Positions 1-64,000 of a stretch of 64,000 bases of DNA are shown piece by piece (positions within the stretch are counted from its first letter, which is position 1; each line of letters opens with the position of its first letter). The stretch spans positions 39,300 to 103,299 of the forward strand of contig PLYO01000002.1 of the NCBI GenBank assembly GCA_003151825.1. Direction: 5' to 3'. The stretch is from Ignavibacteriota bacterium (GTDB lineage Bacteria > Bacteroidota > Ignavibacteria > Palsa-1295). Both the position numbers and the translations under genes were made by a program. The notes beneath the pieces are model-generated. The model had not been told where the DNA came from and made no database searches. It saw nothing but the letters and a program-made list of their open reading frames with translations.

Positions 1-21
1 ACAGAAGGAGAGCGAAACAAG

Positions 22-231
22 ATGGAGTTTACCTTCCATGATGATGGCGCGCATGATTCGAAACTTTCTCAGCCGGCGATTGCCGCCCTTCATGCCGCCC
101 TGCTTGTTCTCCTCGCTTGGAATCTTGCCACGCTTCCGCGCGCAGCTAATGATTTTGCCGCCGCGGTTCATCGCATTAACCACGAGCGCGCGGGAGAAAT
201 GGGAGAATACTCAAATGTGAGCCATTTCTAA
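22..231 (+). CDS. small hypothetical membrane protein, possibly end of a cytochrome oxidase/SCO cluster
   Basis: Short ORF with AAGGAG-like RBS about 10 nt upstream and one hydrophobic segment; lies upstream of SCO1 and DUF420 genes. Confidence 0.3.
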   Translation: MEFTFHDDGAHDSKLSQPAIAALHAALLVLLAWNLATLPRAANDFAAAVHRINHERAGEMGEYSNVSHF

Positions 232-255
232 CTCTTCATTCTTCATTGAAGCAAG

Positions 256-339
256 TGCCCACGGCCGGACTCGAACCGGCACGGCCTTACGGCCAAGGGA
301 TTTTAAGTCCCTTGCGGCTACCAATTACGCCACGTGGGC
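256..339 (-). tRNA. tRNA-Leu(UAA)
   Basis: Reverse complement reads GCCCACG...GGGACTTAAAATCCC...GGTTCGAGTCC...CGTGGGC-A: 7-bp acceptor stem, TAA anticodon in CTTAAAA loop, class II variable arm, A73. Confidence 0.93.
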
Positions 340-445
340 AGACGTGTATCGTCAAAACGTGAAAACCCCATTGGAGCGATAGTAGTTTTATGCAATCTCA
401 TCGCTCATACCCCGTAAGCAATAGGGCACTGCTAATAGCTGCCGT

Positions 446-1084
446 GTGTTAACGCGCGCACTTATGCCGTCACGGATTTCTCAGCGCTTAGTATGGGGCG
501 TGCTTTCCATATCGCTTATCCTCATAGCCGGTTTTGCCATTGCAAAGTGGGAACGCGAACACGCCCGGCATCTCGATGATTTTGGCACGCTCCCCGATTT
601 TTCGCTCATCGATGAACATGGCGCATCGGTGTCGCTCCAAAATTTTCGAGGGCATATTTGGATCGCCGATCTCATCTTCACGCATTGCTCCAGTATTTGT
701 CCCTTGTTGACCGCTAAAATCATAACGCTGCAATCGGCATTGAGCGAAAAGCCGGATGTTCATTTTGCTTCCATCACCGTCGATCCTGTGCATGACACTC
801 CTGACACGCTGTTGGCTTATGCCATGGCCCATCATGCCAATACGGACCGATGGACGTTCCTCACGGGCACAACGGCCTCCATTTATACTCTTGTAAAAAC
901 CGGCTTCCATTTGCCGCTCGATTCGGTTGGCGGCGAGCAGCGGGTTCCCATCGTGCATAGTCCGCGATTTACGCTCATCGATGCGAAGGGGCATATTCGC
1001 GGGTATTACGATGGTTCCCAAGATTCGGCCCGAACCCAGATCGTCGCCGACATCGACGCGCTCGAAAACGAGGCCAATCCATGA
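446..1084 (+). CDS. SCO1/SenC/PrrC family copper chaperone-like protein
   Basis: N-terminal TM segment, CSSIC motif in thioredoxin-like context, VDPVHDTPDTL. Confidence 0.85.
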   Translation: MLTRALMPSRISQRLVWGVLSISLILIAGFAIAKWEREHARHLDDFGTLPDFSLIDEHGASVSLQNFRGHIWIADLIFTHCSSICPLLTAKIITLQSALSEKPDVHFASITVDPVHDTPDTLLAYAMAHHANTDRWTFLTGTTASIYTLVKTGFHLPLDSVGGEQRVPIVHSPRFTLIDAKGHIRGYYDGSQDSARTQIVADIDALENEANP

Positions 1085-1506
1085 GCATTTCAGATTTGCC
1101 CGCAATCAATGCCACACTGAACGGAACATGTGCTGTTCTCCTTCTTATTGCGCGAAATCGCATCAAGCATAAAGCCATACGGCAGCACCGAGCGCTGATG
1201 ATTTCGGCGTACATTACGTCAATTGTGTTCCTCGGATGTTATTTAACGTATCACTTTAATGCCGGCATCCTGCATTTCGGTGGAACGGGCATTATTCGCC
1301 CAATCTATTTTACGCTGCTCACGTCACACACCATTCTCGCGGTTACGGTCCCAGTGCTTGCCACTATTACTCTGATACGCGGCCTGCGCGGAAGATACCG
1401 AGCGCACCGAGCCATTGCAAAGTGGACGTATCCCGTGTGGCTCTATGTGAGCGCAACGGGTGTCGTGATTTATTTTATGGTCTATCAGATCTTCCCGAGC
1501 TCGTGA
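1081..1506 (+). CDS. DUF420 family membrane protein (CtaM-like)
   Basis: ATGA overlap with SCO gene; HRALMISAYITSIVFLGCYLTYH multi-TM pattern. Confidence 0.8.
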   Translation: MSISDLPAINATLNGTCAVLLLIARNRIKHKAIRQHRALMISAYITSIVFLGCYLTYHFNAGILHFGGTGIIRPIYFTLLTSHTILAVTVPVLATITLIRGLRGRYRAHRAIAKWTYPVWLYVSATGVVIYFMVYQIFPSS

Positions 1507-1525
1507 GCTGGCGCAAGACAGAAAT

Positions 1526-2266
1526 TTATTTCTTTTCGTAAACCGCGCAATACATCGCAGCCCACCAGCGGCGTTCGAGAAACGGGAGCAACCATCGTGG
1601 GCGCACCAGGCCACCACTCAAAAAGATGCAGCGTTTTTTTTTCATGCCATGCTGGCGCATGAGAATATCGAGTTCGAGCGGCGTATATTGCCGCTTTTGA
1701 AATTTGAGATATTCTCCGCGCTTGCCGAAAAGCCTGTCGCACGACGCCGTGCGAATGCCGAAGACCATCCCCTCCATCTTGCGCAGCATTCCAGCCTTAT
1801 TCGGCACGCTCACCACAAGCAGACCGCCGGGTTTTAGCAATTGATAAAATTTTTGAATCGCGGCCTCGTCGTCTTCCACATATTCTAAAGCGCTGAGTGA
1901 AAGAATCAGGTTGAAGGTCTGCCCATGGGACTCATAGGACTGATCGGTCGCTTGGATGAACTCGATGGAAAAATTTTGGGAAGAGGCAATCGCGGTTTCT
2001 ATCATTTCTTGCGAGGCATCGAAAGCGGTTACATCCCATCCGCGCGCGGCAAGATAGCGGCTAAAGACGCCCGTTCCGCAGCCGGCATCGAGTGCGCGGC
2101 CGGGAACCGAAGGCGCTATGCGATCGAGCAGCGATGCAATTTTTTCGAATCGCCTTGCAAAGCGTGGGTCGCGCGCGTAACGCTCGCTCCACTGACCGGC
2201 TTCCGAATCGAAAAACTCAGAGATTTGCGAACGATCGGTCATTGAGGTTTGCGAACGATCGGTCAT
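1526..2266 (-). CDS. class I SAM-dependent methyltransferase
   Basis: LDAGCGTGVFSRYLAARG motif I, LKPGGLLVVSVPN; N-terminus has tandem MTDRSQ repeat. Confidence 0.85.
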   Translation of the reverse strand: MTDRSQTSMTDRSQISEFFDSEAGQWSERYARDPRFARRFEKIASLLDRIAPSVPGRALDAGCGTGVFSRYLAARGWDVTAFDASQEMIETAIASSQNFSIEFIQATDQSYESHGQTFNLILSLSALEYVEDDEAAIQKFYQLLKPGGLLVVSVPNKAGMLRKMEGMVFGIRTASCDRLFGKRGEYLKFQKRQYTPLELDILMRQHGMKKKRCIFLSGGLVRPRWLLPFLERRWWAAMYCAVYEKK

Positions 2267-4173
2267 CCGCCGTGCTGTTCTTCTTCCGTGAATTGCTGCG
2301 CGAATTTCTTTTGCATCTCTGGCCGCTCCAAGAGCGCAAGAACCTCGCGCAAGTGATCGTCCGAATCCGGATCGCCGCGTACTAAGCCGGACATTTGATG
2401 TTGCCGTTCCTCGATCTTGCCGCGTTCGAGCGACGCGATCGCCTGCCGCGCTTGTGCCACAAACGTTCCCGTTTCCGGACGCTCATCCCAGTTATTGCTG
2501 AATGCGCCGCAGGCCATCCCATACGCGGTCAGCAGCGATTCGAATTCCGGTTTGCCGCGATACTCATCTAAGAGCTGCGCGATTTCCGGCGGATCGCCTT
2601 CTTCCACGCGCTGGATAAGATAACTGAGAAGTTCGTGCGCGGACGCATGAGAAACAAGCGCAAGGTTAAAATCCGTGGATTCGATAAGCGCACTCACCGC
2701 GACCGGATCGGCCAGCATCGCTTCGAGCAGCGCGCCCTCTTGCAAGGATAAGGGATGAAGGATGAAGGATGAAGGATCGGACGCGGTTTCCTCATACTCG
2801 CGTTCATCTTGACGTTCATCTTGAATTATAGGCGCCTCATTTCTTCGATACCGTTCTTCGTAATCCTTGTTGGATGCAATATATTTTGCTAGCTCGGTGG
2901 AAAGAAGCTGCTCGCTAAGGTGAAACCGCTCGCCAAGTTTTTGAATGAAGAGCGCCTGCTTAATGGAGTCTGGAACTTTTGCAATCGTCTCGACGATAGC
3001 GCGCACGGCTTGCGTCATGCGTCCCGGATCGCGGAACGCGCCTTGCTCCTCGAACCACTGTGCCTTCGTTTCGATGAAGGTCTGACGATGTTCGAGCGCC
3101 GATTCGAACGCTTCATGGCCGCTCTGGCGAATAAAACTATCGGGATCCTCGCCCGATGGAAGAATAACGGTGCTCACGTCGAAACCCGCTTCGATCGCCA
3201 GTTCGATACCACGCATCGTCGCATTTTTGCCGGCGGTATCGGCATCGAATAACAAAACGATATTCGTGGTGTAGCGGCGAAGCAGTTGAAGCTGCTCCAC
3301 TGTCAGCGAAGTTCCCGAAGCGGCGACGACATTTTCCGTTCCCGATTGAAAGACGGCCAAAACATCCGCATATCCTTCTACGAGAATCGCAAACCCAGCA
3401 CGCCGAATCGCGTCCTTCGCTTGAAAAAGTCCGTAGAGAATCTGCGATTTGTGATAAACTTGCGTGTCCGGCGAGTTGATATATTTAGCAACCTCTTTCG
3501 AAGCATTCGGCATGATACGCCCGCCAAAACCAACGATTCGGCCCGTGGCATTAAAGACAGGAAAAATCACGCGGCCACGAAACCGCTCATAATATTCGCC
3601 CGAATCGCGCCGCGCAACCAGTCCGGCCAAATCGAGCTTTTGAATATCGATGCCTTGATTGGTGAGATGCTCGATAAGCAAACCAGATCGTTCCGGCGCG
3701 TAGCCGAGACCGAATTTTCGCATGATGTCTTCATCGAGATTCCGGTTTTCGAGATAGGCTTTCGCTTCGGAACCAATGGGTGACCGGAGGGAACGATAAT
3801 AAAAGGCCGCGGCCTCGCGAAGCACATTGTAAAGCGATTCACGCTCGCCTCGCGCGGCTTCATCTGCTTCGGTTTCGCTTCCCTCGATTTCGATATGCGC
3901 GCGTTCCGCAAGTTTCTTAATGGCTTCGGGAAACGTCAGACCCTCCATCTGCATCACGAAGGAAAACACATCGCCGCCTTTGCCGCAGCCGAAGCATTTG
4001 AAAATCCCTTTATCTTCTAAGACGCTGAACGACGGCGTTTTCTCGTTATGGAACGGGCACAAGCCGACGAAATTGCGCCCACGCTTTTTCAGCCGTACAT
4101 GCTCGCTCACAAGATCGACGATATTCGTCGCGTCCCGGATACGGCCCAATTGATCGGAGGATACTTTCACCAA
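2263..4173 (-). CDS. dnaG: DNA primase DnaG
   Basis: CHC2 zinc finger CPFHNEKTPSFSV...FKCFGCGKGGDVF, Toprim EGYADV. Confidence 0.95.
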   Translation of the reverse strand: MVKVSSDQLGRIRDATNIVDLVSEHVRLKKRGRNFVGLCPFHNEKTPSFSVLEDKGIFKCFGCGKGGDVFSFVMQMEGLTFPEAIKKLAERAHIEIEGSETEADEAARGERESLYNVLREAAAFYYRSLRSPIGSEAKAYLENRNLDEDIMRKFGLGYAPERSGLLIEHLTNQGIDIQKLDLAGLVARRDSGEYYERFRGRVIFPVFNATGRIVGFGGRIMPNASKEVAKYINSPDTQVYHKSQILYGLFQAKDAIRRAGFAILVEGYADVLAVFQSGTENVVAASGTSLTVEQLQLLRRYTTNIVLLFDADTAGKNATMRGIELAIEAGFDVSTVILPSGEDPDSFIRQSGHEAFESALEHRQTFIETKAQWFEEQGAFRDPGRMTQAVRAIVETIAKVPDSIKQALFIQKLGERFHLSEQLLSTELAKYIASNKDYEERYRRNEAPIIQDERQDEREYEETASDPSSFILHPLSLQEGALLEAMLADPVAVSALIESTDFNLALVSHASAHELLSYLIQRVEEGDPPEIAQLLDEYRGKPEFESLLTAYGMACGAFSNNWDERPETGTFVAQARQAIASLERGKIEERQHQMSGLVRGDPDSDDHLREVLALLERPEMQKKFAQQFTEEEQHGG

Positions 4174-4209
4174 CTAACCGAAGCGCGAAACGCTCACTTT
4201 AGTTTGCGC

Positions 4210-4776
4210 TCAATGCGTCGTATCCATCGGCGGCGGAACGGAGTTCGCTGGAACTTTATCGTCCGCGCCAAAGACGGTCACCATCACTTCGCTGCCTTTT
4301 TGCTCGGCGTGGTAATACGTGAGCGGCAGCGTGGCCGGGCCGGTGAGCACGCGCCCGTACAGATCGAATTTCGAGCCGTGGCACGGGCAATAAAAGTTCT
4401 TCTCGTCGGGGCTGTAGGTCACGTCACAGGCGCGGTGGGTGCATTTAATATCTACGCCCACATACTTGCCCGGCGCGACATGAGCGACGAGGATATTGCG
4501 ATCCAAATCGTCGTATTCGAGATGATACGTGCCGCCCACCGGAGCAAGCTCCGGCGCGTCCGTCAGCTCGATGGGAACTTCACGCACATCCTTTGCGCCG
4601 AACGACGCTCGAAGCGAGCGCGCCTTCGCTATCGGCACACGGGAAAAATCGGCGATACTGCCCACGATCGCGCTCCCCGCGACGGCGGCAAAAACATTTC
4701 CGAGAAATTTTCTACGGTTCATAACGGCACAACAGAAAGCGAATGCCTGTTGTTCTATAAATTCATTGTTTTCCAC
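4210..4776 (-). CDS. Rieske [2Fe-2S] protein (Tat-type N-terminus); likely start at internal MNRRKFLG
   Basis: CTHRACDV...CPCHGSKFD Rieske motifs; MNRRKFLGNVFAAVAGSAIVG Tat-like leader. Confidence 0.85.
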   Translation of the reverse strand: MENNEFIEQQAFAFCCAVMNRRKFLGNVFAAVAGSAIVGSIADFSRVPIAKARSLRASFGAKDVREVPIELTDAPELAPVGGTYHLEYDDLDRNILVAHVAPGKYVGVDIKCTHRACDVTYSPDEKNFYCPCHGSKFDLYGRVLTGPATLPLTYYHAEQKGSEVMVTVFGADDKVPANSVPPPMDTTH

Positions 4777-4984
4777 AAGAAATGTCTGTCAGTGCGGGGG
4801 AGTTCGGAGTTCATGAACTGTGGCATTTCCGAGCTGCTTTCGCCATTTTTCCAAAATAATTCATAATTCTCCTTCCTAAAGAAAACTACCTGACAAATTT
4901 TCAATAAACGACGCACCAAGCATCGCCGACGATGCACCCCATTTCTTACTTCTTAACTCTTACTTCTTACCTTCCCCGCACATA

Positions 4985-5048
4985 GGTGCCCATCAAAGCA
5001 CAGCCAATATACGACAATTTTTCCGCCCGCCACAAAATTCGAAATTTT
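4985..5048. repeat. dispersed intergenic repeat (GGTGCCCATCAAAGCA family)
   Basis: Near-identical to 6293..6356; 16-nt core also at 25769..25784. Confidence 0.85.
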
Positions 5049-5100
5049 GCGTAGAGCCTGTCCTGAGCTTGCCGAAGGATCGGTGCTTCCAGCCCGACAC

Positions 5101-5190
5101 CCCCGAAGGGACGATAGGAAATACCCGGGGACCCTTCGACAGGCTCAGGGTAAACTCCAGTCCCCGGTCAGCGAAGAAGAAAGAATCAAA
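5101..5190. repeat. direct repeat copy 1 flanking small two-gene cassette
   Basis: CCCCGAAGGGACGATAGGAAATACCCGGGGACCCTTCGACAGGCTCAGGG...AGAATCAAA, near-identical to 5799..5889. Confidence 0.9.
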
Positions 5191-5215
5191 GTTCCGGAGG
5201 GACGATACGCAAGCC

Positions 5216-5476
5216 TTACGCGGCGACGATGTCCACGCGGGTTTTGTAGCCGAGAGAATGGAGAATGGCTTCACTATCTTCCCAGGTCAAACCAAACGGG
5301 CGAACATCCGCAAGGCCAACTCTTCCAAGAGCATGGGCAAGCGTGGCGGATTCCGATGGATCGAATTCGCCCTCCATTATGGCGTTCTCCGCCCAATCCA
5401 CGAGTGCCGAAAGGCCGATCTCGTGGTGTAAATAGGCGGCAAGCTTCTCTGCTGCAGAGCGTTTTGTAATTCTCAT
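5216..5476 (-). CDS. uncharacterised small protein, second gene of two-gene cassette
   Basis: 86-aa ORF, ATGA overlap with upstream ORF 5473..5718. Confidence 0.6.
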   Translation of the reverse strand: MRITKRSAAEKLAAYLHHEIGLSALVDWAENAIMEGEFDPSESATLAHALGRVGLADVRPFGLTWEDSEAILHSLGYKTRVDIVAA

Positions 5477-5718
5477 GCTTCTCTCACTTTCTGGTGCCCC
5501 GTATCAACGGGATACTTATGGTGTATTTCAACTAACTGATCCTGGTCGTCATAAATTTCCTGCCAGAAGGCGCGTGTCTCTTCCATGGCGTTCACTTCCT
5601 TCACATAGACCGCTTTCCATCCCTGACGGCCGCCAATCGCCAGCCGATATTGCCTCCCGCCATCCGGAAGATCATGCCAGGTATTGAACGTGCCTTCGTT
5701 CTGTTCGCGCTTATCCAT
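5473..5718 (-). CDS. uncharacterised small protein, first gene of two-gene cassette
   Basis: 81-aa ORF with EIYDDQDQLVEIHHKYPVDTGH; overlaps next ORF by ATGA. Confidence 0.6.
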   Translation of the reverse strand: MDKREQNEGTFNTWHDLPDGGRQYRLAIGGRQGWKAVYVKEVNAMEETRAFWQEIYDDQDQLVEIHHKYPVDTGHQKVREA

Positions 5719-5798
5719 TTTCCCTTATTTCAATGGCAGCTTTTCCATATGGCGGAGAACATCGAAACGCGGGTAAGGGAATCCCGCGAGCAAAGAAG

Positions 5799-5889
5799 CC
5801 CCGAAGGGACGATAGGTAATACCCGGGGATCCTTCGACAGGCTCAGGGTAAACTCCAGTCCCCGGTCAGCGAAGAAGAAAAGAATCAAA
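5799..5889. repeat. direct repeat copy 2 flanking small two-gene cassette
   Basis: Near-identical to 5101..5190 by eye. Confidence 0.9.
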
Positions 5890-6292
5890 CGGCGCTTCTA
5901 AGGTGGCCGCGCCGGATTGCCTCTAAAGCGGCTAATGACCTGCTATAAAGTACATTACAACAGGCCACAATACATTTTCAAGGAACTCCGGTGATCCATG
6001 TCCCCCAAGCTAAGGGTATACCCGCCCAGGACTTTTCGATCGCCCCCAGTGCGCCATTTGATTTCATTGTGCAGGGATCAGTCATGCCTGTACTGGCAGC
6101 GGACTGCGTACACTCTCAACGCTCGCAGACAGTTACTACGCATAAAAGTCAAGAATGTTTCACTATCTATAAGAAAACATTATATTTAATTTTATTCTGA
6201 AATGCTTTTCCCTATGAAAGCCGCACGCCAAACCATATACCCGCACCCTCCCCTAATCTTTCATCTTTCCTATTTCATCTTTGTCCAATATG

Positions 6293-6356
6293 GGTGCCCA
6301 TCAAAGCACAACCAATATACGACAATTTTTCCGCCCGACACGAAATTCGAAATTTT
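6293..6356. repeat. dispersed intergenic repeat (GGTGCCCATCAAAGCA family)
   Basis: Near-identical to 4985..5048. Confidence 0.85.
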
Positions 6357-6471
6357 TTTGGGGCTGCTCACTCACTTTTATAGCTCTCCGGCACTCCCGC
6401 ACGAGCGGATGGATTTCATTTTGAAATGCGCTTTGCCCAACTGCCTCGAAACGATACAACTTCGTAAAAAG

Positions 6472-6567
6472 TGTTCCAAAATCAGACGTTTGTTCTATAA
6501 GTGTCCATAAATGACAAAACATCTCGATTACTGTCCCAAAATCATACACATGTCCGATTTTGAGACA
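6472..6567. promoter_or_regulatory. candidate operator cluster TGTYCCAAAATC
   Basis: TGTTCCAAAATC (6472..6483), TGTCCCAAAATC (6532..6543) and inverted GATTTTGAGACA (6556..6567) upstream of the 6863 gene. Confidence 0.35.
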
Positions 6568-6862
6568 AGCAGAGATTGAAAATATTTTAATAAAAATTAC
6601 GAATTCATCTAAAAACGCTTGCAATCTCCTGTTTTTTTTCGTAACTTGGGTTTGGGATTTTCTCGTTCTGAAAAACGCTCGCTTCTTAAGCCCGGATGTT
6701 TTTCGAAAATGAGAAAAAAAGGGACAAGCAACTGACATTGCCTGCCCCCGATTACCCAAAGACCACACCAACGTTAACTGGATTCGTGGCGCTTCGAGTG
6801 TCAGATTAAAGCGACACGAGTCCAATTTAGTTCATAAAAAACAAATCATAAAGGACTCGAAA

Positions 6863-9349
6863 GTGAAAACTCTAAAACACTTAAAACTCGCGGCGGCCGC
6901 AACGGCGCTGCTTTTCTTAGCGGGTTCGGGCGCGCATGCACAGCAAGCGCAGGCGCCCACCGCATCGAACCACACGATCAGCTATCAGGGCACGATCGTG
7001 GAAATGGACGGCTCGGCCGTCAAGGATAGCACCTATCCGATCACCGTCTCTATTTGGACGGACGCCACCCAGGGCACTCGGCTCTGGAGAGACGTGTTCC
7101 CTACCGAGGTGAAAGGAGGTATCTTTAATATTCTTCTTGGTTCGCACATTCCGTTGCCGTCGCCGGCGCTCATGGATCAGCCGCTATGGCTGGGCGTGAG
7201 CTTCAATACCGATCTCGAAAACCTGCCGCGGTTCCCACTCGGAACCGTGACAATGTCGTTGAATGTCGCCGACAGCGCGATCACGACGCGGAAGCTCGCG
7301 ACCGGCGCCGTGGGGTCTGCCAACTTGGCAGACAGTGCGGTCACGACCGATAAGCTCGCCGATGGAGCCGTGACGTGGAATAAAATGGGCACGGAGTACA
7401 TACCCTACATCCGCGTGAACGGAGCCAAAGTGACGACCGGCCATAACCCCATCAACTTCACCGGCGGAAACGGGCTGACTGTGAACTATGACTCGACCAC
7501 GATGAGCGTCATCGTGCAGCCGGATACGGCATTGCTTACGGGCACGGACGCGAAAGGAACGAAGGCGCAAACCTGGGATCCCGCAAATGGAGGCTCCTCA
7601 AATACATCGCCGGGAACCGACGACTTTATTGGGGGTGGAAATTCTAACACGATTAACATTGGCCTTTCCTATGGCGGCGAAAACGCAATCACTGGAGGGC
7701 AAGCCAACTTTATTGGCAGAACCTCTGATCATAATTTCATAGGAGGCGGGCACACCAACAAGATTTATTCTTTTGATGAAACATTAGACGGTGACGATGT
7801 GGGGTTAACGATCGATAATAACACGATCGGAGGCGGGACGGGGAACAATATCGGAACACTCGATCCCGATCTCATGACCGCTCCGATAACCGCGAATTTC
7901 ATTGGAGGCGGAACTTCTAACCTAACTAACTCCATAAACGCTGTCATAGGGGGCGGCGGCAGCAACACGGCTAATGGCATGACCAGCGCCATTTTAGGTG
8001 GCAGTAGCAATACTACAAATGGTGCTACCAGTGTCATTGGTGGTGGCAGCAGCAATACTGCGAATGGTGCAACAAGCGCCATTGTAGGGGGATCGAATAA
8101 CAAATCGCCCGGCAGCAATGCCTTTGTCGGTGCCGGCGACCATAACAATGCCTCCGGCAGCGAGGCAACGATCGTCGGTGGCACAGGTCATACTGCTTCA
8201 GGCACAACATCCTTCATCGGTGGTGGTAACTCTAATACAGCAAGTAATTCGAGTACCGTTGTGGCTGGTGGTTGGCTCAACATCGCTTCCGGGAACGTCT
8301 CAGCCGTATTAGGTGGAGACCATGATACAGCCGCTGGCGAAGGTTCCACCATCGGTGGCGGCACGTCAAACACCATTGACATCGTCAACACGAACGGCGA
8401 GTATTCTGCGATTGCCGGCGGAGGGCACAACCAAGCCGGCCGCATGACTTTCGTTGGCGGCGGCTGGTTTAACGATGCTACGGGTGCACATCTGGGTATA
8501 CCTACACCGAATATTGACCAATCGGCAACATTAGGAGGTACAAACCTTTTTACTGATGGGCAAGATCAGGTAGTAATTGGTTGTTCCAACCTACCCTCCG
8601 GGCACGGGCATTTTACCATTTCACCGGGAATGCCAAACGATGACCGCATCTTCGAAATTGGCTCCCCCTATGATAACGGTATTACTTGGGTGCAAAATAA
8701 TGCATTCGAGGTATCGTATAATGGGCATTCCATCGTGACTCAGACACTCGGGCAGTCGCTTTTGGGAACGCCGGTTTTACAGGGCGCTACTTACGTTGAA
8801 AGCCCCGTCTATGCGTGGGGTGAAGTTGACGGCAGCAGCGGGAACGTTGTGGGAACTTCCAGCTTCGGCATCACCCAGTCGCTTCGTTTGGATCCGGTGT
8901 TCACAAGTACGCCAGGGACGTACATGGTAACGCTGGTTCCCGCCGACCCGCATGGCTTTGCTCTGCCGGATCTCAGTCAGTGTTCCATCACGGTCACGAT
9001 TGACAATGACTACACTGCTGACATCACGCGATTGCCGCCTCCGCCGCCCCAAGCGCCGGTCAGGCAGCCGGATGTTCGGCAGGTTGTTCCAGACAGTGTA
9101 ATCCTTGCGCTCTGCGGGACACTCTCGAATCCCGACACATCCGGGAACTCTGGATCGACTGTGTCGCCAAATTCTCCGCAACAGCCACCATCTCCTCCTG
9201 CATTTACCTGCGGTTTCGCGACTGCATCCGCAATCGGAGTTTTGGGCTCGTCCTATCCATACTCCTTCATCGTCCGCACTTTTACTGGCGGAGAAGCAGG
9301 CTGTAATGACTACCCACTGACATTCTTTTTTAAAGTCTGTCATCGTTAA
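6863..9349 (+). CDS. secreted protein with YadA/Hep_Hag-like head repeats; GTG start
   Basis: Signal peptide; repeated GGGxSNTANGxTS units about 15 aa long (7600-8560). Confidence 0.8.
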   Translation: MKTLKHLKLAAAATALLFLAGSGAHAQQAQAPTASNHTISYQGTIVEMDGSAVKDSTYPITVSIWTDATQGTRLWRDVFPTEVKGGIFNILLGSHIPLPSPALMDQPLWLGVSFNTDLENLPRFPLGTVTMSLNVADSAITTRKLATGAVGSANLADSAVTTDKLADGAVTWNKMGTEYIPYIRVNGAKVTTGHNPINFTGGNGLTVNYDSTTMSVIVQPDTALLTGTDAKGTKAQTWDPANGGSSNTSPGTDDFIGGGNSNTINIGLSYGGENAITGGQANFIGRTSDHNFIGGGHTNKIYSFDETLDGDDVGLTIDNNTIGGGTGNNIGTLDPDLMTAPITANFIGGGTSNLTNSINAVIGGGGSNTANGMTSAILGGSSNTTNGATSVIGGGSSNTANGATSAIVGGSNNKSPGSNAFVGAGDHNNASGSEATIVGGTGHTASGTTSFIGGGNSNTASNSSTVVAGGWLNIASGNVSAVLGGDHDTAAGEGSTIGGGTSNTIDIVNTNGEYSAIAGGGHNQAGRMTFVGGGWFNDATGAHLGIPTPNIDQSATLGGTNLFTDGQDQVVIGCSNLPSGHGHFTISPGMPNDDRIFEIGSPYDNGITWVQNNAFEVSYNGHSIVTQTLGQSLLGTPVLQGATYVESPVYAWGEVDGSSGNVVGTSSFGITQSLRLDPVFTSTPGTYMVTLVPADPHGFALPDLSQCSITVTIDNDYTADITRLPPPPPQAPVRQPDVRQVVPDSVILALCGTLSNPDTSGNSGSTVSPNSPQQPPSPPAFTCGFATASAIGVLGSSYPYSFIVRTFTGGEAGCNDYPLTFFFKVCHR

Positions 9350-9356
9350 TTAATAA

Positions 9357-11537
9357 ATGCTACACGTTGAGAGAGAGTTCAATTTCGGCGATGCCCGCAG
9401 GATAAGTTCCAGCGGGTATCGCCGCTTTTTATTCTTCTCCCTTCTTGCTTTGCTCTGTCATTCAGGTGCGGTGCATGGGCAGTGGCGGCGAGTACAGACA
9501 TTTGCGTCCCCATATCAAATTCCCAATGATCGATTTAATCAAGTGGCTTCTGTTCGATTTGTAAAGTTTAATCAGTGGGGTATTGGATTCGCCGGTATCT
9601 CGCCGAGTCCGCAAAATCCGGAAGGTGGAGTCTGGCGATCAACGGATAGCGGCCAATCCTGGAATGAATCACACATTAAAGTCGATAGCCAATTCCAAAA
9701 CCAAATTCACACCGATGATATTACCTTCAAGGATAGCTTAACAGGTTGGTTCTGTACAATGGCCACACTCGACCCCCCAATTGGGGGGGGCAGCGTGTTT
9801 GAGACGACAGACGGCGGCTCCAACTGGTTTAGTATATTCTCTGACGCTACATTCGAACCCCGCGCGATCTATTACTGTCCACTGAATGGTCGGTTATTTG
9901 CCAGTCTTTGGGTGGGAGGTGGCCCCATCATTTCCACCGATGAGGGGAAGACTTGGGTCTACGCAGTGCAAACACCCGGTTCGAATGGTTTTGCTGCCTG
10001 TGATTCTGTCATACTTATTACAGCGGGGACAGTGGGTACCGCAGGGCAGCAACTTCGATCGACCGATGCGGGCATCACATGGGTTCAGAGCTACTCCCGA
10101 ACTGTCTATCCCTTGGGCGTGGAAAGCTGGCAACCGTATGCCGACACGGTTAGGAAATTATTTTATCAGGAACAAGACGCTACTGACGGCGAACCTTCGG
10201 ACGGTTTTTATCAAAGCTCGGACAGTGGTTTCTCTTGGCGTGCGGTTAGTTATTTCGCTTCTTATTTTACCGCTGATGGCACATCTGAATTCGGTGGGCC
10301 CAATGGCTGTATTGCTGGGGATGCTGCGGGAAATCTCTATATTCAAAAAATCGCCGATGGCGAAGGCGTGTTTGTATCTTCTGACTCCGGTAATACTTGG
10401 ACAAGTATCTGCGGGCCGAGTAACAAATGGGATACACGTTTTTGTGTTTTTAATAATACACTTTTTGCCGGAGGGTATATCGATGATTCGGAAGGAATTT
10501 GGGCTTTGAGCCTGAACGAGCCTCGAGAAATTTTATTAGATACTGCAACTGCCATCTTGGGATCGAAATGTAACGCCGTAAACAAACCCTTTTATTTTGG
10601 TTCCACGTTCCCATGTCCGAACAGCGTCACGCTCGATAGTGTAACCGTTAACGGTTCGCCAGCCTTTACGGCCCAATCGGATTCAAACCAGCAGGTGGGG
10701 ATTAATGGTCTCGATTCTATTATGGTGCATTATCAGGCACAGACCCCATACGATACCGCAGCGCTAATTTTTCATTTCGTCGAAAACGGTATCGCGCATG
10801 ATTCTGCCGTAACTATTTATGGCGTGGCTGCGGCACCGGTAGATGTGTCGCTCTATCTTAAGCCCACAACCATCACGGCTCATGCCGGAGATACAATCGA
10901 TATTCCCATTTACATAAGCGGCAATGGAACTCTTTCGGGAATGACCTCGGCCACGATCCCACTCGTTCTGGATATGCAAACGCTCACGCCGGTTGGGTTC
11001 TTCCCATCGGCGGGATTTTTGCTCTCAGCGCCAATTTCGTATTCAAATGGCATCGAAAGCATTCAACTGCAAGGACAAAACATCACGCTTGCGGGTGAGA
11101 CGCTTGTCGGCAATCTGCAGTGTATCGTCTATCTTTCGGACACGCTCACAGCACAAGTTTCTCTTTCGCCTACGACTGTCAATTCCGACGATCCGCGTTG
11201 TCTTTCGCTTTCCACTTCTACGGACGCCGTCGATATTACGCTCACCGGCTGCGGGGATTCGACCATCCTCGCCGTTATGCACCACGAGCCGTTGTTCAGC
11301 ATCCAGAGTATCGTTCCCAATCCGGCGCAGAATGAGATTCGGGTATCGGGAACCGGGTTATCGAACGTAGCAATGGAACTCTATGATGTGCTTGGCAACC
11401 TGACCACCCCCCGCCCCCTCCTTGAAAAGGAGGGGGAGATCACGCTCGATGTCTCCCCGCTCCCACCCGGAATCTATTACCTCCGTTTTTCGTCAGAGGG
11501 GTATGTGGAAACCCGAAGCATTTCGATTCAGCGGTAA
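9357..11537 (+). CDS. secreted BNR/YCF48-like beta-propeller protein with T9SS type A sorting domain
   Basis: WRSTDSGQSW repeats; C-terminal VPNPAQNEIRV...GIYYLRFSSEGYVETRSISIQR. Confidence 0.82.
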   Translation: MLHVEREFNFGDARRISSSGYRRFLFFSLLALLCHSGAVHGQWRRVQTFASPYQIPNDRFNQVASVRFVKFNQWGIGFAGISPSPQNPEGGVWRSTDSGQSWNESHIKVDSQFQNQIHTDDITFKDSLTGWFCTMATLDPPIGGGSVFETTDGGSNWFSIFSDATFEPRAIYYCPLNGRLFASLWVGGGPIISTDEGKTWVYAVQTPGSNGFAACDSVILITAGTVGTAGQQLRSTDAGITWVQSYSRTVYPLGVESWQPYADTVRKLFYQEQDATDGEPSDGFYQSSDSGFSWRAVSYFASYFTADGTSEFGGPNGCIAGDAAGNLYIQKIADGEGVFVSSDSGNTWTSICGPSNKWDTRFCVFNNTLFAGGYIDDSEGIWALSLNEPREILLDTATAILGSKCNAVNKPFYFGSTFPCPNSVTLDSVTVNGSPAFTAQSDSNQQVGINGLDSIMVHYQAQTPYDTAALIFHFVENGIAHDSAVTIYGVAAAPVDVSLYLKPTTITAHAGDTIDIPIYISGNGTLSGMTSATIPLVLDMQTLTPVGFFPSAGFLLSAPISYSNGIESIQLQGQNITLAGETLVGNLQCIVYLSDTLTAQVSLSPTTVNSDDPRCLSLSTSTDAVDITLTGCGDSTILAVMHHEPLFSIQSIVPNPAQNEIRVSGTGLSNVAMELYDVLGNLTTPRPLLEKEGEITLDVSPLPPGIYYLRFSSEGYVETRSISIQR
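11414..11436. repeat. palindrome CCCCCTCCTTGAAAAGGAGGGGG inside CDS (translated PLLEKEGE)
   Basis: Exact match to 17352..17374. Confidence 0.92.
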
Positions 11538-11748
11538 CTACATTCCGATTAATCCCGGAGCGCACGTCCTCCGACCACGGAATTACTATGAGATGCTCTC
11601 AAACGGGACCGACCGACATTCGTACACCCAGATACGGTTTGGCGTGGCAAGGGGGACTTGGGAGCGGGACTTGCACCACGTTGGCAGACCACTCTTTCTC
11701 GTTCATTTTCACGGGAAGACTTCAGTAACTAAACGATGGGATAAAAAA

Positions 11749-13548
11749 ATGCAGAAGATTGTCTTAATTATTCAAAGTGTTGAAAGAGAGTTCACCAATC
11801 TCTGTATTTTTGCTTTCTTATTCGTCATTTTTTTAGCATTACCTGCCGCCGCTCAATGGCGGCAGGTCCTTGCTGTAAATGAAGCTGTTAATCGAACATA
11901 CTTCGTTCCCAATTCTCATCTTGCTATTGCAGCATCTGGCGTTGGACCTGATTACGATTCCAGCAGTCTGTGGCGTTCCACTGACGATGGAGAAACGTGG
12001 ACGCGAGCTATGCCAAATTATTTCAACGCGGGAAGTGTGACTGATATTGCTTTCGAGGATACCATGACAGGATGGGTATCATTCGTATATGGCGGAAGCA
12101 AAAACGTGATTAAAAAAGGATCCATCTGGGTTTCTTATCTTTGGAAAACAACTGACGGTGGAAAATCATGGTTCCCGCTGAATGGTCCGAGTAATGTCGA
12201 TGTATACGAAGGGGTTGGCCTCTTTTACAACCCATATTTCAGTCTTTTGAGTGTCAATGTTACATTCCTATCGACTGATGGCGGGATTTCTTGGCTTCCG
12301 CCGGCACAATACGCAAATGGAATGGCAAACGGACTAACAGGCTACTTTTTCCTGGATTCTACTCACGGTGCAGCGGGATGGAGTGACGACGAATTTGCGA
12401 TTACCTCAGACGGAGGGTTTACCTGGAATGAAATTGTTCCAGCCTTTTTCCCATGCCCAGTTCGGCCATCCGGATATTACAAGGATGGAAAGCGGTATTA
12501 TATTGTTGCCTCGCCGCATGGCTTCGAATTTAACACGGATTCTACTGCCAACACGATAGTCCTGACCAGCGACGATGGTGCTACATGGGACTCCATTTCT
12601 ACTATTCCATGGGGGCCTGGCCCAAATTATCTTAACTTTATCACTGGCGACATAGAAAGGGATTGCAACATATTCTATCTTAACGCCGGTGACAGCGGTT
12701 TATACCGATCTAACGACAGCGGGAAAAATTGGTTCTGCATTGGGGGGCCTTGGCCCGTGTGGGGTACTTACTCTTCTCTTTTCTCAGTAAGCGATGGGAG
12801 GATTCTCGATGGCAGCGCGAATGGCGGAATCTGGCTTTACACGCCACCAGCATACGCAATGCAATTTAGCACGGATATGCTAACAGCACAGATAGATTCG
12901 CTCGCAAGGATTCCCATAGCCATTACGAATGCGAATGGGAATCTTTCATTCGATTCCTCAAGCTTTGAATTCGATTACGATACGAACGCATTTATTTTCG
13001 AAGGAGTGAAAAGTTCCTCAGGTTACTTCGTTCGATTCCAAGATTTAAATGGTTCTCTCTTGCTGAAACTTATTAAGGACACTTCCAGCAAGGTAACGTA
13101 TGACACTGCCACGGTAACCATTCTTCTGAATCCCATTCTCTCAATTCCACGACAGGATTCATCTTTTGTAACAGTTCATTCCGCTCTGTTTAACGATCTT
13201 TCGGTTTGCGCTCCTGTCACGCAATCGGTAATAACTGCCATAGTAAATATAGAACCCGGCTGCGGGGATTCGACCATCCTCGCCGTTATGCACGGCGAGC
13301 CGTTGTTCAGCATCCAGAGTATCGTTCCCAATCCGGCGCAGAATGAGGTCCGGGTAGAGGGAACCGGATTATCGAATGTAGCAATGGAACTCTATGATGT
13401 GCTTGGCAACCTGACCACCCCCCGCCCCCTCCTTGAAAAGGAGGGGGAGATCACGCTCGATGTCTCCCCGCTCCCACCCGGAATCTATTACCTCCGTTTT
13501 TCGTCCAATGGCTATGTGCAAACACGAAGCATTTCGATTCAGCGGTAA
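11749..13548 (+). CDS. secreted BNR/YCF48-like protein with T9SS sorting domain (start corrected from 11422)
   Basis: In-frame ATG 11749 precedes signal peptide FAFLFVIFLALPAAAQW; the upstream ORF extension overlaps the previous gene. Confidence 0.82.
   Translation: MQKIVLIIQSVEREFTNLCIFAFLFVIFLALPAAAQWRQVLAVNEAVNRTYFVPNSHLAIAASGVGPDYDSSSLWRSTDDGETWTRAMPNYFNAGSVTDIAFEDTMTGWVSFVYGGSKNVIKKGSIWVSYLWKTTDGGKSWFPLNGPSNVDVYEGVGLFYNPYFSLLSVNVTFLSTDGGISWLPPAQYANGMANGLTGYFFLDSTHGAAGWSDDEFAITSDGGFTWNEIVPAFFPCPVRPSGYYKDGKRYYIVASPHGFEFNTDSTANTIVLTSDDGATWDSISTIPWGPGPNYLNFITGDIERDCNIFYLNAGDSGLYRSNDSGKNWFCIGGPWPVWGTYSSLFSVSDGRILDGSANGGIWLYTPPAYAMQFSTDMLTAQIDSLARIPIAITNANGNLSFDSSSFEFDYDTNAFIFEGVKSSSGYFVRFQDLNGSLLLKLIKDTSSKVTYDTATVTILLNPILSIPRQDSSFVTVHSALFNDLSVCAPVTQSVITAIVNIEPGCGDSTILAVMHGEPLFSIQSIVPNPAQNEVRVEGTGLSNVAMELYDVLGNLTTPRPLLEKEGEITLDVSPLPPGIYYLRFSSNGYVQTRSISIQR
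13425..13447. repeat. palindrome CCCCCTCCTTGAAAAGGAGGGGG inside CDS (translated PLLEKEGE)
   Basis: Exact match to 17352..17374. Confidence 0.92.
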
Positions 13549-13629
13549 GGCGGTTGTGTAGGTGCGGCGGCTTCAAAGTGAACAGATTCTTGTTGTTGTT
13601 ATGTTAATCGTATTCATTTTTAATACCGC

Positions 13630-14904
13630 ATGAACACCAATCGAATTTTTCTCTCCATTATTTTAATCTCTGTTGCGACGAGCGCCGCTCTTGCGCAAAC
13701 GACGCCCGGCGTGGACTCGCCCTTGCAGCAAGCTGTGCGCTGGGACGATACCGGCGCGGTCATCACCGATCTCAACACCACCCCCGCGCTGCTGAACCAG
13801 AAGAATGAGGACGGCTGGACTCCGTTAGCCACGGCAGCGTTCGGCGGGAAAAACAAGGCGGCGCGGATTCTCATCGATCGCGGCGCGACGGTGGATGTGG
13901 CCGATCAGGACGGCGAACGTCCGCTTAGTCTTGCCGCCGCCAACGGTCACGCGGCTATCGTCCAAATGCTTCTGGCGCACGGATCGAAGATAGACAAGCC
14001 GAATGACGCCGGCGAAACGCCGCTCTTCGAGGCTGCGTCCGGTGGAAAAACGGAAGTCGTGAAATTATTGCTCGATGCCCACGCCGACATCCATCATGCC
14101 CGCCGAGCCGATAATATGACCCCGCTCGACGTCGCATCGGCCTCGGGATACGACACAATCGTGCAAATACTTATCGCGCATGGCGCGGATGTCAACCGCG
14201 CCACGCATGCGCCGGGCGTGGAAAGCGATGGCTACACCCCGCTCCACTTTGCAGCCGAAAGCGGGCGCGCCGAAGTGACAAAAACTCTTCTCGCGCATTC
14301 GGCGAATGTGAATGCCCGCGCGATGAACGGCGATGAACCCGTCCATCTCGCCACCGGCTGGCACGGCACCGACTCCACCGCCGATGTGCTTGTGGCGCAC
14401 GGCGCACATGTGAACGCGCTCAATAAGTATCATCAGACCCCGCTTCACTTTGCAACGTGGGAAGCGCGGATATCCGCGGTCGTAAAACTCCTCAAAATGG
14501 GCGCCGACCCCAATATCGGCGATAGCGCAGGCGATACCCCGCTGCATCTTGCCGCTCACGCCGGACGGCCCGATCTCGTGGAAATCCTTCTTTCCGAGGG
14601 CGCAAAAACGAATGTACAGAACGCCCTGGGGCAGACTCCGCTCATGCTTGCCGTTCAGGGAAATTACGATGCGACGGTCGATTCTCTTGCCGACAATCAT
14701 GCCGATCCGAATATAAAGGATAAGCAGGGCCGCACTTCGCTGTTCTATCTCGATTCCGAAAATTTTCAGTTCGTTGCGCATGTCCTGACCGCGCATGGCG
14801 CCAAGACCACGATCAAAGATAACGACGGCTTGACGGCGCCGGAGTTTTACCGCCGCAAAGGCGAGGACGTTGTCGTACAATATCTCGCCGATCCCTATCA
14901 TTGA
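13630..14904 (+). CDS. secreted ankyrin-repeat protein
   Basis: Signal peptide; many DGxTPLHxAAxxGxxxxVxxLLxxGA repeats. Confidence 0.9.
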   Translation: MNTNRIFLSIILISVATSAALAQTTPGVDSPLQQAVRWDDTGAVITDLNTTPALLNQKNEDGWTPLATAAFGGKNKAARILIDRGATVDVADQDGERPLSLAAANGHAAIVQMLLAHGSKIDKPNDAGETPLFEAASGGKTEVVKLLLDAHADIHHARRADNMTPLDVASASGYDTIVQILIAHGADVNRATHAPGVESDGYTPLHFAAESGRAEVTKTLLAHSANVNARAMNGDEPVHLATGWHGTDSTADVLVAHGAHVNALNKYHQTPLHFATWEARISAVVKLLKMGADPNIGDSAGDTPLHLAAHAGRPDLVEILLSEGAKTNVQNALGQTPLMLAVQGNYDATVDSLADNHADPNIKDKQGRTSLFYLDSENFQFVAHVLTAHGAKTTIKDNDGLTAPEFYRRKGEDVVVQYLADPYH

Positions 14905-15033
14905 GGAGCCTATTGCTTTTTTGAGTTTCTGGCTAAAAAAGGCTGAAACTTTCGTCCTTCAGCGGTGTTATTAAAATGCAGAAGATATATCTCCTGCGTA
15001 AGAGTATAACTCAACTTCAAAAACATCACGGTC

Positions 15034-16074
15034 ATGAAAAAATTATTCTCTGGGTCTTCGGTCGGTCTTCTTCTATGCGCGGCCATTCTTTTGGTGGGAG
15101 GCTGCCGCACGGTCACGCAGGTGCAGCCTGCTCCCGTTTCCACCGGGCCGACGACGAGCTTGCCGTCGGCGGGAATTGTGGGCATTCAGCCGGGAACCGC
15201 CTCCGGCAATTCGGGCGATTTCGAGATTGATCTGTTCGTTGTCGATTCGAATGGCCATGCGCTGACGAATCTTTCGCCAAGTGCCATCAGCATGGTAACC
15301 GCAGTCGATACCACATTCTCGCAAACCAGCGTGGGCACAACAACCTCCGCAGCTTGCGGCAGTTATTCCGCAGAACTCCTGCTCGATCAGACGGGCAGCA
15401 TCCTCACGACCGATCCGCTCAATCTGCGCCTCATCGCGGCAAAGATATTTTTGGAAGCGACGAGCTTACTTCCGAACGCGGACGAAGTGCAGCTTTCAAC
15501 ATTTCAGGATAGCCTGCATCTGGGTTTCTATATGCAATCCTATGGCGCGTTCACTCATAACACGGGCGCATTTATAGATACGGTGGCTTTGCTGGCTTCG
15601 CGTGTCGCAGGCGGCACGCCGCTGTATGACGCGATGTATAACGAAGTGGATTCGCTCACGATGAATGCCCACAATGCGAACAAAGTGCTCATCGTCTTTA
15701 CCGATGGCGAAGACAACGAATCGGGCCTCTATTATCCCGGCGCGACGCTGTGGAGCACGATCCACCATGCAATTTCCGAGCATGTGAAAGTTTTTGCTAT
15801 CGCCTTGCAGACGGGCCTCGACACGGCGCTCATCAGCGCGGCCATGCAAACGGGCGGAGCCGTTATGCACACGAACGATGCGAAACAGATGGTCTCCTAT
15901 TTCGGCGCGCTGCCCAGCCTTGCTCAGGGCGGAACTGAATATTACCAGACGAAATGGCACGTCTCGCTTCCGCACGCCGCAAGCTTGAGCGGGCAGATGG
16001 TGAGCGGCAATCTCTCGATCACGCTGCCGGATAACACCACGGTGCTCGCGCCATTTGCGGTGACATTTCCGTAA
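15034..16074 (+). CDS. lipoprotein with von Willebrand factor A domain
   Basis: Lipobox LLVGGC; LLLDQTGSI MIDAS-like motif; VLIVFTDGEDNES. Confidence 0.85.
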   Translation: MKKLFSGSSVGLLLCAAILLVGGCRTVTQVQPAPVSTGPTTSLPSAGIVGIQPGTASGNSGDFEIDLFVVDSNGHALTNLSPSAISMVTAVDTTFSQTSVGTTTSAACGSYSAELLLDQTGSILTTDPLNLRLIAAKIFLEATSLLPNADEVQLSTFQDSLHLGFYMQSYGAFTHNTGAFIDTVALLASRVAGGTPLYDAMYNEVDSLTMNAHNANKVLIVFTDGEDNESGLYYPGATLWSTIHHAISEHVKVFAIALQTGLDTALISAAMQTGGAVMHTNDAKQMVSYFGALPSLAQGGTEYYQTKWHVSLPHAASLSGQMVSGNLSITLPDNTTVLAPFAVTFP

Positions 16075-16076
16075 AT

Positions 16077-16151
16077 CGTAGGTCGGTGCTTCCAGCCCGA
16101 CCCTTTGTTTTAGATAAGCAAGAAGAGTCGGGCTGGAAGCACCGACCTACG
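16077..16151. repeat. inverted repeat, 25-bp perfect arms
   Basis: CGTAGGTCGGTGCTTCCAGCCCGAC (16077..16101) and its exact reverse complement (16127..16151). Confidence 0.92.
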
Positions 16152-16268
16152 CGACTTTTCATTTTGCAGGAACCAGTGTTGCCGTCCTGCTATTTCAAAA
16201 AAGGGATTTTCAGGAACGTATTGATTCAAAACTTTGCTAAATCTTAGATAGAGATTAATTTATCTGCC

Positions 16269-17171
16269 ATGATGAATTCGAAAAAAATCGTTTTAGCGTT
16301 CTTGATGACCGTGGCACTCACACAGTGCGCGTTTGCCCAAACACGTTTGTCATACGCCAATACGACGGGAACTATTTATGATTGGCAAACCGATCTGCCA
16401 TGGGTCGGTCCAGAAATAGTTTATGGTTACGGAGAACGGTTCGATCTTTCGGTCAATCCTGGAACTATCGATTCCGTCGATTTCGTCATTGATAGCCTCG
16501 GTTCGGATTCCATTATTATAGAATTGTTGAAAGACACTATTCTTGAGTACGACACAGTGCATGAACATGTCCCTAATCTTACGAGTGACCCCATTGCTAA
16601 AATAACTGTCTATAAAGAATCAATTATTCCGGGTTCCAGAACGCATGTAAGTCTTGCAAGAACAGTCGTGCCGGATTCTTTTTTCGTTGTTCTTTTCAAC
16701 GATTCTAATGTCGTCAATGAATATAGAAGTTATCAAATTCCACCTGAAAATGTTCGCCTTTCTCATTCTGTATTTCTTGCCGTCGATACGGAATATGGTT
16801 CCGGAGACTTTACAGCTTTTCTCGATCAATCTTTTCAGTCTGGAAATACCGTCCTTTATGCCGAAATGGACATTGGCGTAACATACGAGAACGCGGATGG
16901 AGTGAAGACGCATCTTTCACCGTCACCCGTTTCAGCCACCGTTTCACCCGATCCTGCTCCGGCTGGGAACCCGGTTCGGGTGAGTGGCGCGGGTTCTTAT
17001 GTATCGGCGGAAATTGTCGATGAGGCTGGCCGCATTGTTCGCACGCTTCACACGAACGAGAATACTCCGATTACGGAGATACCCACGCAGGGTCTTTCAT
17101 CTGGAGTTTACAATGTGGTTCTTTTTAGCTCCGATGGAATCATGTCGAGCGTGAAGTTTGTGGCGGAATAG
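16269..17171 (+). CDS. secreted hypothetical protein with T9SS sorting domain
   Basis: Signal peptide FLMTVALTQCAFAQ; C-terminal VSPDPAPAGNPVRV...GLSSGVYNVVLFSSDGIMSSVKFVAE. Confidence 0.75.
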   Translation: MMNSKKIVLAFLMTVALTQCAFAQTRLSYANTTGTIYDWQTDLPWVGPEIVYGYGERFDLSVNPGTIDSVDFVIDSLGSDSIIIELLKDTILEYDTVHEHVPNLTSDPIAKITVYKESIIPGSRTHVSLARTVVPDSFFVVLFNDSNVVNEYRSYQIPPENVRLSHSVFLAVDTEYGSGDFTAFLDQSFQSGNTVLYAEMDIGVTYENADGVKTHLSPSPVSATVSPDPAPAGNPVRVSGAGSYVSAEIVDEAGRIVRTLHTNENTPITEIPTQGLSSGVYNVVLFSSDGIMSSVKFVAE

Positions 17172-17351
17172 AGATTTAATCTCCCCTCTGGAATTTTGCA
17201 GGAACCGCTTTTGCCTTCCTGCACTTTATAGGGCTTCTTGTTAGCGCGAGTGCGATTTCCGGATTAAAAAGGCTTATTCTCGCGCTGGCATGAGGATTCC
17301 TATTAAAACAATTTACGAATCACGTTTGGAGAGGGACCACCACCCCCTGCC

Positions 17352-17374
17352 CCCCCTCCTTGAAAAGGAGGGGG
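17352..17374. repeat. palindrome CCCCCTCCTTGAAAAGGAGGGGG
   Basis: 10-bp arms with GAA loop; same as 11414..11436 and 13425..13447. Confidence 0.92.
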
Positions 17375-17391
17375 AATTTCAATATTATTCC

Positions 17392-18189
17392 ATGAAGAAA
17401 AACTCGCTTTTTGTCACAATCGTCATTTTGTGCGCTCTGGTCGCGTCGTACCTCATCTATTACTTTATTCTGGGCAATCCATCGCACTTTACCGATGCCC
17501 TCAAGACCAAGCCGGTCTCCGGCGATTATCTCGGAACCGCATACGTGGGCGGCTTTATCGTCCCGTGGCTGATGACGCTTACGATCATGGTTCTGACCTT
17601 CATCCTCGAGCGATTTTTCTCGCTTGCGAAGGCCAAAGGCACTGGCGATCTCAGCAAGTTTCTTTCGGGCGTCGAAAATAGCCTGAATGAAGGCAATGTC
17701 GATGGGGCCATCGAACTTTGCGCAAAACAGCGCGGAACCGTAGCGAACATTCTTCGCGCCGGACTCGAAAGCTTCAAGAAAGTGCGTAACGAAAACCGCA
17801 TGGAATCCGAAGTGAAGCTCGAGGAAGTCAAACGCACCATCGAAGAAGCCACGAGTATCGAAACTCCGCTACTTGAGCGCAACCTGATCGGCCTTTCGAC
17901 AATCGCCTCGATTTCGACGATGGTCGGACTGCTCGGAACGGTGCTCGGTATGATACGCGCCTTTAGTGCTATGGGCGCGCAGGGCGCGGCGAGCGCGACG
18001 GAGCTTTCCATCGGAATTTCCGAAGCGCTCGTGAATACGGCGTTAGGCATTCTGAGCGCCATCATCGCGATCATCTTCTACAACTTTTTCACGAACAAGG
18101 TCGATGGTTTTGTCTATACCATTGATGAGGCGGCGCTGAACCTGGTCGAGCAGCTCGACACGCGATTCCTCGCGAAGAAGGCGGCGTAA
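17392..18189 (+). CDS. exbB: MotA/TolQ/ExbB proton channel family protein
   Basis: ISTMVGLLGTVLGMIRAF motif; start at ATG 17392 after the palindrome. Confidence 0.9.
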   Translation: MKKNSLFVTIVILCALVASYLIYYFILGNPSHFTDALKTKPVSGDYLGTAYVGGFIVPWLMTLTIMVLTFILERFFSLAKAKGTGDLSKFLSGVENSLNEGNVDGAIELCAKQRGTVANILRAGLESFKKVRNENRMESEVKLEEVKRTIEEATSIETPLLERNLIGLSTIASISTMVGLLGTVLGMIRAFSAMGAQGAASATELSIGISEALVNTALGILSAIIAIIFYNFFTNKVDGFVYTIDEAALNLVEQLDTRFLAKKAA

Positions 18190-18193
18190 AAAA

Positions 18194-18304
18194 AGTGCTA
18201 AAGTGCTGAGTGCTAAAGTGCTATGTTCAAAATCCGTTAAATAGCCTTTAGCCCAGCACCAATGCACTATTACTCAGCACTTCAGCACTCAGCACTTTAG
18301 CACT
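18194..18304. repeat. inverted repeat between exbB and exbD
   Basis: 21-bp perfect arms AGTGCTAAAGTGCTGAGTGCT (18194..18214) and reverse complement (18284..18304). Confidence 0.9.
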
Positions 18305-18312
18305 TCTCGACA

Positions 18313-18858
18313 ATGGCAAAAATCAAATTAAAACGCCACAGTTTTAGGCTCGACATGACGCCGATGGTCGATGTCGGCTTTTTGCTCGTGACCTTCTTCA
18401 TGCTCACGGCAAAATTCAAGCCGCAATCCGATGAGCCGCTGCAGATCCAGCTTCCCGTTGCCATTGCCGACACGACAAGGCTTCCGGACGCGAACATCGC
18501 AACCATCGAGGTCGGACTCAAGCCGCTCGCCGATGGGCGCGTGGACACCGTTATCGAGTTCGGATTATCGAACGAGAAGGATCGCGCGCCGGTCTATAAG
18601 CCGCTGAATCTGACGGATCCAAAGACCGGTCAGCCGCTTACCGACGCGCAACTTGCGATGAAAGCCGGTGTTGTCGTTACAAAGGCGACGCTCGAAACCG
18701 TCGTGCAGCAATCGCGCTTGCAGAATCCCGCGATGCGCTATGCAATCAACGCGGATTCCGCCATCACGTTTGGCACCATCAATGATGTGATGCATGCCTT
18801 GCAGAAATATGGCGCCACGCGCATGAATCTCGTGACCATGAATAAAGAAAAAAGGTAA
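18313..18858 (+). CDS. exbD: ExbD/TolR family biopolymer transport protein
   Basis: LDMTPMVDVGFLLVTFFMLT. Confidence 0.9.
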   Translation: MAKIKLKRHSFRLDMTPMVDVGFLLVTFFMLTAKFKPQSDEPLQIQLPVAIADTTRLPDANIATIEVGLKPLADGRVDTVIEFGLSNEKDRAPVYKPLNLTDPKTGQPLTDAQLAMKAGVVVTKATLETVVQQSRLQNPAMRYAINADSAITFGTINDVMHALQKYGATRMNLVTMNKEKR

Positions 18859-18958
18859 CATCTCACAAGCCGTAGTCGTACCCTTTGGTGAGTACGGTCA
18901 CATCGTGGGCTTCAAACCCACGGCTACGAAAGATGAATAAAGAAAAAGGATAAAAGTC

Positions 18959-19456
18959 ATGTCGGAAGTTGTTCAAAGCGGAGGTAAAAAGCAAAAGGGC
19001 AAGAAGCACCCTCGTCTGGGCGTGCGCTTAGACATGACGCCCATGGTCGATGTCGCCTTTTTGCTGCTCACCTTCTTTATGCTGACGACGACCCTGCTCA
19101 CGCCGCAGGTCATGGAGATCACCATGCCGCCGGACTCGAAAATTCCGGTCGAGATCGCTGAATCGAATTTGCTGACGCTTCGCATTCGAGCGGACAGGAC
19201 GGTCTTTTGGAATATGGGCACCGAAGCGCCGCAAAAGATCGCCATCGCGGATGTTTCGAAGATATTGAAGCAGCATCTTCAGATCAATCCGAAGCTCTCG
19301 ACGCTCATCAAAATCGACCGGCTGGCGAAATACCAGGCGCTCGTCACCATGATCGACGATTTGAACGAGACGCAAGCGCAGCTTGGCCAGACCGAAAAGC
19401 GGTTCAGCTTAGTCGCCATGGACGATACAGATCAGAAATTAGTAGCAGGATTATGA
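18959..19456 (+). CDS. exbD: ExbD/TolR family biopolymer transport protein (second copy)
   Basis: LDMTPMVDVAFLLLTFFMLTTTL. Confidence 0.9.
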   Translation: MSEVVQSGGKKQKGKKHPRLGVRLDMTPMVDVAFLLLTFFMLTTTLLTPQVMEITMPPDSKIPVEIAESNLLTLRIRADRTVFWNMGTEAPQKIAIADVSKILKQHLQINPKLSTLIKIDRLAKYQALVTMIDDLNETQAQLGQTEKRFSLVAMDDTDQKLVAGL

Positions 19457-19465
19457 TCTACATTT

Positions 19466-19556
19466 TCCCAGGGTTCCGTTTCACTCCACCCTGGGCTATT
19501 GACCGGATTTTTGTTTTGGTTTTTAGCCCAGGGTGCAGTGAAACGAAACCCTGGGA
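19466..19556. repeat. inverted repeat between exbD and tonB
   Basis: TCCCAGGGTTCCGTTTCACTCCACCCTGGGCT (19466..19497) pairs with 19525..19556 with 2 mismatches over 32 nt. Confidence 0.9.
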
Positions 19557-19574
19557 TCGACGAAGAAGGTAAAT

Positions 19575-20309
19575 ATGGCACTCAGTAATTTAGTCACGGA
19601 ACGCCTCGAGCATTATGGGGGCATCGATCTTAAGAAGAACCAGAACCGGTACTTCTCGAATGCGCTTGGCATTTCGATCGGAGTTCACTTACTGCTGATC
19701 TTGTTTTATATCGGATGGTCGTGGTTTTCGAACGACGACTCGAGCGTGCCGCATATCCGTATCCATTCGATCGCGGAGCTTGCGCCGCCGCCTTCGACCG
19801 AGAACCAGGACGTGCAGCCCGTCACGCCGCCGCCGCCGAGCAATGTGGTAAAGCCCAATCTTGGCGTGCCCGTCCCTGTGCCGGACGCAATCGCGCCGCA
19901 GCTCACGCTACCGGACATGAATCAGCCCACCCCACAGGCAGTCGTAAGCAACGGGCCGGTGACGAATGCGCCAGTGGACTTGCATATCGAGCCGGTCACA
20001 GAAACAGACCCGGATACCGACGCATTTATAGATGTTTCCGATGAGCCGCATGAAATCCAGCCGCTCGAAAAGCTCATCAACTATCCCGAAGTCGCGCGAA
20101 GGAGCGGACTCGAAGGGAAGGTCGTCGTATCGGCGCTTATTGGCAAAGACGGAGGCGTCGAAAAAGTGGTAGTAGAAAAATCAGACTACGATCTCTTCAA
20201 AGACGCCGCTGTCGATGCAATGAAGCGAGCGAAATTCACCCCTGCACGGCAAAATGGAACGGCGCTTAAAGTCTGGATTACGCGGACCATCAATTTCAAG
20301 CTTCATTAG
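19575..20309 (+). CDS. tonB: TonB family protein
   Basis: Single TM, Pro-rich linker, C-terminal YPEVARRSGLEGKVVVSALIGKDGGVEKVVVEKS...FTPARQNG. Confidence 0.88.
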   Translation: MALSNLVTERLEHYGGIDLKKNQNRYFSNALGISIGVHLLLILFYIGWSWFSNDDSSVPHIRIHSIAELAPPPSTENQDVQPVTPPPPSNVVKPNLGVPVPVPDAIAPQLTLPDMNQPTPQAVVSNGPVTNAPVDLHIEPVTETDPDTDAFIDVSDEPHEIQPLEKLINYPEVARRSGLEGKVVVSALIGKDGGVEKVVVEKSDYDLFKDAAVDAMKRAKFTPARQNGTALKVWITRTINFKLH

Positions 20310-20383
20310 CCGTTTGGGTAGAAATTAAGTCAAAAACCGTCTAAGTGCCTTGAAGCCGGCACGAAGGCTTTGGAACTCTCACT

Positions 20384-20680
20384 ATGCTGCAATCCAGGCG
20401 AAATCTTACCGAGGGGCCCCCAAGCAAAATCGCCGGGGTGGTTTATATCCTGATTGGGATCATGGCGCTGGGCGTTGCCGCGTTCGTACTATTTTATCAA
20501 GGCTCGCTAACGGGGCCACCGTCCACTTTCCGAACAGGGTTTGGAGTTATCATTGCGCTCTACGGTGCGTTCCGAATTGTTACAGGCATTTCGACGGTCC
20601 GAAAAGCAGACGCGGTAAAGGACGTCTCTGCAATTTCTGGGCGAAGTACTATTCCACCTTCCAAACCACCTGTCGAATGA
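20384..20680 (+). CDS. small two-TM membrane protein
   Basis: 98-aa ORF with hydrophobic segments; ATGA overlap with next gene. Confidence 0.6.
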   Translation: MLQSRRNLTEGPPSKIAGVVYILIGIMALGVAAFVLFYQGSLTGPPSTFRTGFGVIIALYGAFRIVTGISTVRKADAVKDVSAISGRSTIPPSKPPVE

Positions 20681-21579
20681 GGCGGCGCCCTTTTGTCGTT
20701 TTGGCCCTTTTGCTCGTAAGCTGCGCATGTGGCAAGCAAGAAAATACCGCATCGTCCGAATCCGCGACTTCGGGCAGCGCACAAATCGTCGCCGATGAAG
20801 TTCTGAAGCCCGCGATTGATAGCCTTGTGACTGGCTTCACCGCCGAGAACCCCGATGCGAAGGTAACGATAAAATATACGAGCGCCACGGAAGCCATTCG
20901 CGAGCTGATGAACCACGACGCGCGCGCGGTTATCATCGACCGAAGCCTCACACCGGCGGAGCGCTCGCTCCTCGAAAAAGATTCCGTTACGCTGCCGGAA
21001 TACCGGCTTGCGGAAGATGGCATCGGCTGCGTCGTCTCGGCAAAAAATCCCGCATCGACCGTGCGCAAAAGCGATCTCAAAAAAATGTTCAGCGGCGAAG
21101 CAACCGCTTGGGGCGATGTTACGCTCATCTTGCCGGCATATCCATCCAGCACGGAATATGTACTGGATTCGATCCTCATGGACGGCAACCAGACGAAAGC
21201 GAAATACCTCCTGCGATTCAGCACCACAGACAGCATCGCCGCTTATGTTGCGGACCATCCTAAGGCGATTGGCTTCATCGGCTCGGCATGGAACCACTGG
21301 CTTGAAGCCAAAAGGGATTCGAGCGTGAAAGTGCTTCCGGTCATTCCCTCGGATTCGAGTTCGCGCGGCCTTATCGAGCCAGTGCTGCTCAACATGGCCT
21401 ATATTGCGGAAGGGCTTTATCCGCTCGTGACGCGCGTAAACGGCTATTCCTTCGAAGTGCCCAATACCCTGCCGCGCGGATTCCTGGCTTACGCCTCGAC
21501 GGCCCATGGACAGATCGTATTTAAGAATTTCGATGTGTTGCCGACTACCCAGCCCATACGCATCGTGCCGAGCAAATAG
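20677..21579 (+). CDS. PstS-like phosphate ABC transporter substrate-binding lipoprotein
   Basis: Lipobox LLLVSCACG; PstS-like VSAKNPASTVRKSDLKKMFSGEATAWGD; start at ATG 20677. Confidence 0.8.
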   Translation: MRRRPFVVLALLLVSCACGKQENTASSESATSGSAQIVADEVLKPAIDSLVTGFTAENPDAKVTIKYTSATEAIRELMNHDARAVIIDRSLTPAERSLLEKDSVTLPEYRLAEDGIGCVVSAKNPASTVRKSDLKKMFSGEATAWGDVTLILPAYPSSTEYVLDSILMDGNQTKAKYLLRFSTTDSIAAYVADHPKAIGFIGSAWNHWLEAKRDSSVKVLPVIPSDSSSRGLIEPVLLNMAYIAEGLYPLVTRVNGYSFEVPNTLPRGFLAYASTAHGQIVFKNFDVLPTTQPIRIVPSK

Positions 21580-21687
21580 AACCAGGATTTACAGGATGGA
21601 AAGGATTTTCAGGATGATTTTTATCCAAAATTCACTATATTAAAAGGATTATAGGATAATTTTACAGAAATTATCGTTTGCATATTC

Positions 21688-23394
21688 ATGAGGCGGTTTT
21701 TCTCCATATTACTCGTTTTTTTAGCTGTCGTGACGGGCGCGGCGTCGGCGCCTGCCTGGGCGCAGGCGCATGATATTCACGTCGCGGATGCGATGAAGCT
21801 TGTCGATCTCGGAAACGCGCGCGATGCGGCCGAGCAGCTTCGGCAAATGATCGCCACTGACCCGAAAAATGCCGAGGCTCATGCCGGGCTTGCCATAGCG
21901 CTCATCACGATGAACCAGCCGGCGGAAGCCTTGACCGAAGCACAGGCCGGGTTCGATCTGGACCGGCACGACGCATTCGTTCGTATTGCGCGTGGCACCG
22001 TCTATGGCAAGCAAGGCCGCATAAGTGACGCGCTCGACGAATTTCATCAGGCCATTAAGATCGATCCGAAAGATGTCGGCAGCATGGTCGCGCTCAGCCG
22101 CTACTATATTTCCATCGACTCGCTGAAATCCGGTGAGATTACGCTCTATCAAGCGCAAGGGCTTAATGCCAAAGATGTCCGCTCGTATCTCGGGCTTGCG
22201 GAGCTGTACGAACGCCAGCATATTCCCGAACTTGCGATCGGCCAGTACCAACAGGCGATGAAGCTCGATCCCACTGACGAGCGTGTCCACACCCAGCTTG
22301 CCGGACTTTATTTGCGCACACGAAAATATAATGAATCGGCAAAGGAATGGCTCGAAGTCATTCGCATTGACTCGAACTATGCCGACGCATATTATCAAAT
22401 CGCCAATCTCTATTTTCTTGCGAAGCAATACACGAATGCCGCCTCCTTCGCAGGGAGATACGTCAAGCTGCGGCCCAATGACATCAATGGCCAGTGGCTG
22501 TATGCAAGGGCGCTGACGGAAGCAGGGCAATATCAACAGGCGCTTCCGGCGCTGCAAGCGGTAGCTTCGAACGATTCGCTGCGCGCGCTTTCGCAGCTCT
22601 TGCTCGCGCGCAGTTATTTTTATTCGAAGGACTATCCCAAGGCGCTCGATATTTACCGCAATGCAAAAACACTTTCACCGCTCGATATAAAAAATTACGC
22701 CGCCATCCTTATCCTGCAAGGCGATACGGCCGGTGGCATCGAGCAGTATAAAAAGGCTCTGCAAGTCGATTCGGTCAGCTCCTCGAAAGACAAAATCGAA
22801 ACGCAAGTGACGATCGCCAATTTGCTCTATAAACAAAAGAAGTTTGAAGAAGCAAGCCAAATTTTTTCGGATATGGCAAAGGCCAATCCATCGGTGCATT
22901 GGTATCTGTGCGCCGGAGAGGCGTGTGTTGCCGCTAAAAAGCCGGACCTTGCTAAAAAATATTATGCACAGGCGCTTGGGCTGGACTCGAATTCGCTCGA
23001 AGTGCATTATCAAATGGCCTTCGCCGACCTTTCCATCAATGCCGGCACGCCGGAATCGCGCGAGGACTTCGAAAAGCTCGATTCTATCGCTAAGAAAACC
23101 GGCAACGCAGACACGGCCGCGATGGCCGAAGGATTCATGGCTTACGATTATGCCGCGCATCAGGACTGGCAGGGAGCCGCCGACTACCTTGAACCCGCGA
23201 TCAAAGTGCTCGAAGGGAAATCGTCGGAATTCCTGCCGAGTTTCGAGTTACTCCTGGCGCAGTCCTATGGCCAGTTGCGCGAATTCGCGAAGGCGAAGGA
23301 GTGGTATGAGAAAGTCCTGAAGCTCGATCCCAATAACGAGGACGCAAAAAAAGGTCTCGATTATCTAAAACAGGCTACACCTGGGAAGAAGTGA
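21688..23394 (+). CDS. secreted tetratricopeptide repeat protein
   Basis: Signal peptide; repeated TPR units (e.g. YEKVLKLDPNNEDAKKGL). Confidence 0.9.
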   Translation: MRRFFSILLVFLAVVTGAASAPAWAQAHDIHVADAMKLVDLGNARDAAEQLRQMIATDPKNAEAHAGLAIALITMNQPAEALTEAQAGFDLDRHDAFVRIARGTVYGKQGRISDALDEFHQAIKIDPKDVGSMVALSRYYISIDSLKSGEITLYQAQGLNAKDVRSYLGLAELYERQHIPELAIGQYQQAMKLDPTDERVHTQLAGLYLRTRKYNESAKEWLEVIRIDSNYADAYYQIANLYFLAKQYTNAASFAGRYVKLRPNDINGQWLYARALTEAGQYQQALPALQAVASNDSLRALSQLLLARSYFYSKDYPKALDIYRNAKTLSPLDIKNYAAILILQGDTAGGIEQYKKALQVDSVSSSKDKIETQVTIANLLYKQKKFEEASQIFSDMAKANPSVHWYLCAGEACVAAKKPDLAKKYYAQALGLDSNSLEVHYQMAFADLSINAGTPESREDFEKLDSIAKKTGNADTAAMAEGFMAYDYAAHQDWQGAADYLEPAIKVLEGKSSEFLPSFELLLAQSYGQLREFAKAKEWYEKVLKLDPNNEDAKKGLDYLKQATPGKK

Positions 23395-23450
23395 AGATAG
23401 CCGAGGAAAGCGGGATAATAAAAGAGGAAGTCGCGGCGTGAGCAAAAAAC

Positions 23451-24311
23451 ATGCAAAGAACATTTCAAACGGGCGCATGGATACTCTCACTCGTGTTGCT
23501 TGCGTCCTGCGGCACGGTCCCGAAAACTTCGGTTGTGACTTCGCCCGACGGCCAGCCACGTTCATCCGTCGATGACTCGCTCTTTGCCCGCGTGCTCGAA
23601 CGCTCCATCGCGCCCACCGGAGCCGTGAGCTACAAAGCGCTGGAATCCGATACGGAGCTGACGGAATATCTCGCGCAAATTGCGCTCGTTCAGACCGATG
23701 CGTTTAATTCCCGCTCCGATCTGCTCGCCTTCTGGATCAATACGCACAATGCGTATGTGCTCGATCTCATCCGCTCGAATCCGGCCCATTCCATCGACGA
23801 TATTCCCGGATTTCGGTATGCGAAAGTGGTGATCGTAGGCCCGGATCGTTACTCGCTCGATGACATCGAGCATACGATGCTCGAGCAAAAGTTTCGGGAA
23901 CCGCGCGCCTTCTTTGCGCTTTTCGATGGCTCGCGATCCTCGCCCGCACTTCGCGCCGAGCCATATTCCGGCGAGCATCTCAGCGACCAGCTTGACGACC
24001 AACTGCACCATTTCCTTGCTGATTCGAGTGAAAATTATCTCGACCGGCGGGCGAACACACTCTATCTATCCAAAATTTTTCAAGACGATCGCGGCACGCT
24101 CGAAGAAATGACCGGAGAACCGCTCCCAACGCTCGTGCGCGATTTCGCACCGCAACCCATCTCCGCATGGATATCCGGGCATCCCGCTCTCCAAATTTCC
24201 TATCTTGGCTACGATTATACCATTAATTCCAGCGATGTCTGGCCACCGTATGCACCAGCAACTGAACGAAAATCCACGCCGCCCCGAAGAGTGTCTGGCG
24301 GCATTAGATAA
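23451..24311 (+). CDS. DUF547 family lipoprotein
   Basis: Lipobox LLASC; LLAFWINTHNAYVLDLI...YSLDDIEHTML. Confidence 0.85.
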   Translation: MQRTFQTGAWILSLVLLASCGTVPKTSVVTSPDGQPRSSVDDSLFARVLERSIAPTGAVSYKALESDTELTEYLAQIALVQTDAFNSRSDLLAFWINTHNAYVLDLIRSNPAHSIDDIPGFRYAKVVIVGPDRYSLDDIEHTMLEQKFREPRAFFALFDGSRSSPALRAEPYSGEHLSDQLDDQLHHFLADSSENYLDRRANTLYLSKIFQDDRGTLEEMTGEPLPTLVRDFAPQPISAWISGHPALQISYLGYDYTINSSDVWPPYAPATERKSTPPRRVSGGIR

Positions 24312-24765
24312 AAGTTACCACGTCTTTCTAAGGGCCGCGTCCGGGTATCCGCGCGAGCTTGTGCGCGAAAAACCTTCGGTGAAAGCGTTCAGCGCGACCG
24401 AAATCGTCTATCACATGCTCGATGTCGAGCGTCTGTGGCAGCGGCGCATTCGTGGCCTGCTGGATCGCTCCCTGACCCACTTCCAGCAAATGAACCCCGA
24501 TAAAGAGGCCGTGGACGGGCGCTACAATGAGCGGCCTTACGAGAACGGCATATCCGAACTAACCAGCGCTCGAACGGAGACACACGTTCTCATCCAAAGC
24601 ATGATGCCACGCGAATTCGAACTTACGGGCGTCCATTCCAAATATGGCGAAATGGATACCTATAAAATCCTCGAAACCATGGAAGACCACGATCACACCC
24701 ACGCCGCGCAGTTGCACCGCACGCTCGCGCAGGTAACGCAAACACACTCTCGCGCCACGCTTTGA
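24205..24765 (+). CDS. DinB-like domain protein (start probably internal, e.g. MSGHRMHQQ)
   Basis: SATEIVYHMLDVERLWQRRI...DHDHTHAAQLHRTL metal-binding His pattern. Confidence 0.7.
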   Translation: MATIIPLIPAMSGHRMHQQLNENPRRPEECLAALDKSYHVFLRAASGYPRELVREKPSVKAFSATEIVYHMLDVERLWQRRIRGLLDRSLTHFQQMNPDKEAVDGRYNERPYENGISELTSARTETHVLIQSMMPREFELTGVHSKYGEMDTYKILETMEDHDHTHAAQLHRTLAQVTQTHSRATL

Positions 24766-25517
24766 TTATCGCTCTCATCATCGGCGCTATCACCGGCTGG
24801 CTGATGTCGATGCCGATCGGCCCGTTGAACGCGGCCGTGATTTCGCGCACGCTAAAGTATAGCTTCAAATTCGGGCTTGCTGTTGGCGTTGGCGCGGCGG
24901 TGATGGACGTGATTTATTGCGGCGGCGCGGCGCAGATCAATCAATTCCTCGTCAAGTCTCCCGTCATCAATCTGTGTTTCGAGCTTGCAGGATTCACCGC
25001 GCTTCTCATCCTCGGCATTCGCCAGCTTTCCAGCAAGACCCCTCCCGAAGAACTGCAATACATTCCCGATAATAACACGGACCTCGGCGAGCGCGTGGCA
25101 CTCGCCGCGATGAAACGCATGAATCTGGAAAAAAAGAGCCTGATCGGTCCCTTCACGATTGGAATTCTGCTCTATGCCACCAATGTGATGGCCGTCCCGG
25201 AATGGATTATCGTCTCCGGACTCTGGCGCGGCTGGGGTTTGCTCGGATCGGGAGTAGATATTAACGCATCCTTCGCGCTGGGCGCGGGCGCGGGAACCTT
25301 CTGCTGGTATCTCGTCCTCATACGGTGGATTGCAAAGCATCATCGCGGCTTTAAGCCCGCCACGCTCCAAAAAATAAATCTCGGAACCGGCATTGCCATG
25401 CTTGCCTTCGCGGCGTATTTTGCGTTTGCAATTCTCTTCGAGACAAACTGGCACGAAGTGCAGTCCCACTTCGTGCATAACACGGGTCAGATTATAGACT
25501 CGATTCGGGCGAAGTAA
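24762..25517 (+). CDS. LysE/RhtB-type transporter family protein (TTG start)
   Basis: GWLMSMPIGPLNAAVISRTLK...GLAVGVGAAVMDVIY. Confidence 0.75.
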   Translation: MIIALIIGAITGWLMSMPIGPLNAAVISRTLKYSFKFGLAVGVGAAVMDVIYCGGAAQINQFLVKSPVINLCFELAGFTALLILGIRQLSSKTPPEELQYIPDNNTDLGERVALAAMKRMNLEKKSLIGPFTIGILLYATNVMAVPEWIIVSGLWRGWGLLGSGVDINASFALGAGAGTFCWYLVLIRWIAKHHRGFKPATLQKINLGTGIAMLAFAAYFAFAILFETNWHEVQSHFVHNTGQIIDSIRAK

Positions 25518-25768
25518 AATCTCGTTTTCTGTTAGGTGCCTTTGTGTGTTTGTTCGTTTCATATTCATTTTCTCCAAGAAATAGGTGCCGTTTTTCTTTC
25601 TTGTGAGTTCCCGACCCACCCTCGTTTCCGAGCCATTTTCGCCATTTGTTCTAATAAGTCGTTTTCATAAAGAACACGTTCATACAGAAAACTACCTCCA
25701 CGCTCGATTTTCAATGAACTCCCGCACCCTCCCCTCTAACTCTTCATTCTTACCTCTTAATTGATATT

Positions 25769-25784
25769 GGTGCCCATCAAAGCA
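25769..25784. repeat. core of GGTGCCCATCAAAGCA dispersed repeat
   Basis: Exact 16-nt match to the other copies; upstream AGAAAACTACCT...TTTTCAAT also resembles the region upstream of copy 1. Confidence 0.7.
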
Positions 25785-26033
25785 TGTACTAATATAAGAA
25801 ATAAAATGGACGAAGTCAAGTGTTTTAAAATTATTTTTGAATTTCATGGCTTGCCATAAGAAAACCATCCATTAATTTTTCTTCTAAAACCGAGTACCAA
25901 TTCCCGCTTTTCTTTGTATATTGGGGTTGGCTAACGAAGCTTCTCGAGTCCACCGTGGATGGTCGGTCACCCTTGATTGGCGGATACGTCTAACTTCAGA
26001 ATTCTTCACTGAAACTATTTTAGAAAACTCAAT

Positions 26034-29000
26034 ATGAAACTCGCATCGCATCGCATCGCATCGCATCGCATCGCATCGCATCGCATCGCATCGCAAGGTA
26101 ATGGAATAATCTCAAGAAAGTTCCTTTCCATGCTAACGTTTTGCGCGCTGCTCTTTTTCGGCCTCTCGGGGCTGCGGGCGCAATCGAATACGGAATATAA
26201 CTTTAACCAGCAGTCCCTCGTGGATGGACTTACTTATGGTTCAGATGGATTTACTCAGGTTTCAACTGACCCCGTGCCGATACTCACCATGGACTGCATC
26301 GCCGCCAACGGTTACGGGCAGTGGACGCTCACATCGTCCTGGGGTGGGAACGCTTCTAGCGGCGATTACACGCCCGGGTGGTACTTGCTGGAAAATGCGC
26401 TGCGCGAACCAGCCTCGTCTTTCGTCCTCAACGATCCAACTCACCCCGGCTGCCAACCGCCCGGTGTTGTGGAACATGGCATGCACACAACACTAAATTA
26501 TATTGCGCAAGGTAACGGGTGCGGCGGAGGAACCTACATTGCCTATGCACCCGTCGCTCCCAAAGCAGCCGCGAATCTCGACGGGTGGAATTGCTTCGTC
26601 TGGGTTGATTTGAACAATAATACCCCGCACCAGCGATTCGATATCGAATACTTCCGCCCGGCCGATCCGGCCGACATCGACATTTCACTCTCTGGATTTC
26701 CCGGTAATCTTCTGGATTATCAAGGTGGCACTCATGTCGTCAAGCATGACATCGAGCAGGACACTTTTTCAACAACGTTCCCACCCCCCATCCGCCACGA
26801 TGTTGTGGCCGAAAACGACCCCCGCGATGATTTCGACATTGCGATGGACGCCGAATACCTTTATATCACATGGTGTACGCTCAATGGAAATAAAGAAATT
26901 TGGGTTACCGCGATTCACCTATCGAACTTTACTACCGCGACGGGGTTTCCGATGCGGATCGACAATGGTCAATACCCCACTATCGCTTGCGATGTCAGAA
27001 ATAACAGGACTCCGGGCCAGCCTGCTTTTGACGTATGCTATTTGACTGTAGCCGGAGGGAATGTTAAGGCCAGAACATACAATGGCGGCTTTCTAAACCT
27101 CCTGCTGAACCCCCAGTGCTGGGATCCTATCCAGCCAAGGACACTCGACCCCCTGGCTGCCTATCATGCGCGAATAGTGGTCAGCAGCGCCGCCAATTCG
27201 CCAACGCCGGTCCGCTCGATTTATGTAATCGCGCAAGTGACCCCTCAAAATGGGACGGCCACGGCACAACGGCATCTTATCCTTTATAGCGAACTTAATA
27301 GCTCGGCGGCTAAGAATGCTATTTATGTGGATGGATCTTACATTCCAGCAACACCCGCTAACGTATTGTTAGCTGGCGCCACGCTTTCCGTTATTGACGA
27401 ACCGATCACTGCGTTCGCCAATCCTTACAACTTCTGGGACGAAAATTCCAACAACAACAATTCGTACGATCAATTTCATTGTGTTTATCGCTTAGAAGCG
27501 GACTATGCCAGTCCCACCCGCACCACTTATCCGCTTATGATTGTCGAGGGTTATGACAATGCCGCCCCGCAACCTTTTGCAGACCCAACGACGGATACGC
27601 GTTTAAATCTCAACGTAAATGGGCAGCAGGGCTTGCCGGCGCCCGCAAACGGATCTTCCTATGTTGCCGCCGTCAATCAAATGGGTATTCATGTACACTG
27701 GCGCTCAGGAACTGTTGGCGCCGGAACGGGAACCCATTTTTATGCGCGGGATGCAGGCCCAACAACAGCATCGGACGGCCATTACAGCCGTGCATTCGAC
27801 GAGCCAATCGAAGAGAATACACTCGTGACCGATCTGTGCTACGTGGCTGATAGTTTGACCCACGTTGGAACCTCGGGGGCGATGATCTTGCCTGGAAAGA
27901 CACTGACCATTTGGAGCGATCCCAATTATGCCAACAATGGGTTTTATCAGCCGCCGGTGCCGGGTCAGTGGGATTACGGGAACCCCAATCCTCCGGCCCC
28001 CCCCAATCCCGGCACGCTCAGCTTCGTCGATCCAAATGTTACATTGTGGGTTGGAGACGGCATCACGTTTGGCACCCCGAGTACAAATTCTACGCTGGCC
28101 GTCATGCCCAATTTTCAATTGATCTTCCAGGGCTATCCAGATGGCGAATTAACGTACAGCTCGCAGAGTGTGACCGTTCAGGCCGGCGCCACATTCAATT
28201 ATTATGGACTGGGTTACCATTACCCAAACGGTCCCCCTATAAATCCCCTTACAAATCCACCTACATTTGTCCCCGAGATTACCTGTGCGCCTATTGTCGG
28301 CAGCGAGGACCTCGCCATCGATGGCGCTGGAACTATTACGCTCAAGGGAACCGAGGCCTCTCCGGCTATCCTTAATATTGAGCCGGGAGCCGATATGGAC
28401 ATCCTCGAAGATGAGTTCCTGAAGAGTGGTGATCAAACAAATCCTTTAACAAGCCCCATGGAGGCTCAGATCAACTTGCTGTTTGGCATCACGATTCTAC
28501 CGACTCAGTTTATTCCCCCCGGGGAGCCAGGCAATGTATCCGGCGTTCTGACGATTGAAGGCGAAGGAATTCTTAACAACACGACCGTCACCAGCCAATT
28601 TCCATCCACAGTCGTGTCGAGCCAGGCGAATCCCTGGGGGTACGCTTTCTTGAATTACCCTCTCTATGTCCCATGCCCGCAATCCACCGATGGTCAAGGG
28701 AACCCCAATGGAAGCGACGAGTTAAATGATCCGCCGTTTCAACTAACGGCCACGAATTCGACTTTCCAAAACACTGGAGGCGGTACGGGAATTATTCGGT
28801 TCGATGGGAATAAGGAAGTAAATAGCGCCACCGCACCTCCATTCATACTTGCTTACAATGGAGTACTCTTTAGTGGCTGCACATTTACGAATTGCGCCAT
28901 TTCCGCCTGGGATCCACAGCCGAACGTTGGCAATTCGAATAAAATCCCTATCGTTTTGACGAACGATTTCTCCATTCAGGGATGTACCTTCACGGGACTC

Positions 29001-30824
29001 CGGCAAGTCAACACCATCGATATTCGCCGAATCGCGCTCAATACGTATGGAACGATTAATATCGGCGGCGTTGCAGCCAATACCTTCGACCCCATAGCTT
29101 TGACCGCAAATACGGCTTCGGGAACGACGGACATTTTCATTTCCGGGTTCAATACCATGGGGCAGGATGGAACTGGAATGTCGCAGGTTACCGTGGGAAA
29201 CAATACCTTAGAAAACGGGAATAGCACCGTGGGAATCGACTTCGAACAATCTGTTGGGAACGTTGAGGGGAATAGCGTATCGGGGAATTTCTCAATTGCA
29301 ATAGAGGACAATGGACCGATACCAGGGTTAGGCTTGCTGGACGATCATACCTTTATTTGTAGTAACTTCCTGACAAATTCCGGAGTAGGTATTGCTACCT
29401 CTGGATACGATGGATACCTAAAGTTGAATACAATCACAGGCGCTATGCAGGGCTATAATTCTGGATTGAATGGCAAATTTCCCGGTATGGTTGCAAATTC
29501 AATTACAGGAAGCGTAAATGAAGGTATTGTTGCAACGGGTGGTTTAGACATGAGTGGAATATTTCACTCTCCGAATCCGAATAATGAACCGAATTATGCC
29601 GGGTTCAATGTCGTAACCGGAAACTTTACAAGTTCCCGATCTACACCGCCTCCTGCGCAAATTACGTTGACAAGCAACCCCACTCAGGTTGGTTTCGACG
29701 ATTTCTTAGGTCTTTCTGAAAATCCGCTTGGCACTAACAACAACTCGAGCGATCTCGCCGATGCAGGTCAAAATAGTCTTGTCGGCGGAGGTGGTGGAAC
29801 TAACATTTTGATCGAGGGGGACGGTGAGACAGGACGCGACGTCTCAAATAATTGGTGGGGAGCAACAGGAGCGCCGGCCAGCTCAGTTATTCCTAATTTT
29901 AATTTTGCAAGTTCCTCAACGTTCACTTTGACCGGGCCACCCACTATACCGTTTTTCGAATGCGGGAGCCTGAACGATGTTACACATCGCAAAGGAAATG
30001 TGAAGCCACAAAGTGAGACTAACGATACGGCCTCATGCCTGACGTCGCTTGGCAATGGAAATTCTCTGTTGCAAGATGGTTATTACGATCAAGCATACGA
30101 CACAATGGAGAATTACATTCGGCAATGCTATCAACAAACTGGTGCTGGCGTATTTGGTATATACGGAGACGCTACGACGGACACTTGTCTGACGCCACAA
30201 GGAAGGGCAGCGACCAAAGCGTTCCTCTTATCAGTTCTTCCTCTGAGAACAGACGATCAGTGGTTCTGCGCGTGTGTTGGATGTCTTGCAAATTCTTTTC
30301 GACTCGATACCAATTACGATCGTGAAATAATGAGCCTTGCGAAATGGATCGCTGATAACCCTCGATGCTCGTATGAGTCAAGTCAAGTTCTTGCCGGTTA
30401 TTATAAGGAGCGCCATTATGATTCCAGCAATTGGGCAGATACGATGCACTACCCGGAAGTGTACGACTCCTCACTGCTTACGATGCAGCAAATGGGCTTA
30501 GATAGCGTGCTCATTATTGCGGCAACGGAGGGGGTGCAATACCAGCCCGGCGCATCGCAAATTATTTTAGATGCGCATATTACCGCCAACCCGTTTACGG
30601 AAGCTACCAATCTTTCGCTTCTCATCGGGCGGGAGGCATACATCCATATCGGGGTGTATAATCTTCTTGGCGAGCAAATAGCTGGCGCGGGCTATAACGG
30701 CACGTTCGAGCAGGGTTCCGCAATCGTTCCTATGAATTTGGATGCCTCGCCGCAGGGAATTTATTACGTCCGCATCCAAACCGCGAACAACGAAACTGAA
30801 ACGCTGAAATTGGTGAAGGAATGA
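26034..30824 (+). CDS. large secreted beta-helix-like protein with T9SS sorting domain; 5' end is a translated microsatellite
   Basis: MKL(ASHRI)4ASQGN before signal peptide MLTFCALLFFGLSGLRAQ; NNTxxGN beta-helix-like repeats; C-terminal ANPFTEATNLSLLI...GIYYVRIQTANNETETLKLVKE. Confidence 0.85.
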   Translation: MKLASHRIASHRIASHRIASQGNGIISRKFLSMLTFCALLFFGLSGLRAQSNTEYNFNQQSLVDGLTYGSDGFTQVSTDPVPILTMDCIAANGYGQWTLTSSWGGNASSGDYTPGWYLLENALREPASSFVLNDPTHPGCQPPGVVEHGMHTTLNYIAQGNGCGGGTYIAYAPVAPKAAANLDGWNCFVWVDLNNNTPHQRFDIEYFRPADPADIDISLSGFPGNLLDYQGGTHVVKHDIEQDTFSTTFPPPIRHDVVAENDPRDDFDIAMDAEYLYITWCTLNGNKEIWVTAIHLSNFTTATGFPMRIDNGQYPTIACDVRNNRTPGQPAFDVCYLTVAGGNVKARTYNGGFLNLLLNPQCWDPIQPRTLDPLAAYHARIVVSSAANSPTPVRSIYVIAQVTPQNGTATAQRHLILYSELNSSAAKNAIYVDGSYIPATPANVLLAGATLSVIDEPITAFANPYNFWDENSNNNNSYDQFHCVYRLEADYASPTRTTYPLMIVEGYDNAAPQPFADPTTDTRLNLNVNGQQGLPAPANGSSYVAAVNQMGIHVHWRSGTVGAGTGTHFYARDAGPTTASDGHYSRAFDEPIEENTLVTDLCYVADSLTHVGTSGAMILPGKTLTIWSDPNYANNGFYQPPVPGQWDYGNPNPPAPPNPGTLSFVDPNVTLWVGDGITFGTPSTNSTLAVMPNFQLIFQGYPDGELTYSSQSVTVQAGATFNYYGLGYHYPNGPPINPLTNPPTFVPEITCAPIVGSEDLAIDGAGTITLKGTEASPAILNIEPGADMDILEDEFLKSGDQTNPLTSPMEAQINLLFGITILPTQFIPPGEPGNVSGVLTIEGEGILNNTTVTSQFPSTVVSSQANPWGYAFLNYPLYVPCPQSTDGQGNPNGSDELNDPPFQLTATNSTFQNTGGGTGIIRFDGNKEVNSATAPPFILAYNGVLFSGCTFTNCAISAWDPQPNVGNSNKIPIVLTNDFSIQGCTFTGLRQVNTIDIRRIALNTYGTINIGGVAANTFDPIALTANTASGTTDIFISGFNTMGQDGTGMSQVTVGNNTLENGNSTVGIDFEQSVGNVEGNSVSGNFSIAIEDNGPIPGLGLLDDHTFICSNFLTNSGVGIATSGYDGYLKLNTITGAMQGYNSGLNGKFPGMVANSITGSVNEGIVATGGLDMSGIFHSPNPNNEPNYAGFNVVTGNFTSSRSTPPPAQITLTSNPTQVGFDDFLGLSENPLGTNNNSSDLADAGQNSLVGGGGGTNILIEGDGETGRDVSNNWWGATGAPASSVIPNFNFASSSTFTLTGPPTIPFFECGSLNDVTHRKGNVKPQSETNDTASCLTSLGNGNSLLQDGYYDQAYDTMENYIRQCYQQTGAGVFGIYGDATTDTCLTPQGRAATKAFLLSVLPLRTDDQWFCACVGCLANSFRLDTNYDREIMSLAKWIADNPRCSYESSQVLAGYYKERHYDSSNWADTMHYPEVYDSSLLTMQQMGLDSVLIIAATEGVQYQPGASQIILDAHITANPFTEATNLSLLIGREAYIHIGVYNLLGEQIAGAGYNGTFEQGSAIVPMNLDASPQGIYYVRIQTANNETETLKLVKE
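26041..26095. repeat. pentanucleotide microsatellite (TCGCA)x11
   Basis: Eleven perfect tandem TCGCA units immediately after ATGAAAC. Confidence 0.98.
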
Positions 30825-31966
30825 AAAAATTAATCATCGTATCGCTTTTTCTGCTCGCTGGCCATCGCGCCAGCGGGCAGCTTGCCGTCGCGGGAGAGAA
30901 TACCATATTAACTAATAGCCCGGAACCTATTCTCGTCAATGGGCCATCGACCGCTCCTGCAAATCCGGTGGACATTTCAAACAATTGGTGGGGTCACCAT
31001 CCTCCGCCATTAGGATGGAATAACAATTACGTTTCCGGAACGAATTTTACATCAGGCTCGACATTTCTTTCCTCTAAGCCAAGCCGCCCCTTTTTCGATT
31101 GTGGAAGCCTTTTTGATTTAGCCGGAAGGAAAGGGAATGTGCCTCAGAGCTTGCAAGATGCCAACGATTCGCCATGTTCATACGCACTGGGAGCCAGTGA
31201 GGGTCTGGTAACCGATGGCCTATATGATCAGGCGTACGATTCAGCATGTTATTATCTAAGCCATTGCTACTACCAGGCCAACGCTACCGAAGGTTTCGGC
31301 GCATTGGCATCCGCAGGCGTTGATACTATCGAAACCCAAATAGGCTGTACTTCACTCAGGAGTTTTCTTCTATCCGTTCTTCCTTTGAGGAGCGATGATG
31401 ACTGGTTCTGTCACTGCGTTCTCGATCTAAGTGGAACTTTCTTCGAGGATACTAACAGTAATCGAGAATATATGAGCTTATTATACTGGCTTATGAATAA
31501 TCCCCGTTGCGCTGCGTATCAAGCCGGAATTGCGGCCAGTTATTATCAAGAGCGTAAAGACGATTACCACCTGTGGCAGGATACCATGCACTACCCGGAA
31601 AAATACGACTCTTCCCTGCTTACGATGCAGCAAATGGGGCTGGATAGCGTGTTAATCATTGCGGCAACGGAGGGGGTAACGTACCAGCCGGGCGCTTCGC
31701 AAATTATTTTAGATGCGCATATCACTTCGAACCCATTTACGAATGAGACAAACGTTTCCCTCCTTATCGGGCGGGAGGCATACATCCATATCGGGGTGTA
31801 TAATCTTCTTGGCGAGCAAATAGCCGGCGCGGGGTACAACGGTACATTCGAGCAAGGCTCGGCAATAATTCCCATAAATTTAGATGCCGCTCCGCCGGGA
31901 ATTTATTACGTCCGCATCCAAACCGCAAACAATGAAACTGAAACGCTGAAATTGGTGAAGGAATGA
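30821..31966 (+). CDS. secreted protein: tandem copy of the C-terminal module of 26034..30824, T9SS sorting domain
   Basis: ATGA overlap; shares NNWWG...YDQAYDSACYYLSHCYY...LSVLPLRSDDDWFCHCV...TMQQMGLDSVL module. Confidence 0.85.
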   Translation: MKKLIIVSLFLLAGHRASGQLAVAGENTILTNSPEPILVNGPSTAPANPVDISNNWWGHHPPPLGWNNNYVSGTNFTSGSTFLSSKPSRPFFDCGSLFDLAGRKGNVPQSLQDANDSPCSYALGASEGLVTDGLYDQAYDSACYYLSHCYYQANATEGFGALASAGVDTIETQIGCTSLRSFLLSVLPLRSDDDWFCHCVLDLSGTFFEDTNSNREYMSLLYWLMNNPRCAAYQAGIAASYYQERKDDYHLWQDTMHYPEKYDSSLLTMQQMGLDSVLIIAATEGVTYQPGASQIILDAHITSNPFTNETNVSLLIGREAYIHIGVYNLLGEQIAGAGYNGTFEQGSAIIPINLDAAPPGIYYVRIQTANNETETLKLVKE

Positions 31967-33105
31967 AAAAATTAATCATCGTATCGCTTTTTCTGCTCGC
32001 TGGCCATCGCGCCAGCGGGCAGCTTGCCGTCGCGGGAGAAAATACGATCTTAACTACCAGCCCGGAACCAATTCTCGTCAATGGACCTTCGACCGGCCCG
32101 ACAAATCCTGTTGATATTTCCAATAATTGGCGGGGAGCAAGTACTCCTCCCGCTGGAGCATTTGTAAGCTTTGCTGGCGCCAGTGGCTCAACATTCACGC
32201 TGACGGGGCCACCACCTTCAGCATCTTCGTTCCTCGTTTGTGGCAGCCTGAACGATGTGGCAGGACACAAAGCAATATCGACCCAAAGTATGCAGGATGC
32301 CAACGATTCATCTTGCAATCACACTATTGGAATGGCTTATTCATTGGTAACCGATGGATTCTACGATCAAGCTTATGACTCAGCCTGCTATTACCTTAGC
32401 CACTGCTATTACCAATCAGAGGCCGTTGAAGGATTCGGTGCGTTGGGTGATGCAGCTGTAGATACGACACTTACCCCAATAGGCCGTACATCCATGAGGA
32501 GCTTTCTCTTATCTGTTCTTCCTCTTAGAACCGATGATGATTGGTTTTGCCATTGTGTAAATGCTATCGGGGCTTCATTCCGTGAAGATACAAATCAAGA
32601 TAGGGAGGGGTTGAGCCTATTATATTGGCTTATCAATAATCCTCGTTGTGCTGCCTATCAAGCGGGATATGAAGTTGGTTATACAAATGAGCGCAAGCTC
32701 GATTCCAGCAATTGGGCAGACACGATGCACTACCCGGAAGTGTACGACTCATCGCTGCTTACGATGCAGCAAATGGGGCTGGATACGGTGCTAAAAATCT
32801 CCGCGAACGAGGGCGTGCAAGAAGATGCAATTGGAACACAAATTATTCTTGATGCGCATATTACTTCGAACCCGTTTACGAATGCGACGAATGTATCGCT
32901 ATTAATCGGTCGGGAGGCGTGGGTAACGATCGGGGTGTATAATCTACTTGGGCAACAAATTGCCGGCGCGGGCTACAACGGCACATTCGAGCAAGGTTCC
33001 TCAATCATTCCCATAAATTTGGATGCCGCTCCGCAGGGAATATATTACATCCGCATCACAACCGCAAACAACGAAACGCAGACGCTGAAATTGGTGAAGG
33101 AATAA
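31963..33105 (+). CDS. secreted protein: second tandem copy of the C-terminal module, T9SS sorting domain
   Basis: ATGA overlap; first ~78 nt identical to the start of 30821..31966. Confidence 0.85.
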   Translation: MKKLIIVSLFLLAGHRASGQLAVAGENTILTTSPEPILVNGPSTGPTNPVDISNNWRGASTPPAGAFVSFAGASGSTFTLTGPPPSASSFLVCGSLNDVAGHKAISTQSMQDANDSSCNHTIGMAYSLVTDGFYDQAYDSACYYLSHCYYQSEAVEGFGALGDAAVDTTLTPIGRTSMRSFLLSVLPLRTDDDWFCHCVNAIGASFREDTNQDREGLSLLYWLINNPRCAAYQAGYEVGYTNERKLDSSNWADTMHYPEVYDSSLLTMQQMGLDTVLKISANEGVQEDAIGTQIILDAHITSNPFTNATNVSLLIGREAWVTIGVYNLLGQQIAGAGYNGTFEQGSSIIPINLDAAPQGIYYIRITTANNETQTLKLVKE

Positions 33106-33156
33106 AAACCATCTAACCCCAAGAACTCACTCGCCGAAAAATTTGTAGATACTATC

Positions 33157-33806
33157 GGACGGCCCTTCGAGGAAGACACTAAGGATGAGAAATCACCCGC
33201 GCCGCGAGGCACGGATGAGCAATCGTCCACCGGAGAGCGGGGGTCTCATAAGCCAATCCGCTCTGCCAGCTCGAAGGCCTCCGGAGCACAACGAAAAAAG
33301 AACCAACAGTGAGCCAAAGGGCGCTTGCGCTTGATTCCAACGACAGGCCCCACTCCGCTATCGTAAGCTTGCAGCTTTCGGATTTGCCCGCGCGATTTCT
33401 TAGTTTGCGCGCCGCTTCTTCTGAGCCAGCGATTTTACGGTAGCGGAGAACTCCAATACGCCGCGAGTGAGCAGCATTCGCAGCCGACGTGCCTTGTCGC
33501 CAATGCCGACGCCTCCGCCAGGAGCGCGCGCGTGGTGAAGATGAGGCCGTCCGCAGGCTGAGGGACAGGGGAAGCCAGCGGTCTTCCGTGGATGAGCGAT
33601 CATCCACATAAGGCAGGTGCCCGCTGATACTTGGGGAAATCGGTTCTTTATTCCCTTGTACTGAGATGCCGCCGAATGCACTTCTCTAACGAGCGCGTTT
33701 CACGGCACCTCCCCGGTGGAAATCACTGGCATGATGTTGTTGAATCATCATGTTTTTCCGCCGGTCTCCGGAGCAACCTTTTCGTGTCTTCCTCGCAGGG
33801 CCGTCC
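33157..33806. other. ~650-bp noncoding block bounded by 23-bp inverted repeats
   Basis: GGACGGCCCTTCGAGGAAGACAC (33157..33179) vs reverse complement at 33784..33806 with 1 mismatch; internal hairpin GTGGATGAGCGATCATCCAC (33588..33607). Confidence 0.7.
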
Positions 33807-33844
33807 TGTTGGGAAATTATGAAGTATGAATTATGAAGTATGAA

Positions 33845-34825
33845 ATGAGAAAACGGGTAACTCTATTCGTACTTCATAGTTCATTTTTTTTAGTAGCGAT
33901 TGCATCGCACTCTGATGTGCGTGCTCAATCCTTCGCAACGTCTTCGGAGCTAAATGCCGCAGATCGATATTATCGAATCGCCGGCCTCGGAAGTTCTCCA
34001 GGCGATTCCGCAAATAAATTCCCACATCCCACCGCGATCCTGCGCGCGCTCGATACGCTGCATACGAGTATTGTCGTCCGATTCCCACAGCTTGGGATGC
34101 TCGGCATCGAAGAGGATACCGTAAGCGCGCCATCCTTCAAGTCCCACGACACCTTGCTCGGCTATAAATCGGGCGAGCCACTTTACATGCTCACGTTTCC
34201 GAAGACGAAATATTTTCTTTTCATCGACGTCTGGTCGAAAGATGGAACGAAGCTGCTCGATTCGCGGCCGTTCGAATACGATATGAATGTCGAGGCATAC
34301 CAATCGGCGCGGCTCTCGTACAAACACGCTCCCACCGCCGGGATGGGCAGCCCGATGCTCAGGCGCCGATTTCAGCCCACGCTTTTGCCACTTTCCATCG
34401 AAACAAATCCCGGATGGAGTGCAACGGAAACTCTCGATTCGAGCATGACGTATGCACTTCTGTTCCGTGATCCTACGCAACTCGGAAAGCTCGCGCTCTC
34501 GCTGACCATGCGGCCGGCCAACGTGGGGATGATAGACTCCGCGATGTGGAAAATTTTTAAGTCGAAAGCAGAAATGGCATTCGGCGCGCATGGCGTAGCG
34601 ACGAGCAGCATCGGCGATTTCGAAGTCGCGAATAGTGCTTCGCGCCGCATCGTCAAAGCCGGTTACGAATTTGTATCGAAAAATGTTGACAGCTCGCTCG
34701 ATTACGTCGCCGCGTTTCTCACGCCGCGCGCAATCCTGCTCTTGCTCGCGCCGATGGATGAGCCGAACCAGCAATTGCAAGTGCAATATTTCGAGGCGAT
34801 CGCGAGAAGCATGTCTGAACCATAA
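33845..34825 (+). CDS. secreted hypothetical protein
   Basis: Signal peptide MRKRVTLFVLHSSFFLVAIASHSDVRAQS; long ORF. Confidence 0.7.
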   Translation: MRKRVTLFVLHSSFFLVAIASHSDVRAQSFATSSELNAADRYYRIAGLGSSPGDSANKFPHPTAILRALDTLHTSIVVRFPQLGMLGIEEDTVSAPSFKSHDTLLGYKSGEPLYMLTFPKTKYFLFIDVWSKDGTKLLDSRPFEYDMNVEAYQSARLSYKHAPTAGMGSPMLRRRFQPTLLPLSIETNPGWSATETLDSSMTYALLFRDPTQLGKLALSLTMRPANVGMIDSAMWKIFKSKAEMAFGAHGVATSSIGDFEVANSASRRIVKAGYEFVSKNVDSSLDYVAAFLTPRAILLLLAPMDEPNQQLQVQYFEAIARSMSEP

Positions 34826-34884
34826 CTCGGATTTATGGGATTATTTACAGGATTTATGGGATTTGGGAAATTAGGACTTAGGAA

Positions 34885-35011
34885 CGTCATTGCGAGAAAA
34901 ACATTCGGAGCGGAGCGAAGAATGTTTTCCGAAGCAATCTCATGCGGAAACAACGAGATTGCTTCGTCGAATCGAACTCCCTCCGGTCGTTCGGTTCTCC
35001 TCGCAATGACG
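34885..35011. repeat. dispersed repeat with CGTCATTGCGAG / CTCGCAATGACG ends
   Basis: 12-bp perfect terminal inverted repeats; modules GAAGCAATCTC and GAGATTGCTTCGTCGAATCGAA shared with 36732..36859. Confidence 0.85.
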
Positions 35012-35464
35012 GCGACTATAATGCTGCTGCCACTTTTGGCATCAGCGCAATCCCCGAAGCCGCTCGATATGCACGGCCTGCGCCCCGGCATGAGCACCGC
35101 TGAAATATTTCTCTTCGCTCACACGCCGATTGACACGCTTCACTGGGGCGGCGCGGATGGCGCGAGCGTCCTGGCGTTCAAGGGAATTTATCTCAATGAC
35201 ACCGGCGAGTTTCGTCTTAATGTCACCGGGCCGGATATCACGCGCGTCAGCTTTATTGCAAAAACGCGAAGCGCGGACCAAAACGGCGCCGCATACCACC
35301 GCGCAATCCAAAAGATTAACAAGCTCCTCGGAAATCCCGCCGAGGACTACCACAACAAATACCGCATCGTAACCTGGAATGCCGGCGCCGAGCAACTCGT
35401 CCTCACCACCGCCGACGGCGGCAAGTTTTATAGCGTGGCGCTGACGGGTGGGTCACACAAATAA
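35006..35464 (+). CDS. secreted hypothetical protein (start uncertain; ORF opens at 34835 through a repeat)
   Basis: MTATIMLLPLLASAQ signal-like segment; globular remainder. Confidence 0.6.
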   Translation: MTATIMLLPLLASAQSPKPLDMHGLRPGMSTAEIFLFAHTPIDTLHWGGADGASVLAFKGIYLNDTGEFRLNVTGPDITRVSFIAKTRSADQNGAAYHRAIQKINKLLGNPAEDYHNKYRIVTWNAGAEQLVLTTADGGKFYSVALTGGSHK

Positions 35465-35592
35465 ATTCACATGTCATTCCCACGAAAGCGGAAATGACAT
35501 TCTAAAAGATCAGGGTAATCCGCGTGAGCGATCATGCGAAAATAAATCAGCATAATCCAGGTTCCGGGCACTTTGATTGAGCCGCCTGCGTA

Positions 35593-36702
35593 GTGTGCCT
35601 CGTGGGAATACAATGTGGAATTGTTGGCTTGCCGAACGTCGGGAAATCAACGCTGTTCAATGCGATCACCGCCAGCTCACAGGCGGCGGCGGAAAATTAT
35701 CCTTTTTGCACGATCGAGCCGAATACCGGCGTGGTGCCCGTACCGGATGAACGTATCCGGCTGCTGACCTCGCTCGTGAATCCCGCGCGCGAAGTTCCGG
35801 CCACGATAGAATTTGTCGATATTGCCGGACTTGTCAAAGGCGCATCGCAGGGGGAAGGCCTCGGGAATCAATTCCTCGCGCATATCCGGGATGTCGATGC
35901 GATCGCGCATGTCGTCCGCGCGTTCGACGATCCGAATGTCATTCATGTCGATGGTTCGATTAATCCGAAGCGCGATATTGAGGTCATCGAAACCGAGCTT
36001 ATCCTGAAAGATCTTGAAACGCTCGATAAAAAATCCGACGCCGCGCAACGTAAATCAAAAACCGGCGATCCGAAAGCTCGCGCTGAATCTGATTTTTATG
36101 CGCGCCTACGCGAACATCTCGAAAAAGGTCGTCTCGCAAAATACCTTCCCTTAATTTCCGATGATGAGCAACTGTGGCTCCGCGAGATGCATTTGCTCAC
36201 TGCGAAACCCGTGCTGTACGTCGCCAACACCGATGAGCATGGCGTGACGCATGGGAATGCCTATATCGATACGATCAGAGAAATTGCAGAAAAAGAGAAC
36301 GCGCGCGTGGTTCCCATTTGCGCGAAGATCGAGATGGAACTGGTGGAACTTCCCGAAACGGAGCGCGCGGATTTCTTGCGCGATCTCGGACTGAAAGAAC
36401 CGGGATTGAACGCGCTCGTCACCGCAGCTTACGATTTGCTCGGACTTCAAACCTATTTCACAGCCGGCCCGAAAGAAGTCCGCGCGTGGACGGTTCGCAA
36501 AGGCGCGAAAGCGCCGGAAGCCGCAGCTGTCATTCACACCGATTTCGAAAAAGGATTTATTCGCGCCGAAGTGATGAAACTCGGGGATTTCCTTCGACTG
36601 AAATCCGAGGCCGCCGTCCGCGAAGCCGGACTTTTACGAAGCGAAGGACGCGAATATATTGTTGACGATGGGGACATCATGCACTTCCGCTTTAACGTCT
36701 AA
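35593..36702 (+). CDS. ychF: redox-regulated GTPase/ATPase YchF
   Basis: CGIVGLPNVGKSTLFNAIT...NYPFCTIEPN...DIAGLVKGASQGEGLGNQFLAHIRDVDAI; GTG start near 35593/35602. Confidence 0.95.
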   Translation: MCLVGIQCGIVGLPNVGKSTLFNAITASSQAAAENYPFCTIEPNTGVVPVPDERIRLLTSLVNPAREVPATIEFVDIAGLVKGASQGEGLGNQFLAHIRDVDAIAHVVRAFDDPNVIHVDGSINPKRDIEVIETELILKDLETLDKKSDAAQRKSKTGDPKARAESDFYARLREHLEKGRLAKYLPLISDDEQLWLREMHLLTAKPVLYVANTDEHGVTHGNAYIDTIREIAEKENARVVPICAKIEMELVELPETERADFLRDLGLKEPGLNALVTAAYDLLGLQTYFTAGPKEVRAWTVRKGAKAPEAAAVIHTDFEKGFIRAEVMKLGDFLRLKSEAAVREAGLLRSEGREYIVDDGDIMHFRFNV

Positions 36703-36731
36703 GGAATTTTCGATGAAGTCAACTTTTATAC

Positions 36732-36859
36732 CGTCATTGCTTCGTCGAATCGAACGACCGAAGGGAGTTCGATTCGACGAAGCAATCTCAGACGTTGAGA
36801 TCGAGATTGCTTCGTCGAACATTCTCCGCTCCGCTACGAATGCTCTCCTCGCAATGACG
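36732..36859. repeat. dispersed CGTCATTGC...GCAATGACG repeat
   Basis: Shares modules with 34885..35011. Confidence 0.85.
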
Positions 36860-36875
36860 GCTGTATTAACCGATT

Positions 36876-37496
36876 TTGGAATTTCCGCAGAATAAATATA
36901 ACGAGACGCATCTCTCCCGCGAGGAGCTGGAATCGCTGTTGCGCGAGCGGGAAGTCGATGCGGTTGCGATTAATAAAGTGCTCGACGCTTACGAGATGGC
37001 CGAGAGCGTCCACGAATTTCAAAAACGCTTAGATGGCACGCCCTACTTCTGGCATCCGAGCCGTGTGGCGAAGATCATGCTCATCGAAATCAATCAGACG
37101 GATACGAATATCCTCTGCGCCGCACTGCTGCATGACGCGCTCGAAGATTCCCATGTGCTCACGCCGGAAATTCTCGACCTGAATTTTGGTTCCTACACCA
37201 GTTATCTGGTCCAAAAACTGACGAAGGACATCAAAGCCGAAGGCGCGATGAAAGACTGGGTAGAAAAAGAATATATCGAGAAGCTCCTTGCTGCCAGCGA
37301 GGATGCGCGCATGCTCAAGCTCGCCGACCGGCTGGACACCTACCGCTGCCTCGAATTCAACGTCAAGAAAAATCCGATCAAATACATCATGGAAACGCAG
37401 GAGCATTACTTCCCTCTCGCCCACGGCTCCAACAACCCACGCATGATCTATCTCATTAAAGAGCTTCAAAAAGAGCAGAATAAGTTCTTGGGTTAA
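36876..37496 (+). CDS. HD-domain protein, SpoT-type hydrolase-like (TTG start)
   Basis: TPYFWHPSRVAKIMLIEINQTDTNILCAALLHDALEDS HD motif; DRLDTYR. Confidence 0.75.
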   Translation: MEFPQNKYNETHLSREELESLLREREVDAVAINKVLDAYEMAESVHEFQKRLDGTPYFWHPSRVAKIMLIEINQTDTNILCAALLHDALEDSHVLTPEILDLNFGSYTSYLVQKLTKDIKAEGAMKDWVEKEYIEKLLAASEDARMLKLADRLDTYRCLEFNVKKNPIKYIMETQEHYFPLAHGSNNPRMIYLIKELQKEQNKFLG

Positions 37497-37527
37497 TGCA
37501 AAGGTTGTCATTTAGCATGGAAGCGAA

Positions 37528-39138
37528 TTGACTCCGCAAATGTTGTGGCTGACTGTGGATCGCTATCGCCCATTCGTTATCGTCCTTGCGGTCATCGGTG
37601 GGCTGATGCTCGCCGCTACGCTGTTTTATCCCTTCGGCTACGACCAAGCCGTCTTCAGCGTGGGCGGGGAAATGGTGCTGCACGGCAAAATCCCCTACCG
37701 CGATTTTCTGGATACGAAGCAGCCGCTCATCTTTTATCTTTATGCTGCCGCTATTGGATTGTTCGGGCGGCATGAATGGTCCATTCATCTCTTCGATATT
37801 TTTTATCAGCTTTTTGCGGCGTATTATTTTTTCAGGATTTTGCGGCGAGAACTCTCCTTCGAGATTTCTCTCATCGCGGTTTCGCTCACGCTCATCCTGT
37901 ATGCCGGCTCCGGCTTTTGGATGACGTGCGAAGCAGAGAGCTTCGCAATTCTGCCTTCGCTCCTTCTTGTCGATATGACCCACCGCACGGTCACTTCGAA
38001 GCGGCTGGCCAAAGCTCAGTTTGCATTGGAGTATGGACTCATGGCGGGCGTAGCAGCCATTTCGCTCGTGCTCTTGAAATTCACGCTTGTTCTGGGCGCG
38101 TTTGCCGCAATGGTGTTCGTCCTGTCGCGACCAGGCATCAATGGGAAAATAAAATGGAGATATTCGATCGCGCCGACTGCGTCCTCGATTGCGCTAACAC
38201 TCCTCTGCATCCTCGCGCTGTGGTGGGCAGGCGCGCTTCATCCATTTCTGCAATCGCTCGGCTGGCTTTTCCACTATGGCGCAATCGGAAACACGCATGG
38301 TTCCATTTTCGAACAATTTTTCCTCATTTTTCCCGAGCGGTTGATTTATTCTTCGTCGGTTGCGATGTTTGTATTGGGAATTGTTGGAATCGTCCTTTTT
38401 TTGAAAAAGCGAAATTCGTCTCCGCCAAAACCGCTTCTGAGTTTGCTGTTATTTACCGGCGTCTTTCAACTCCTGGGAGTTTTAGCAGAGCGCAAAATCG
38501 AATTTCCCTACCAATATACTCGTGCGCTGTGGGCGTTTACGCCCTTTATGGCAATGGGGCTGACGGCGCTTGGCGGGACTTTAGGCCGGATTCGGCCAAG
38601 TGCAGCATGGGCCAAATGGGTCGCATGGGTTGTATGTATCCCATTTGTCGTATGGTTATCGCCGCTTGCGCGCATTTTTAGCCAAACGATTCCGTGGGTT
38701 GCAATCGCGCTTTCGCGGAAGGATGCCTCGGCTGAAGTCCAGCGGCGCGTGCCGGATTATTTTTCCGGTGAGCAGCAGGAAGTGGCGGATTATCTCGCAT
38801 CACGCTTAGGTCCGCGCGATGAGTTTTTTTTCTGGGGCAACGATGAGGGAATTTACTTTTTCTCGAATACACTTCCCCAAACCATGTGCCTGACGGCTAC
38901 GCCGTTCCGTACCAGTTTCACGCCGCCGGAATGGAAAGCAACATTGCTCACGCAGCTTTCGAGCGAACCACCGAAATATCTCATCGCAGAATTCGGAGAT
39001 GCAAGGCCCTATATTACCGGCAGCCCGCTCGATTCCTATCAATCGCTTCTGGCATGGAATGGGATGGAATCATTCCTCGCCACGAATTATGCGCGTGATA
39101 CGACCATTGGGCATTTCAATATCTTTCGAAAACTCTGA
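37528..39138 (+). CDS. multi-TM GT-C type glycosyltransferase-like membrane protein
   Basis: YDQAVFSVGGEMVLHGKIPYRDFLDTKQPLIFYLYA pattern, many TM helices. Confidence 0.75.
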   Translation: MTPQMLWLTVDRYRPFVIVLAVIGGLMLAATLFYPFGYDQAVFSVGGEMVLHGKIPYRDFLDTKQPLIFYLYAAAIGLFGRHEWSIHLFDIFYQLFAAYYFFRILRRELSFEISLIAVSLTLILYAGSGFWMTCEAESFAILPSLLLVDMTHRTVTSKRLAKAQFALEYGLMAGVAAISLVLLKFTLVLGAFAAMVFVLSRPGINGKIKWRYSIAPTASSIALTLLCILALWWAGALHPFLQSLGWLFHYGAIGNTHGSIFEQFFLIFPERLIYSSSVAMFVLGIVGIVLFLKKRNSSPPKPLLSLLLFTGVFQLLGVLAERKIEFPYQYTRALWAFTPFMAMGLTALGGTLGRIRPSAAWAKWVAWVVCIPFVVWLSPLARIFSQTIPWVAIALSRKDASAEVQRRVPDYFSGEQQEVADYLASRLGPRDEFFFWGNDEGIYFFSNTLPQTMCLTATPFRTSFTPPEWKATLLTQLSSEPPKYLIAEFGDARPYITGSPLDSYQSLLAWNGMESFLATNYARDTTIGHFNIFRKL

Positions 39139-39142
39139 TTAA

Positions 39143-39287
39143 GTCCAGAATGTCATTCTGAGCGTAGTAAATCTTCGCGGAGCGAAGATTTACGCAGCGA
39201 AGAATCTCGTGACATTACAACAAGATTCTTCGCTACGTTCGTCCTCCCTTCGGTCGGACGAACTCCGCTCAGAATGACATTTTGGAC
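39143..39287. repeat. inverted repeat element between convergent genes (TGTCATTCTGAGCG family)
   Basis: 22-bp arms 39143..39164 / 39266..39287 with 1 mismatch; internal GAAGAATCT / AGATTCTTC. Confidence 0.88.
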
Positions 39288-39301
39288 CTAATCAAATTTC
39301 C

Positions 39302-40111
39302 TTAAATATGCGGCACCCCTTCGAGCGGGTTACTCCAGAGATTATTCGCGGGCGTGGTTTCAAACGCGGCTTCGGCTTCCACTTCGCGCCAGATGAGCTG
39401 GCACGGGAACCGATTCTCGTTCAGCGCGCGGCAGAGGATGAGCGAATCGAACGCGGGTTCGAGCGCTTGCAAACGCTTTAGTTCCGGATACCCGCGCACG
39501 CCATGCAAGGCGGTGAGACGAATGCCCGACCGAGTGGCAAGCGATGCAATTTCCTTCAGACGGTCCCAGTCGATCGTGCCGGTTTCTAATCTATCGCTGC
39601 GGGAAATATCGACGCCCACGCGCTCGATACCGTGCTCGCGAAACACGGGAAGCCGGGACTCGAAATCGAACGACGGATCGAGCATGGCAACAATCTTACG
39701 CGGAGTGAATCGCTTGACATAAGCGAATAACAGTGTCTCCGGCGTACACTCCGGAAGAAAAACCCGATGAATGCCGGCTTCGAACATCCGCTCGCAGCCC
39801 AATTCCGTAGGCATCCCATCGGGTTGGGAAACGCCGAAGGGAACATCGACGGCCTCGCGCAGCGCGCGAATAAGCGCAAGCCCACTTTCGTCCCACGCAT
39901 CGCGGTCGAGGAATTGCAGGTGCAGCATTTTCGCGTTCTCTTTGCGAAAGAGCCGCGCGCGATCCACAGGGTTTTGCGAGTAAATAGCATCGCCGACGAT
40001 GCCCCGCGCATCGCCGACAATGCCCGCATGGTGCGTTTCATGCGCGCGCGAAGCAATCTGCGCCCCGCACACGCCATGCACGATGGGGATGGATGGAATG
40101 ATGAGGAGCAT
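39302..40111 (-). CDS. HisA/HisF-like TIM-barrel protein, divergent
   Basis: MLLIIPSIPIVHGVC...PVDRARLFRKENAKMLHLQFLDRD resembles HisA N-terminus. Confidence 0.6.
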   Translation of the reverse strand: MLLIIPSIPIVHGVCGAQIASRAHETHHAGIVGDARGIVGDAIYSQNPVDRARLFRKENAKMLHLQFLDRDAWDESGLALIRALREAVDVPFGVSQPDGMPTELGCERMFEAGIHRVFLPECTPETLLFAYVKRFTPRKIVAMLDPSFDFESRLPVFREHGIERVGVDISRSDRLETGTIDWDRLKEIASLATRSGIRLTALHGVRGYPELKRLQALEPAFDSLILCRALNENRFPCQLIWREVEAEAAFETTPANNLWSNPLEGVPHI

Positions 40112-40116
40112 GGAAG

Positions 40117-42003
40117 CTACCGCAGGATGGTTATTGCCCGGCGAACAATGCCTAAGTCCGATTCGAGATTCAAGTAATAAACCCCATTCGAAAGGTGCCC
40201 GCCATCGAAAACGAAATCATGCTCGCCCGCTTCGGCCGCGCCATCGAAAATGCCGGCAATGCTTTGTCCCGCGATGTTCGTGACGTACAGCCGCGTCTGC
40301 GCCGAAGTGGACAACGTAAAGGAAAGATTCGTTGTGGAACTAAAGGGATTTGGATAATTATCCGAAAGCTCCAGCCCTTCTGTAACGGTAGAAAGCCGCT
40401 CGACTCCAGCGGGCGCATCCGTGAGGAATGCCGCGTACACCCGAAGATTGCCCCCGTCATCGCGACCATCGGTCCAGACCGGAATGGTATAATTCGAGGT
40501 AGTCAGAACTTGGGTGTATTCCCCGATGCCGAAATTCTGATTCACCTTCATAACATAATTGAAATCCATGGGTTTCGCGGCTACGGGAGCATTTGTCCAT
40601 GTCTTGCCCTGATTGGTAGATTGTGCAATATAATAGCGGCCAATCTCATTGTTTGGATCCTCGCGCCGGTCGTACCACGTTACGGAGACCGTTCCCTTTC
40701 CATTCACCGCAATACTCGGATAAAAATGATCTGGAGTATTGCTTTCCGTATCGAGATCGTTATTGACGATGCTGGGCTGGCTCCAAGTTGTGCCATTATC
40801 GGTGGATTTGCTGAAATAAATTTGCGAGCCAATCCCGTTATCCGCCTCGACTCCGAGCGCGCACCAGACTTCGTAGAGATTCCCAGTTCCCGCTGTGTCA
40901 ATGGAAAGGTTAGCACAGGGGTAATTTCCATTGCGGCGAATGCCAAAAATGGTGTCCCCATTAACTCTCGCGTCCGCGGATTGATCGGGAATATCCGCGT
41001 CCGAAATTTTTACCACAGGTTGGAAGCTCGCGCCGCCATCGGAAGAATAGGCCTCGTAAATGGCATAGTTGACCGTATCCAGCGAGCCCATGAACGTAAC
41101 ATGAAGACCTCCCTTATTGTCAATTCCCAAGCTCGTGTATTGGACGGATAGGAACTTATCCGAAGATACTTGCACAGGCGGTTCCATCGAATCCACGCCC
41201 GGTAATTTCCGACGAACCATGACGCCATACTTGCTTGTACCCAAATGAGTCCACGCGACATAGAGGGTATTGCGGTGCGGCGAGTTCGAGCGATCGACCG
41301 CGATCCATTCCTTATCGTCGAATCCGTTCGTGGTATCGACAATTAAGGCACCTGTTTGGATATTGATCGTCTCCCGCATCAAGCCGGAACCAATGTACCC
41401 ATTCGGAGCACGCTGCCAGGTCTTGCCGCCATCCGAGGAGGACGCCCAATACATCCCTGCATAGGAAGAGTCAACATACCATGATCCGGACGAATCGGCG
41501 ATTCCTCCCCACGTATCGATCCATGTCATATAAAGCATCCCATTCGCATCGTACGCAAACACCGGATCGCCGCCGCCCGTCAACGTTTCGCTTTGATACG
41601 GCAGGGGGTGAAACGAACTTTTACTCCACGTCTTGCCAAAATTTGTAGTGTAATAAATTGGGAATGCCAGTCCGGTGGAAGGACTTATATTCATCGGTCC
41701 GATCACGATATTCGCCGTGTCCGTGGGATTGATCGCGGCATGGACTTCGGATTCCGGCGTGCCGGTGCTGATCTTCTCATTACTGTCATTGGTAGCGAGC
41801 GTGGATTCCATCTCGCTATTTTTAGTGCCGGGGATATTCACGCCGGAGCCGCCTTGTTCCGGCAAGTGCATTTTTTCGCGGTACGCATCCTCGACTTGGC
41901 GCAGCCGGTATGCGCGAAGGTCCTTGCCGCTAAGCGCCTGAGCGCGAAGCGAGCCGGATGCGAAAGTGAGGAAGCAGGAAAGAATCGTGAGATATTTAAT
42001 CAT
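40117..42003 (-). CDS. secreted sialidase/BNR-like protein with T9SS sorting domain
   Basis: SSDGGKTWQRA, STDNGTTWSQP repeats; SDNYPNPFSSTTNLSF...LGIVRRAITILR. Confidence 0.82.
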   Translation of the reverse strand: MIKYLTILSCFLTFASGSLRAQALSGKDLRAYRLRQVEDAYREKMHLPEQGGSGVNIPGTKNSEMESTLATNDSNEKISTGTPESEVHAAINPTDTANIVIGPMNISPSTGLAFPIYYTTNFGKTWSKSSFHPLPYQSETLTGGGDPVFAYDANGMLYMTWIDTWGGIADSSGSWYVDSSYAGMYWASSSDGGKTWQRAPNGYIGSGLMRETINIQTGALIVDTTNGFDDKEWIAVDRSNSPHRNTLYVAWTHLGTSKYGVMVRRKLPGVDSMEPPVQVSSDKFLSVQYTSLGIDNKGGLHVTFMGSLDTVNYAIYEAYSSDGGASFQPVVKISDADIPDQSADARVNGDTIFGIRRNGNYPCANLSIDTAGTGNLYEVWCALGVEADNGIGSQIYFSKSTDNGTTWSQPSIVNNDLDTESNTPDHFYPSIAVNGKGTVSVTWYDRREDPNNEIGRYYIAQSTNQGKTWTNAPVAAKPMDFNYVMKVNQNFGIGEYTQVLTTSNYTIPVWTDGRDDGGNLRVYAAFLTDAPAGVERLSTVTEGLELSDNYPNPFSSTTNLSFTLSTSAQTRLYVTNIAGQSIAGIFDGAAEAGEHDFVFDGGHLSNGVYYLNLESDLGIVRRAITILR

Positions 42004-42021
42004 GGCTCTGTCAAAAATGAA

Positions 42022-43587
42022 CTATGGCGTGTCCGAACTCGCCATTCGAAGTTTCATAATTTGAACGTAACCTACCATACCAACGGAATCGAAATAAAGT
42101 TCATCCCTTCTGGCGATAGTATCGATGTCTTCGATAAACGGTTTCCAGTCGGCGATATACGTGAAGTGTTCGTTGCGAAGATACTCGGCAAGCCGGCCTT
42201 GCTGATGCGCGCGCAGAGCTTCGGAGTTTACCTTCCCATCGAGATTGATAACGTTCGGCGCGATAAAGCTGGTAATGCCGGATTGGAGCATCCCAATCTT
42301 TTCGGCGGGATGCTGCGCCGCCCATTCCCCCATCTCATAAAAATCGAAGGACCTCGGCACGGTCAAAAAAGCCACTCTATATCCCGCGAGGAAAAAAAAG
42401 AGGCCAAGCGCAGCGAGCGCGAGCATGACGGGCCGCGCCGTTCGCGGATTCGTCCCATGCCAAAGCATCCATGCGCTCGCCGCAACAACGATCGACCACA
42501 ACATGCGGCCCGGCTGAAGATAGCGCGAAATAAAATGCGGCGCGCGAAAAAAGAAAACATAAAAAATAAGGAGCGCCAGCGAAAAAAGGAGAAATGGCAA
42601 CAGAACCTTCATTCGGAATAGGCGAAACACCTCGCGAAGCCGCGTACGATAAAAAGCCCACGCAAGCCCGGGAACAAGCAAGAAAGTCCATATTCCATAG
42701 ACCGTCCTTCCCAGCGTGTGAGGCAGATAGACGATAAGGGTGGCAATCTCGGAAATCGCTTCCGTTGCCTTTGCAATATTTTCGAAGGGAGGCATGGGCC
42801 AGCTATTCTCGGCCTGCCCGCTCGAGGGCATTAAGCTTCCAAACGCCGCCCAATTATAAATCCACCAGGGTAGGCTCATGAGAAGCGCGATGGCGCCGAC
42901 TACAATTGCCTCGCGCGGGCGACGCTCGAAAAAGAGCATCGTTGCAAAAATCGCAACGAGAATCGCAGCGTCGATCCTGGTTAGCACCACGAGGCCCAGC
43001 ACTGCCCCGAAGCCGGCCCATCGCCAAAGCGAAACCCGCGCGTTATTTGCTCTGTCCTTTAAAATCCCGGCATAAAGCATAATCGCCAGAAGCAGCAAAA
43101 GCGATAAAAGACCTGTCTCGAGGCCGTTTGTCATCTGTCCAAAAATCTCGAACGTGCCCATCCAAAGCGCGGCGGCAATAATGGGAGCGGTGAGGCCGTT
43201 TCGTTGCGGCTCGCGTTCCAATACTCTCATTACCAACGCAACCGCCCACACCGAAAGCGCGGCGATTACGCCATTCAATATAAAGCTCCACCGGACGGCG
43301 AGCCACGCATCGGTGCCGCAAAGCCAGAAAATGGGCGTATAAAGCAAGACGATGAGCGGCTGAAAGCCATTCGTCAAATGGACACCTTCGACCGATGGGC
43401 CGTGGCCTGCGGCAAGGTGACGGGCAATCGAGAAGAGATAGTAGGCGTCGTCCGTATAAGGAAGCCCGGTGAGCGCGCGCTCAGGCCGGAGCGCCAACGG
43501 CACACGCAGCGCGAGCGCAGTAATCGAAAGGACCGCGACCGAGTATTTCTCTCTCCGGCTCAGCGAAGAACTCCACATGGAATACAA
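42022..43587 (-). CDS. multi-TM GT-C type glycosyltransferase-like membrane protein
   Basis: DDAYYLFSIARHLAAGHGPSVEGVHLTNGFQPL loop, many TM helices. Confidence 0.75.
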   Translation of the reverse strand: MYSMWSSSLSRREKYSVAVLSITALALRVPLALRPERALTGLPYTDDAYYLFSIARHLAAGHGPSVEGVHLTNGFQPLIVLLYTPIFWLCGTDAWLAVRWSFILNGVIAALSVWAVALVMRVLEREPQRNGLTAPIIAAALWMGTFEIFGQMTNGLETGLLSLLLLLAIMLYAGILKDRANNARVSLWRWAGFGAVLGLVVLTRIDAAILVAIFATMLFFERRPREAIVVGAIALLMSLPWWIYNWAAFGSLMPSSGQAENSWPMPPFENIAKATEAISEIATLIVYLPHTLGRTVYGIWTFLLVPGLAWAFYRTRLREVFRLFRMKVLLPFLLFSLALLIFYVFFFRAPHFISRYLQPGRMLWSIVVAASAWMLWHGTNPRTARPVMLALAALGLFFFLAGYRVAFLTVPRSFDFYEMGEWAAQHPAEKIGMLQSGITSFIAPNVINLDGKVNSEALRAHQQGRLAEYLRNEHFTYIADWKPFIEDIDTIARRDELYFDSVGMVGYVQIMKLRMASSDTP

Positions 43588-44136
43588 TTAACGCAAAACG
43601 GGCACAATCATTCAACCAGCAAGAATTCTTTATTCATCGAACGGAATTTCCTCAAAAGGCTGGAACTCCTCCGTCCGAATTGGCATTTTATAGCTAACTC
43701 TAATGCCTGAGCGCCTCGGTGAGGCTGTCAGGTGGCACGAATCAATTTCCCTGTGGCCAATCGATTCGGTAGTTTTAATGCGACCAGGATTGTCATGCAT
43801 CGCGGGGATGCAGGGACAGCAACTCTCACAGACTGAATCCCACCGCCGGATGAGCCGTTTTTACGCTCGGCGAAGGACCATTGTGAATCGTTCATTTAGA
43901 TAGTTCGAGAATAATAATGAGGTTAGCTCTGAAAGCCCTCATGGAAAATGGGTAGTTGCAGCAAGCGGAAATTTTTAACGCGCTGCCTGCCTACTCAGAT
44001 TAGTTAAAAAATTAATTTCACTAACAACGGAATAGTTTAGCCTGCGGATCGTTCCCAAAGGCCCGTTCAGATCGATCTCCTTAGAAAGACCGGCTGACAC
44101 AATAGCTCACACTTACAATAGATACACCATCACACC

Positions 44137-46146
44137 ATGATTACCATTATTGGCGGCGGCTTCTCGGGCCTTTCCGCCGCATATTTTCTCCACCGCGCGG
44201 GTAAAGACGTAACGCTCCTCGAATGGTCACGCAGCCTCGGCGGCCGCGCCTCGACGCGCAATGTCGGCTACCGGACAATGGATTCCGGCGCGCAGCGCAT
44301 CGATCTATCCCCGCTCGCGTCCAATCAGCTTGAGACCAACGCTCGCGCTTTGCTGCGCGCCGTGGCGATCGAGCGCGGAGTGCTGCAACATGCTCTCCCG
44401 TTTCCATCGCCGGTCTTCCGCTTCGATGGACGTTCCATTCAGACGGCCCATGAGGTCGAAGTACCGAACTGGTCCTATCTCGAAGGCGGGATGAATGTCC
44501 TGGCCGACGCCTTAGTCAAGGATATTTCGGTGCGCACCCATACGCGCATCAGCGATATTGTGATCGAAAAGGATGGCTATCAACTCCGCAATCAACGCGG
44601 CGAGATCACGCCGTCGGAAGGCGTCGTCATTGCGCTGCCGGCTCCCTACGCGCTGGCACTCTTGCTGCCCCACGCGGAGAAAAACAAAAAAATCAAGCGG
44701 ATTACCGATCTCTTTAACGATGTAAATTACGAGCCGATGATCGGCGCCATGTTCGGCACGACGAAAATTGACTTTCGCGAGCCGTTCACTTCCCTCTTCA
44801 CCGACGATGTGACCGCGCCGATTTTCTGGCTTTCGCAGGAAAGCCGACGCCGGCCGCTCGGCATTCGCAAGAACGAAATGGCGTTCGTGCTCCAGCTTGG
44901 AGCCGAAATCAGCCGCGATTACGTACTCAAAAGCGATAAAGAAACCTTCGTTGCTGTCGAGCGCGTGTTCGAGGAAGTGCTCGATGTCGCGCTACCGGAT
45001 ATTGTCTATGGCGAAATCCAGCGCTGGCCGGCGGCATTTCTTTCGTCCTCGCCATTTACGGTCGATACGATAAAAGAGGACGAGTTCAAAGTGCCGCTGT
45101 ATCTCGCCGGGGATTACATCGCCGGCCAAAGCTCGATGGCATCCGCATTCTGGAGCGGCAAGCAAATCGCCGACCGATTAGTGGGCGTCGATACATTCCA
45201 GTTTATCGAAAATCCCGTGCGTGAGCAAGCGCGGCTTGCCGAAGAAGAATGGAAAGCCGTTATTCCACCGGCGCCCGCACCACGGAAAGCTCCGAAGTCG
45301 GCACACAAACACGCCAATAAAAAATACGACGCGGAAAAAGGAAAGCGCGTCTATGTCGCGCCCGAGAAAAGAGGAAAAGAAAAATTGGGCAGACCCTACG
45401 GCTCGCGGCCTCAAGGACAGGGTCGCGCACCAAGACGCGGAGGGCCACCGCCGCGCCGTGGCGCGCCGCGCCAGGGCGGTTGGCAGCAAGGACCACGGCA
45501 GCAATCCGCGCGACCGAGGCAAGGACAGCGCTCGCAGCCTTACGCGCAGCGCGGGCCATCGCAATATGGCGGACAAGGTTACGCGCCCCGCGAAGGTTAC
45601 GCGCCGCGCGGACCGGCACGTCCGTATGGAAATCAAGATCAGGCGCGCCCCTATGGCCAGCAGGAGCAGGGACGCTCCTACGGTCAGCGTTCTGGCCCGG
45701 GTGGGCCACGCGCTCCGAGGCCGGGCAGACAGGAAAGGCAATACGGCGATCAAGGACAAGGCCGATCCTACGGTCAGGGTCAGGGACAAGGACGGTCTTA
45801 CGGTCAAGGCCAGGGACAAGGGAGATCGTACGGTCAGGGAGGCCAGGGGCAAGGATATGGACAAGGTCGCCCACAACGCCCGCGTCCGCAGGGCGAACGA
45901 TCGAACAATTACGGTAGCGGCGGCGCGCCCTATCGCCAACCCAGAGATAGCAACGGCCCGCCTTCGCAAGGTGGCAGGCAATATGGAAGCCGCAGTGGCC
46001 AGCAGCAGAACGTATATTCCACTAACGTTCGCCCGCAGCGAGACCGCGGCGGATACGAACCGACTCAGCCACGCACGAGCGGCTTCGAAAGCCCCGCGCC
46101 ACGCCGACCGAGACGCCCTGAGGACGATTCGATCGGGAACCGGTAG
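44137..46146 (+). CDS. FAD-dependent amine oxidase-like protein with long low-complexity RG/YGQ-rich C-terminal tail
   Basis: MITIIGGGFSGLSAAYFLHRAGKDVTLLEWSRSLGGRASTR Rossmann motif; tail GQGRSYGQGQGQGRSYGQ. Confidence 0.85.
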   Translation: MITIIGGGFSGLSAAYFLHRAGKDVTLLEWSRSLGGRASTRNVGYRTMDSGAQRIDLSPLASNQLETNARALLRAVAIERGVLQHALPFPSPVFRFDGRSIQTAHEVEVPNWSYLEGGMNVLADALVKDISVRTHTRISDIVIEKDGYQLRNQRGEITPSEGVVIALPAPYALALLLPHAEKNKKIKRITDLFNDVNYEPMIGAMFGTTKIDFREPFTSLFTDDVTAPIFWLSQESRRRPLGIRKNEMAFVLQLGAEISRDYVLKSDKETFVAVERVFEEVLDVALPDIVYGEIQRWPAAFLSSSPFTVDTIKEDEFKVPLYLAGDYIAGQSSMASAFWSGKQIADRLVGVDTFQFIENPVREQARLAEEEWKAVIPPAPAPRKAPKSAHKHANKKYDAEKGKRVYVAPEKRGKEKLGRPYGSRPQGQGRAPRRGGPPPRRGAPRQGGWQQGPRQQSARPRQGQRSQPYAQRGPSQYGGQGYAPREGYAPRGPARPYGNQDQARPYGQQEQGRSYGQRSGPGGPRAPRPGRQERQYGDQGQGRSYGQGQGQGRSYGQGQGQGRSYGQGGQGQGYGQGRPQRPRPQGERSNNYGSGGAPYRQPRDSNGPPSQGGRQYGSRSGQQQNVYSTNVRPQRDRGGYEPTQPRTSGFESPAPRRPRRPEDDSIGNR

Positions 46147-46255
46147 GGATTAATTACGAATGACGAATTACAAATTACGAATGGGGGAGAAATCTCTCAT
46201 TCGTGATTTGCCATGAGGTTTCCCTCAAGGTCATTCATATTTACCCCACCCTGCG

Positions 46256-46349
46256 GGCACCTTTAAGATAAATTCCCGCTTTTCACCCATACCATGAACC
46301 CAAACCGCTTCCTCGCGCTTGCCCTCTTCGCCTGGCTTGCTGCCGCGCC
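46256..46349. repeat. 94-nt direct repeat copy 1 (leader MNPNRFLALALFAWLAAAP)
   Basis: About 5 mismatches to 46987..47080. Confidence 0.92.
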
Positions 46350-46369
46350 AAATTGATATATATTTTTCC

Positions 46370-46603
46370 ATGCCTGTTATCTACCGCGAAAACGGTTATG
46401 TATTCTTTTTCTATTCCGCAGACCGCCGCGAGAAAAAGCATATGCACGTTCGCAAAGGCGACGGTGTTGCTAAGTATTGGTTGGAACCAGTCGATTTATT
46501 CAAAAGCTCGGGATTCCGGTCATCGGAACTGAGAGAAATTCGCAAAATTATCGAAGAGAACAATGAAAACTTCCTCGAACAATGGGATCGCTACTTTAGC
46601 TGA
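46370..46603 (+). CDS. DUF4160 family protein
   Basis: MPVIYRENGYVFFFYSADRREKKHMHVRKGDGVAKYWLEP. Confidence 0.8.
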   Translation: MPVIYRENGYVFFFYSADRREKKHMHVRKGDGVAKYWLEPVDLFKSSGFRSSELREIRKIIEENNENFLEQWDRYFS

Positions 46604-46961
46604 CGACGAAGTGCGGGCCATCGATCTTAAATTTACAACAGATTCCCTCATCGCCTACCTCGAGGACGGACGGTCAATCGAAGTTCCGCTGGAGTGGTAT
46701 CCGCGACTCGCTCACGCGCCGGCTGCGAAGCTACGGAATTACGAATGGATCGGACGAGGTCTCGGCATCGCATGGCCGGAACTCGATGAAGACCTATCCG
46801 TCGAAGGATTTTTAAAAGGCATTCGCGCGCCGCGGACCGGCGAGTATATGAATTTCCCGTGGAGAAAAGATCCCAAGTCGATGGCCGTCTCGAAACGGCG
46901 CAAGACCATTCCTTCGCCCTCTGTTAGAGCCGGAAGACGAGAGCGCCGCGCCGTGATATAG
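46563..46961 (+). CDS. DUF2442 family protein
   Basis: YLEDGRSIEVPLEWYPRLAHA...GLGIAWPELDEDLSVEGFL. Confidence 0.8.
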   Translation: MKTSSNNGIATLADDEVRAIDLKFTTDSLIAYLEDGRSIEVPLEWYPRLAHAPAAKLRNYEWIGRGLGIAWPELDEDLSVEGFLKGIRAPRTGEYMNFPWRKDPKSMAVSKRRKTIPSPSVRAGRRERRAVI

Positions 46962-46986
46962 GCACTTCGAATTACCCTGTTTGGAT

Positions 46987-47080
46987 GGCACCTTTAAGAT
47001 AAATTCCCGCTTTTCAAGCATACCATGAACCCAAACCGCTTTCTCGCGCTTGCCCTCTTCGTCTGGCTTGCCGCCGCGCC
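46987..47080. repeat. 94-nt direct repeat copy 2 (leader MNPNRFLALALFVWLAAAP)
   Basis: See 46256..46349. Confidence 0.92.
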
Positions 47081-47116
47081 CGCCGGCGAAGCGCACATGA
47101 TTAAAGTATAAGACTC

Positions 47117-47869
47117 ATGTATCACGTACATTATTCTGCACTGATACCGCAGGATTCACAACCTTTATATCGTTACACAACATTTGAACGGTTTAAGGAT
47201 ATGTTAGAGAATTCATCTCTTTATCTACGTAGTGTGGCGAAATTCCCCGATGGAACTGAAGCGTTAATGACTGCGTCTACAACTGCTCAACTTCGAGAAA
47301 AAGAGCCAGATCGATTAGCAATTGAAAAATATTTCCTACTGCATAAAGCGACACGTCCATTTGGTTTTGCTCAATGTTGGTGTGCTCATTCCACCGAATT
47401 GGTGCCGATGTGGGAGCGTTTTTCGCCTTCGGAAAGACCGAACGTTATTTCGAAGCATGGCATCGCTATTCGAACGAGTTTCGCGGCACTTAGAAATTCT
47501 CTTGATAAAAAGGATGAGCGTCTCGTCCGAATGAGTCTAATAAAATATCTGGATAGACATTCTGAACTTTCAAACTATGATAACATGCTATCGGCATTTC
47601 TTGAAAAAGACATTTCGCTAATTGATGAGCGTGAGTTAAGAGTTCTTTTTTATGATATTGAAGCATTTCAAAAAAGTACTCAAATACCAACATATCGGGA
47701 TCCGCAATATAGGAGAATTCCAATTAATCCCATAACACTAGTCGAGTCTGTAATTCCATCTCCAACAGCTGGTTCAACCGAAATAGATCAGATACGTTCT
47801 TTGCTATCTAATTTTGGGATCGAAAATCGGCTTGAGCATTCAAGACTGCGCGAGAAGGCGTCCTACTAA
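47117..47869 (+). CDS. DUF2971-like protein
   Basis: LYRYTTFERFKDMLENSSLYLRS...FAQCWCAHSTELVPMWERF...GIAIRTSF. Confidence 0.5.
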   Translation: MYHVHYSALIPQDSQPLYRYTTFERFKDMLENSSLYLRSVAKFPDGTEALMTASTTAQLREKEPDRLAIEKYFLLHKATRPFGFAQCWCAHSTELVPMWERFSPSERPNVISKHGIAIRTSFAALRNSLDKKDERLVRMSLIKYLDRHSELSNYDNMLSAFLEKDISLIDERELRVLFYDIEAFQKSTQIPTYRDPQYRRIPINPITLVESVIPSPTAGSTEIDQIRSLLSNFGIENRLEHSRLREKASY

Positions 47870-47929
47870 AGTCAATAGGAATCATTATCATCAGTTTTTT
47901 CTATTTCATTTGCTTTCCACTTAGACATC

Positions 47930-48934
47930 ATGGTTCCTATTAAAGTATGTAGCATTGTCATTTTTGCATTTTTAACTTTCGTCTGCGGAGCGCCACTTCA
48001 CGCGCAGTGGGTGCAAACGAATGGGCCGAATGTGGGTCCTAGAGCTGTCATTGCCCTTGCTGTGAGCGGCACGAATCTCTTTGCCGGGGCTTCCTTCGAC
48101 GGCGTTTATCGCTCGACCGACAACGGCACAAGCTGGACGGAGGACACTGCCGGCATGGGAGCGCAATACGTCGCTGCCCTTGCGGTGATCGGCGCGAATC
48201 TCTTTGCCGGGACTTTCTACGGCGTTTATCTCTCGACCGACAACGGCACAAACTGGACTGCGGTCAATAGTGGCTTAACGAACGATACAGTAATAACCCT
48301 CGCGGTGATCGGCTTGAATCTATTTGCAGGGACTCAAAGCGGCGGTGTTTTTCTCTCGACCGACAACGGCATAAGCTGGAGGGCGGCGAGTACCGGATTG
48401 CCAGCGAACGCAGAAGTCAATGCCTTTGCGGTGATCGGCACGAATCTCTTTGCCGAGGCTATTAAAGAGAATGGGGGACATATTAATGGCGGTGGTGTTT
48501 TTATTTCGACGAACAATGGCGATTCCTGGGACTCGGCGAGTACCGGTTTGAACGCTTATGTCAATGCCCTTGCGGTGAGCGGCACGAATATCTTTGCCGG
48601 GGATGATGTAGGCGTCGTCTGGCGGCGCCCACTTTTGGATTTCGGAATTAGCGCCGTTGCCCAAGCACCGCCGATGCGCGATGCCATCCGCAGCTATCCC
48701 AATCCCTTCTCGCAATCTACGGAGATCGCGTTTACCTCTGCCACTGCGGGCTATGCGGAGGTATCGGTGGTGAATATCTTGGGTGTAGAGGCTGCGCATC
48801 TGTTTTCCGGCGAGTTAGAAGCCGGGAATCATTCCTTCGCGTGGGATGCACAGGGGATGGCGCAGGGAAGTTATTGGTGCATCGTCCGCATGGGCGGAAG
48901 CGTGGAGCGGATCGCACTATCGATCGAGCGGTAA
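47930..48934 (+). CDS. secreted repeat (YCF48/BNR-like) protein with T9SS sorting domain
   Basis: Repeats AVIGTNLFAGTxxGVxLSTDNGTSW; IRSYPNPFSQSTEIAF...SVERIALSIER. Confidence 0.82.
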   Translation: MVPIKVCSIVIFAFLTFVCGAPLHAQWVQTNGPNVGPRAVIALAVSGTNLFAGASFDGVYRSTDNGTSWTEDTAGMGAQYVAALAVIGANLFAGTFYGVYLSTDNGTNWTAVNSGLTNDTVITLAVIGLNLFAGTQSGGVFLSTDNGISWRAASTGLPANAEVNAFAVIGTNLFAEAIKENGGHINGGGVFISTNNGDSWDSASTGLNAYVNALAVSGTNIFAGDDVGVVWRRPLLDFGISAVAQAPPMRDAIRSYPNPFSQSTEIAFTSATAGYAEVSVVNILGVEAAHLFSGELEAGNHSFAWDAQGMAQGSYWCIVRMGGSVERIALSIER

Positions 48935-48937
48935 GGA

Positions 48938-49120
48938 TTAGTGTTTCGCTTTGGCTTTCGGTTTGGTGTGTGCTGAAGGAATCGAACGCGATTTCCCATT
49001 ACGCTCCCGTTTGGCCTTTTGAGCTTTCAGATACTCACTGAACGCCTTCCGTTCTTCCGGCGTCCATGGCTCATCGATAACCACCATGTCAATTTCGTCA
49101 AATTTTTTATAGTCTGGCAT
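48938..49120 (-). CDS. small hypothetical protein, partner of 49107..49649
   Basis: 60-aa ORF overlapping upstream gene by 14 nt; acidic N-terminus, basic C-terminus. Confidence 0.45.
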   Translation of the reverse strand: MPDYKKFDEIDMVVIDEPWTPEERKAFSEYLKAQKAKRERNGKSRSIPSAHTKPKAKAKH

Positions 49121-49649
49121 TGTCGAAATCCTTAAAATAGCTGCGAACCAATGGATATGCCGCTTCGGTATCTAGGAACATCCGATTGCCGTATAATGGT
49201 TTTGCCCCGAGAGTTTTTTCATAGTGCTCGATAAGCGCCGATTTAGCTATAAAAGCGAGATGGCCACCATATCCCTTTTCAAACGACTTCTTGCACACAA
49301 AAGCCACCAAATTCGGAGCAACTCCTGCATAAAGCTTTGTATGTCCCTTGTTGAACGAGGCACTTTCGATCAAGTGCAAAAAGAAGTGATCGCCCATATC
49401 TTCGATGCTCATAATGCCATGCAGAATGGAAGGATTTTCTTTTGTTACAAGAGCATAAACTTCACGTTCCGCGCTTTTCAATTCCATTCGCCAATTAAAT
49501 TGCCATTTAGAGCGATTCAAAGATGAAATGTCCACGGTTTTAAGCCTTACGATTTCCGTTTCGAAAATCTCTCCGGTGAGGATATTTTCGATGGAATTCG
49601 TGAGCTTATCGACTTCAAAATCCAACCGGGCAGGAGTTCGCTTACTCAC
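49107..49649 (-). CDS. GNAT-like hypothetical protein
   Basis: FEKGYGGHLAFIAKSALIEHYEKTLGAKPLYGNRMFLDTEAAYPLVRSYF GNAT-like C-terminal pattern. Confidence 0.55.
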   Translation of the reverse strand: MSKRTPARLDFEVDKLTNSIENILTGEIFETEIVRLKTVDISSLNRSKWQFNWRMELKSAEREVYALVTKENPSILHGIMSIEDMGDHFFLHLIESASFNKGHTKLYAGVAPNLVAFVCKKSFEKGYGGHLAFIAKSALIEHYEKTLGAKPLYGNRMFLDTEAAYPLVRSYFKDFDNARL

Positions 49650-52600
49650 TCCCCCGCCACCATAATCTTCCCGCTTGCCATGCCGGAGTTCGCGGTTTGG
49701 ACGGAGTAGAAATAGGCTCCGGGCGCGACAAGATTACCGGCATTGTCGCGGGCGTCCCAGGTTGCGGATTGCGGTCCGCCGGCCATTGCGCGGTTCACGA
49801 GCGTTCGGATAAGCGTGCCTTTAGTATCGTATATATTTATATGGACGTTATCGCTGACGGGAACCTCGAAATTCAGTGTGACCACGCTCGCCGCGCTGCC
49901 ATTCAAAATAAACGGATTGGGATACGGCTGATAGAGATAAAGCTGATTCGTTCCATCATGAAGTTCGACGCGGTTGCTGAATTCCTGTGCGCCATTGGCG
50001 TCGATCTCATGGATTTGATAGAGATAGGTTCCAGGCGCGGTAGTGTTGTCGGAAAAGCTGTACTTATAAGTTCCAGAGGACGTTCCCACGCCGGCCTTCT
50101 TGCCGATACTCGTAAATCCGTTCCCATCCAAAGACCGCTCGACGTAAAACGTCGCGCCAGCCGACTCGTTTTCGACGTTCCATGAAAGTTCCGTACCCGC
50201 GTTCGATTTCGTCGCTGAAAGTGTCGTCTGTTCCACGGCGTCGGGCGGAATGATGGGCAGCACAACCTCCCATACTCCCCGGCCATACGTTGCTACCTTC
50301 AGCGTCGCTTTGTCGGAGGCAAGCTGCACATCGCGGCACGGGATAAGGCCGGGCCCCATCCAGACCCAATGATGGCCGGTGTCATTCGTTTGATAGATTC
50401 CGAAATCGGTTGCCGCATACCATGTGGAAAGCGGATTCACCGAGTCGATGGCAAGGCACATGACATTGCACGCAGAGTTCGTATCGGCGCCCGGAATGGC
50501 AGCCCCAACCGATCCGGAACGGTCAGTCCAAGTGTGGCCGCTGTCCTCAGAGGACATGACTTTCTCCTTGTTGCCGCTTATGGTTACGACGACGAACTTG
50601 GGGTCTTGCCAGGAGGTGTTGATCGAAGTAACGTATCCAGACGCCGGATTTGTCCGGGCGCGCCAGCTTACTCCAAAATCGGTGGAAAGCTCGAATGCAC
50701 TGCCGCCGCCGGCCGCGTAGATCATATCGGCATTCCAGTTCGGCAGGCCGATTGCGCTACAATAATAAAGCCCATCGGGGCTGCCAAACGATGGCGCAAG
50801 CTTGGTCCAGGAAGTTCCACCATTTATGGTTTGCCAAATATGCTGGCGTCCGACATATAAGATACTCGAAGCCGGCGTGCTACCGCCCCCCGAGATCGCG
50901 TGGGCAATGGGAGACATTTTGAACGGATTGTCCCAGCCGGACGCATCGGTCACTCCCGCATGCGCGGAGTCTGCGATCGGCAACCAGTTCGAGTTCGCAG
51001 TGGGGATCGTAGCCACCTCAATATCGGCAAGAGGGCCTTCGGCATAGATATGCTTCGGGTTTATCGGGCTGACGATTACTTGCATGGCATCGCCGAGCGG
51101 GGAATAGGGCGCGGGGGCTGCCCCCTGTGTGATTTCCCAAACCCCCTGATCCTGCGCGCCGCCCCAGGTTATTTTGAGGTTACTTTCAATTCCCAGATGA
51201 TAAAACCGGTTCGTGACCATGCCGAGCGAATGGATCTGCCAGCCGCCATTGCTTTTTACATCGGTCGAGCCGGCGGCATAGTTCACCCACAAGCCGCCAT
51301 CATTGCCATCATAGACAATATTGGAATTGACCGGATTAATGGCAAAGGAGTGATGATCGACGTGAGTCGTTCCATTACCCCCACCGCCGCTTTGCGTATA
51401 GCTGCTATAAAAACTCCAATTCGATCCTTCCAAGATAGCAGCATCTGTCCCGCACACATAAACGGTATCGGTCAGAACGGAATTCGGCGTAACCGCAAGG
51501 TCAAGGTCATACCATCCTTGTCCGTGCGACCCCGTTGGGTTGAAGATGGTGCTGCCTGCTCCGCCGGGAATCGGAATCGGAATCGAAGTCCAGGTCATGC
51601 CGGTATCGGTGGACTTATATAAATACGCAGCATTGCCGCCGCCGTCCGTCATAAGCGCAAAGATTTTGTTCGGCGCCTTTGCAGGCGAGGCCAGTGCAGC
51701 GCGGCCAATGCCCGTTGGAAAGTTCGTGGTGGGAAGTTTGGTCCATGTTGACCCATCGTTAACGGACTTATAAACACCGCCGGAGAAAAGATAAAAGACG
51801 CTTGAGCCGCTCGCGCCTGGCGTTGCAATAATATCCCATGCAAAACCGGAAAAGGCGGATGTCCACGTTGCGCCGGCGTTCGTCGAGCGATACACCGGTC
51901 CGGAAGCATACGTCGAAGCGAGCACGATATTATGATTGGATGGGTCAACGATCACTTTCACAAAATTCTGGGCGCCGCCGGGAACATTCAGGCGCTGAAA
52001 CGAGGCGCCCCCATCCGTCGATTGATATAGCCCGGAGCCGTTATAGACCGGTACCGAATTGTAGCAATAGCCGGTTCCAACATAGAGCGTATCGGTATTG
52101 ACCGGATCGACCGCTATCGTCGCAACGGAAAGATTCGGCAGTTCATTGTCGGTAAGTTCCGTCCAGTCCGCTCCGGTATCCGTGGATTTCCACACGCCGC
52201 CGCCCGAGCCGCCGGCGTACATGATTTTCGGATCTTGAGGATCGAACACAATCGCCGTCGTGATTCCGGCGGAAGGAGTGCTGTCCGCTCCGGCAAGCCC
52301 GGTAGCGGAAAGCCCGATATTCAGCCAGGTTCCCAGAGTAGCCTGCGGCGTGTTTTTTCCGCCTATGGCACCCTCGTTCGCGCGGAGCATATCCTGACGC
52401 GCTTCTTCGAAGGCGCTCAGATACGCGTCGTTATCCACCGTGCCGGACGTACCGGCATGGCGTGCAAATTCATAAAACTCACGCGCAAACGGCGCCGAAC
52501 GCCGCAGGCTTTCGGGAAGCTGATTGATTGCGTGGTACGCACCGGAATCCGATGGCGCAACGACGGGAACGGACAGCGTTTCGTCCCGCTCGGTCTGCGC

Positions 52601-52672
52601 CCGAAGCGATGGAGCAAGCGCAAGCACGGAAACGATGGCGAGGGAGAAGAATAGAGATTTGGTAACGAGCAT
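49646..52672 (-). CDS. large secreted BNR/sialidase-like protein with T9SS sorting domain
   Basis: Internal start MLVTKSLFFSLAIVSVLALAPSLRAQ; VWKSTDTGADWTEL repeats; LYQPYPNPFILNGSAAS...NSGMASGKIMVAGE. Confidence 0.85.
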   Translation of the reverse strand: MLVTKSLFFSLAIVSVLALAPSLRAQTERDETLSVPVVAPSDSGAYHAINQLPESLRRSAPFAREFYEFARHAGTSGTVDNDAYLSAFEEARQDMLRANEGAIGGKNTPQATLGTWLNIGLSATGLAGADSTPSAGITTAIVFDPQDPKIMYAGGSGGGVWKSTDTGADWTELTDNELPNLSVATIAVDPVNTDTLYVGTGYCYNSVPVYNGSGLYQSTDGGASFQRLNVPGGAQNFVKVIVDPSNHNIVLASTYASGPVYRSTNAGATWTSAFSGFAWDIIATPGASGSSVFYLFSGGVYKSVNDGSTWTKLPTTNFPTGIGRAALASPAKAPNKIFALMTDGGGNAAYLYKSTDTGMTWTSIPIPIPGGAGSTIFNPTGSHGQGWYDLDLAVTPNSVLTDTVYVCGTDAAILEGSNWSFYSSYTQSGGGGNGTTHVDHHSFAINPVNSNIVYDGNDGGLWVNYAAGSTDVKSNGGWQIHSLGMVTNRFYHLGIESNLKITWGGAQDQGVWEITQGAAPAPYSPLGDAMQVIVSPINPKHIYAEGPLADIEVATIPTANSNWLPIADSAHAGVTDASGWDNPFKMSPIAHAISGGGSTPASSILYVGRQHIWQTINGGTSWTKLAPSFGSPDGLYYCSAIGLPNWNADMIYAAGGGSAFELSTDFGVSWRARTNPASGYVTSINTSWQDPKFVVVTISGNKEKVMSSEDSGHTWTDRSGSVGAAIPGADTNSACNVMCLAIDSVNPLSTWYAATDFGIYQTNDTGHHWVWMGPGLIPCRDVQLASDKATLKVATYGRGVWEVVLPIIPPDAVEQTTLSATKSNAGTELSWNVENESAGATFYVERSLDGNGFTSIGKKAGVGTSSGTYKYSFSDNTTAPGTYLYQIHEIDANGAQEFSNRVELHDGTNQLYLYQPYPNPFILNGSAASVVTLNFEVPVSDNVHINIYDTKGTLIRTLVNRAMAGGPQSATWDARDNAGNLVAPGAYFYSVQTANSGMASGKIMVAGE

Positions 52673-52749
52673 GAATGAAAATGAGGATTGAATATCAGAA
52701 AACCAACCATAAAACAATCCTAAGCCACAACCGTTGCAAAAGAATGATA

Positions 52750-52811
52750 AATGACGAATGACAAATGGAAGGGCCGGGCAATCCCCCATTTGTCATTTGT
52801 CATTCGTCATT
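52750..52811. repeat. inverted repeat with 18-bp perfect arms
   Basis: AATGACGAATGACAAATG (52750..52767) and reverse complement 52794..52811. Confidence 0.88.
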
Positions 52812-52822
52812 CATAATTGATT

Positions 52823-53881
52823 TTATTCCTTCACTAATTTCACCGTTTGCGCTTCGCCGTAGGTGGTTTGGATGCGGGCGAAGTACGTGCCCGATGGTAA
52901 CCCTTGCAGCGACATGGGAACCGAAAGATTACCCGGCTCTACTACGCTCCCAAAACCCGCTGACGTTACCTGATGCCCCAATACATCATAGAGATTGATG
53001 ATTACATACGCCTCTTTGGCGATGCCAAACGAAATTACCGTTCCCTCGCCTGTGGGGTTGGGGTACGCGGTGGGGTTGGTAATAATGCTCGGCTCGCTGC
53101 CCACGCTCGCGTTTAAAAGCTCAGCATATTTCAGCACGCTATCCAAGCCAAGCTGCTGCATGGTGTAAATGGTCGTGTCGAACGGCACGGTGTCTCGATC
53201 CAGCCCAGGCCAGTTGAGGTAGGTCTCATACTGCGAGCCACGGCTATTCACATAAAGTTCCGAATCTAAAGGGTTAAAGCATAAAGGATTATGAATCAGC
53301 CAATATAGTACGGAAAGACTCCGGTTCGTTTCGGTATTATTTTGTTGCCATGATGTGTCAACGTTCCCTGTGGTAACTGTTCCCATAATAGTTCGAACAT
53401 CAGCACAGAAATAGTTTGGATCGCCGGGGTTCCATGCAAGCGCTGAAAGGAGCCATTGCTGAAAATCGAGCAAACATTGTGGGGGCGGTCCCTCTCCTCC
53501 GTGCTGCACATCTCCGGCCATGTCTTCGAATGCCGTAGGCACCCATTGATTCGTTGGACAATGCTGAATAAAAAGTGCCAGCGTATCATACGACTGAGCG
53601 TACTCCCCATACTGCATGTCATCTTGGCCCAAATTAAATAAAAGCTGACAGCCGGTCGGCAAGCTATCCTGTTCGTTTTGTGATTGAGGTATAATTTCTC
53701 TTTTATGCGCAATAGCAAGATCACCGCAAGTTATATCACTACTATATGTGCTAGGAGCTGAGAGTCCCCCTCGCGGCGATGAACCGTCTGCCATGATTGG
53801 AATGCCGGTAGGCCCGATTGTAGAGTCGTGCTGCGCGCGCGCGGGTAGAAAGATCGAAAGCAGAGCGAATAAATACAGCAT
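52823..53881 (-). CDS. secreted protein with distant version of the 30821/31963 module and T9SS sorting domain
   Basis: LSVLYWLIHNPLCFN...TIYTMQQLGLDSVL; TAYPNPTGEGTVISF...GTYFARIQTTYGEAQTVKLVKE. Confidence 0.8.
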   Translation of the reverse strand: MLYLFALLSIFLPARAQHDSTIGPTGIPIMADGSSPRGGLSAPSTYSSDITCGDLAIAHKREIIPQSQNEQDSLPTGCQLLFNLGQDDMQYGEYAQSYDTLALFIQHCPTNQWVPTAFEDMAGDVQHGGEGPPPQCLLDFQQWLLSALAWNPGDPNYFCADVRTIMGTVTTGNVDTSWQQNNTETNRSLSVLYWLIHNPLCFNPLDSELYVNSRGSQYETYLNWPGLDRDTVPFDTTIYTMQQLGLDSVLKYAELLNASVGSEPSIITNPTAYPNPTGEGTVISFGIAKEAYVIINLYDVLGHQVTSAGFGSVVEPGNLSVPMSLQGLPSGTYFARIQTTYGEAQTVKLVKE

Positions 53882-53894
53882 AGCTTAAAAAAGA

Positions 53895-54100
53895 TTAAGA
53901 GATGCGCAGCATTTCTCTACGAATTTTTCGCTGTTTGCGTTCCGGATTCTCCGGATCGTCTTCCCAGGCTCCCGGATTATTCCGAACGTAATACCGGGTT
54001 TGCTCGAGCTCCCTCTCGCTCCGTATCCATCGGTCATAAAACCGCCCCTGCCATACCATCCTGCCCTCCGGGCCAATCTCGTTCCGAATTCGGGACGTGC
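53895..54100 (-). pseudogene. remnant of REP-associated tyrosine transposase (RAYT/Y1_Tnp), C-terminal fragment
   Basis: Minus-strand frame reads SRIRNEIGPEGRMVWQGRFYDRWIRSERELEQTRYYVRNNPGAWEDDPENPERKQRKIRREMLRIS*. Confidence 0.75.
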
Positions 54101-54517
54101 ATCGACCTTTGAGTGCGCAGGAGGATGTGCGCAGTACGTCCCTATGAAGGTTACATTTTATTCTGAAAGAAAACTATTTTGTGGAAACAGTGGATAACTT
54201 TTTCATGAAAACTTTGGCAGAGTTCATGAAGCACAAACGTGTGTGCAAAATTGAAAGTATGAAATTCGTGTGGAATCGCCACAACTCGCAATGAGTAACA
54301 AAAAGCCTCGAAAACAGTCCAAAAATACAAAAATCCTGTTGAAAAATGCAGGGTTATGGCCCCATCCGGATTAATCCGAAAAATAATTGGAATCATTTGG
54401 GCGTAAGATGGCTTTGTACGTGCCGTCTTTGAAGATAGCGCGAATGACCGCTCATCCGCGAAAGACGAATGCTTTTATCACCCATTGTTTTTAACAAAAA
54501 AGAGAAAAAATAGAAAA

Positions 54518-55045
54518 ATGACAACACTCGTTCGGCGTTCCGCTATGGCCGCAGCCATGGCGCTCGCAATGTTCACTCACTCCGCTCAGGCGCAGAAAAT
54601 CGCCGTTATCGACATCAATACCGTCGTTGCGGCTATGCCGGAATATCAGGCGGCCAACTCGAAGATCGAGGCCCTGCGCAAGGTCTATACGGATACGCTC
54701 CAGACCATGCAGACGCAGTATAAGACGAAAGTCGATACCTACGGCAAGCTCGGCGAAACGGCCTCCGCTGACATGAAAAAGAAGGAATCGGATGACCTGG
54801 CAAGCCTCGAACAGGCTTATACCGCGTTTCAAACCTCGAAATTCGGTCAGGATGGCGAGCTTGCCAAAATGCAGACCGATCTCATGAAGCCGATCACCGA
54901 TAAGCTCAAGAATGCGCTCGATGCCTACCGTACAAAGGAGAAACTTTCCTTGATCCTGCCTCAGACGGCTGTCGTCTCCTTCGACCCGACCCTCGACCAA
55001 ACTACGAAGTTTCAGGCGTTCCTCACATCGTCAGTCACGAAATAA
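54518..55045 (+). CDS. OmpH/Skp-like periplasmic chaperone
   Basis: Signal peptide; QKIAVIDINTVVAAMPEYQAANSKIEALR, coiled coil. Confidence 0.85.
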   Translation: MTTLVRRSAMAAAMALAMFTHSAQAQKIAVIDINTVVAAMPEYQAANSKIEALRKVYTDTLQTMQTQYKTKVDTYGKLGETASADMKKKESDDLASLEQAYTAFQTSKFGQDGELAKMQTDLMKPITDKLKNALDAYRTKEKLSLILPQTAVVSFDPTLDQTTKFQAFLTSSVTK

Positions 55046-55271
55046 TTTCGCGTAGTTCGGCTAAGACCTTTAAAGGGTCTTAGGCAGATTTCGATTTGCC
55101 CGCATGATCGGTCATGCGGCATCGGTGAAAGCATCGTCAACGAAGAGGATGTGTTCGGGACTTTTTTAAGGGCGCGGCTGCTTTATACCAAAGCGGCCGC
55201 GTTTTCCTTTTGTTTCTCGTGTGGATGAGAAACCGGCGAGGGGGTTCGGTCGTAACAATCACTCGATCATT

Positions 55272-56087
55272 ATGCACATTACCTCTCGAATTTCCGCCGT
55301 TCTTCTTGCCCTCTTCACAGTAGCCGCCGTCGCTCATGCGCAGCAGACGCGCACAGCCTATATCGACGCGTCGAAGCTGCTCAAGCGCATGCCTGAGGTC
55401 AAGGATGCGTCGGCCCGTCTCGATCAGCTTACCGTGAGCTGGACCAAAGAGGCCAGCGACATGCAGGGTGACATCGACCGCAAACAAGCGGAGTACGACC
55501 GGCGCAAGCTCATCCTGACTGACGCCGAGCGCAGCACTACGGAACAGGAAATAACCAACCTCCATAAAAAGCACGACGATTTTCTCCACGCGAAATTCGA
55601 TGAAACCGGCGGCGAGCTGTTTACGCAGGAAGCTACTCTGATGAAGCCGGCCTACGATAAGCTTTCCGCAGCGATCAAGGAGTGTGCCGAAGACGGCAAT
55701 TACGATTACGTTATTGACCGCAGCTCGAAGGACGTGGTGCTTCTCTATGTAAATTCTAAATTCGATCTTACGTTGCCGGTCGCGCGGAAGCTTGGGATCG
55801 AGTCGGAAATTTTAAGCACACCGCTTGTGAACGCGGCGAAGCCAGGAACACCAGGAACACCGCCGAACGGGCAACAGCCGCAAACACCCGGATCGACGCC
55901 TCCAGGCTCGACGACAACGGGCACGGGAATTCAAATTCCTGGAACTCCACAAAACCCGGCTACCGGTACCGGTCTTACTCCAAACAATGGCACTTCTACC
56001 AATCAGCCTGCGCCCGGCACGAACAGCGGTTTTACTCCTGTCCAAATTCCGACGCCGCTTCCAAAACAGCCTGCGCCCGGGCACTAA
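55272..56087 (+). CDS. OmpH/Skp-like periplasmic protein with Pro/Gly/Thr-rich tail
   Basis: TRTAYIDASKLLKRMPEVKDASARLDQL; tail PGTPGTPPNGQQPQTPGSTPPGSTTTG. Confidence 0.82.
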   Translation: MHITSRISAVLLALFTVAAVAHAQQTRTAYIDASKLLKRMPEVKDASARLDQLTVSWTKEASDMQGDIDRKQAEYDRRKLILTDAERSTTEQEITNLHKKHDDFLHAKFDETGGELFTQEATLMKPAYDKLSAAIKECAEDGNYDYVIDRSSKDVVLLYVNSKFDLTLPVARKLGIESEILSTPLVNAAKPGTPGTPPNGQQPQTPGSTPPGSTTTGTGIQIPGTPQNPATGTGLTPNNGTSTNQPAPGTNSGFTPVQIPTPLPKQPAPGH

Positions 56088-56169
56088 GCCAACAGATTCC
56101 TATGCTTCAAAGGCTGGAAAGGCAGTATCGAATTAGGCATTGCCGATTGGTGTTGTCTCGGAAATAATT

Positions 56170-56988
56170 ATGGCCGATCGGGATTTAAGCAAGCAAACAA
56201 CGACTTCGGCGGGAGAAACCCGCAGCCTTTCTGAACGGGCCGGCGCGCTGGTTTTGCTCGGCGGGCTGTGGCGCTTTTCCATTCGATTTGTCAAGACGCT
56301 GGCGCGTCCGCCGTATGAGTTCCGCGAAATCGTCCGGCAGCTTTATGCCACCGGATACCGGTCGCTCTCCTTGGTGACCGTGGTGGGGATTGTGATTGGA
56401 GCAGTCCTGACGATGCAGAGCCGTCCGACGATGATAAAGTTCGGAGCCGAAGCATTTATTCCGGCCATGGTGGCGATCAGCGTGATGCGGGAACTTTCGC
56501 CGGTGCTGATTTCGGTGATTCTCGCCGGCCGCATGGGCGCCGGCATTGGGGCCGAACTCGGATCGATGCGAGTCGGCGAGCAAATTGACGCGATGGAAGT
56601 TGCGGCGCTCGATCCTTTTAAGCTGCTTGTTTTTACGCGGGTCGTCGCGTGTATGATTGCACTGCCGATCTTGACGATCTACGCCGATTTTCTGGCCTTA
56701 GGAGGTTCCTGGCTTATCGAGAAGGTCGAATCCGGCATGACGATAAGCCATTTTATTACAAGCGTGGTTCGCAGTGTCGAATTCTACGATTATTTGCCGG
56801 GCGTCGCAAAGACCATCTTTTTTGGGTTTACCATCGGAATTGTTGGGTGCTACGAGGGATTTAATTCCACAGGCGGGACCGAAGGCGTTGGCAAATCGGC
56901 GACCGATGCGGCCGTTACCAGCTCGCTGCTCATCATCCTATTGGATGTTGTTTTCGTCAAGCTTACTTTTATGATCTGGCCAAGCTGA
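56170..56988 (+). CDS. mlaE: MlaE/YrbE-family ABC transporter permease
   Basis: ELSPVLISVILAGRMGAGIGAELGSMRVGEQIDAMEV. Confidence 0.92.
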   Translation: MADRDLSKQTTTSAGETRSLSERAGALVLLGGLWRFSIRFVKTLARPPYEFREIVRQLYATGYRSLSLVTVVGIVIGAVLTMQSRPTMIKFGAEAFIPAMVAISVMRELSPVLISVILAGRMGAGIGAELGSMRVGEQIDAMEVAALDPFKLLVFTRVVACMIALPILTIYADFLALGGSWLIEKVESGMTISHFITSVVRSVEFYDYLPGVAKTIFFGFTIGIVGCYEGFNSTGGTEGVGKSATDAAVTSSLLIILLDVVFVKLTFMIWPS

Positions 56989-56994
56989 TTCTCG

Positions 56995-57861
56995 ATGCAC
57001 ATCCCCTCCTTTCGAAAGTTACACACGATCGAGCCGGGCACTCCGGATGACGCCGCAGTTCTGCGAGTCGAGCATGTGGCCGTCGCGTTCGACCGGCCCG
57101 TCCTGCGGGACGTCTCGCTCGAAGTCGGGCGTGGGGAAACAGTGGCCGTTATGGGAAAGAGCGGAACGGGCAAGAGCGTTTTGCTCAAGCTCATTGTTGG
57201 ACTTATTCCGCCGGACTCGGGAAAGATTTTGTATCATAATAAAGATGTGACCAATCTTAAGGAATCCGCTTTGATGGCGTTTCGATCCGATGTCGGGTTT
57301 GTATTTCAGGGCGCGGCGTTATTCGATTCCATGACGGTCGGAGAGAATCTCGATCTTTTTCTTGTCAAGCATACCGATATGGCTCCCGAGGAACGCGAAC
57401 GAAAAATTATCGACACACTGGATTTAGTCGGCTTGGGCGACGCGATCGACAAAATGCCGTCGGAGCTTTCCGGGGGCATGAAAAAGCGAGCCGGCCTTGC
57501 GCGCTCCATCGTGATCGAGCCGGAACTCATGCTCTATGACGAGCCAACGACCGGGCTGGATCCGTTGACCGCCGCTTCCATTGCCGAGGAAATTCTGATC
57601 TTACAGCAACGCCTCGGTATCGCCTCGATCGTGGTTACGCACGATCTTCCGACGGCCTTTACCGTTGCCGATCGCGCGGTGGTCTTGAACGAGGGATATG
57701 TTATTTTTTCGGGCACACTGAACGATCTGGCTTCCTCCGATGACCCGTTCCTTCACGAATATCTCGGCGCGTCGCGGTTAGATCGAACCCGCCATGACCA
57801 AATTATTAGCCGAACGTCAGCGACTCGGACGACGGATGAGGCCACTCGCTCGCAAGCATAA
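56995..57861 (+). CDS. mlaF: MlaF-like ABC transporter ATP-binding protein
   Basis: Walker A GKSGTGKS, signature LSGGMKKRAGLARS, Walker B LMLYDEP. Confidence 0.92.
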   Translation: MHIPSFRKLHTIEPGTPDDAAVLRVEHVAVAFDRPVLRDVSLEVGRGETVAVMGKSGTGKSVLLKLIVGLIPPDSGKILYHNKDVTNLKESALMAFRSDVGFVFQGAALFDSMTVGENLDLFLVKHTDMAPEERERKIIDTLDLVGLGDAIDKMPSELSGGMKKRAGLARSIVIEPELMLYDEPTTGLDPLTAASIAEEILILQQRLGIASIVVTHDLPTAFTVADRAVVLNEGYVIFSGTLNDLASSDDPFLHEYLGASRLDRTRHDQIISRTSATRTTDEATRSQA

Positions 57862-57879
57862 AACTCCTCCAAGCGCATT

Positions 57880-58875
57880 ATGAAACGTAAAGCTGTTCCA
57901 CTTTTTCGAATCGGTCTGTTCGTGCTCGCCGCGTTTATCGTGCTGATCGTCTTTATTTTTTATTTAGGAAATAAGGAGAAGATGTTTTCCTCCACGTCCG
58001 AAATTGTTGCGCGCTTCCAAACGGTGAGCAATCTCCAACGGGGCGCGGAAATCGATATGGCCGGCATCAATGTCGGAAGCGTCGAGAACATTCGGCTGCC
58101 GCAAAGCGCGCGCGATTCGGTCACCGTGACCATGAAGGTCATCACCGACGCGCTCAAGCTCATCCACACCGATTCCAAGGCCGTCATTGCTACGCAAGGG
58201 CTTATTGGTGACAAAGTCGTCTTTATTACGATGGGAAGCGATTCGACTCCGGCGGTACTGCCGGGCAGCATTATTCAAGGGCAGGCCCCGCAGGATTTTA
58301 CCAAGATTTTCGATACCTTATCGGCGACCGTTTCGCAACTCGATTCGGTTGCGATTGCTGCAACGAGCCTCGTCAAACGCATTTCAAACGGAAATGGAAC
58401 GCTCGGAAAATTAGTCAATAACGATTCGCTCTACGAGAATGCAAACCAGATGGTGGCAAACGCCCGCGATGTGATGGATACGGCCCGCACAGCGGTCAGC
58501 CGGATTTCGGGAAGCGTAGAAAGACTTTCGGGTGAGATGGATTCGATTACCGGCAGGATCAATCGCGGCGAAGGGACGATCGGCAAACTCCTGACGAAGG
58601 ACGATTTGTATGAGAACGCGAAGAAAGCTTCCGATAATCTCGTAGCGTCGAGCTACACTCTTAATGACGCGCTGGCTAAGATTGCGCTCGGCTCCGGACG
58701 TTTTGCCGAAGTGATGGAAGGACTCAAGCATAATTTCCTCGTCAAGGGATATTTCGAGGATCGCGGCTATTGGGACGCGCCGGAATTCGAAATGACCATC
58801 GACAAAAAGATAGATTCCCTAAACCGACTTCGCCAAACGATCGAAAGCCAGCACGGCGCGCAAACGCCGCATTAA
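57880..58875 (+). CDS. mlaD: MlaD/MCE family lipid-binding protein
   Basis: TM anchor then MCE domain VARFQTVSNLQRGAEIDMAGINVGSVENIRL. Confidence 0.9.
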   Translation: MKRKAVPLFRIGLFVLAAFIVLIVFIFYLGNKEKMFSSTSEIVARFQTVSNLQRGAEIDMAGINVGSVENIRLPQSARDSVTVTMKVITDALKLIHTDSKAVIATQGLIGDKVVFITMGSDSTPAVLPGSIIQGQAPQDFTKIFDTLSATVSQLDSVAIAATSLVKRISNGNGTLGKLVNNDSLYENANQMVANARDVMDTARTAVSRISGSVERLSGEMDSITGRINRGEGTIGKLLTKDDLYENAKKASDNLVASSYTLNDALAKIALGSGRFAEVMEGLKHNFLVKGYFEDRGYWDAPEFEMTIDKKIDSLNRLRQTIESQHGAQTPH

Positions 58876-58954
58876 TAAAGTCCTAAATCCGAGTCTTGAA
58901 CAAACTTTATTTCGGCAACAATCTCGATATTCTCCACGAATCCGCTGCGGCGGG

Positions 58955-59749
58955 ATGCGAAACTTAATCATGGATTTTCTTTATCATATTTCACTACCCG
59001 TTCTTGCGGCGATTTCGGTCGTCCTCGCAGTATTACTTTCGCTCGGGGGACTCGCGCTTTTTCACCGGTTCGCTGACAAAAAACAGCTTCGCGAATCACA
59101 TGACGTCTCTGGATTTGTCTATGCGGTCGTGGGCGTGATCTATGCCGTGTTGCTCGCCTTTGTGGTGATCGTGGTGTGGGAACAATTTCGAGGCGCGAAT
59201 CAGATTGCCGAAGATGAGGCCATGCACCTCGGCAATGTGAGGCAGCTTTCGAAGGTGTTTCCCGATTCCGTTTCGAAGGTCATCGCGTCCGAAGTGCATG
59301 ACTACGCGCAATCGGTCGTCGAGCGAGAGTGGCCGGCCATGGCTGAGCGCCATGCCGACCCTCAAACCTATGCCATAGCGAAAAAATTGTGGGGCACCTT
59401 CTACGCATTTCGGCCCGCGCCCGCCGAGCAAGCGTACTACAACGAAGCCTTGCGGGAACTAACGGGCTTCAACAACGACCGCCGATTACGAATCATCGGC
59501 ATGAACGGCACGATTCCGCCGATCTTATGGACTGTCCTGCTGGGCGGTGGAATTATTTGCATCGTCTTCACCTACCTCTTCGCCACGCCGCGTCCGGGGA
59601 CGCAATACATGATCACCGGGCTGCTCGCGGCGATGATCGTCCTCACGCTGTTTCTCATTGCCGAGATGGACCATCCCTATGAGGGCGGAATGAGCCTCCT
59701 GCCCGACGGATTCGAGTTCGTCCTGCACGGCCCGGCTGCGGTGAAGTAG
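58955..59749 (+). CDS. DUF4239 family (bestrophin-like) membrane protein
   Basis: VSGFVYAVVGVIYAVLLAFVVIVVWEQFRGANQIAEDEA; TM pattern. Confidence 0.75.
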   Translation: MRNLIMDFLYHISLPVLAAISVVLAVLLSLGGLALFHRFADKKQLRESHDVSGFVYAVVGVIYAVLLAFVVIVVWEQFRGANQIAEDEAMHLGNVRQLSKVFPDSVSKVIASEVHDYAQSVVEREWPAMAERHADPQTYAIAKKLWGTFYAFRPAPAEQAYYNEALRELTGFNNDRRLRIIGMNGTIPPILWTVLLGGGIICIVFTYLFATPRPGTQYMITGLLAAMIVLTLFLIAEMDHPYEGGMSLLPDGFEFVLHGPAAVK

Positions 59750-59750
59750 A

Positions 59751-60776
59751 TTACCACTGAAAGGCAATTCCCGCTTCAAAGCCTAATGCCGTTAATGGTG
59801 CGGATTTCGGAGAAAACATCTGCTCTGCTCGCGCTGAGAGATCGAGCGAAAGCGAGTTAGTGAACCGATATTCAACGCCTGCGGCTTCCGAAGAAAGAAA
59901 CCCGAACGTGCTGGCACCCGCGAGTATTTCCGCACTCGGAGAGAGCATATTGTTCGGCTCCAACACATACCGGTATCCCAGATCGAGCGAGTTTACGAAT
60001 GAGTTTGATGTTGTTGACGATTGCGAAGAAGTTCCAATCGTATTTGTGGTCGAATGCCCACCGACTATAAACGTGGTGTCCCGAAAACCACCGTTTTGCC
60101 CTGCTCGATTCACCACGAAAGAAGTACGACGCAATTCTGCGACTAATGCTGACGAACCAAGAATAGGGTAACGCACTCCGGCTGCACCGAATATGGAACT
60201 TGTGGAGAAGGTATTGCTGGGAAGCAAAGCACCGCCGGACACAAAGGCTGTCCAATGATTCGCTATCGATCCATTTTGATCGGATATTTGCCTTATGGCC
60301 GCGGAAACGGGAGCAGCAGCCGGTACCTTTGAAGTTGGCACATTTGATTGCGATGGCTGATGGTCTTCTGTTATGTTTTGTGTTGTACTTTGAGTGGTGG
60401 TACTTGCCTTTGAAATGCTCTCTGTTGGTACATAACTCGAATTTTCTACAATGACGAGTCTCACAGCGTTATTCCGGCTCACAATGCGTTTCGGAACGAT
60501 GATGGAACCGTTCGTTGCCGAGGGCATCGCTGTGCGGCTCGTCATCGCTATGGAGTGAGCGATGCGGCTGGTATTCGATGGAGTATTGACGAAAAAGATC
60601 CCGCCAACAAGCAAGGCAAGCAAGCCCAATCCGGCAGCATAGCGGAAGAATGGAGCGAATACCGATCTACGGCGGCCGTTGTGGTTCATCACGAGCGTGC
60701 GCATCTCGCCGAATGGGTAATAGGATGGCGTCGCATTAAGCGATTTTATGTAAGTGCGGTATGAGTCAGAGTGCAT
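59751..60776 (-). CDS. membrane-anchored protein partner of ECF sigma factor, beta-barrel-like C-terminus
   Basis: One TM (YAAGLGLLALLVGGIFFV); C-terminal alternating pattern ending in FQW; overlaps sigma gene by 11 nt. Confidence 0.65.
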   Translation of the reverse strand: MHSDSYRTYIKSLNATPSYYPFGEMRTLVMNHNGRRRSVFAPFFRYAAGLGLLALLVGGIFFVNTPSNTSRIAHSIAMTSRTAMPSATNGSIIVPKRIVSRNNAVRLVIVENSSYVPTESISKASTTTQSTTQNITEDHQPSQSNVPTSKVPAAAPVSAAIRQISDQNGSIANHWTAFVSGGALLPSNTFSTSSIFGAAGVRYPILGSSALVAELRRTSFVVNRAGQNGGFRDTTFIVGGHSTTNTIGTSSQSSTTSNSFVNSLDLGYRYVLEPNNMLSPSAEILAGASTFGFLSSEAAGVEYRFTNSLSLDLSARAEQMFSPKSAPLTALGFEAGIAFQW

Positions 60777-61359
60777 AATTTTCGATTGCCTCCATTAAAA
60801 TGATATTCGTCTCAGAGTTTTTCACGGGTTGATCGTGATTCTTTTTTTTGTTGCTAATTTCTTCAGGTTCGATCCCAAGTATGCTTTTAAGCATCTCGCG
60901 GCCCCGGCGCAGCCTGCTTTTCACGCCACTCAGCGTGCCGCCCTGAATATTGCGAATTTCTTTGAGCGAGAGATCTGCAATGTCGAACAGTAAGATCGTT
61001 TCCTTCATCTTCGGGGGGAGCCGGTCGAGCGCGGTCATCACGATCGCAATTTCCGCAGCGACATCCGGCATGGCGTTGGGATCGAGGATTGCTTCCAACG
61101 CGCTTTCTTCAATGATCGCAAATCGTTGATCGCGTCGATGCCAGCGTTTGTAGGTCCGTGCTACGATACGATAGAGAAATCCCGGGAATCCGGATTCATC
61201 ACGGTTAAAATCGAACCGTTCGAGCGCAACAAGGATGGCTTCGCTGACGAGATCCCGTGCGTTCTCGCGATCGTGCGTCATGGCGAGCGCATACCGCAAA
61301 AGCCGAGGATAGACCGGCTCTAACAATGCAAGAAATTGTTCTTTGCGCGCTTCGTCCAT
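60766..61359 (-). CDS. ECF-type RNA polymerase sigma factor
   Basis: YALAMTHDRENARDLVSEAILVALERF region 2; LPPKMKETILLFDIADLSLKEIRNIQGGTLSGVKSRLRRGREML region 4. Confidence 0.9.
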   Translation of the reverse strand: MDEARKEQFLALLEPVYPRLLRYALAMTHDRENARDLVSEAILVALERFDFNRDESGFPGFLYRIVARTYKRWHRRDQRFAIIEESALEAILDPNAMPDVAAEIAIVMTALDRLPPKMKETILLFDIADLSLKEIRNIQGGTLSGVKSRLRRGREMLKSILGIEPEEISNKKKNHDQPVKNSETNIILMEAIENYAL

Positions 61360-61362
61360 GCG

Positions 61363-62355
61363 TTACGGTACTACATATTTAAATCTCACTGCAGCAGGCC
61401 CGAACGGCGTAGTGCTGAAATGCTGATACTCCCCCCCTTGCGCAGGAAGTCCCGCAACATTCGAATGCCCGACGGCATACACATACACCGCCTGACCCGC
61501 TGGCAGCGAATACGGCATGAGCGTCGCAACATCGCGCGCCAGGGTATCCTTAAAGGCTCCTCCAACGATCCGTGGCGATTGAAACGCGAAATGGTACGAT
61601 GTATCCGCGAGCTGTGTCGCGAGCCATGCATCTTCGGTCATGCCAGCATCTTGCGGACTTGGCATCGTCGGAAACAGTGTACTATCTAATGAGGTATAGA
61701 CAAAAATATTTCCCGGCGCAAGACCGCCCGTCAGCTTTCCACTCACGATGAGCGCGTTGGAATTCTGCACGGTATCATACGTAATGATGGTAGAATCATG
61801 CCCGGACCAGGTCTTCGTCGTATCATAGACTCCGCCGTTGTCCGTAATGGTAATGGTTGTATCATAGACGAGAACTTGCTTCGTAACGCTGACGGTAAAA
61901 ACGTAAGACACGCCTGTCATCGTGATCGAATCCGTCGATTCTTGTACAATGTAAGCATCGTTAATAATATCAGTCCCCGCGCCGATGATGTGATGCACGG
62001 GATAAATCATGGAATCGTAACCCGGTTTCCAGAAAATGATGTTATAGACTCCGGCGGGAATGTTATCGATTTCGAAATGACCGCCGGTATCGGCTGTTGC
62101 TTGATATGCCGTTCCCTGTATCGAAATTTGAATGCCATTTGGCGAAAGCGATGTTGGCGCACCAGAAGCATACGCAGCTACGGTTCCCGTCAGCTTTTCG
62201 CCGTTGCTGGTCACAGCCGGAGGGTCGCTTGGACTGGAGCAGCTTGCAAACAGCATTGCAAATAACACGAAAAGGAGCCCGCTGTTGCGGACTCCTTTTC
62301 CCGTGTAATGGCGCGGTTCCCGCGCCTGCCCGATTTGGGAAAACCTTGAGATCAT
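61363..62355 (-). CDS. lipoprotein with carboxypeptidase-regulatory-like domain (start uncertain)
   Basis: Lipobox LFASCSS; IQGTAYQATADTGGHFEIDNIPAGVYNIIFWKPGYDS. Confidence 0.78.
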   Translation of the reverse strand: MISRFSQIGQAREPRHYTGKGVRNSGLLFVLFAMLFASCSSPSDPPAVTSNGEKLTGTVAAYASGAPTSLSPNGIQISIQGTAYQATADTGGHFEIDNIPAGVYNIIFWKPGYDSMIYPVHHIIGAGTDIINDAYIVQESTDSITMTGVSYVFTVSVTKQVLVYDTTITITDNGGVYDTTKTWSGHDSTIITYDTVQNSNALIVSGKLTGGLAPGNIFVYTSLDSTLFPTMPSPQDAGMTEDAWLATQLADTSYHFAFQSPRIVGGAFKDTLARDVATLMPYSLPAGQAVYVYAVGHSNVAGLPAQGGEYQHFSTTPFGPAAVRFKYVVP

Positions 62356-62401
62356 TCGTCCAGCAGAGGGCGGGGGAACCCCGCCACTACAGTTAAAAAT
62401 G

Positions 62402-63697
62402 TCACTCCTTTACAATACTCTTCGTCGTCACGCTATTCCCAGAAGCAATTCGAATATAATACGTTCCGGCGGTAGAATTCGAGAGATCGAGCGTGAGGTT
62501 CGTATTGCCCCGCGCATTCTCGGTTTGCACCGTCTCGCCAAGCACATTCATCACCATTACATTCGATCCCATCGGAATGTTTTGCAGCATGACAATGCCA
62601 TTCGTTGGATTTGGGAAAATCTCGATCTGAGCGGGAATCGTGTTCGTAGTTGCAACGCCAGCACCATCGTTGATGTGCATGATGGAATTGGGAGGTGCGA
62701 CGGTATAATCGAATGCAAGACCCGAGCATTCGAGTGTTCCCCCGCCTGCTGTTACGCTGGCTCCCGGAGCATACACGACCATTCCCTCAAAGTCCGGATC
62801 GCTGGTGGCGCCGGTCTTAAGATATTCAATATCTCTTGTTTGGCCTCCATTTTGGCCGAAAATGCTTGCGCCCGCTTCAGCAAAAATGGTATCGTCAATA
62901 TTATCTCCGATCGTAAGCGATACTCCGGGATTGACCCAAAACGTCTTGTACGATTCATTATTGCTCGTGAAGACCGTATTGGTGGACACAATGACCGCAT
63001 CGTGCGGAACAACAGGATTCGTGCAATCATAGACGTAGATATGGAACGTATCCGATACCGAGCAGCCACCAGGACCGACGCAACGAAGGGTGATAGTCTT
63101 CCAACCACCCGTGGAATAAATCTCGATGAAAGGGTCCCCGTAAAAGCTTGAAAAGAAACTAACACTGTCCACCTGATTTGCCCCGCTTCCAAAATCAACA
63201 TACAATGTGTCGTCCGCGTTCACTGAGGCAAAGCCGAACCCGAGCGAATCATTCACGGCTATTGCACCGGGGTCGGTCATCGATACAACATTTGATGGCA
63301 TCTCCCCCACCAGAATATCGCTACTATCCTCGCTTACGGTATAGGGATACGCTCCAATCACTCGAAACCGATAATGAGAAGAGTATGGCGTAGCGGGAGG
63401 AATTGAGGTATTAATAGTAAATGTGCCCTGAGCAGTATCTATAACCGATCCCAATTTGGTAAACCCGTTATCGAACGTGCCACTGTCGTTCGAAAGCTGA
63501 AGCGTGAAAGCATTTGTATGCCCCCATGTCCCTGTGACGGTGAAGGTCACGGAGAGTGGATCTCCAGCACAGAACGTGGTACCGGAGACCGAATTAATCG
63601 CTATCGTTGTAAATGGCTGTTGAGCGCGAGGGGGGCGTGGCGATGCAAGCAGCAAAACCGCGCAAAAAACCGCAAAAAAGGTACTATTTTTTTTCAT
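62402..63697 (-). CDS. secreted protein with T9SS sorting domain
   Basis: Start MKKNSTFFAVFCAVLLLASPRPPRAQ; IEIFPNPTNGIVMLQ...GTYYIRIASGNSVTTKSIVKE. Confidence 0.82.
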   Translation of the reverse strand: MKKNSTFFAVFCAVLLLASPRPPRAQQPFTTIAINSVSGTTFCAGDPLSVTFTVTGTWGHTNAFTLQLSNDSGTFDNGFTKLGSVIDTAQGTFTINTSIPPATPYSSHYRFRVIGAYPYTVSEDSSDILVGEMPSNVVSMTDPGAIAVNDSLGFGFASVNADDTLYVDFGSGANQVDSVSFFSSFYGDPFIEIYSTGGWKTITLRCVGPGGCSVSDTFHIYVYDCTNPVVPHDAVIVSTNTVFTSNNESYKTFWVNPGVSLTIGDNIDDTIFAEAGASIFGQNGGQTRDIEYLKTGATSDPDFEGMVVYAPGASVTAGGGTLECSGLAFDYTVAPPNSIMHINDGAGVATTNTIPAQIEIFPNPTNGIVMLQNIPMGSNVMVMNVLGETVQTENARGNTNLTLDLSNSTAGTYYIRIASGNSVTTKSIVKE

Positions 63698-63967
63698 GAC
63701 CGTAAAAAGTAAAAAAAGTGAACAATGATACTCTGTTTCCAATGCCGCATGGATGAGCCGCATCGCCCTCGATGCTCATCCTCCACGCATCGCCATACAA
63801 TGATAACTTGACGGAAGCTGGGTGGAAAGTTTCATGGGGCTCAATTACGGTTGCTGTCGGAATGACACTAACCAATCTTTCTTATCTCTAAAAGTCGCCT
63901 CAAATCCAGGTTTAGACAAATAAGCACCAATTTCCAAAAGAAATTTTCAATTATTTTTTAAAATCTC

Positions 63968-63996
63968 TTGACATTGCCATTTAAATTGCTTATATT
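63968..63996 (+). promoter_or_regulatory. candidate promoter TTGACA-N17-TATATT
   Basis: Exact -35 consensus, 17-nt spacer and TATATT at the window edge. Confidence 0.4.
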
Positions 63997-64000
63997 GGTA

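Follow-up and report, generated by a model that had tools for sequence, protein, structure and literature searches.

The flavoenzyme gene and its tail

The window analyzed here is a stretch of 64,000 nucleotides from an Ignavibacteriota bacterium, and at 44137-46146 on its forward strand lies a single frame, running from ATG to TAG and coding for 669 amino acids, in which a flavoenzyme domain is joined to a long tail. The interval first annotated, 45255-46146, is the 3' part of this gene, the features of which, with the supporting evidence in parentheses, are as follows:

44137..46146, +: whole gene, renalase-like flavoenzyme with a C-terminal low-complexity tail, 669 aa (ORF, Pfam, neighbourhood comparison)
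44137..45246, +: FAD domain, aa 1-370, predicted renalase-like fold (Pfam, alignment, profile search, AF2 model); motifs GGGxxGL (aa 6-12, dinucleotide-binding), SRxLGGR (31-37), D-x-G-x-Q (49-53), PxFWLS (228-233) and GD (325-326)
45247..45384, +: Lys/Arg-rich linker, aa 371-416, WKAVIPP...KKYDAEKGKRV...EKRGKEK (alignable in 11/11 orthologues; W372 and P377 invariant, n=11)
45385..46011, +: low-complexity, Arg/Gly/Gln/Pro/Tyr-rich disordered tail, aa 417-625 (composition, AF2, orthologue alignment)
45575..45610, +: 18-bp direct repeat, two copies, coding for (E/Q)GYAPR (Tandem Repeats Finder)
45750..45839, +: 30-bp tandem array, three copies, coding for GQGRSYGQGQ (Tandem Repeats Finder)
46012..46035, +: VYSTNVRP motif, aa 626-633 (present in 7/7 genus members)
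46117..46143, +: acidic C-terminal motif EDDSIGNR, D/E-rich then GN[RQ] (kept in 11/11 orthologues)

The initial annotation had read the first ~370 residues as an FAD-dependent oxidoreductase, and residues 1-348 indeed match the Pfam families Amino_oxidase and NAD_binding_8 (E 3e-21). Its more specific label of flavin amine oxidase can be sharpened, as a domain profile built from the 11 orthologues matched the Pseudomonas renalase structures 4zcc (3e-20, positions 2-348 of 369) and 3kkj (1e-17, positions 2-348), while the next-best matches listed after the renalases reached 2e-7 and spanned the first 40-65 residues only. In a fold search with an AlphaFold2 model, built from the 11-sequence alignment and of moderate confidence over the domain, the first seven matches were all renalases (target-normalized TM 0.76-0.81), and human renalase gave a TM of about 0.70. 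Because profile and fold both match renalases best, we regard the domain as renalase-like, with homology extending over the PHBH-fold FAD domain and the substrate domain, and with the FAD motifs GxGxxG, SRGxGGR and the C-terminal GD unchanged or almost unchanged across the 11 orthologues; in the window copy, Ser33 replaces the glycine of SRG. Pseudomonas renalase (PDB 4zcc/4zcd/5krq/3kkj), a dihydro-NAD(P) oxidase, shares GxGxxGL, SRGxGGR, DxGAQ and PxxWL with the present enzyme, but has no disordered tail of ~300 residues, and when aligned lacks both the NQRGE loop (aa 152-156), invariant in the orthologue family, and further residues fixed there. Renalases convert 1,2- and 1,6-dihydro-NAD(P) into NAD(P)+ by oxidation (PMC7660482). 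Identity of the domain to renalase is low (~23-26%), and its substrate may therefore differ.

The tail proper comprises residues ~373-669 (45253-46143) and in the window copy consists of 19% G, 15% R, 14% Q, 13% P, 7% Y and 7% S, with AF2 pLDDT at about 30 from residue 407 onward, so that the long, disordered R/G/Q/Y/P-rich extension described in the initial annotation is confirmed, as are the motifs quoted there: GQGRSYGQ occurs three times (aa 540-569), next to RGGPPPRRG and a YAPRG that forms part of YAPRE-GYAPRG. Clustering of RGG or RG is weak in this copy, with only two RGG and six RG; across nine orthologues each tail has 1-6 RGG and 2-10 RG. Pfam recognized the flavoenzyme domain alone in all 11 members, and neither a tail domain nor an RNA-binding domain. 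The tail was also said to be unusual for an oxidoreductase, and it is. It exceeds what chance would give, in that every orthologue has one and the ORF at 44137-46146 was the only one to pass a compositional filter for such tails in 263 kb of this genome, made up of the window and ten further stretches on which the claim of rarity rests. Searching the tail against its own genome (E<=1) matched its own gene alone, although low-complexity bias could mask others. As to codon usage within the gene, GGC accounts for 19/25 Gly codons of the domain, whereas the tail mixes GGA, GGC, GGT and GGG, and AGA and AGG are used for Arg in the tail only.

Resemblance to a FUS/EWS-like SYGQ region, as first proposed, holds loosely. 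Like FUS, EWS and TAF15, the tail mixes Tyr/Gln/Gly repeats with Arg/Gly and is predicted to be disordered, but the bacterial protein is Ser-poor (7%) and Pro-rich, with G, R, Q and P all exceeding S and Y, carries Arg throughout the tail and has no homology to these proteins. Where members of the FET family combine an RRM and a RanBP2-type zinc finger with the SYGQ region, only the flavoenzyme domain was found here (11/11).

A recent internal expansion of the DNA repeats had been suggested as well, but the evidence argues against a very recent one, because adjacent copies differ almost only synonymously: aa 540-549 and 550-559 are separated by five synonymous and no non-synonymous differences. 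The third GQGRSYGQ copy also carries one amino-acid difference, and codons across the 30-bp array show mixed synonymous usage. Duplication at some earlier point did produce the copies, though. Two other frames overlap the tail, a 310-aa ORF in frame +2 (45221-46153) and a 267-aa antisense ORF (45178-45981, -). They are open because the GGN, CAR and CGN codons yield few stops there, and a second gene in either frame was rejected, this openness being compositional (0-3 stops in frame +2 in 11/11 genomes).

Conservation of the fusion within one family

Among the 100 nearest genomes surveyed, strong full-domain matches (48-88% identity) placed an orthologue in 6/6 further genomes from the genus and 4/6 others from the family; the two family genomes without one are 67% complete. 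Each of these ten orthologues has a frame of 618-721 aa with a comparable in-frame tail, and together with the window copy they span three genera of one Kapabacteria-type family, the public records of these relatives being labelled Bacteroidetes, Ignavibacteriae or Candidatus Kapaibacterium and coming from several independent assemblies. The initial annotation had proposed looking for orthologues without a tail and for a frameshift or assembly error: all 11 orthologues found are tailed, and the architecture, encoded in one frame, recurs in independent assemblies. In a class sample of 391 genomes, matches at a threshold of 1e-15 were found in these 11 only and none lay outside the family. In a phylum sample of 396 genomes, ten others matched weakly (1e-10 to 1e-13), with frames of 334-406 aa; the seven of these Bacteroidota homologues that we read, all from outside the family, stop at the enzyme domain, and a search of contigs beyond the family returned short N-terminal Rossmann matches only. 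Our search found no literature on such tails in Kapabacteria.

Across the 11 members the tail measures 230-327 residues, has a net charge per residue of +0.11 to +0.18, contains no Cys and 6-12 residues of I, L, V or M, and is 6-10% aromatic. Repeat motifs differ between genera, GRSYGQ being limited to this species and its nearest relatives while other genera carry GGGYQ/GGYRDRNQGG, and the conserved property is therefore composition and charge. In the other two genera a VYQT or VFQT resembling VYSTNVRP is placed further upstream within the tail. Between close pairs synonymous sites are saturated (pS 0.73-0.82), against a pN of 0.11-0.33. In the L009/L010 pair the tails are 83% identical with a dN/dS of about 0.05, like the enzyme domains of other pairs, whereas the tail evolves faster than the domain in L002/L003, L002/L004 and L003/L004; these tail values are rough, as the alignments are repetitive and dS is saturated. 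A simulated unconstrained tail at 34-81% identity acquired a mean of 4-13 stops and 7-18% hydrophobics, compared with no stops observed, which, with plain random mutation and the window tail as single starting sequence, shows only that selection keeps frame and composition. Since 11/11 members are tailed, their divergence is biased to synonymous sites and the outside relatives read are domain-only, we conclude that the tailed fusion is specific to this lineage, old and under selection. It is real, conserved and unusual, even if each of its components belongs to a known kind.

RNA-binding proteins of the same genomes and possible roles of the tail

Across the family the gene has no conserved partner beside it, nor an RNA-metabolism operon partner. 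Upstream lie genes for a T9SS-sorted BNR protein, a membrane protein and a HisA-like protein, which are divergent and partly kept within the genus, and the downstream genes vary between genomes. As the neighbours are inconsistent, operon logic was dropped and nothing was inferred from it; sigma-70 and terminator scans at the locus were uninformative.

The same genomes do encode RRM (RNP-1) proteins of the Bacteroides RbpB type with disordered C-terminal tails of the RGG/GGYGG/GRSYG kind, as here, although in these the folded part is an RRM and the tail ~20-60 residues long, against a flavoenzyme and ~230-330 residues in our case. Three are present in this genome, two with RGG/GGYGG tails and the third ending in GRSYGNRRGWW; this and the sister genomes have 2-4 each, many with RGG/GGYGG tails. 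RRM proteins occur in 12/13 family genomes, the exception being a 67%-complete genome, and in only 2/14 control genomes. The types, parsed for 24/30, split into RGG-tailed and GRSYGN-ended proteins. In the second type the end is near-invariant, TD(T/I)(S/T)GR(S/T)YGNR(R/N)GWW (L132, L156, L158, L168, L171, L175-L177, L179), and GRSYG is common to this end and to the flavoenzyme tail repeats. DEAD-box helicases were also considered as similarly tailed and set aside, since the three frames read showed one short, basic Q/R-rich end and no comparable long tail. A survey of bacteria tied RG/GR low-complexity domains to RNA helicase activity and to RNA metabolism (PMC11132505).

In the explanation we favor, to which we would give about an even chance, a cytoplasmic renalase-like flavoenzyme is tethered to RNA/RNP assemblies through its multivalent disordered tail, with RNA/RNP binding, self-association, condensation and substrate all being predictions. 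A renalase-like enzyme would have gained a permanent disordered, basic tail rich in Arg, Tyr, Gln and Gly; the tail would make many weak Arg- and Tyr-mediated contacts with RNA and/or with the similar tails of RNA-binding proteins, and such contacts would concentrate the flavoenzyme in RNA-protein assemblies. VYSTNVRP and the acidic terminus might act as docking or self-masking elements, and the domain, judging from homology, probably oxidizes a small aromatic substrate, of the reduced nicotinamide type or otherwise, in renalase fashion. Since proteins with RRMs and RGG tails co-occur and RG domains are tied to RNA metabolism, an RNP tether strikes us as the most economical reading. Speaking against it, the window copy is low in RGG/RG and has neither an RNA-binding domain nor an RNA-metabolism operon partner, and a basic disordered tail could instead bind DNA, polyphosphate or membranes, or serve as a solubility tag.

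Distinctly less probable is a tail that serves as a generic basic disordered appendage, for solubility, for protection against stress or desiccation, or for binding DNA and other polyanions nonspecifically, with no specific RNA or condensate role. Composition rather than sequence is kept across genera, Pfam knows no tail domain and the RGG count is low, all as this would predict; yet VYSTNVRP and the acidic GN[RQ] terminus are position-specific (7/7 genus members and 11/11 orthologues, respectively), close pairs are under strong purifying selection, and Arg and Tyr with little Lys typify RNA/RNP-type tails and not generic polycations.

We hold as doubtful the more ambitious proposal that a flavoenzyme targeted to RNA or RNP condensates has become fixed in one family, its FUS/RGG-type tail delivering redox chemistry to RNA-protein assemblies or to RNA itself. 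In the same phylum, Rho of Bacteroides thetaiotaomicron is an enzyme whose disordered region drives condensates (PMC13269538); in the present enzyme the disorder is a prediction, and Rho is itself an RNA-binding helicase, whereas no link to RNA is known for the flavoenzyme. Improbable in our judgment is an RNA-directed redox enzyme, in which the tail would bring the flavin oxidoreductase to nucleic-acid substrates, either RNA or RNA-bound material: the NQRGE loop and other fixed residues that set this family apart from Pseudomonas renalase, together with a fusion obligate within the lineage, are in its favor, but the closest relatives use free dihydro-NAD(P) isomers (PMC7660482).

A functionless by-product of GC-rich repeat expansion read in frame is very improbable, for in spite of the DNA repeats and the fairly open, compositionally explained other frames, all 11 orthologues are tailed with synonymous-biased divergence and zero stops where the unconstrained simulation loses the frame, and the repeats use mixed synonymous codons. 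A sequencing or assembly artefact or frameshift, conceivable since the assembly is in several contigs and its contamination is estimated at 6.6%, is refuted by the same architecture in independent assemblies from several projects.

Descriptions of bacterial metabolic enzymes fused to long disordered tails of the RNA-binding type are rare, RG-rich regions in bacteria being usually linked to helicases or RNA metabolism. Because the fusion is obligate across the family, it offers a natural test of bacterial redox-enzyme targeting to RNA or condensates, for which the untailed homologues of the same phylum are the controls.

Other features of the window

A 1596-aa ORF (26034-30824), the end of which resembles a type IX secretion sorting tail, contains a perfect (TCGCA)x11 pentanucleotide repeat (26041-26095) that starts 7 bases past its ATG and precedes the signal peptide. 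The ORF is arranged like a phase-variable (contingency) gene and can be considered a candidate. Adjoining it at 30821-33102 is a tandem pair of ORFs, 381 and 380 aa long, that are identical over their first 30 residues, the product of a recent tandem duplication. Finally, at 48054-48455, a 120-bp tandem repeat (x3.3) is found inside a BNR-repeat protein that weakly matches Por_Secre_tail.
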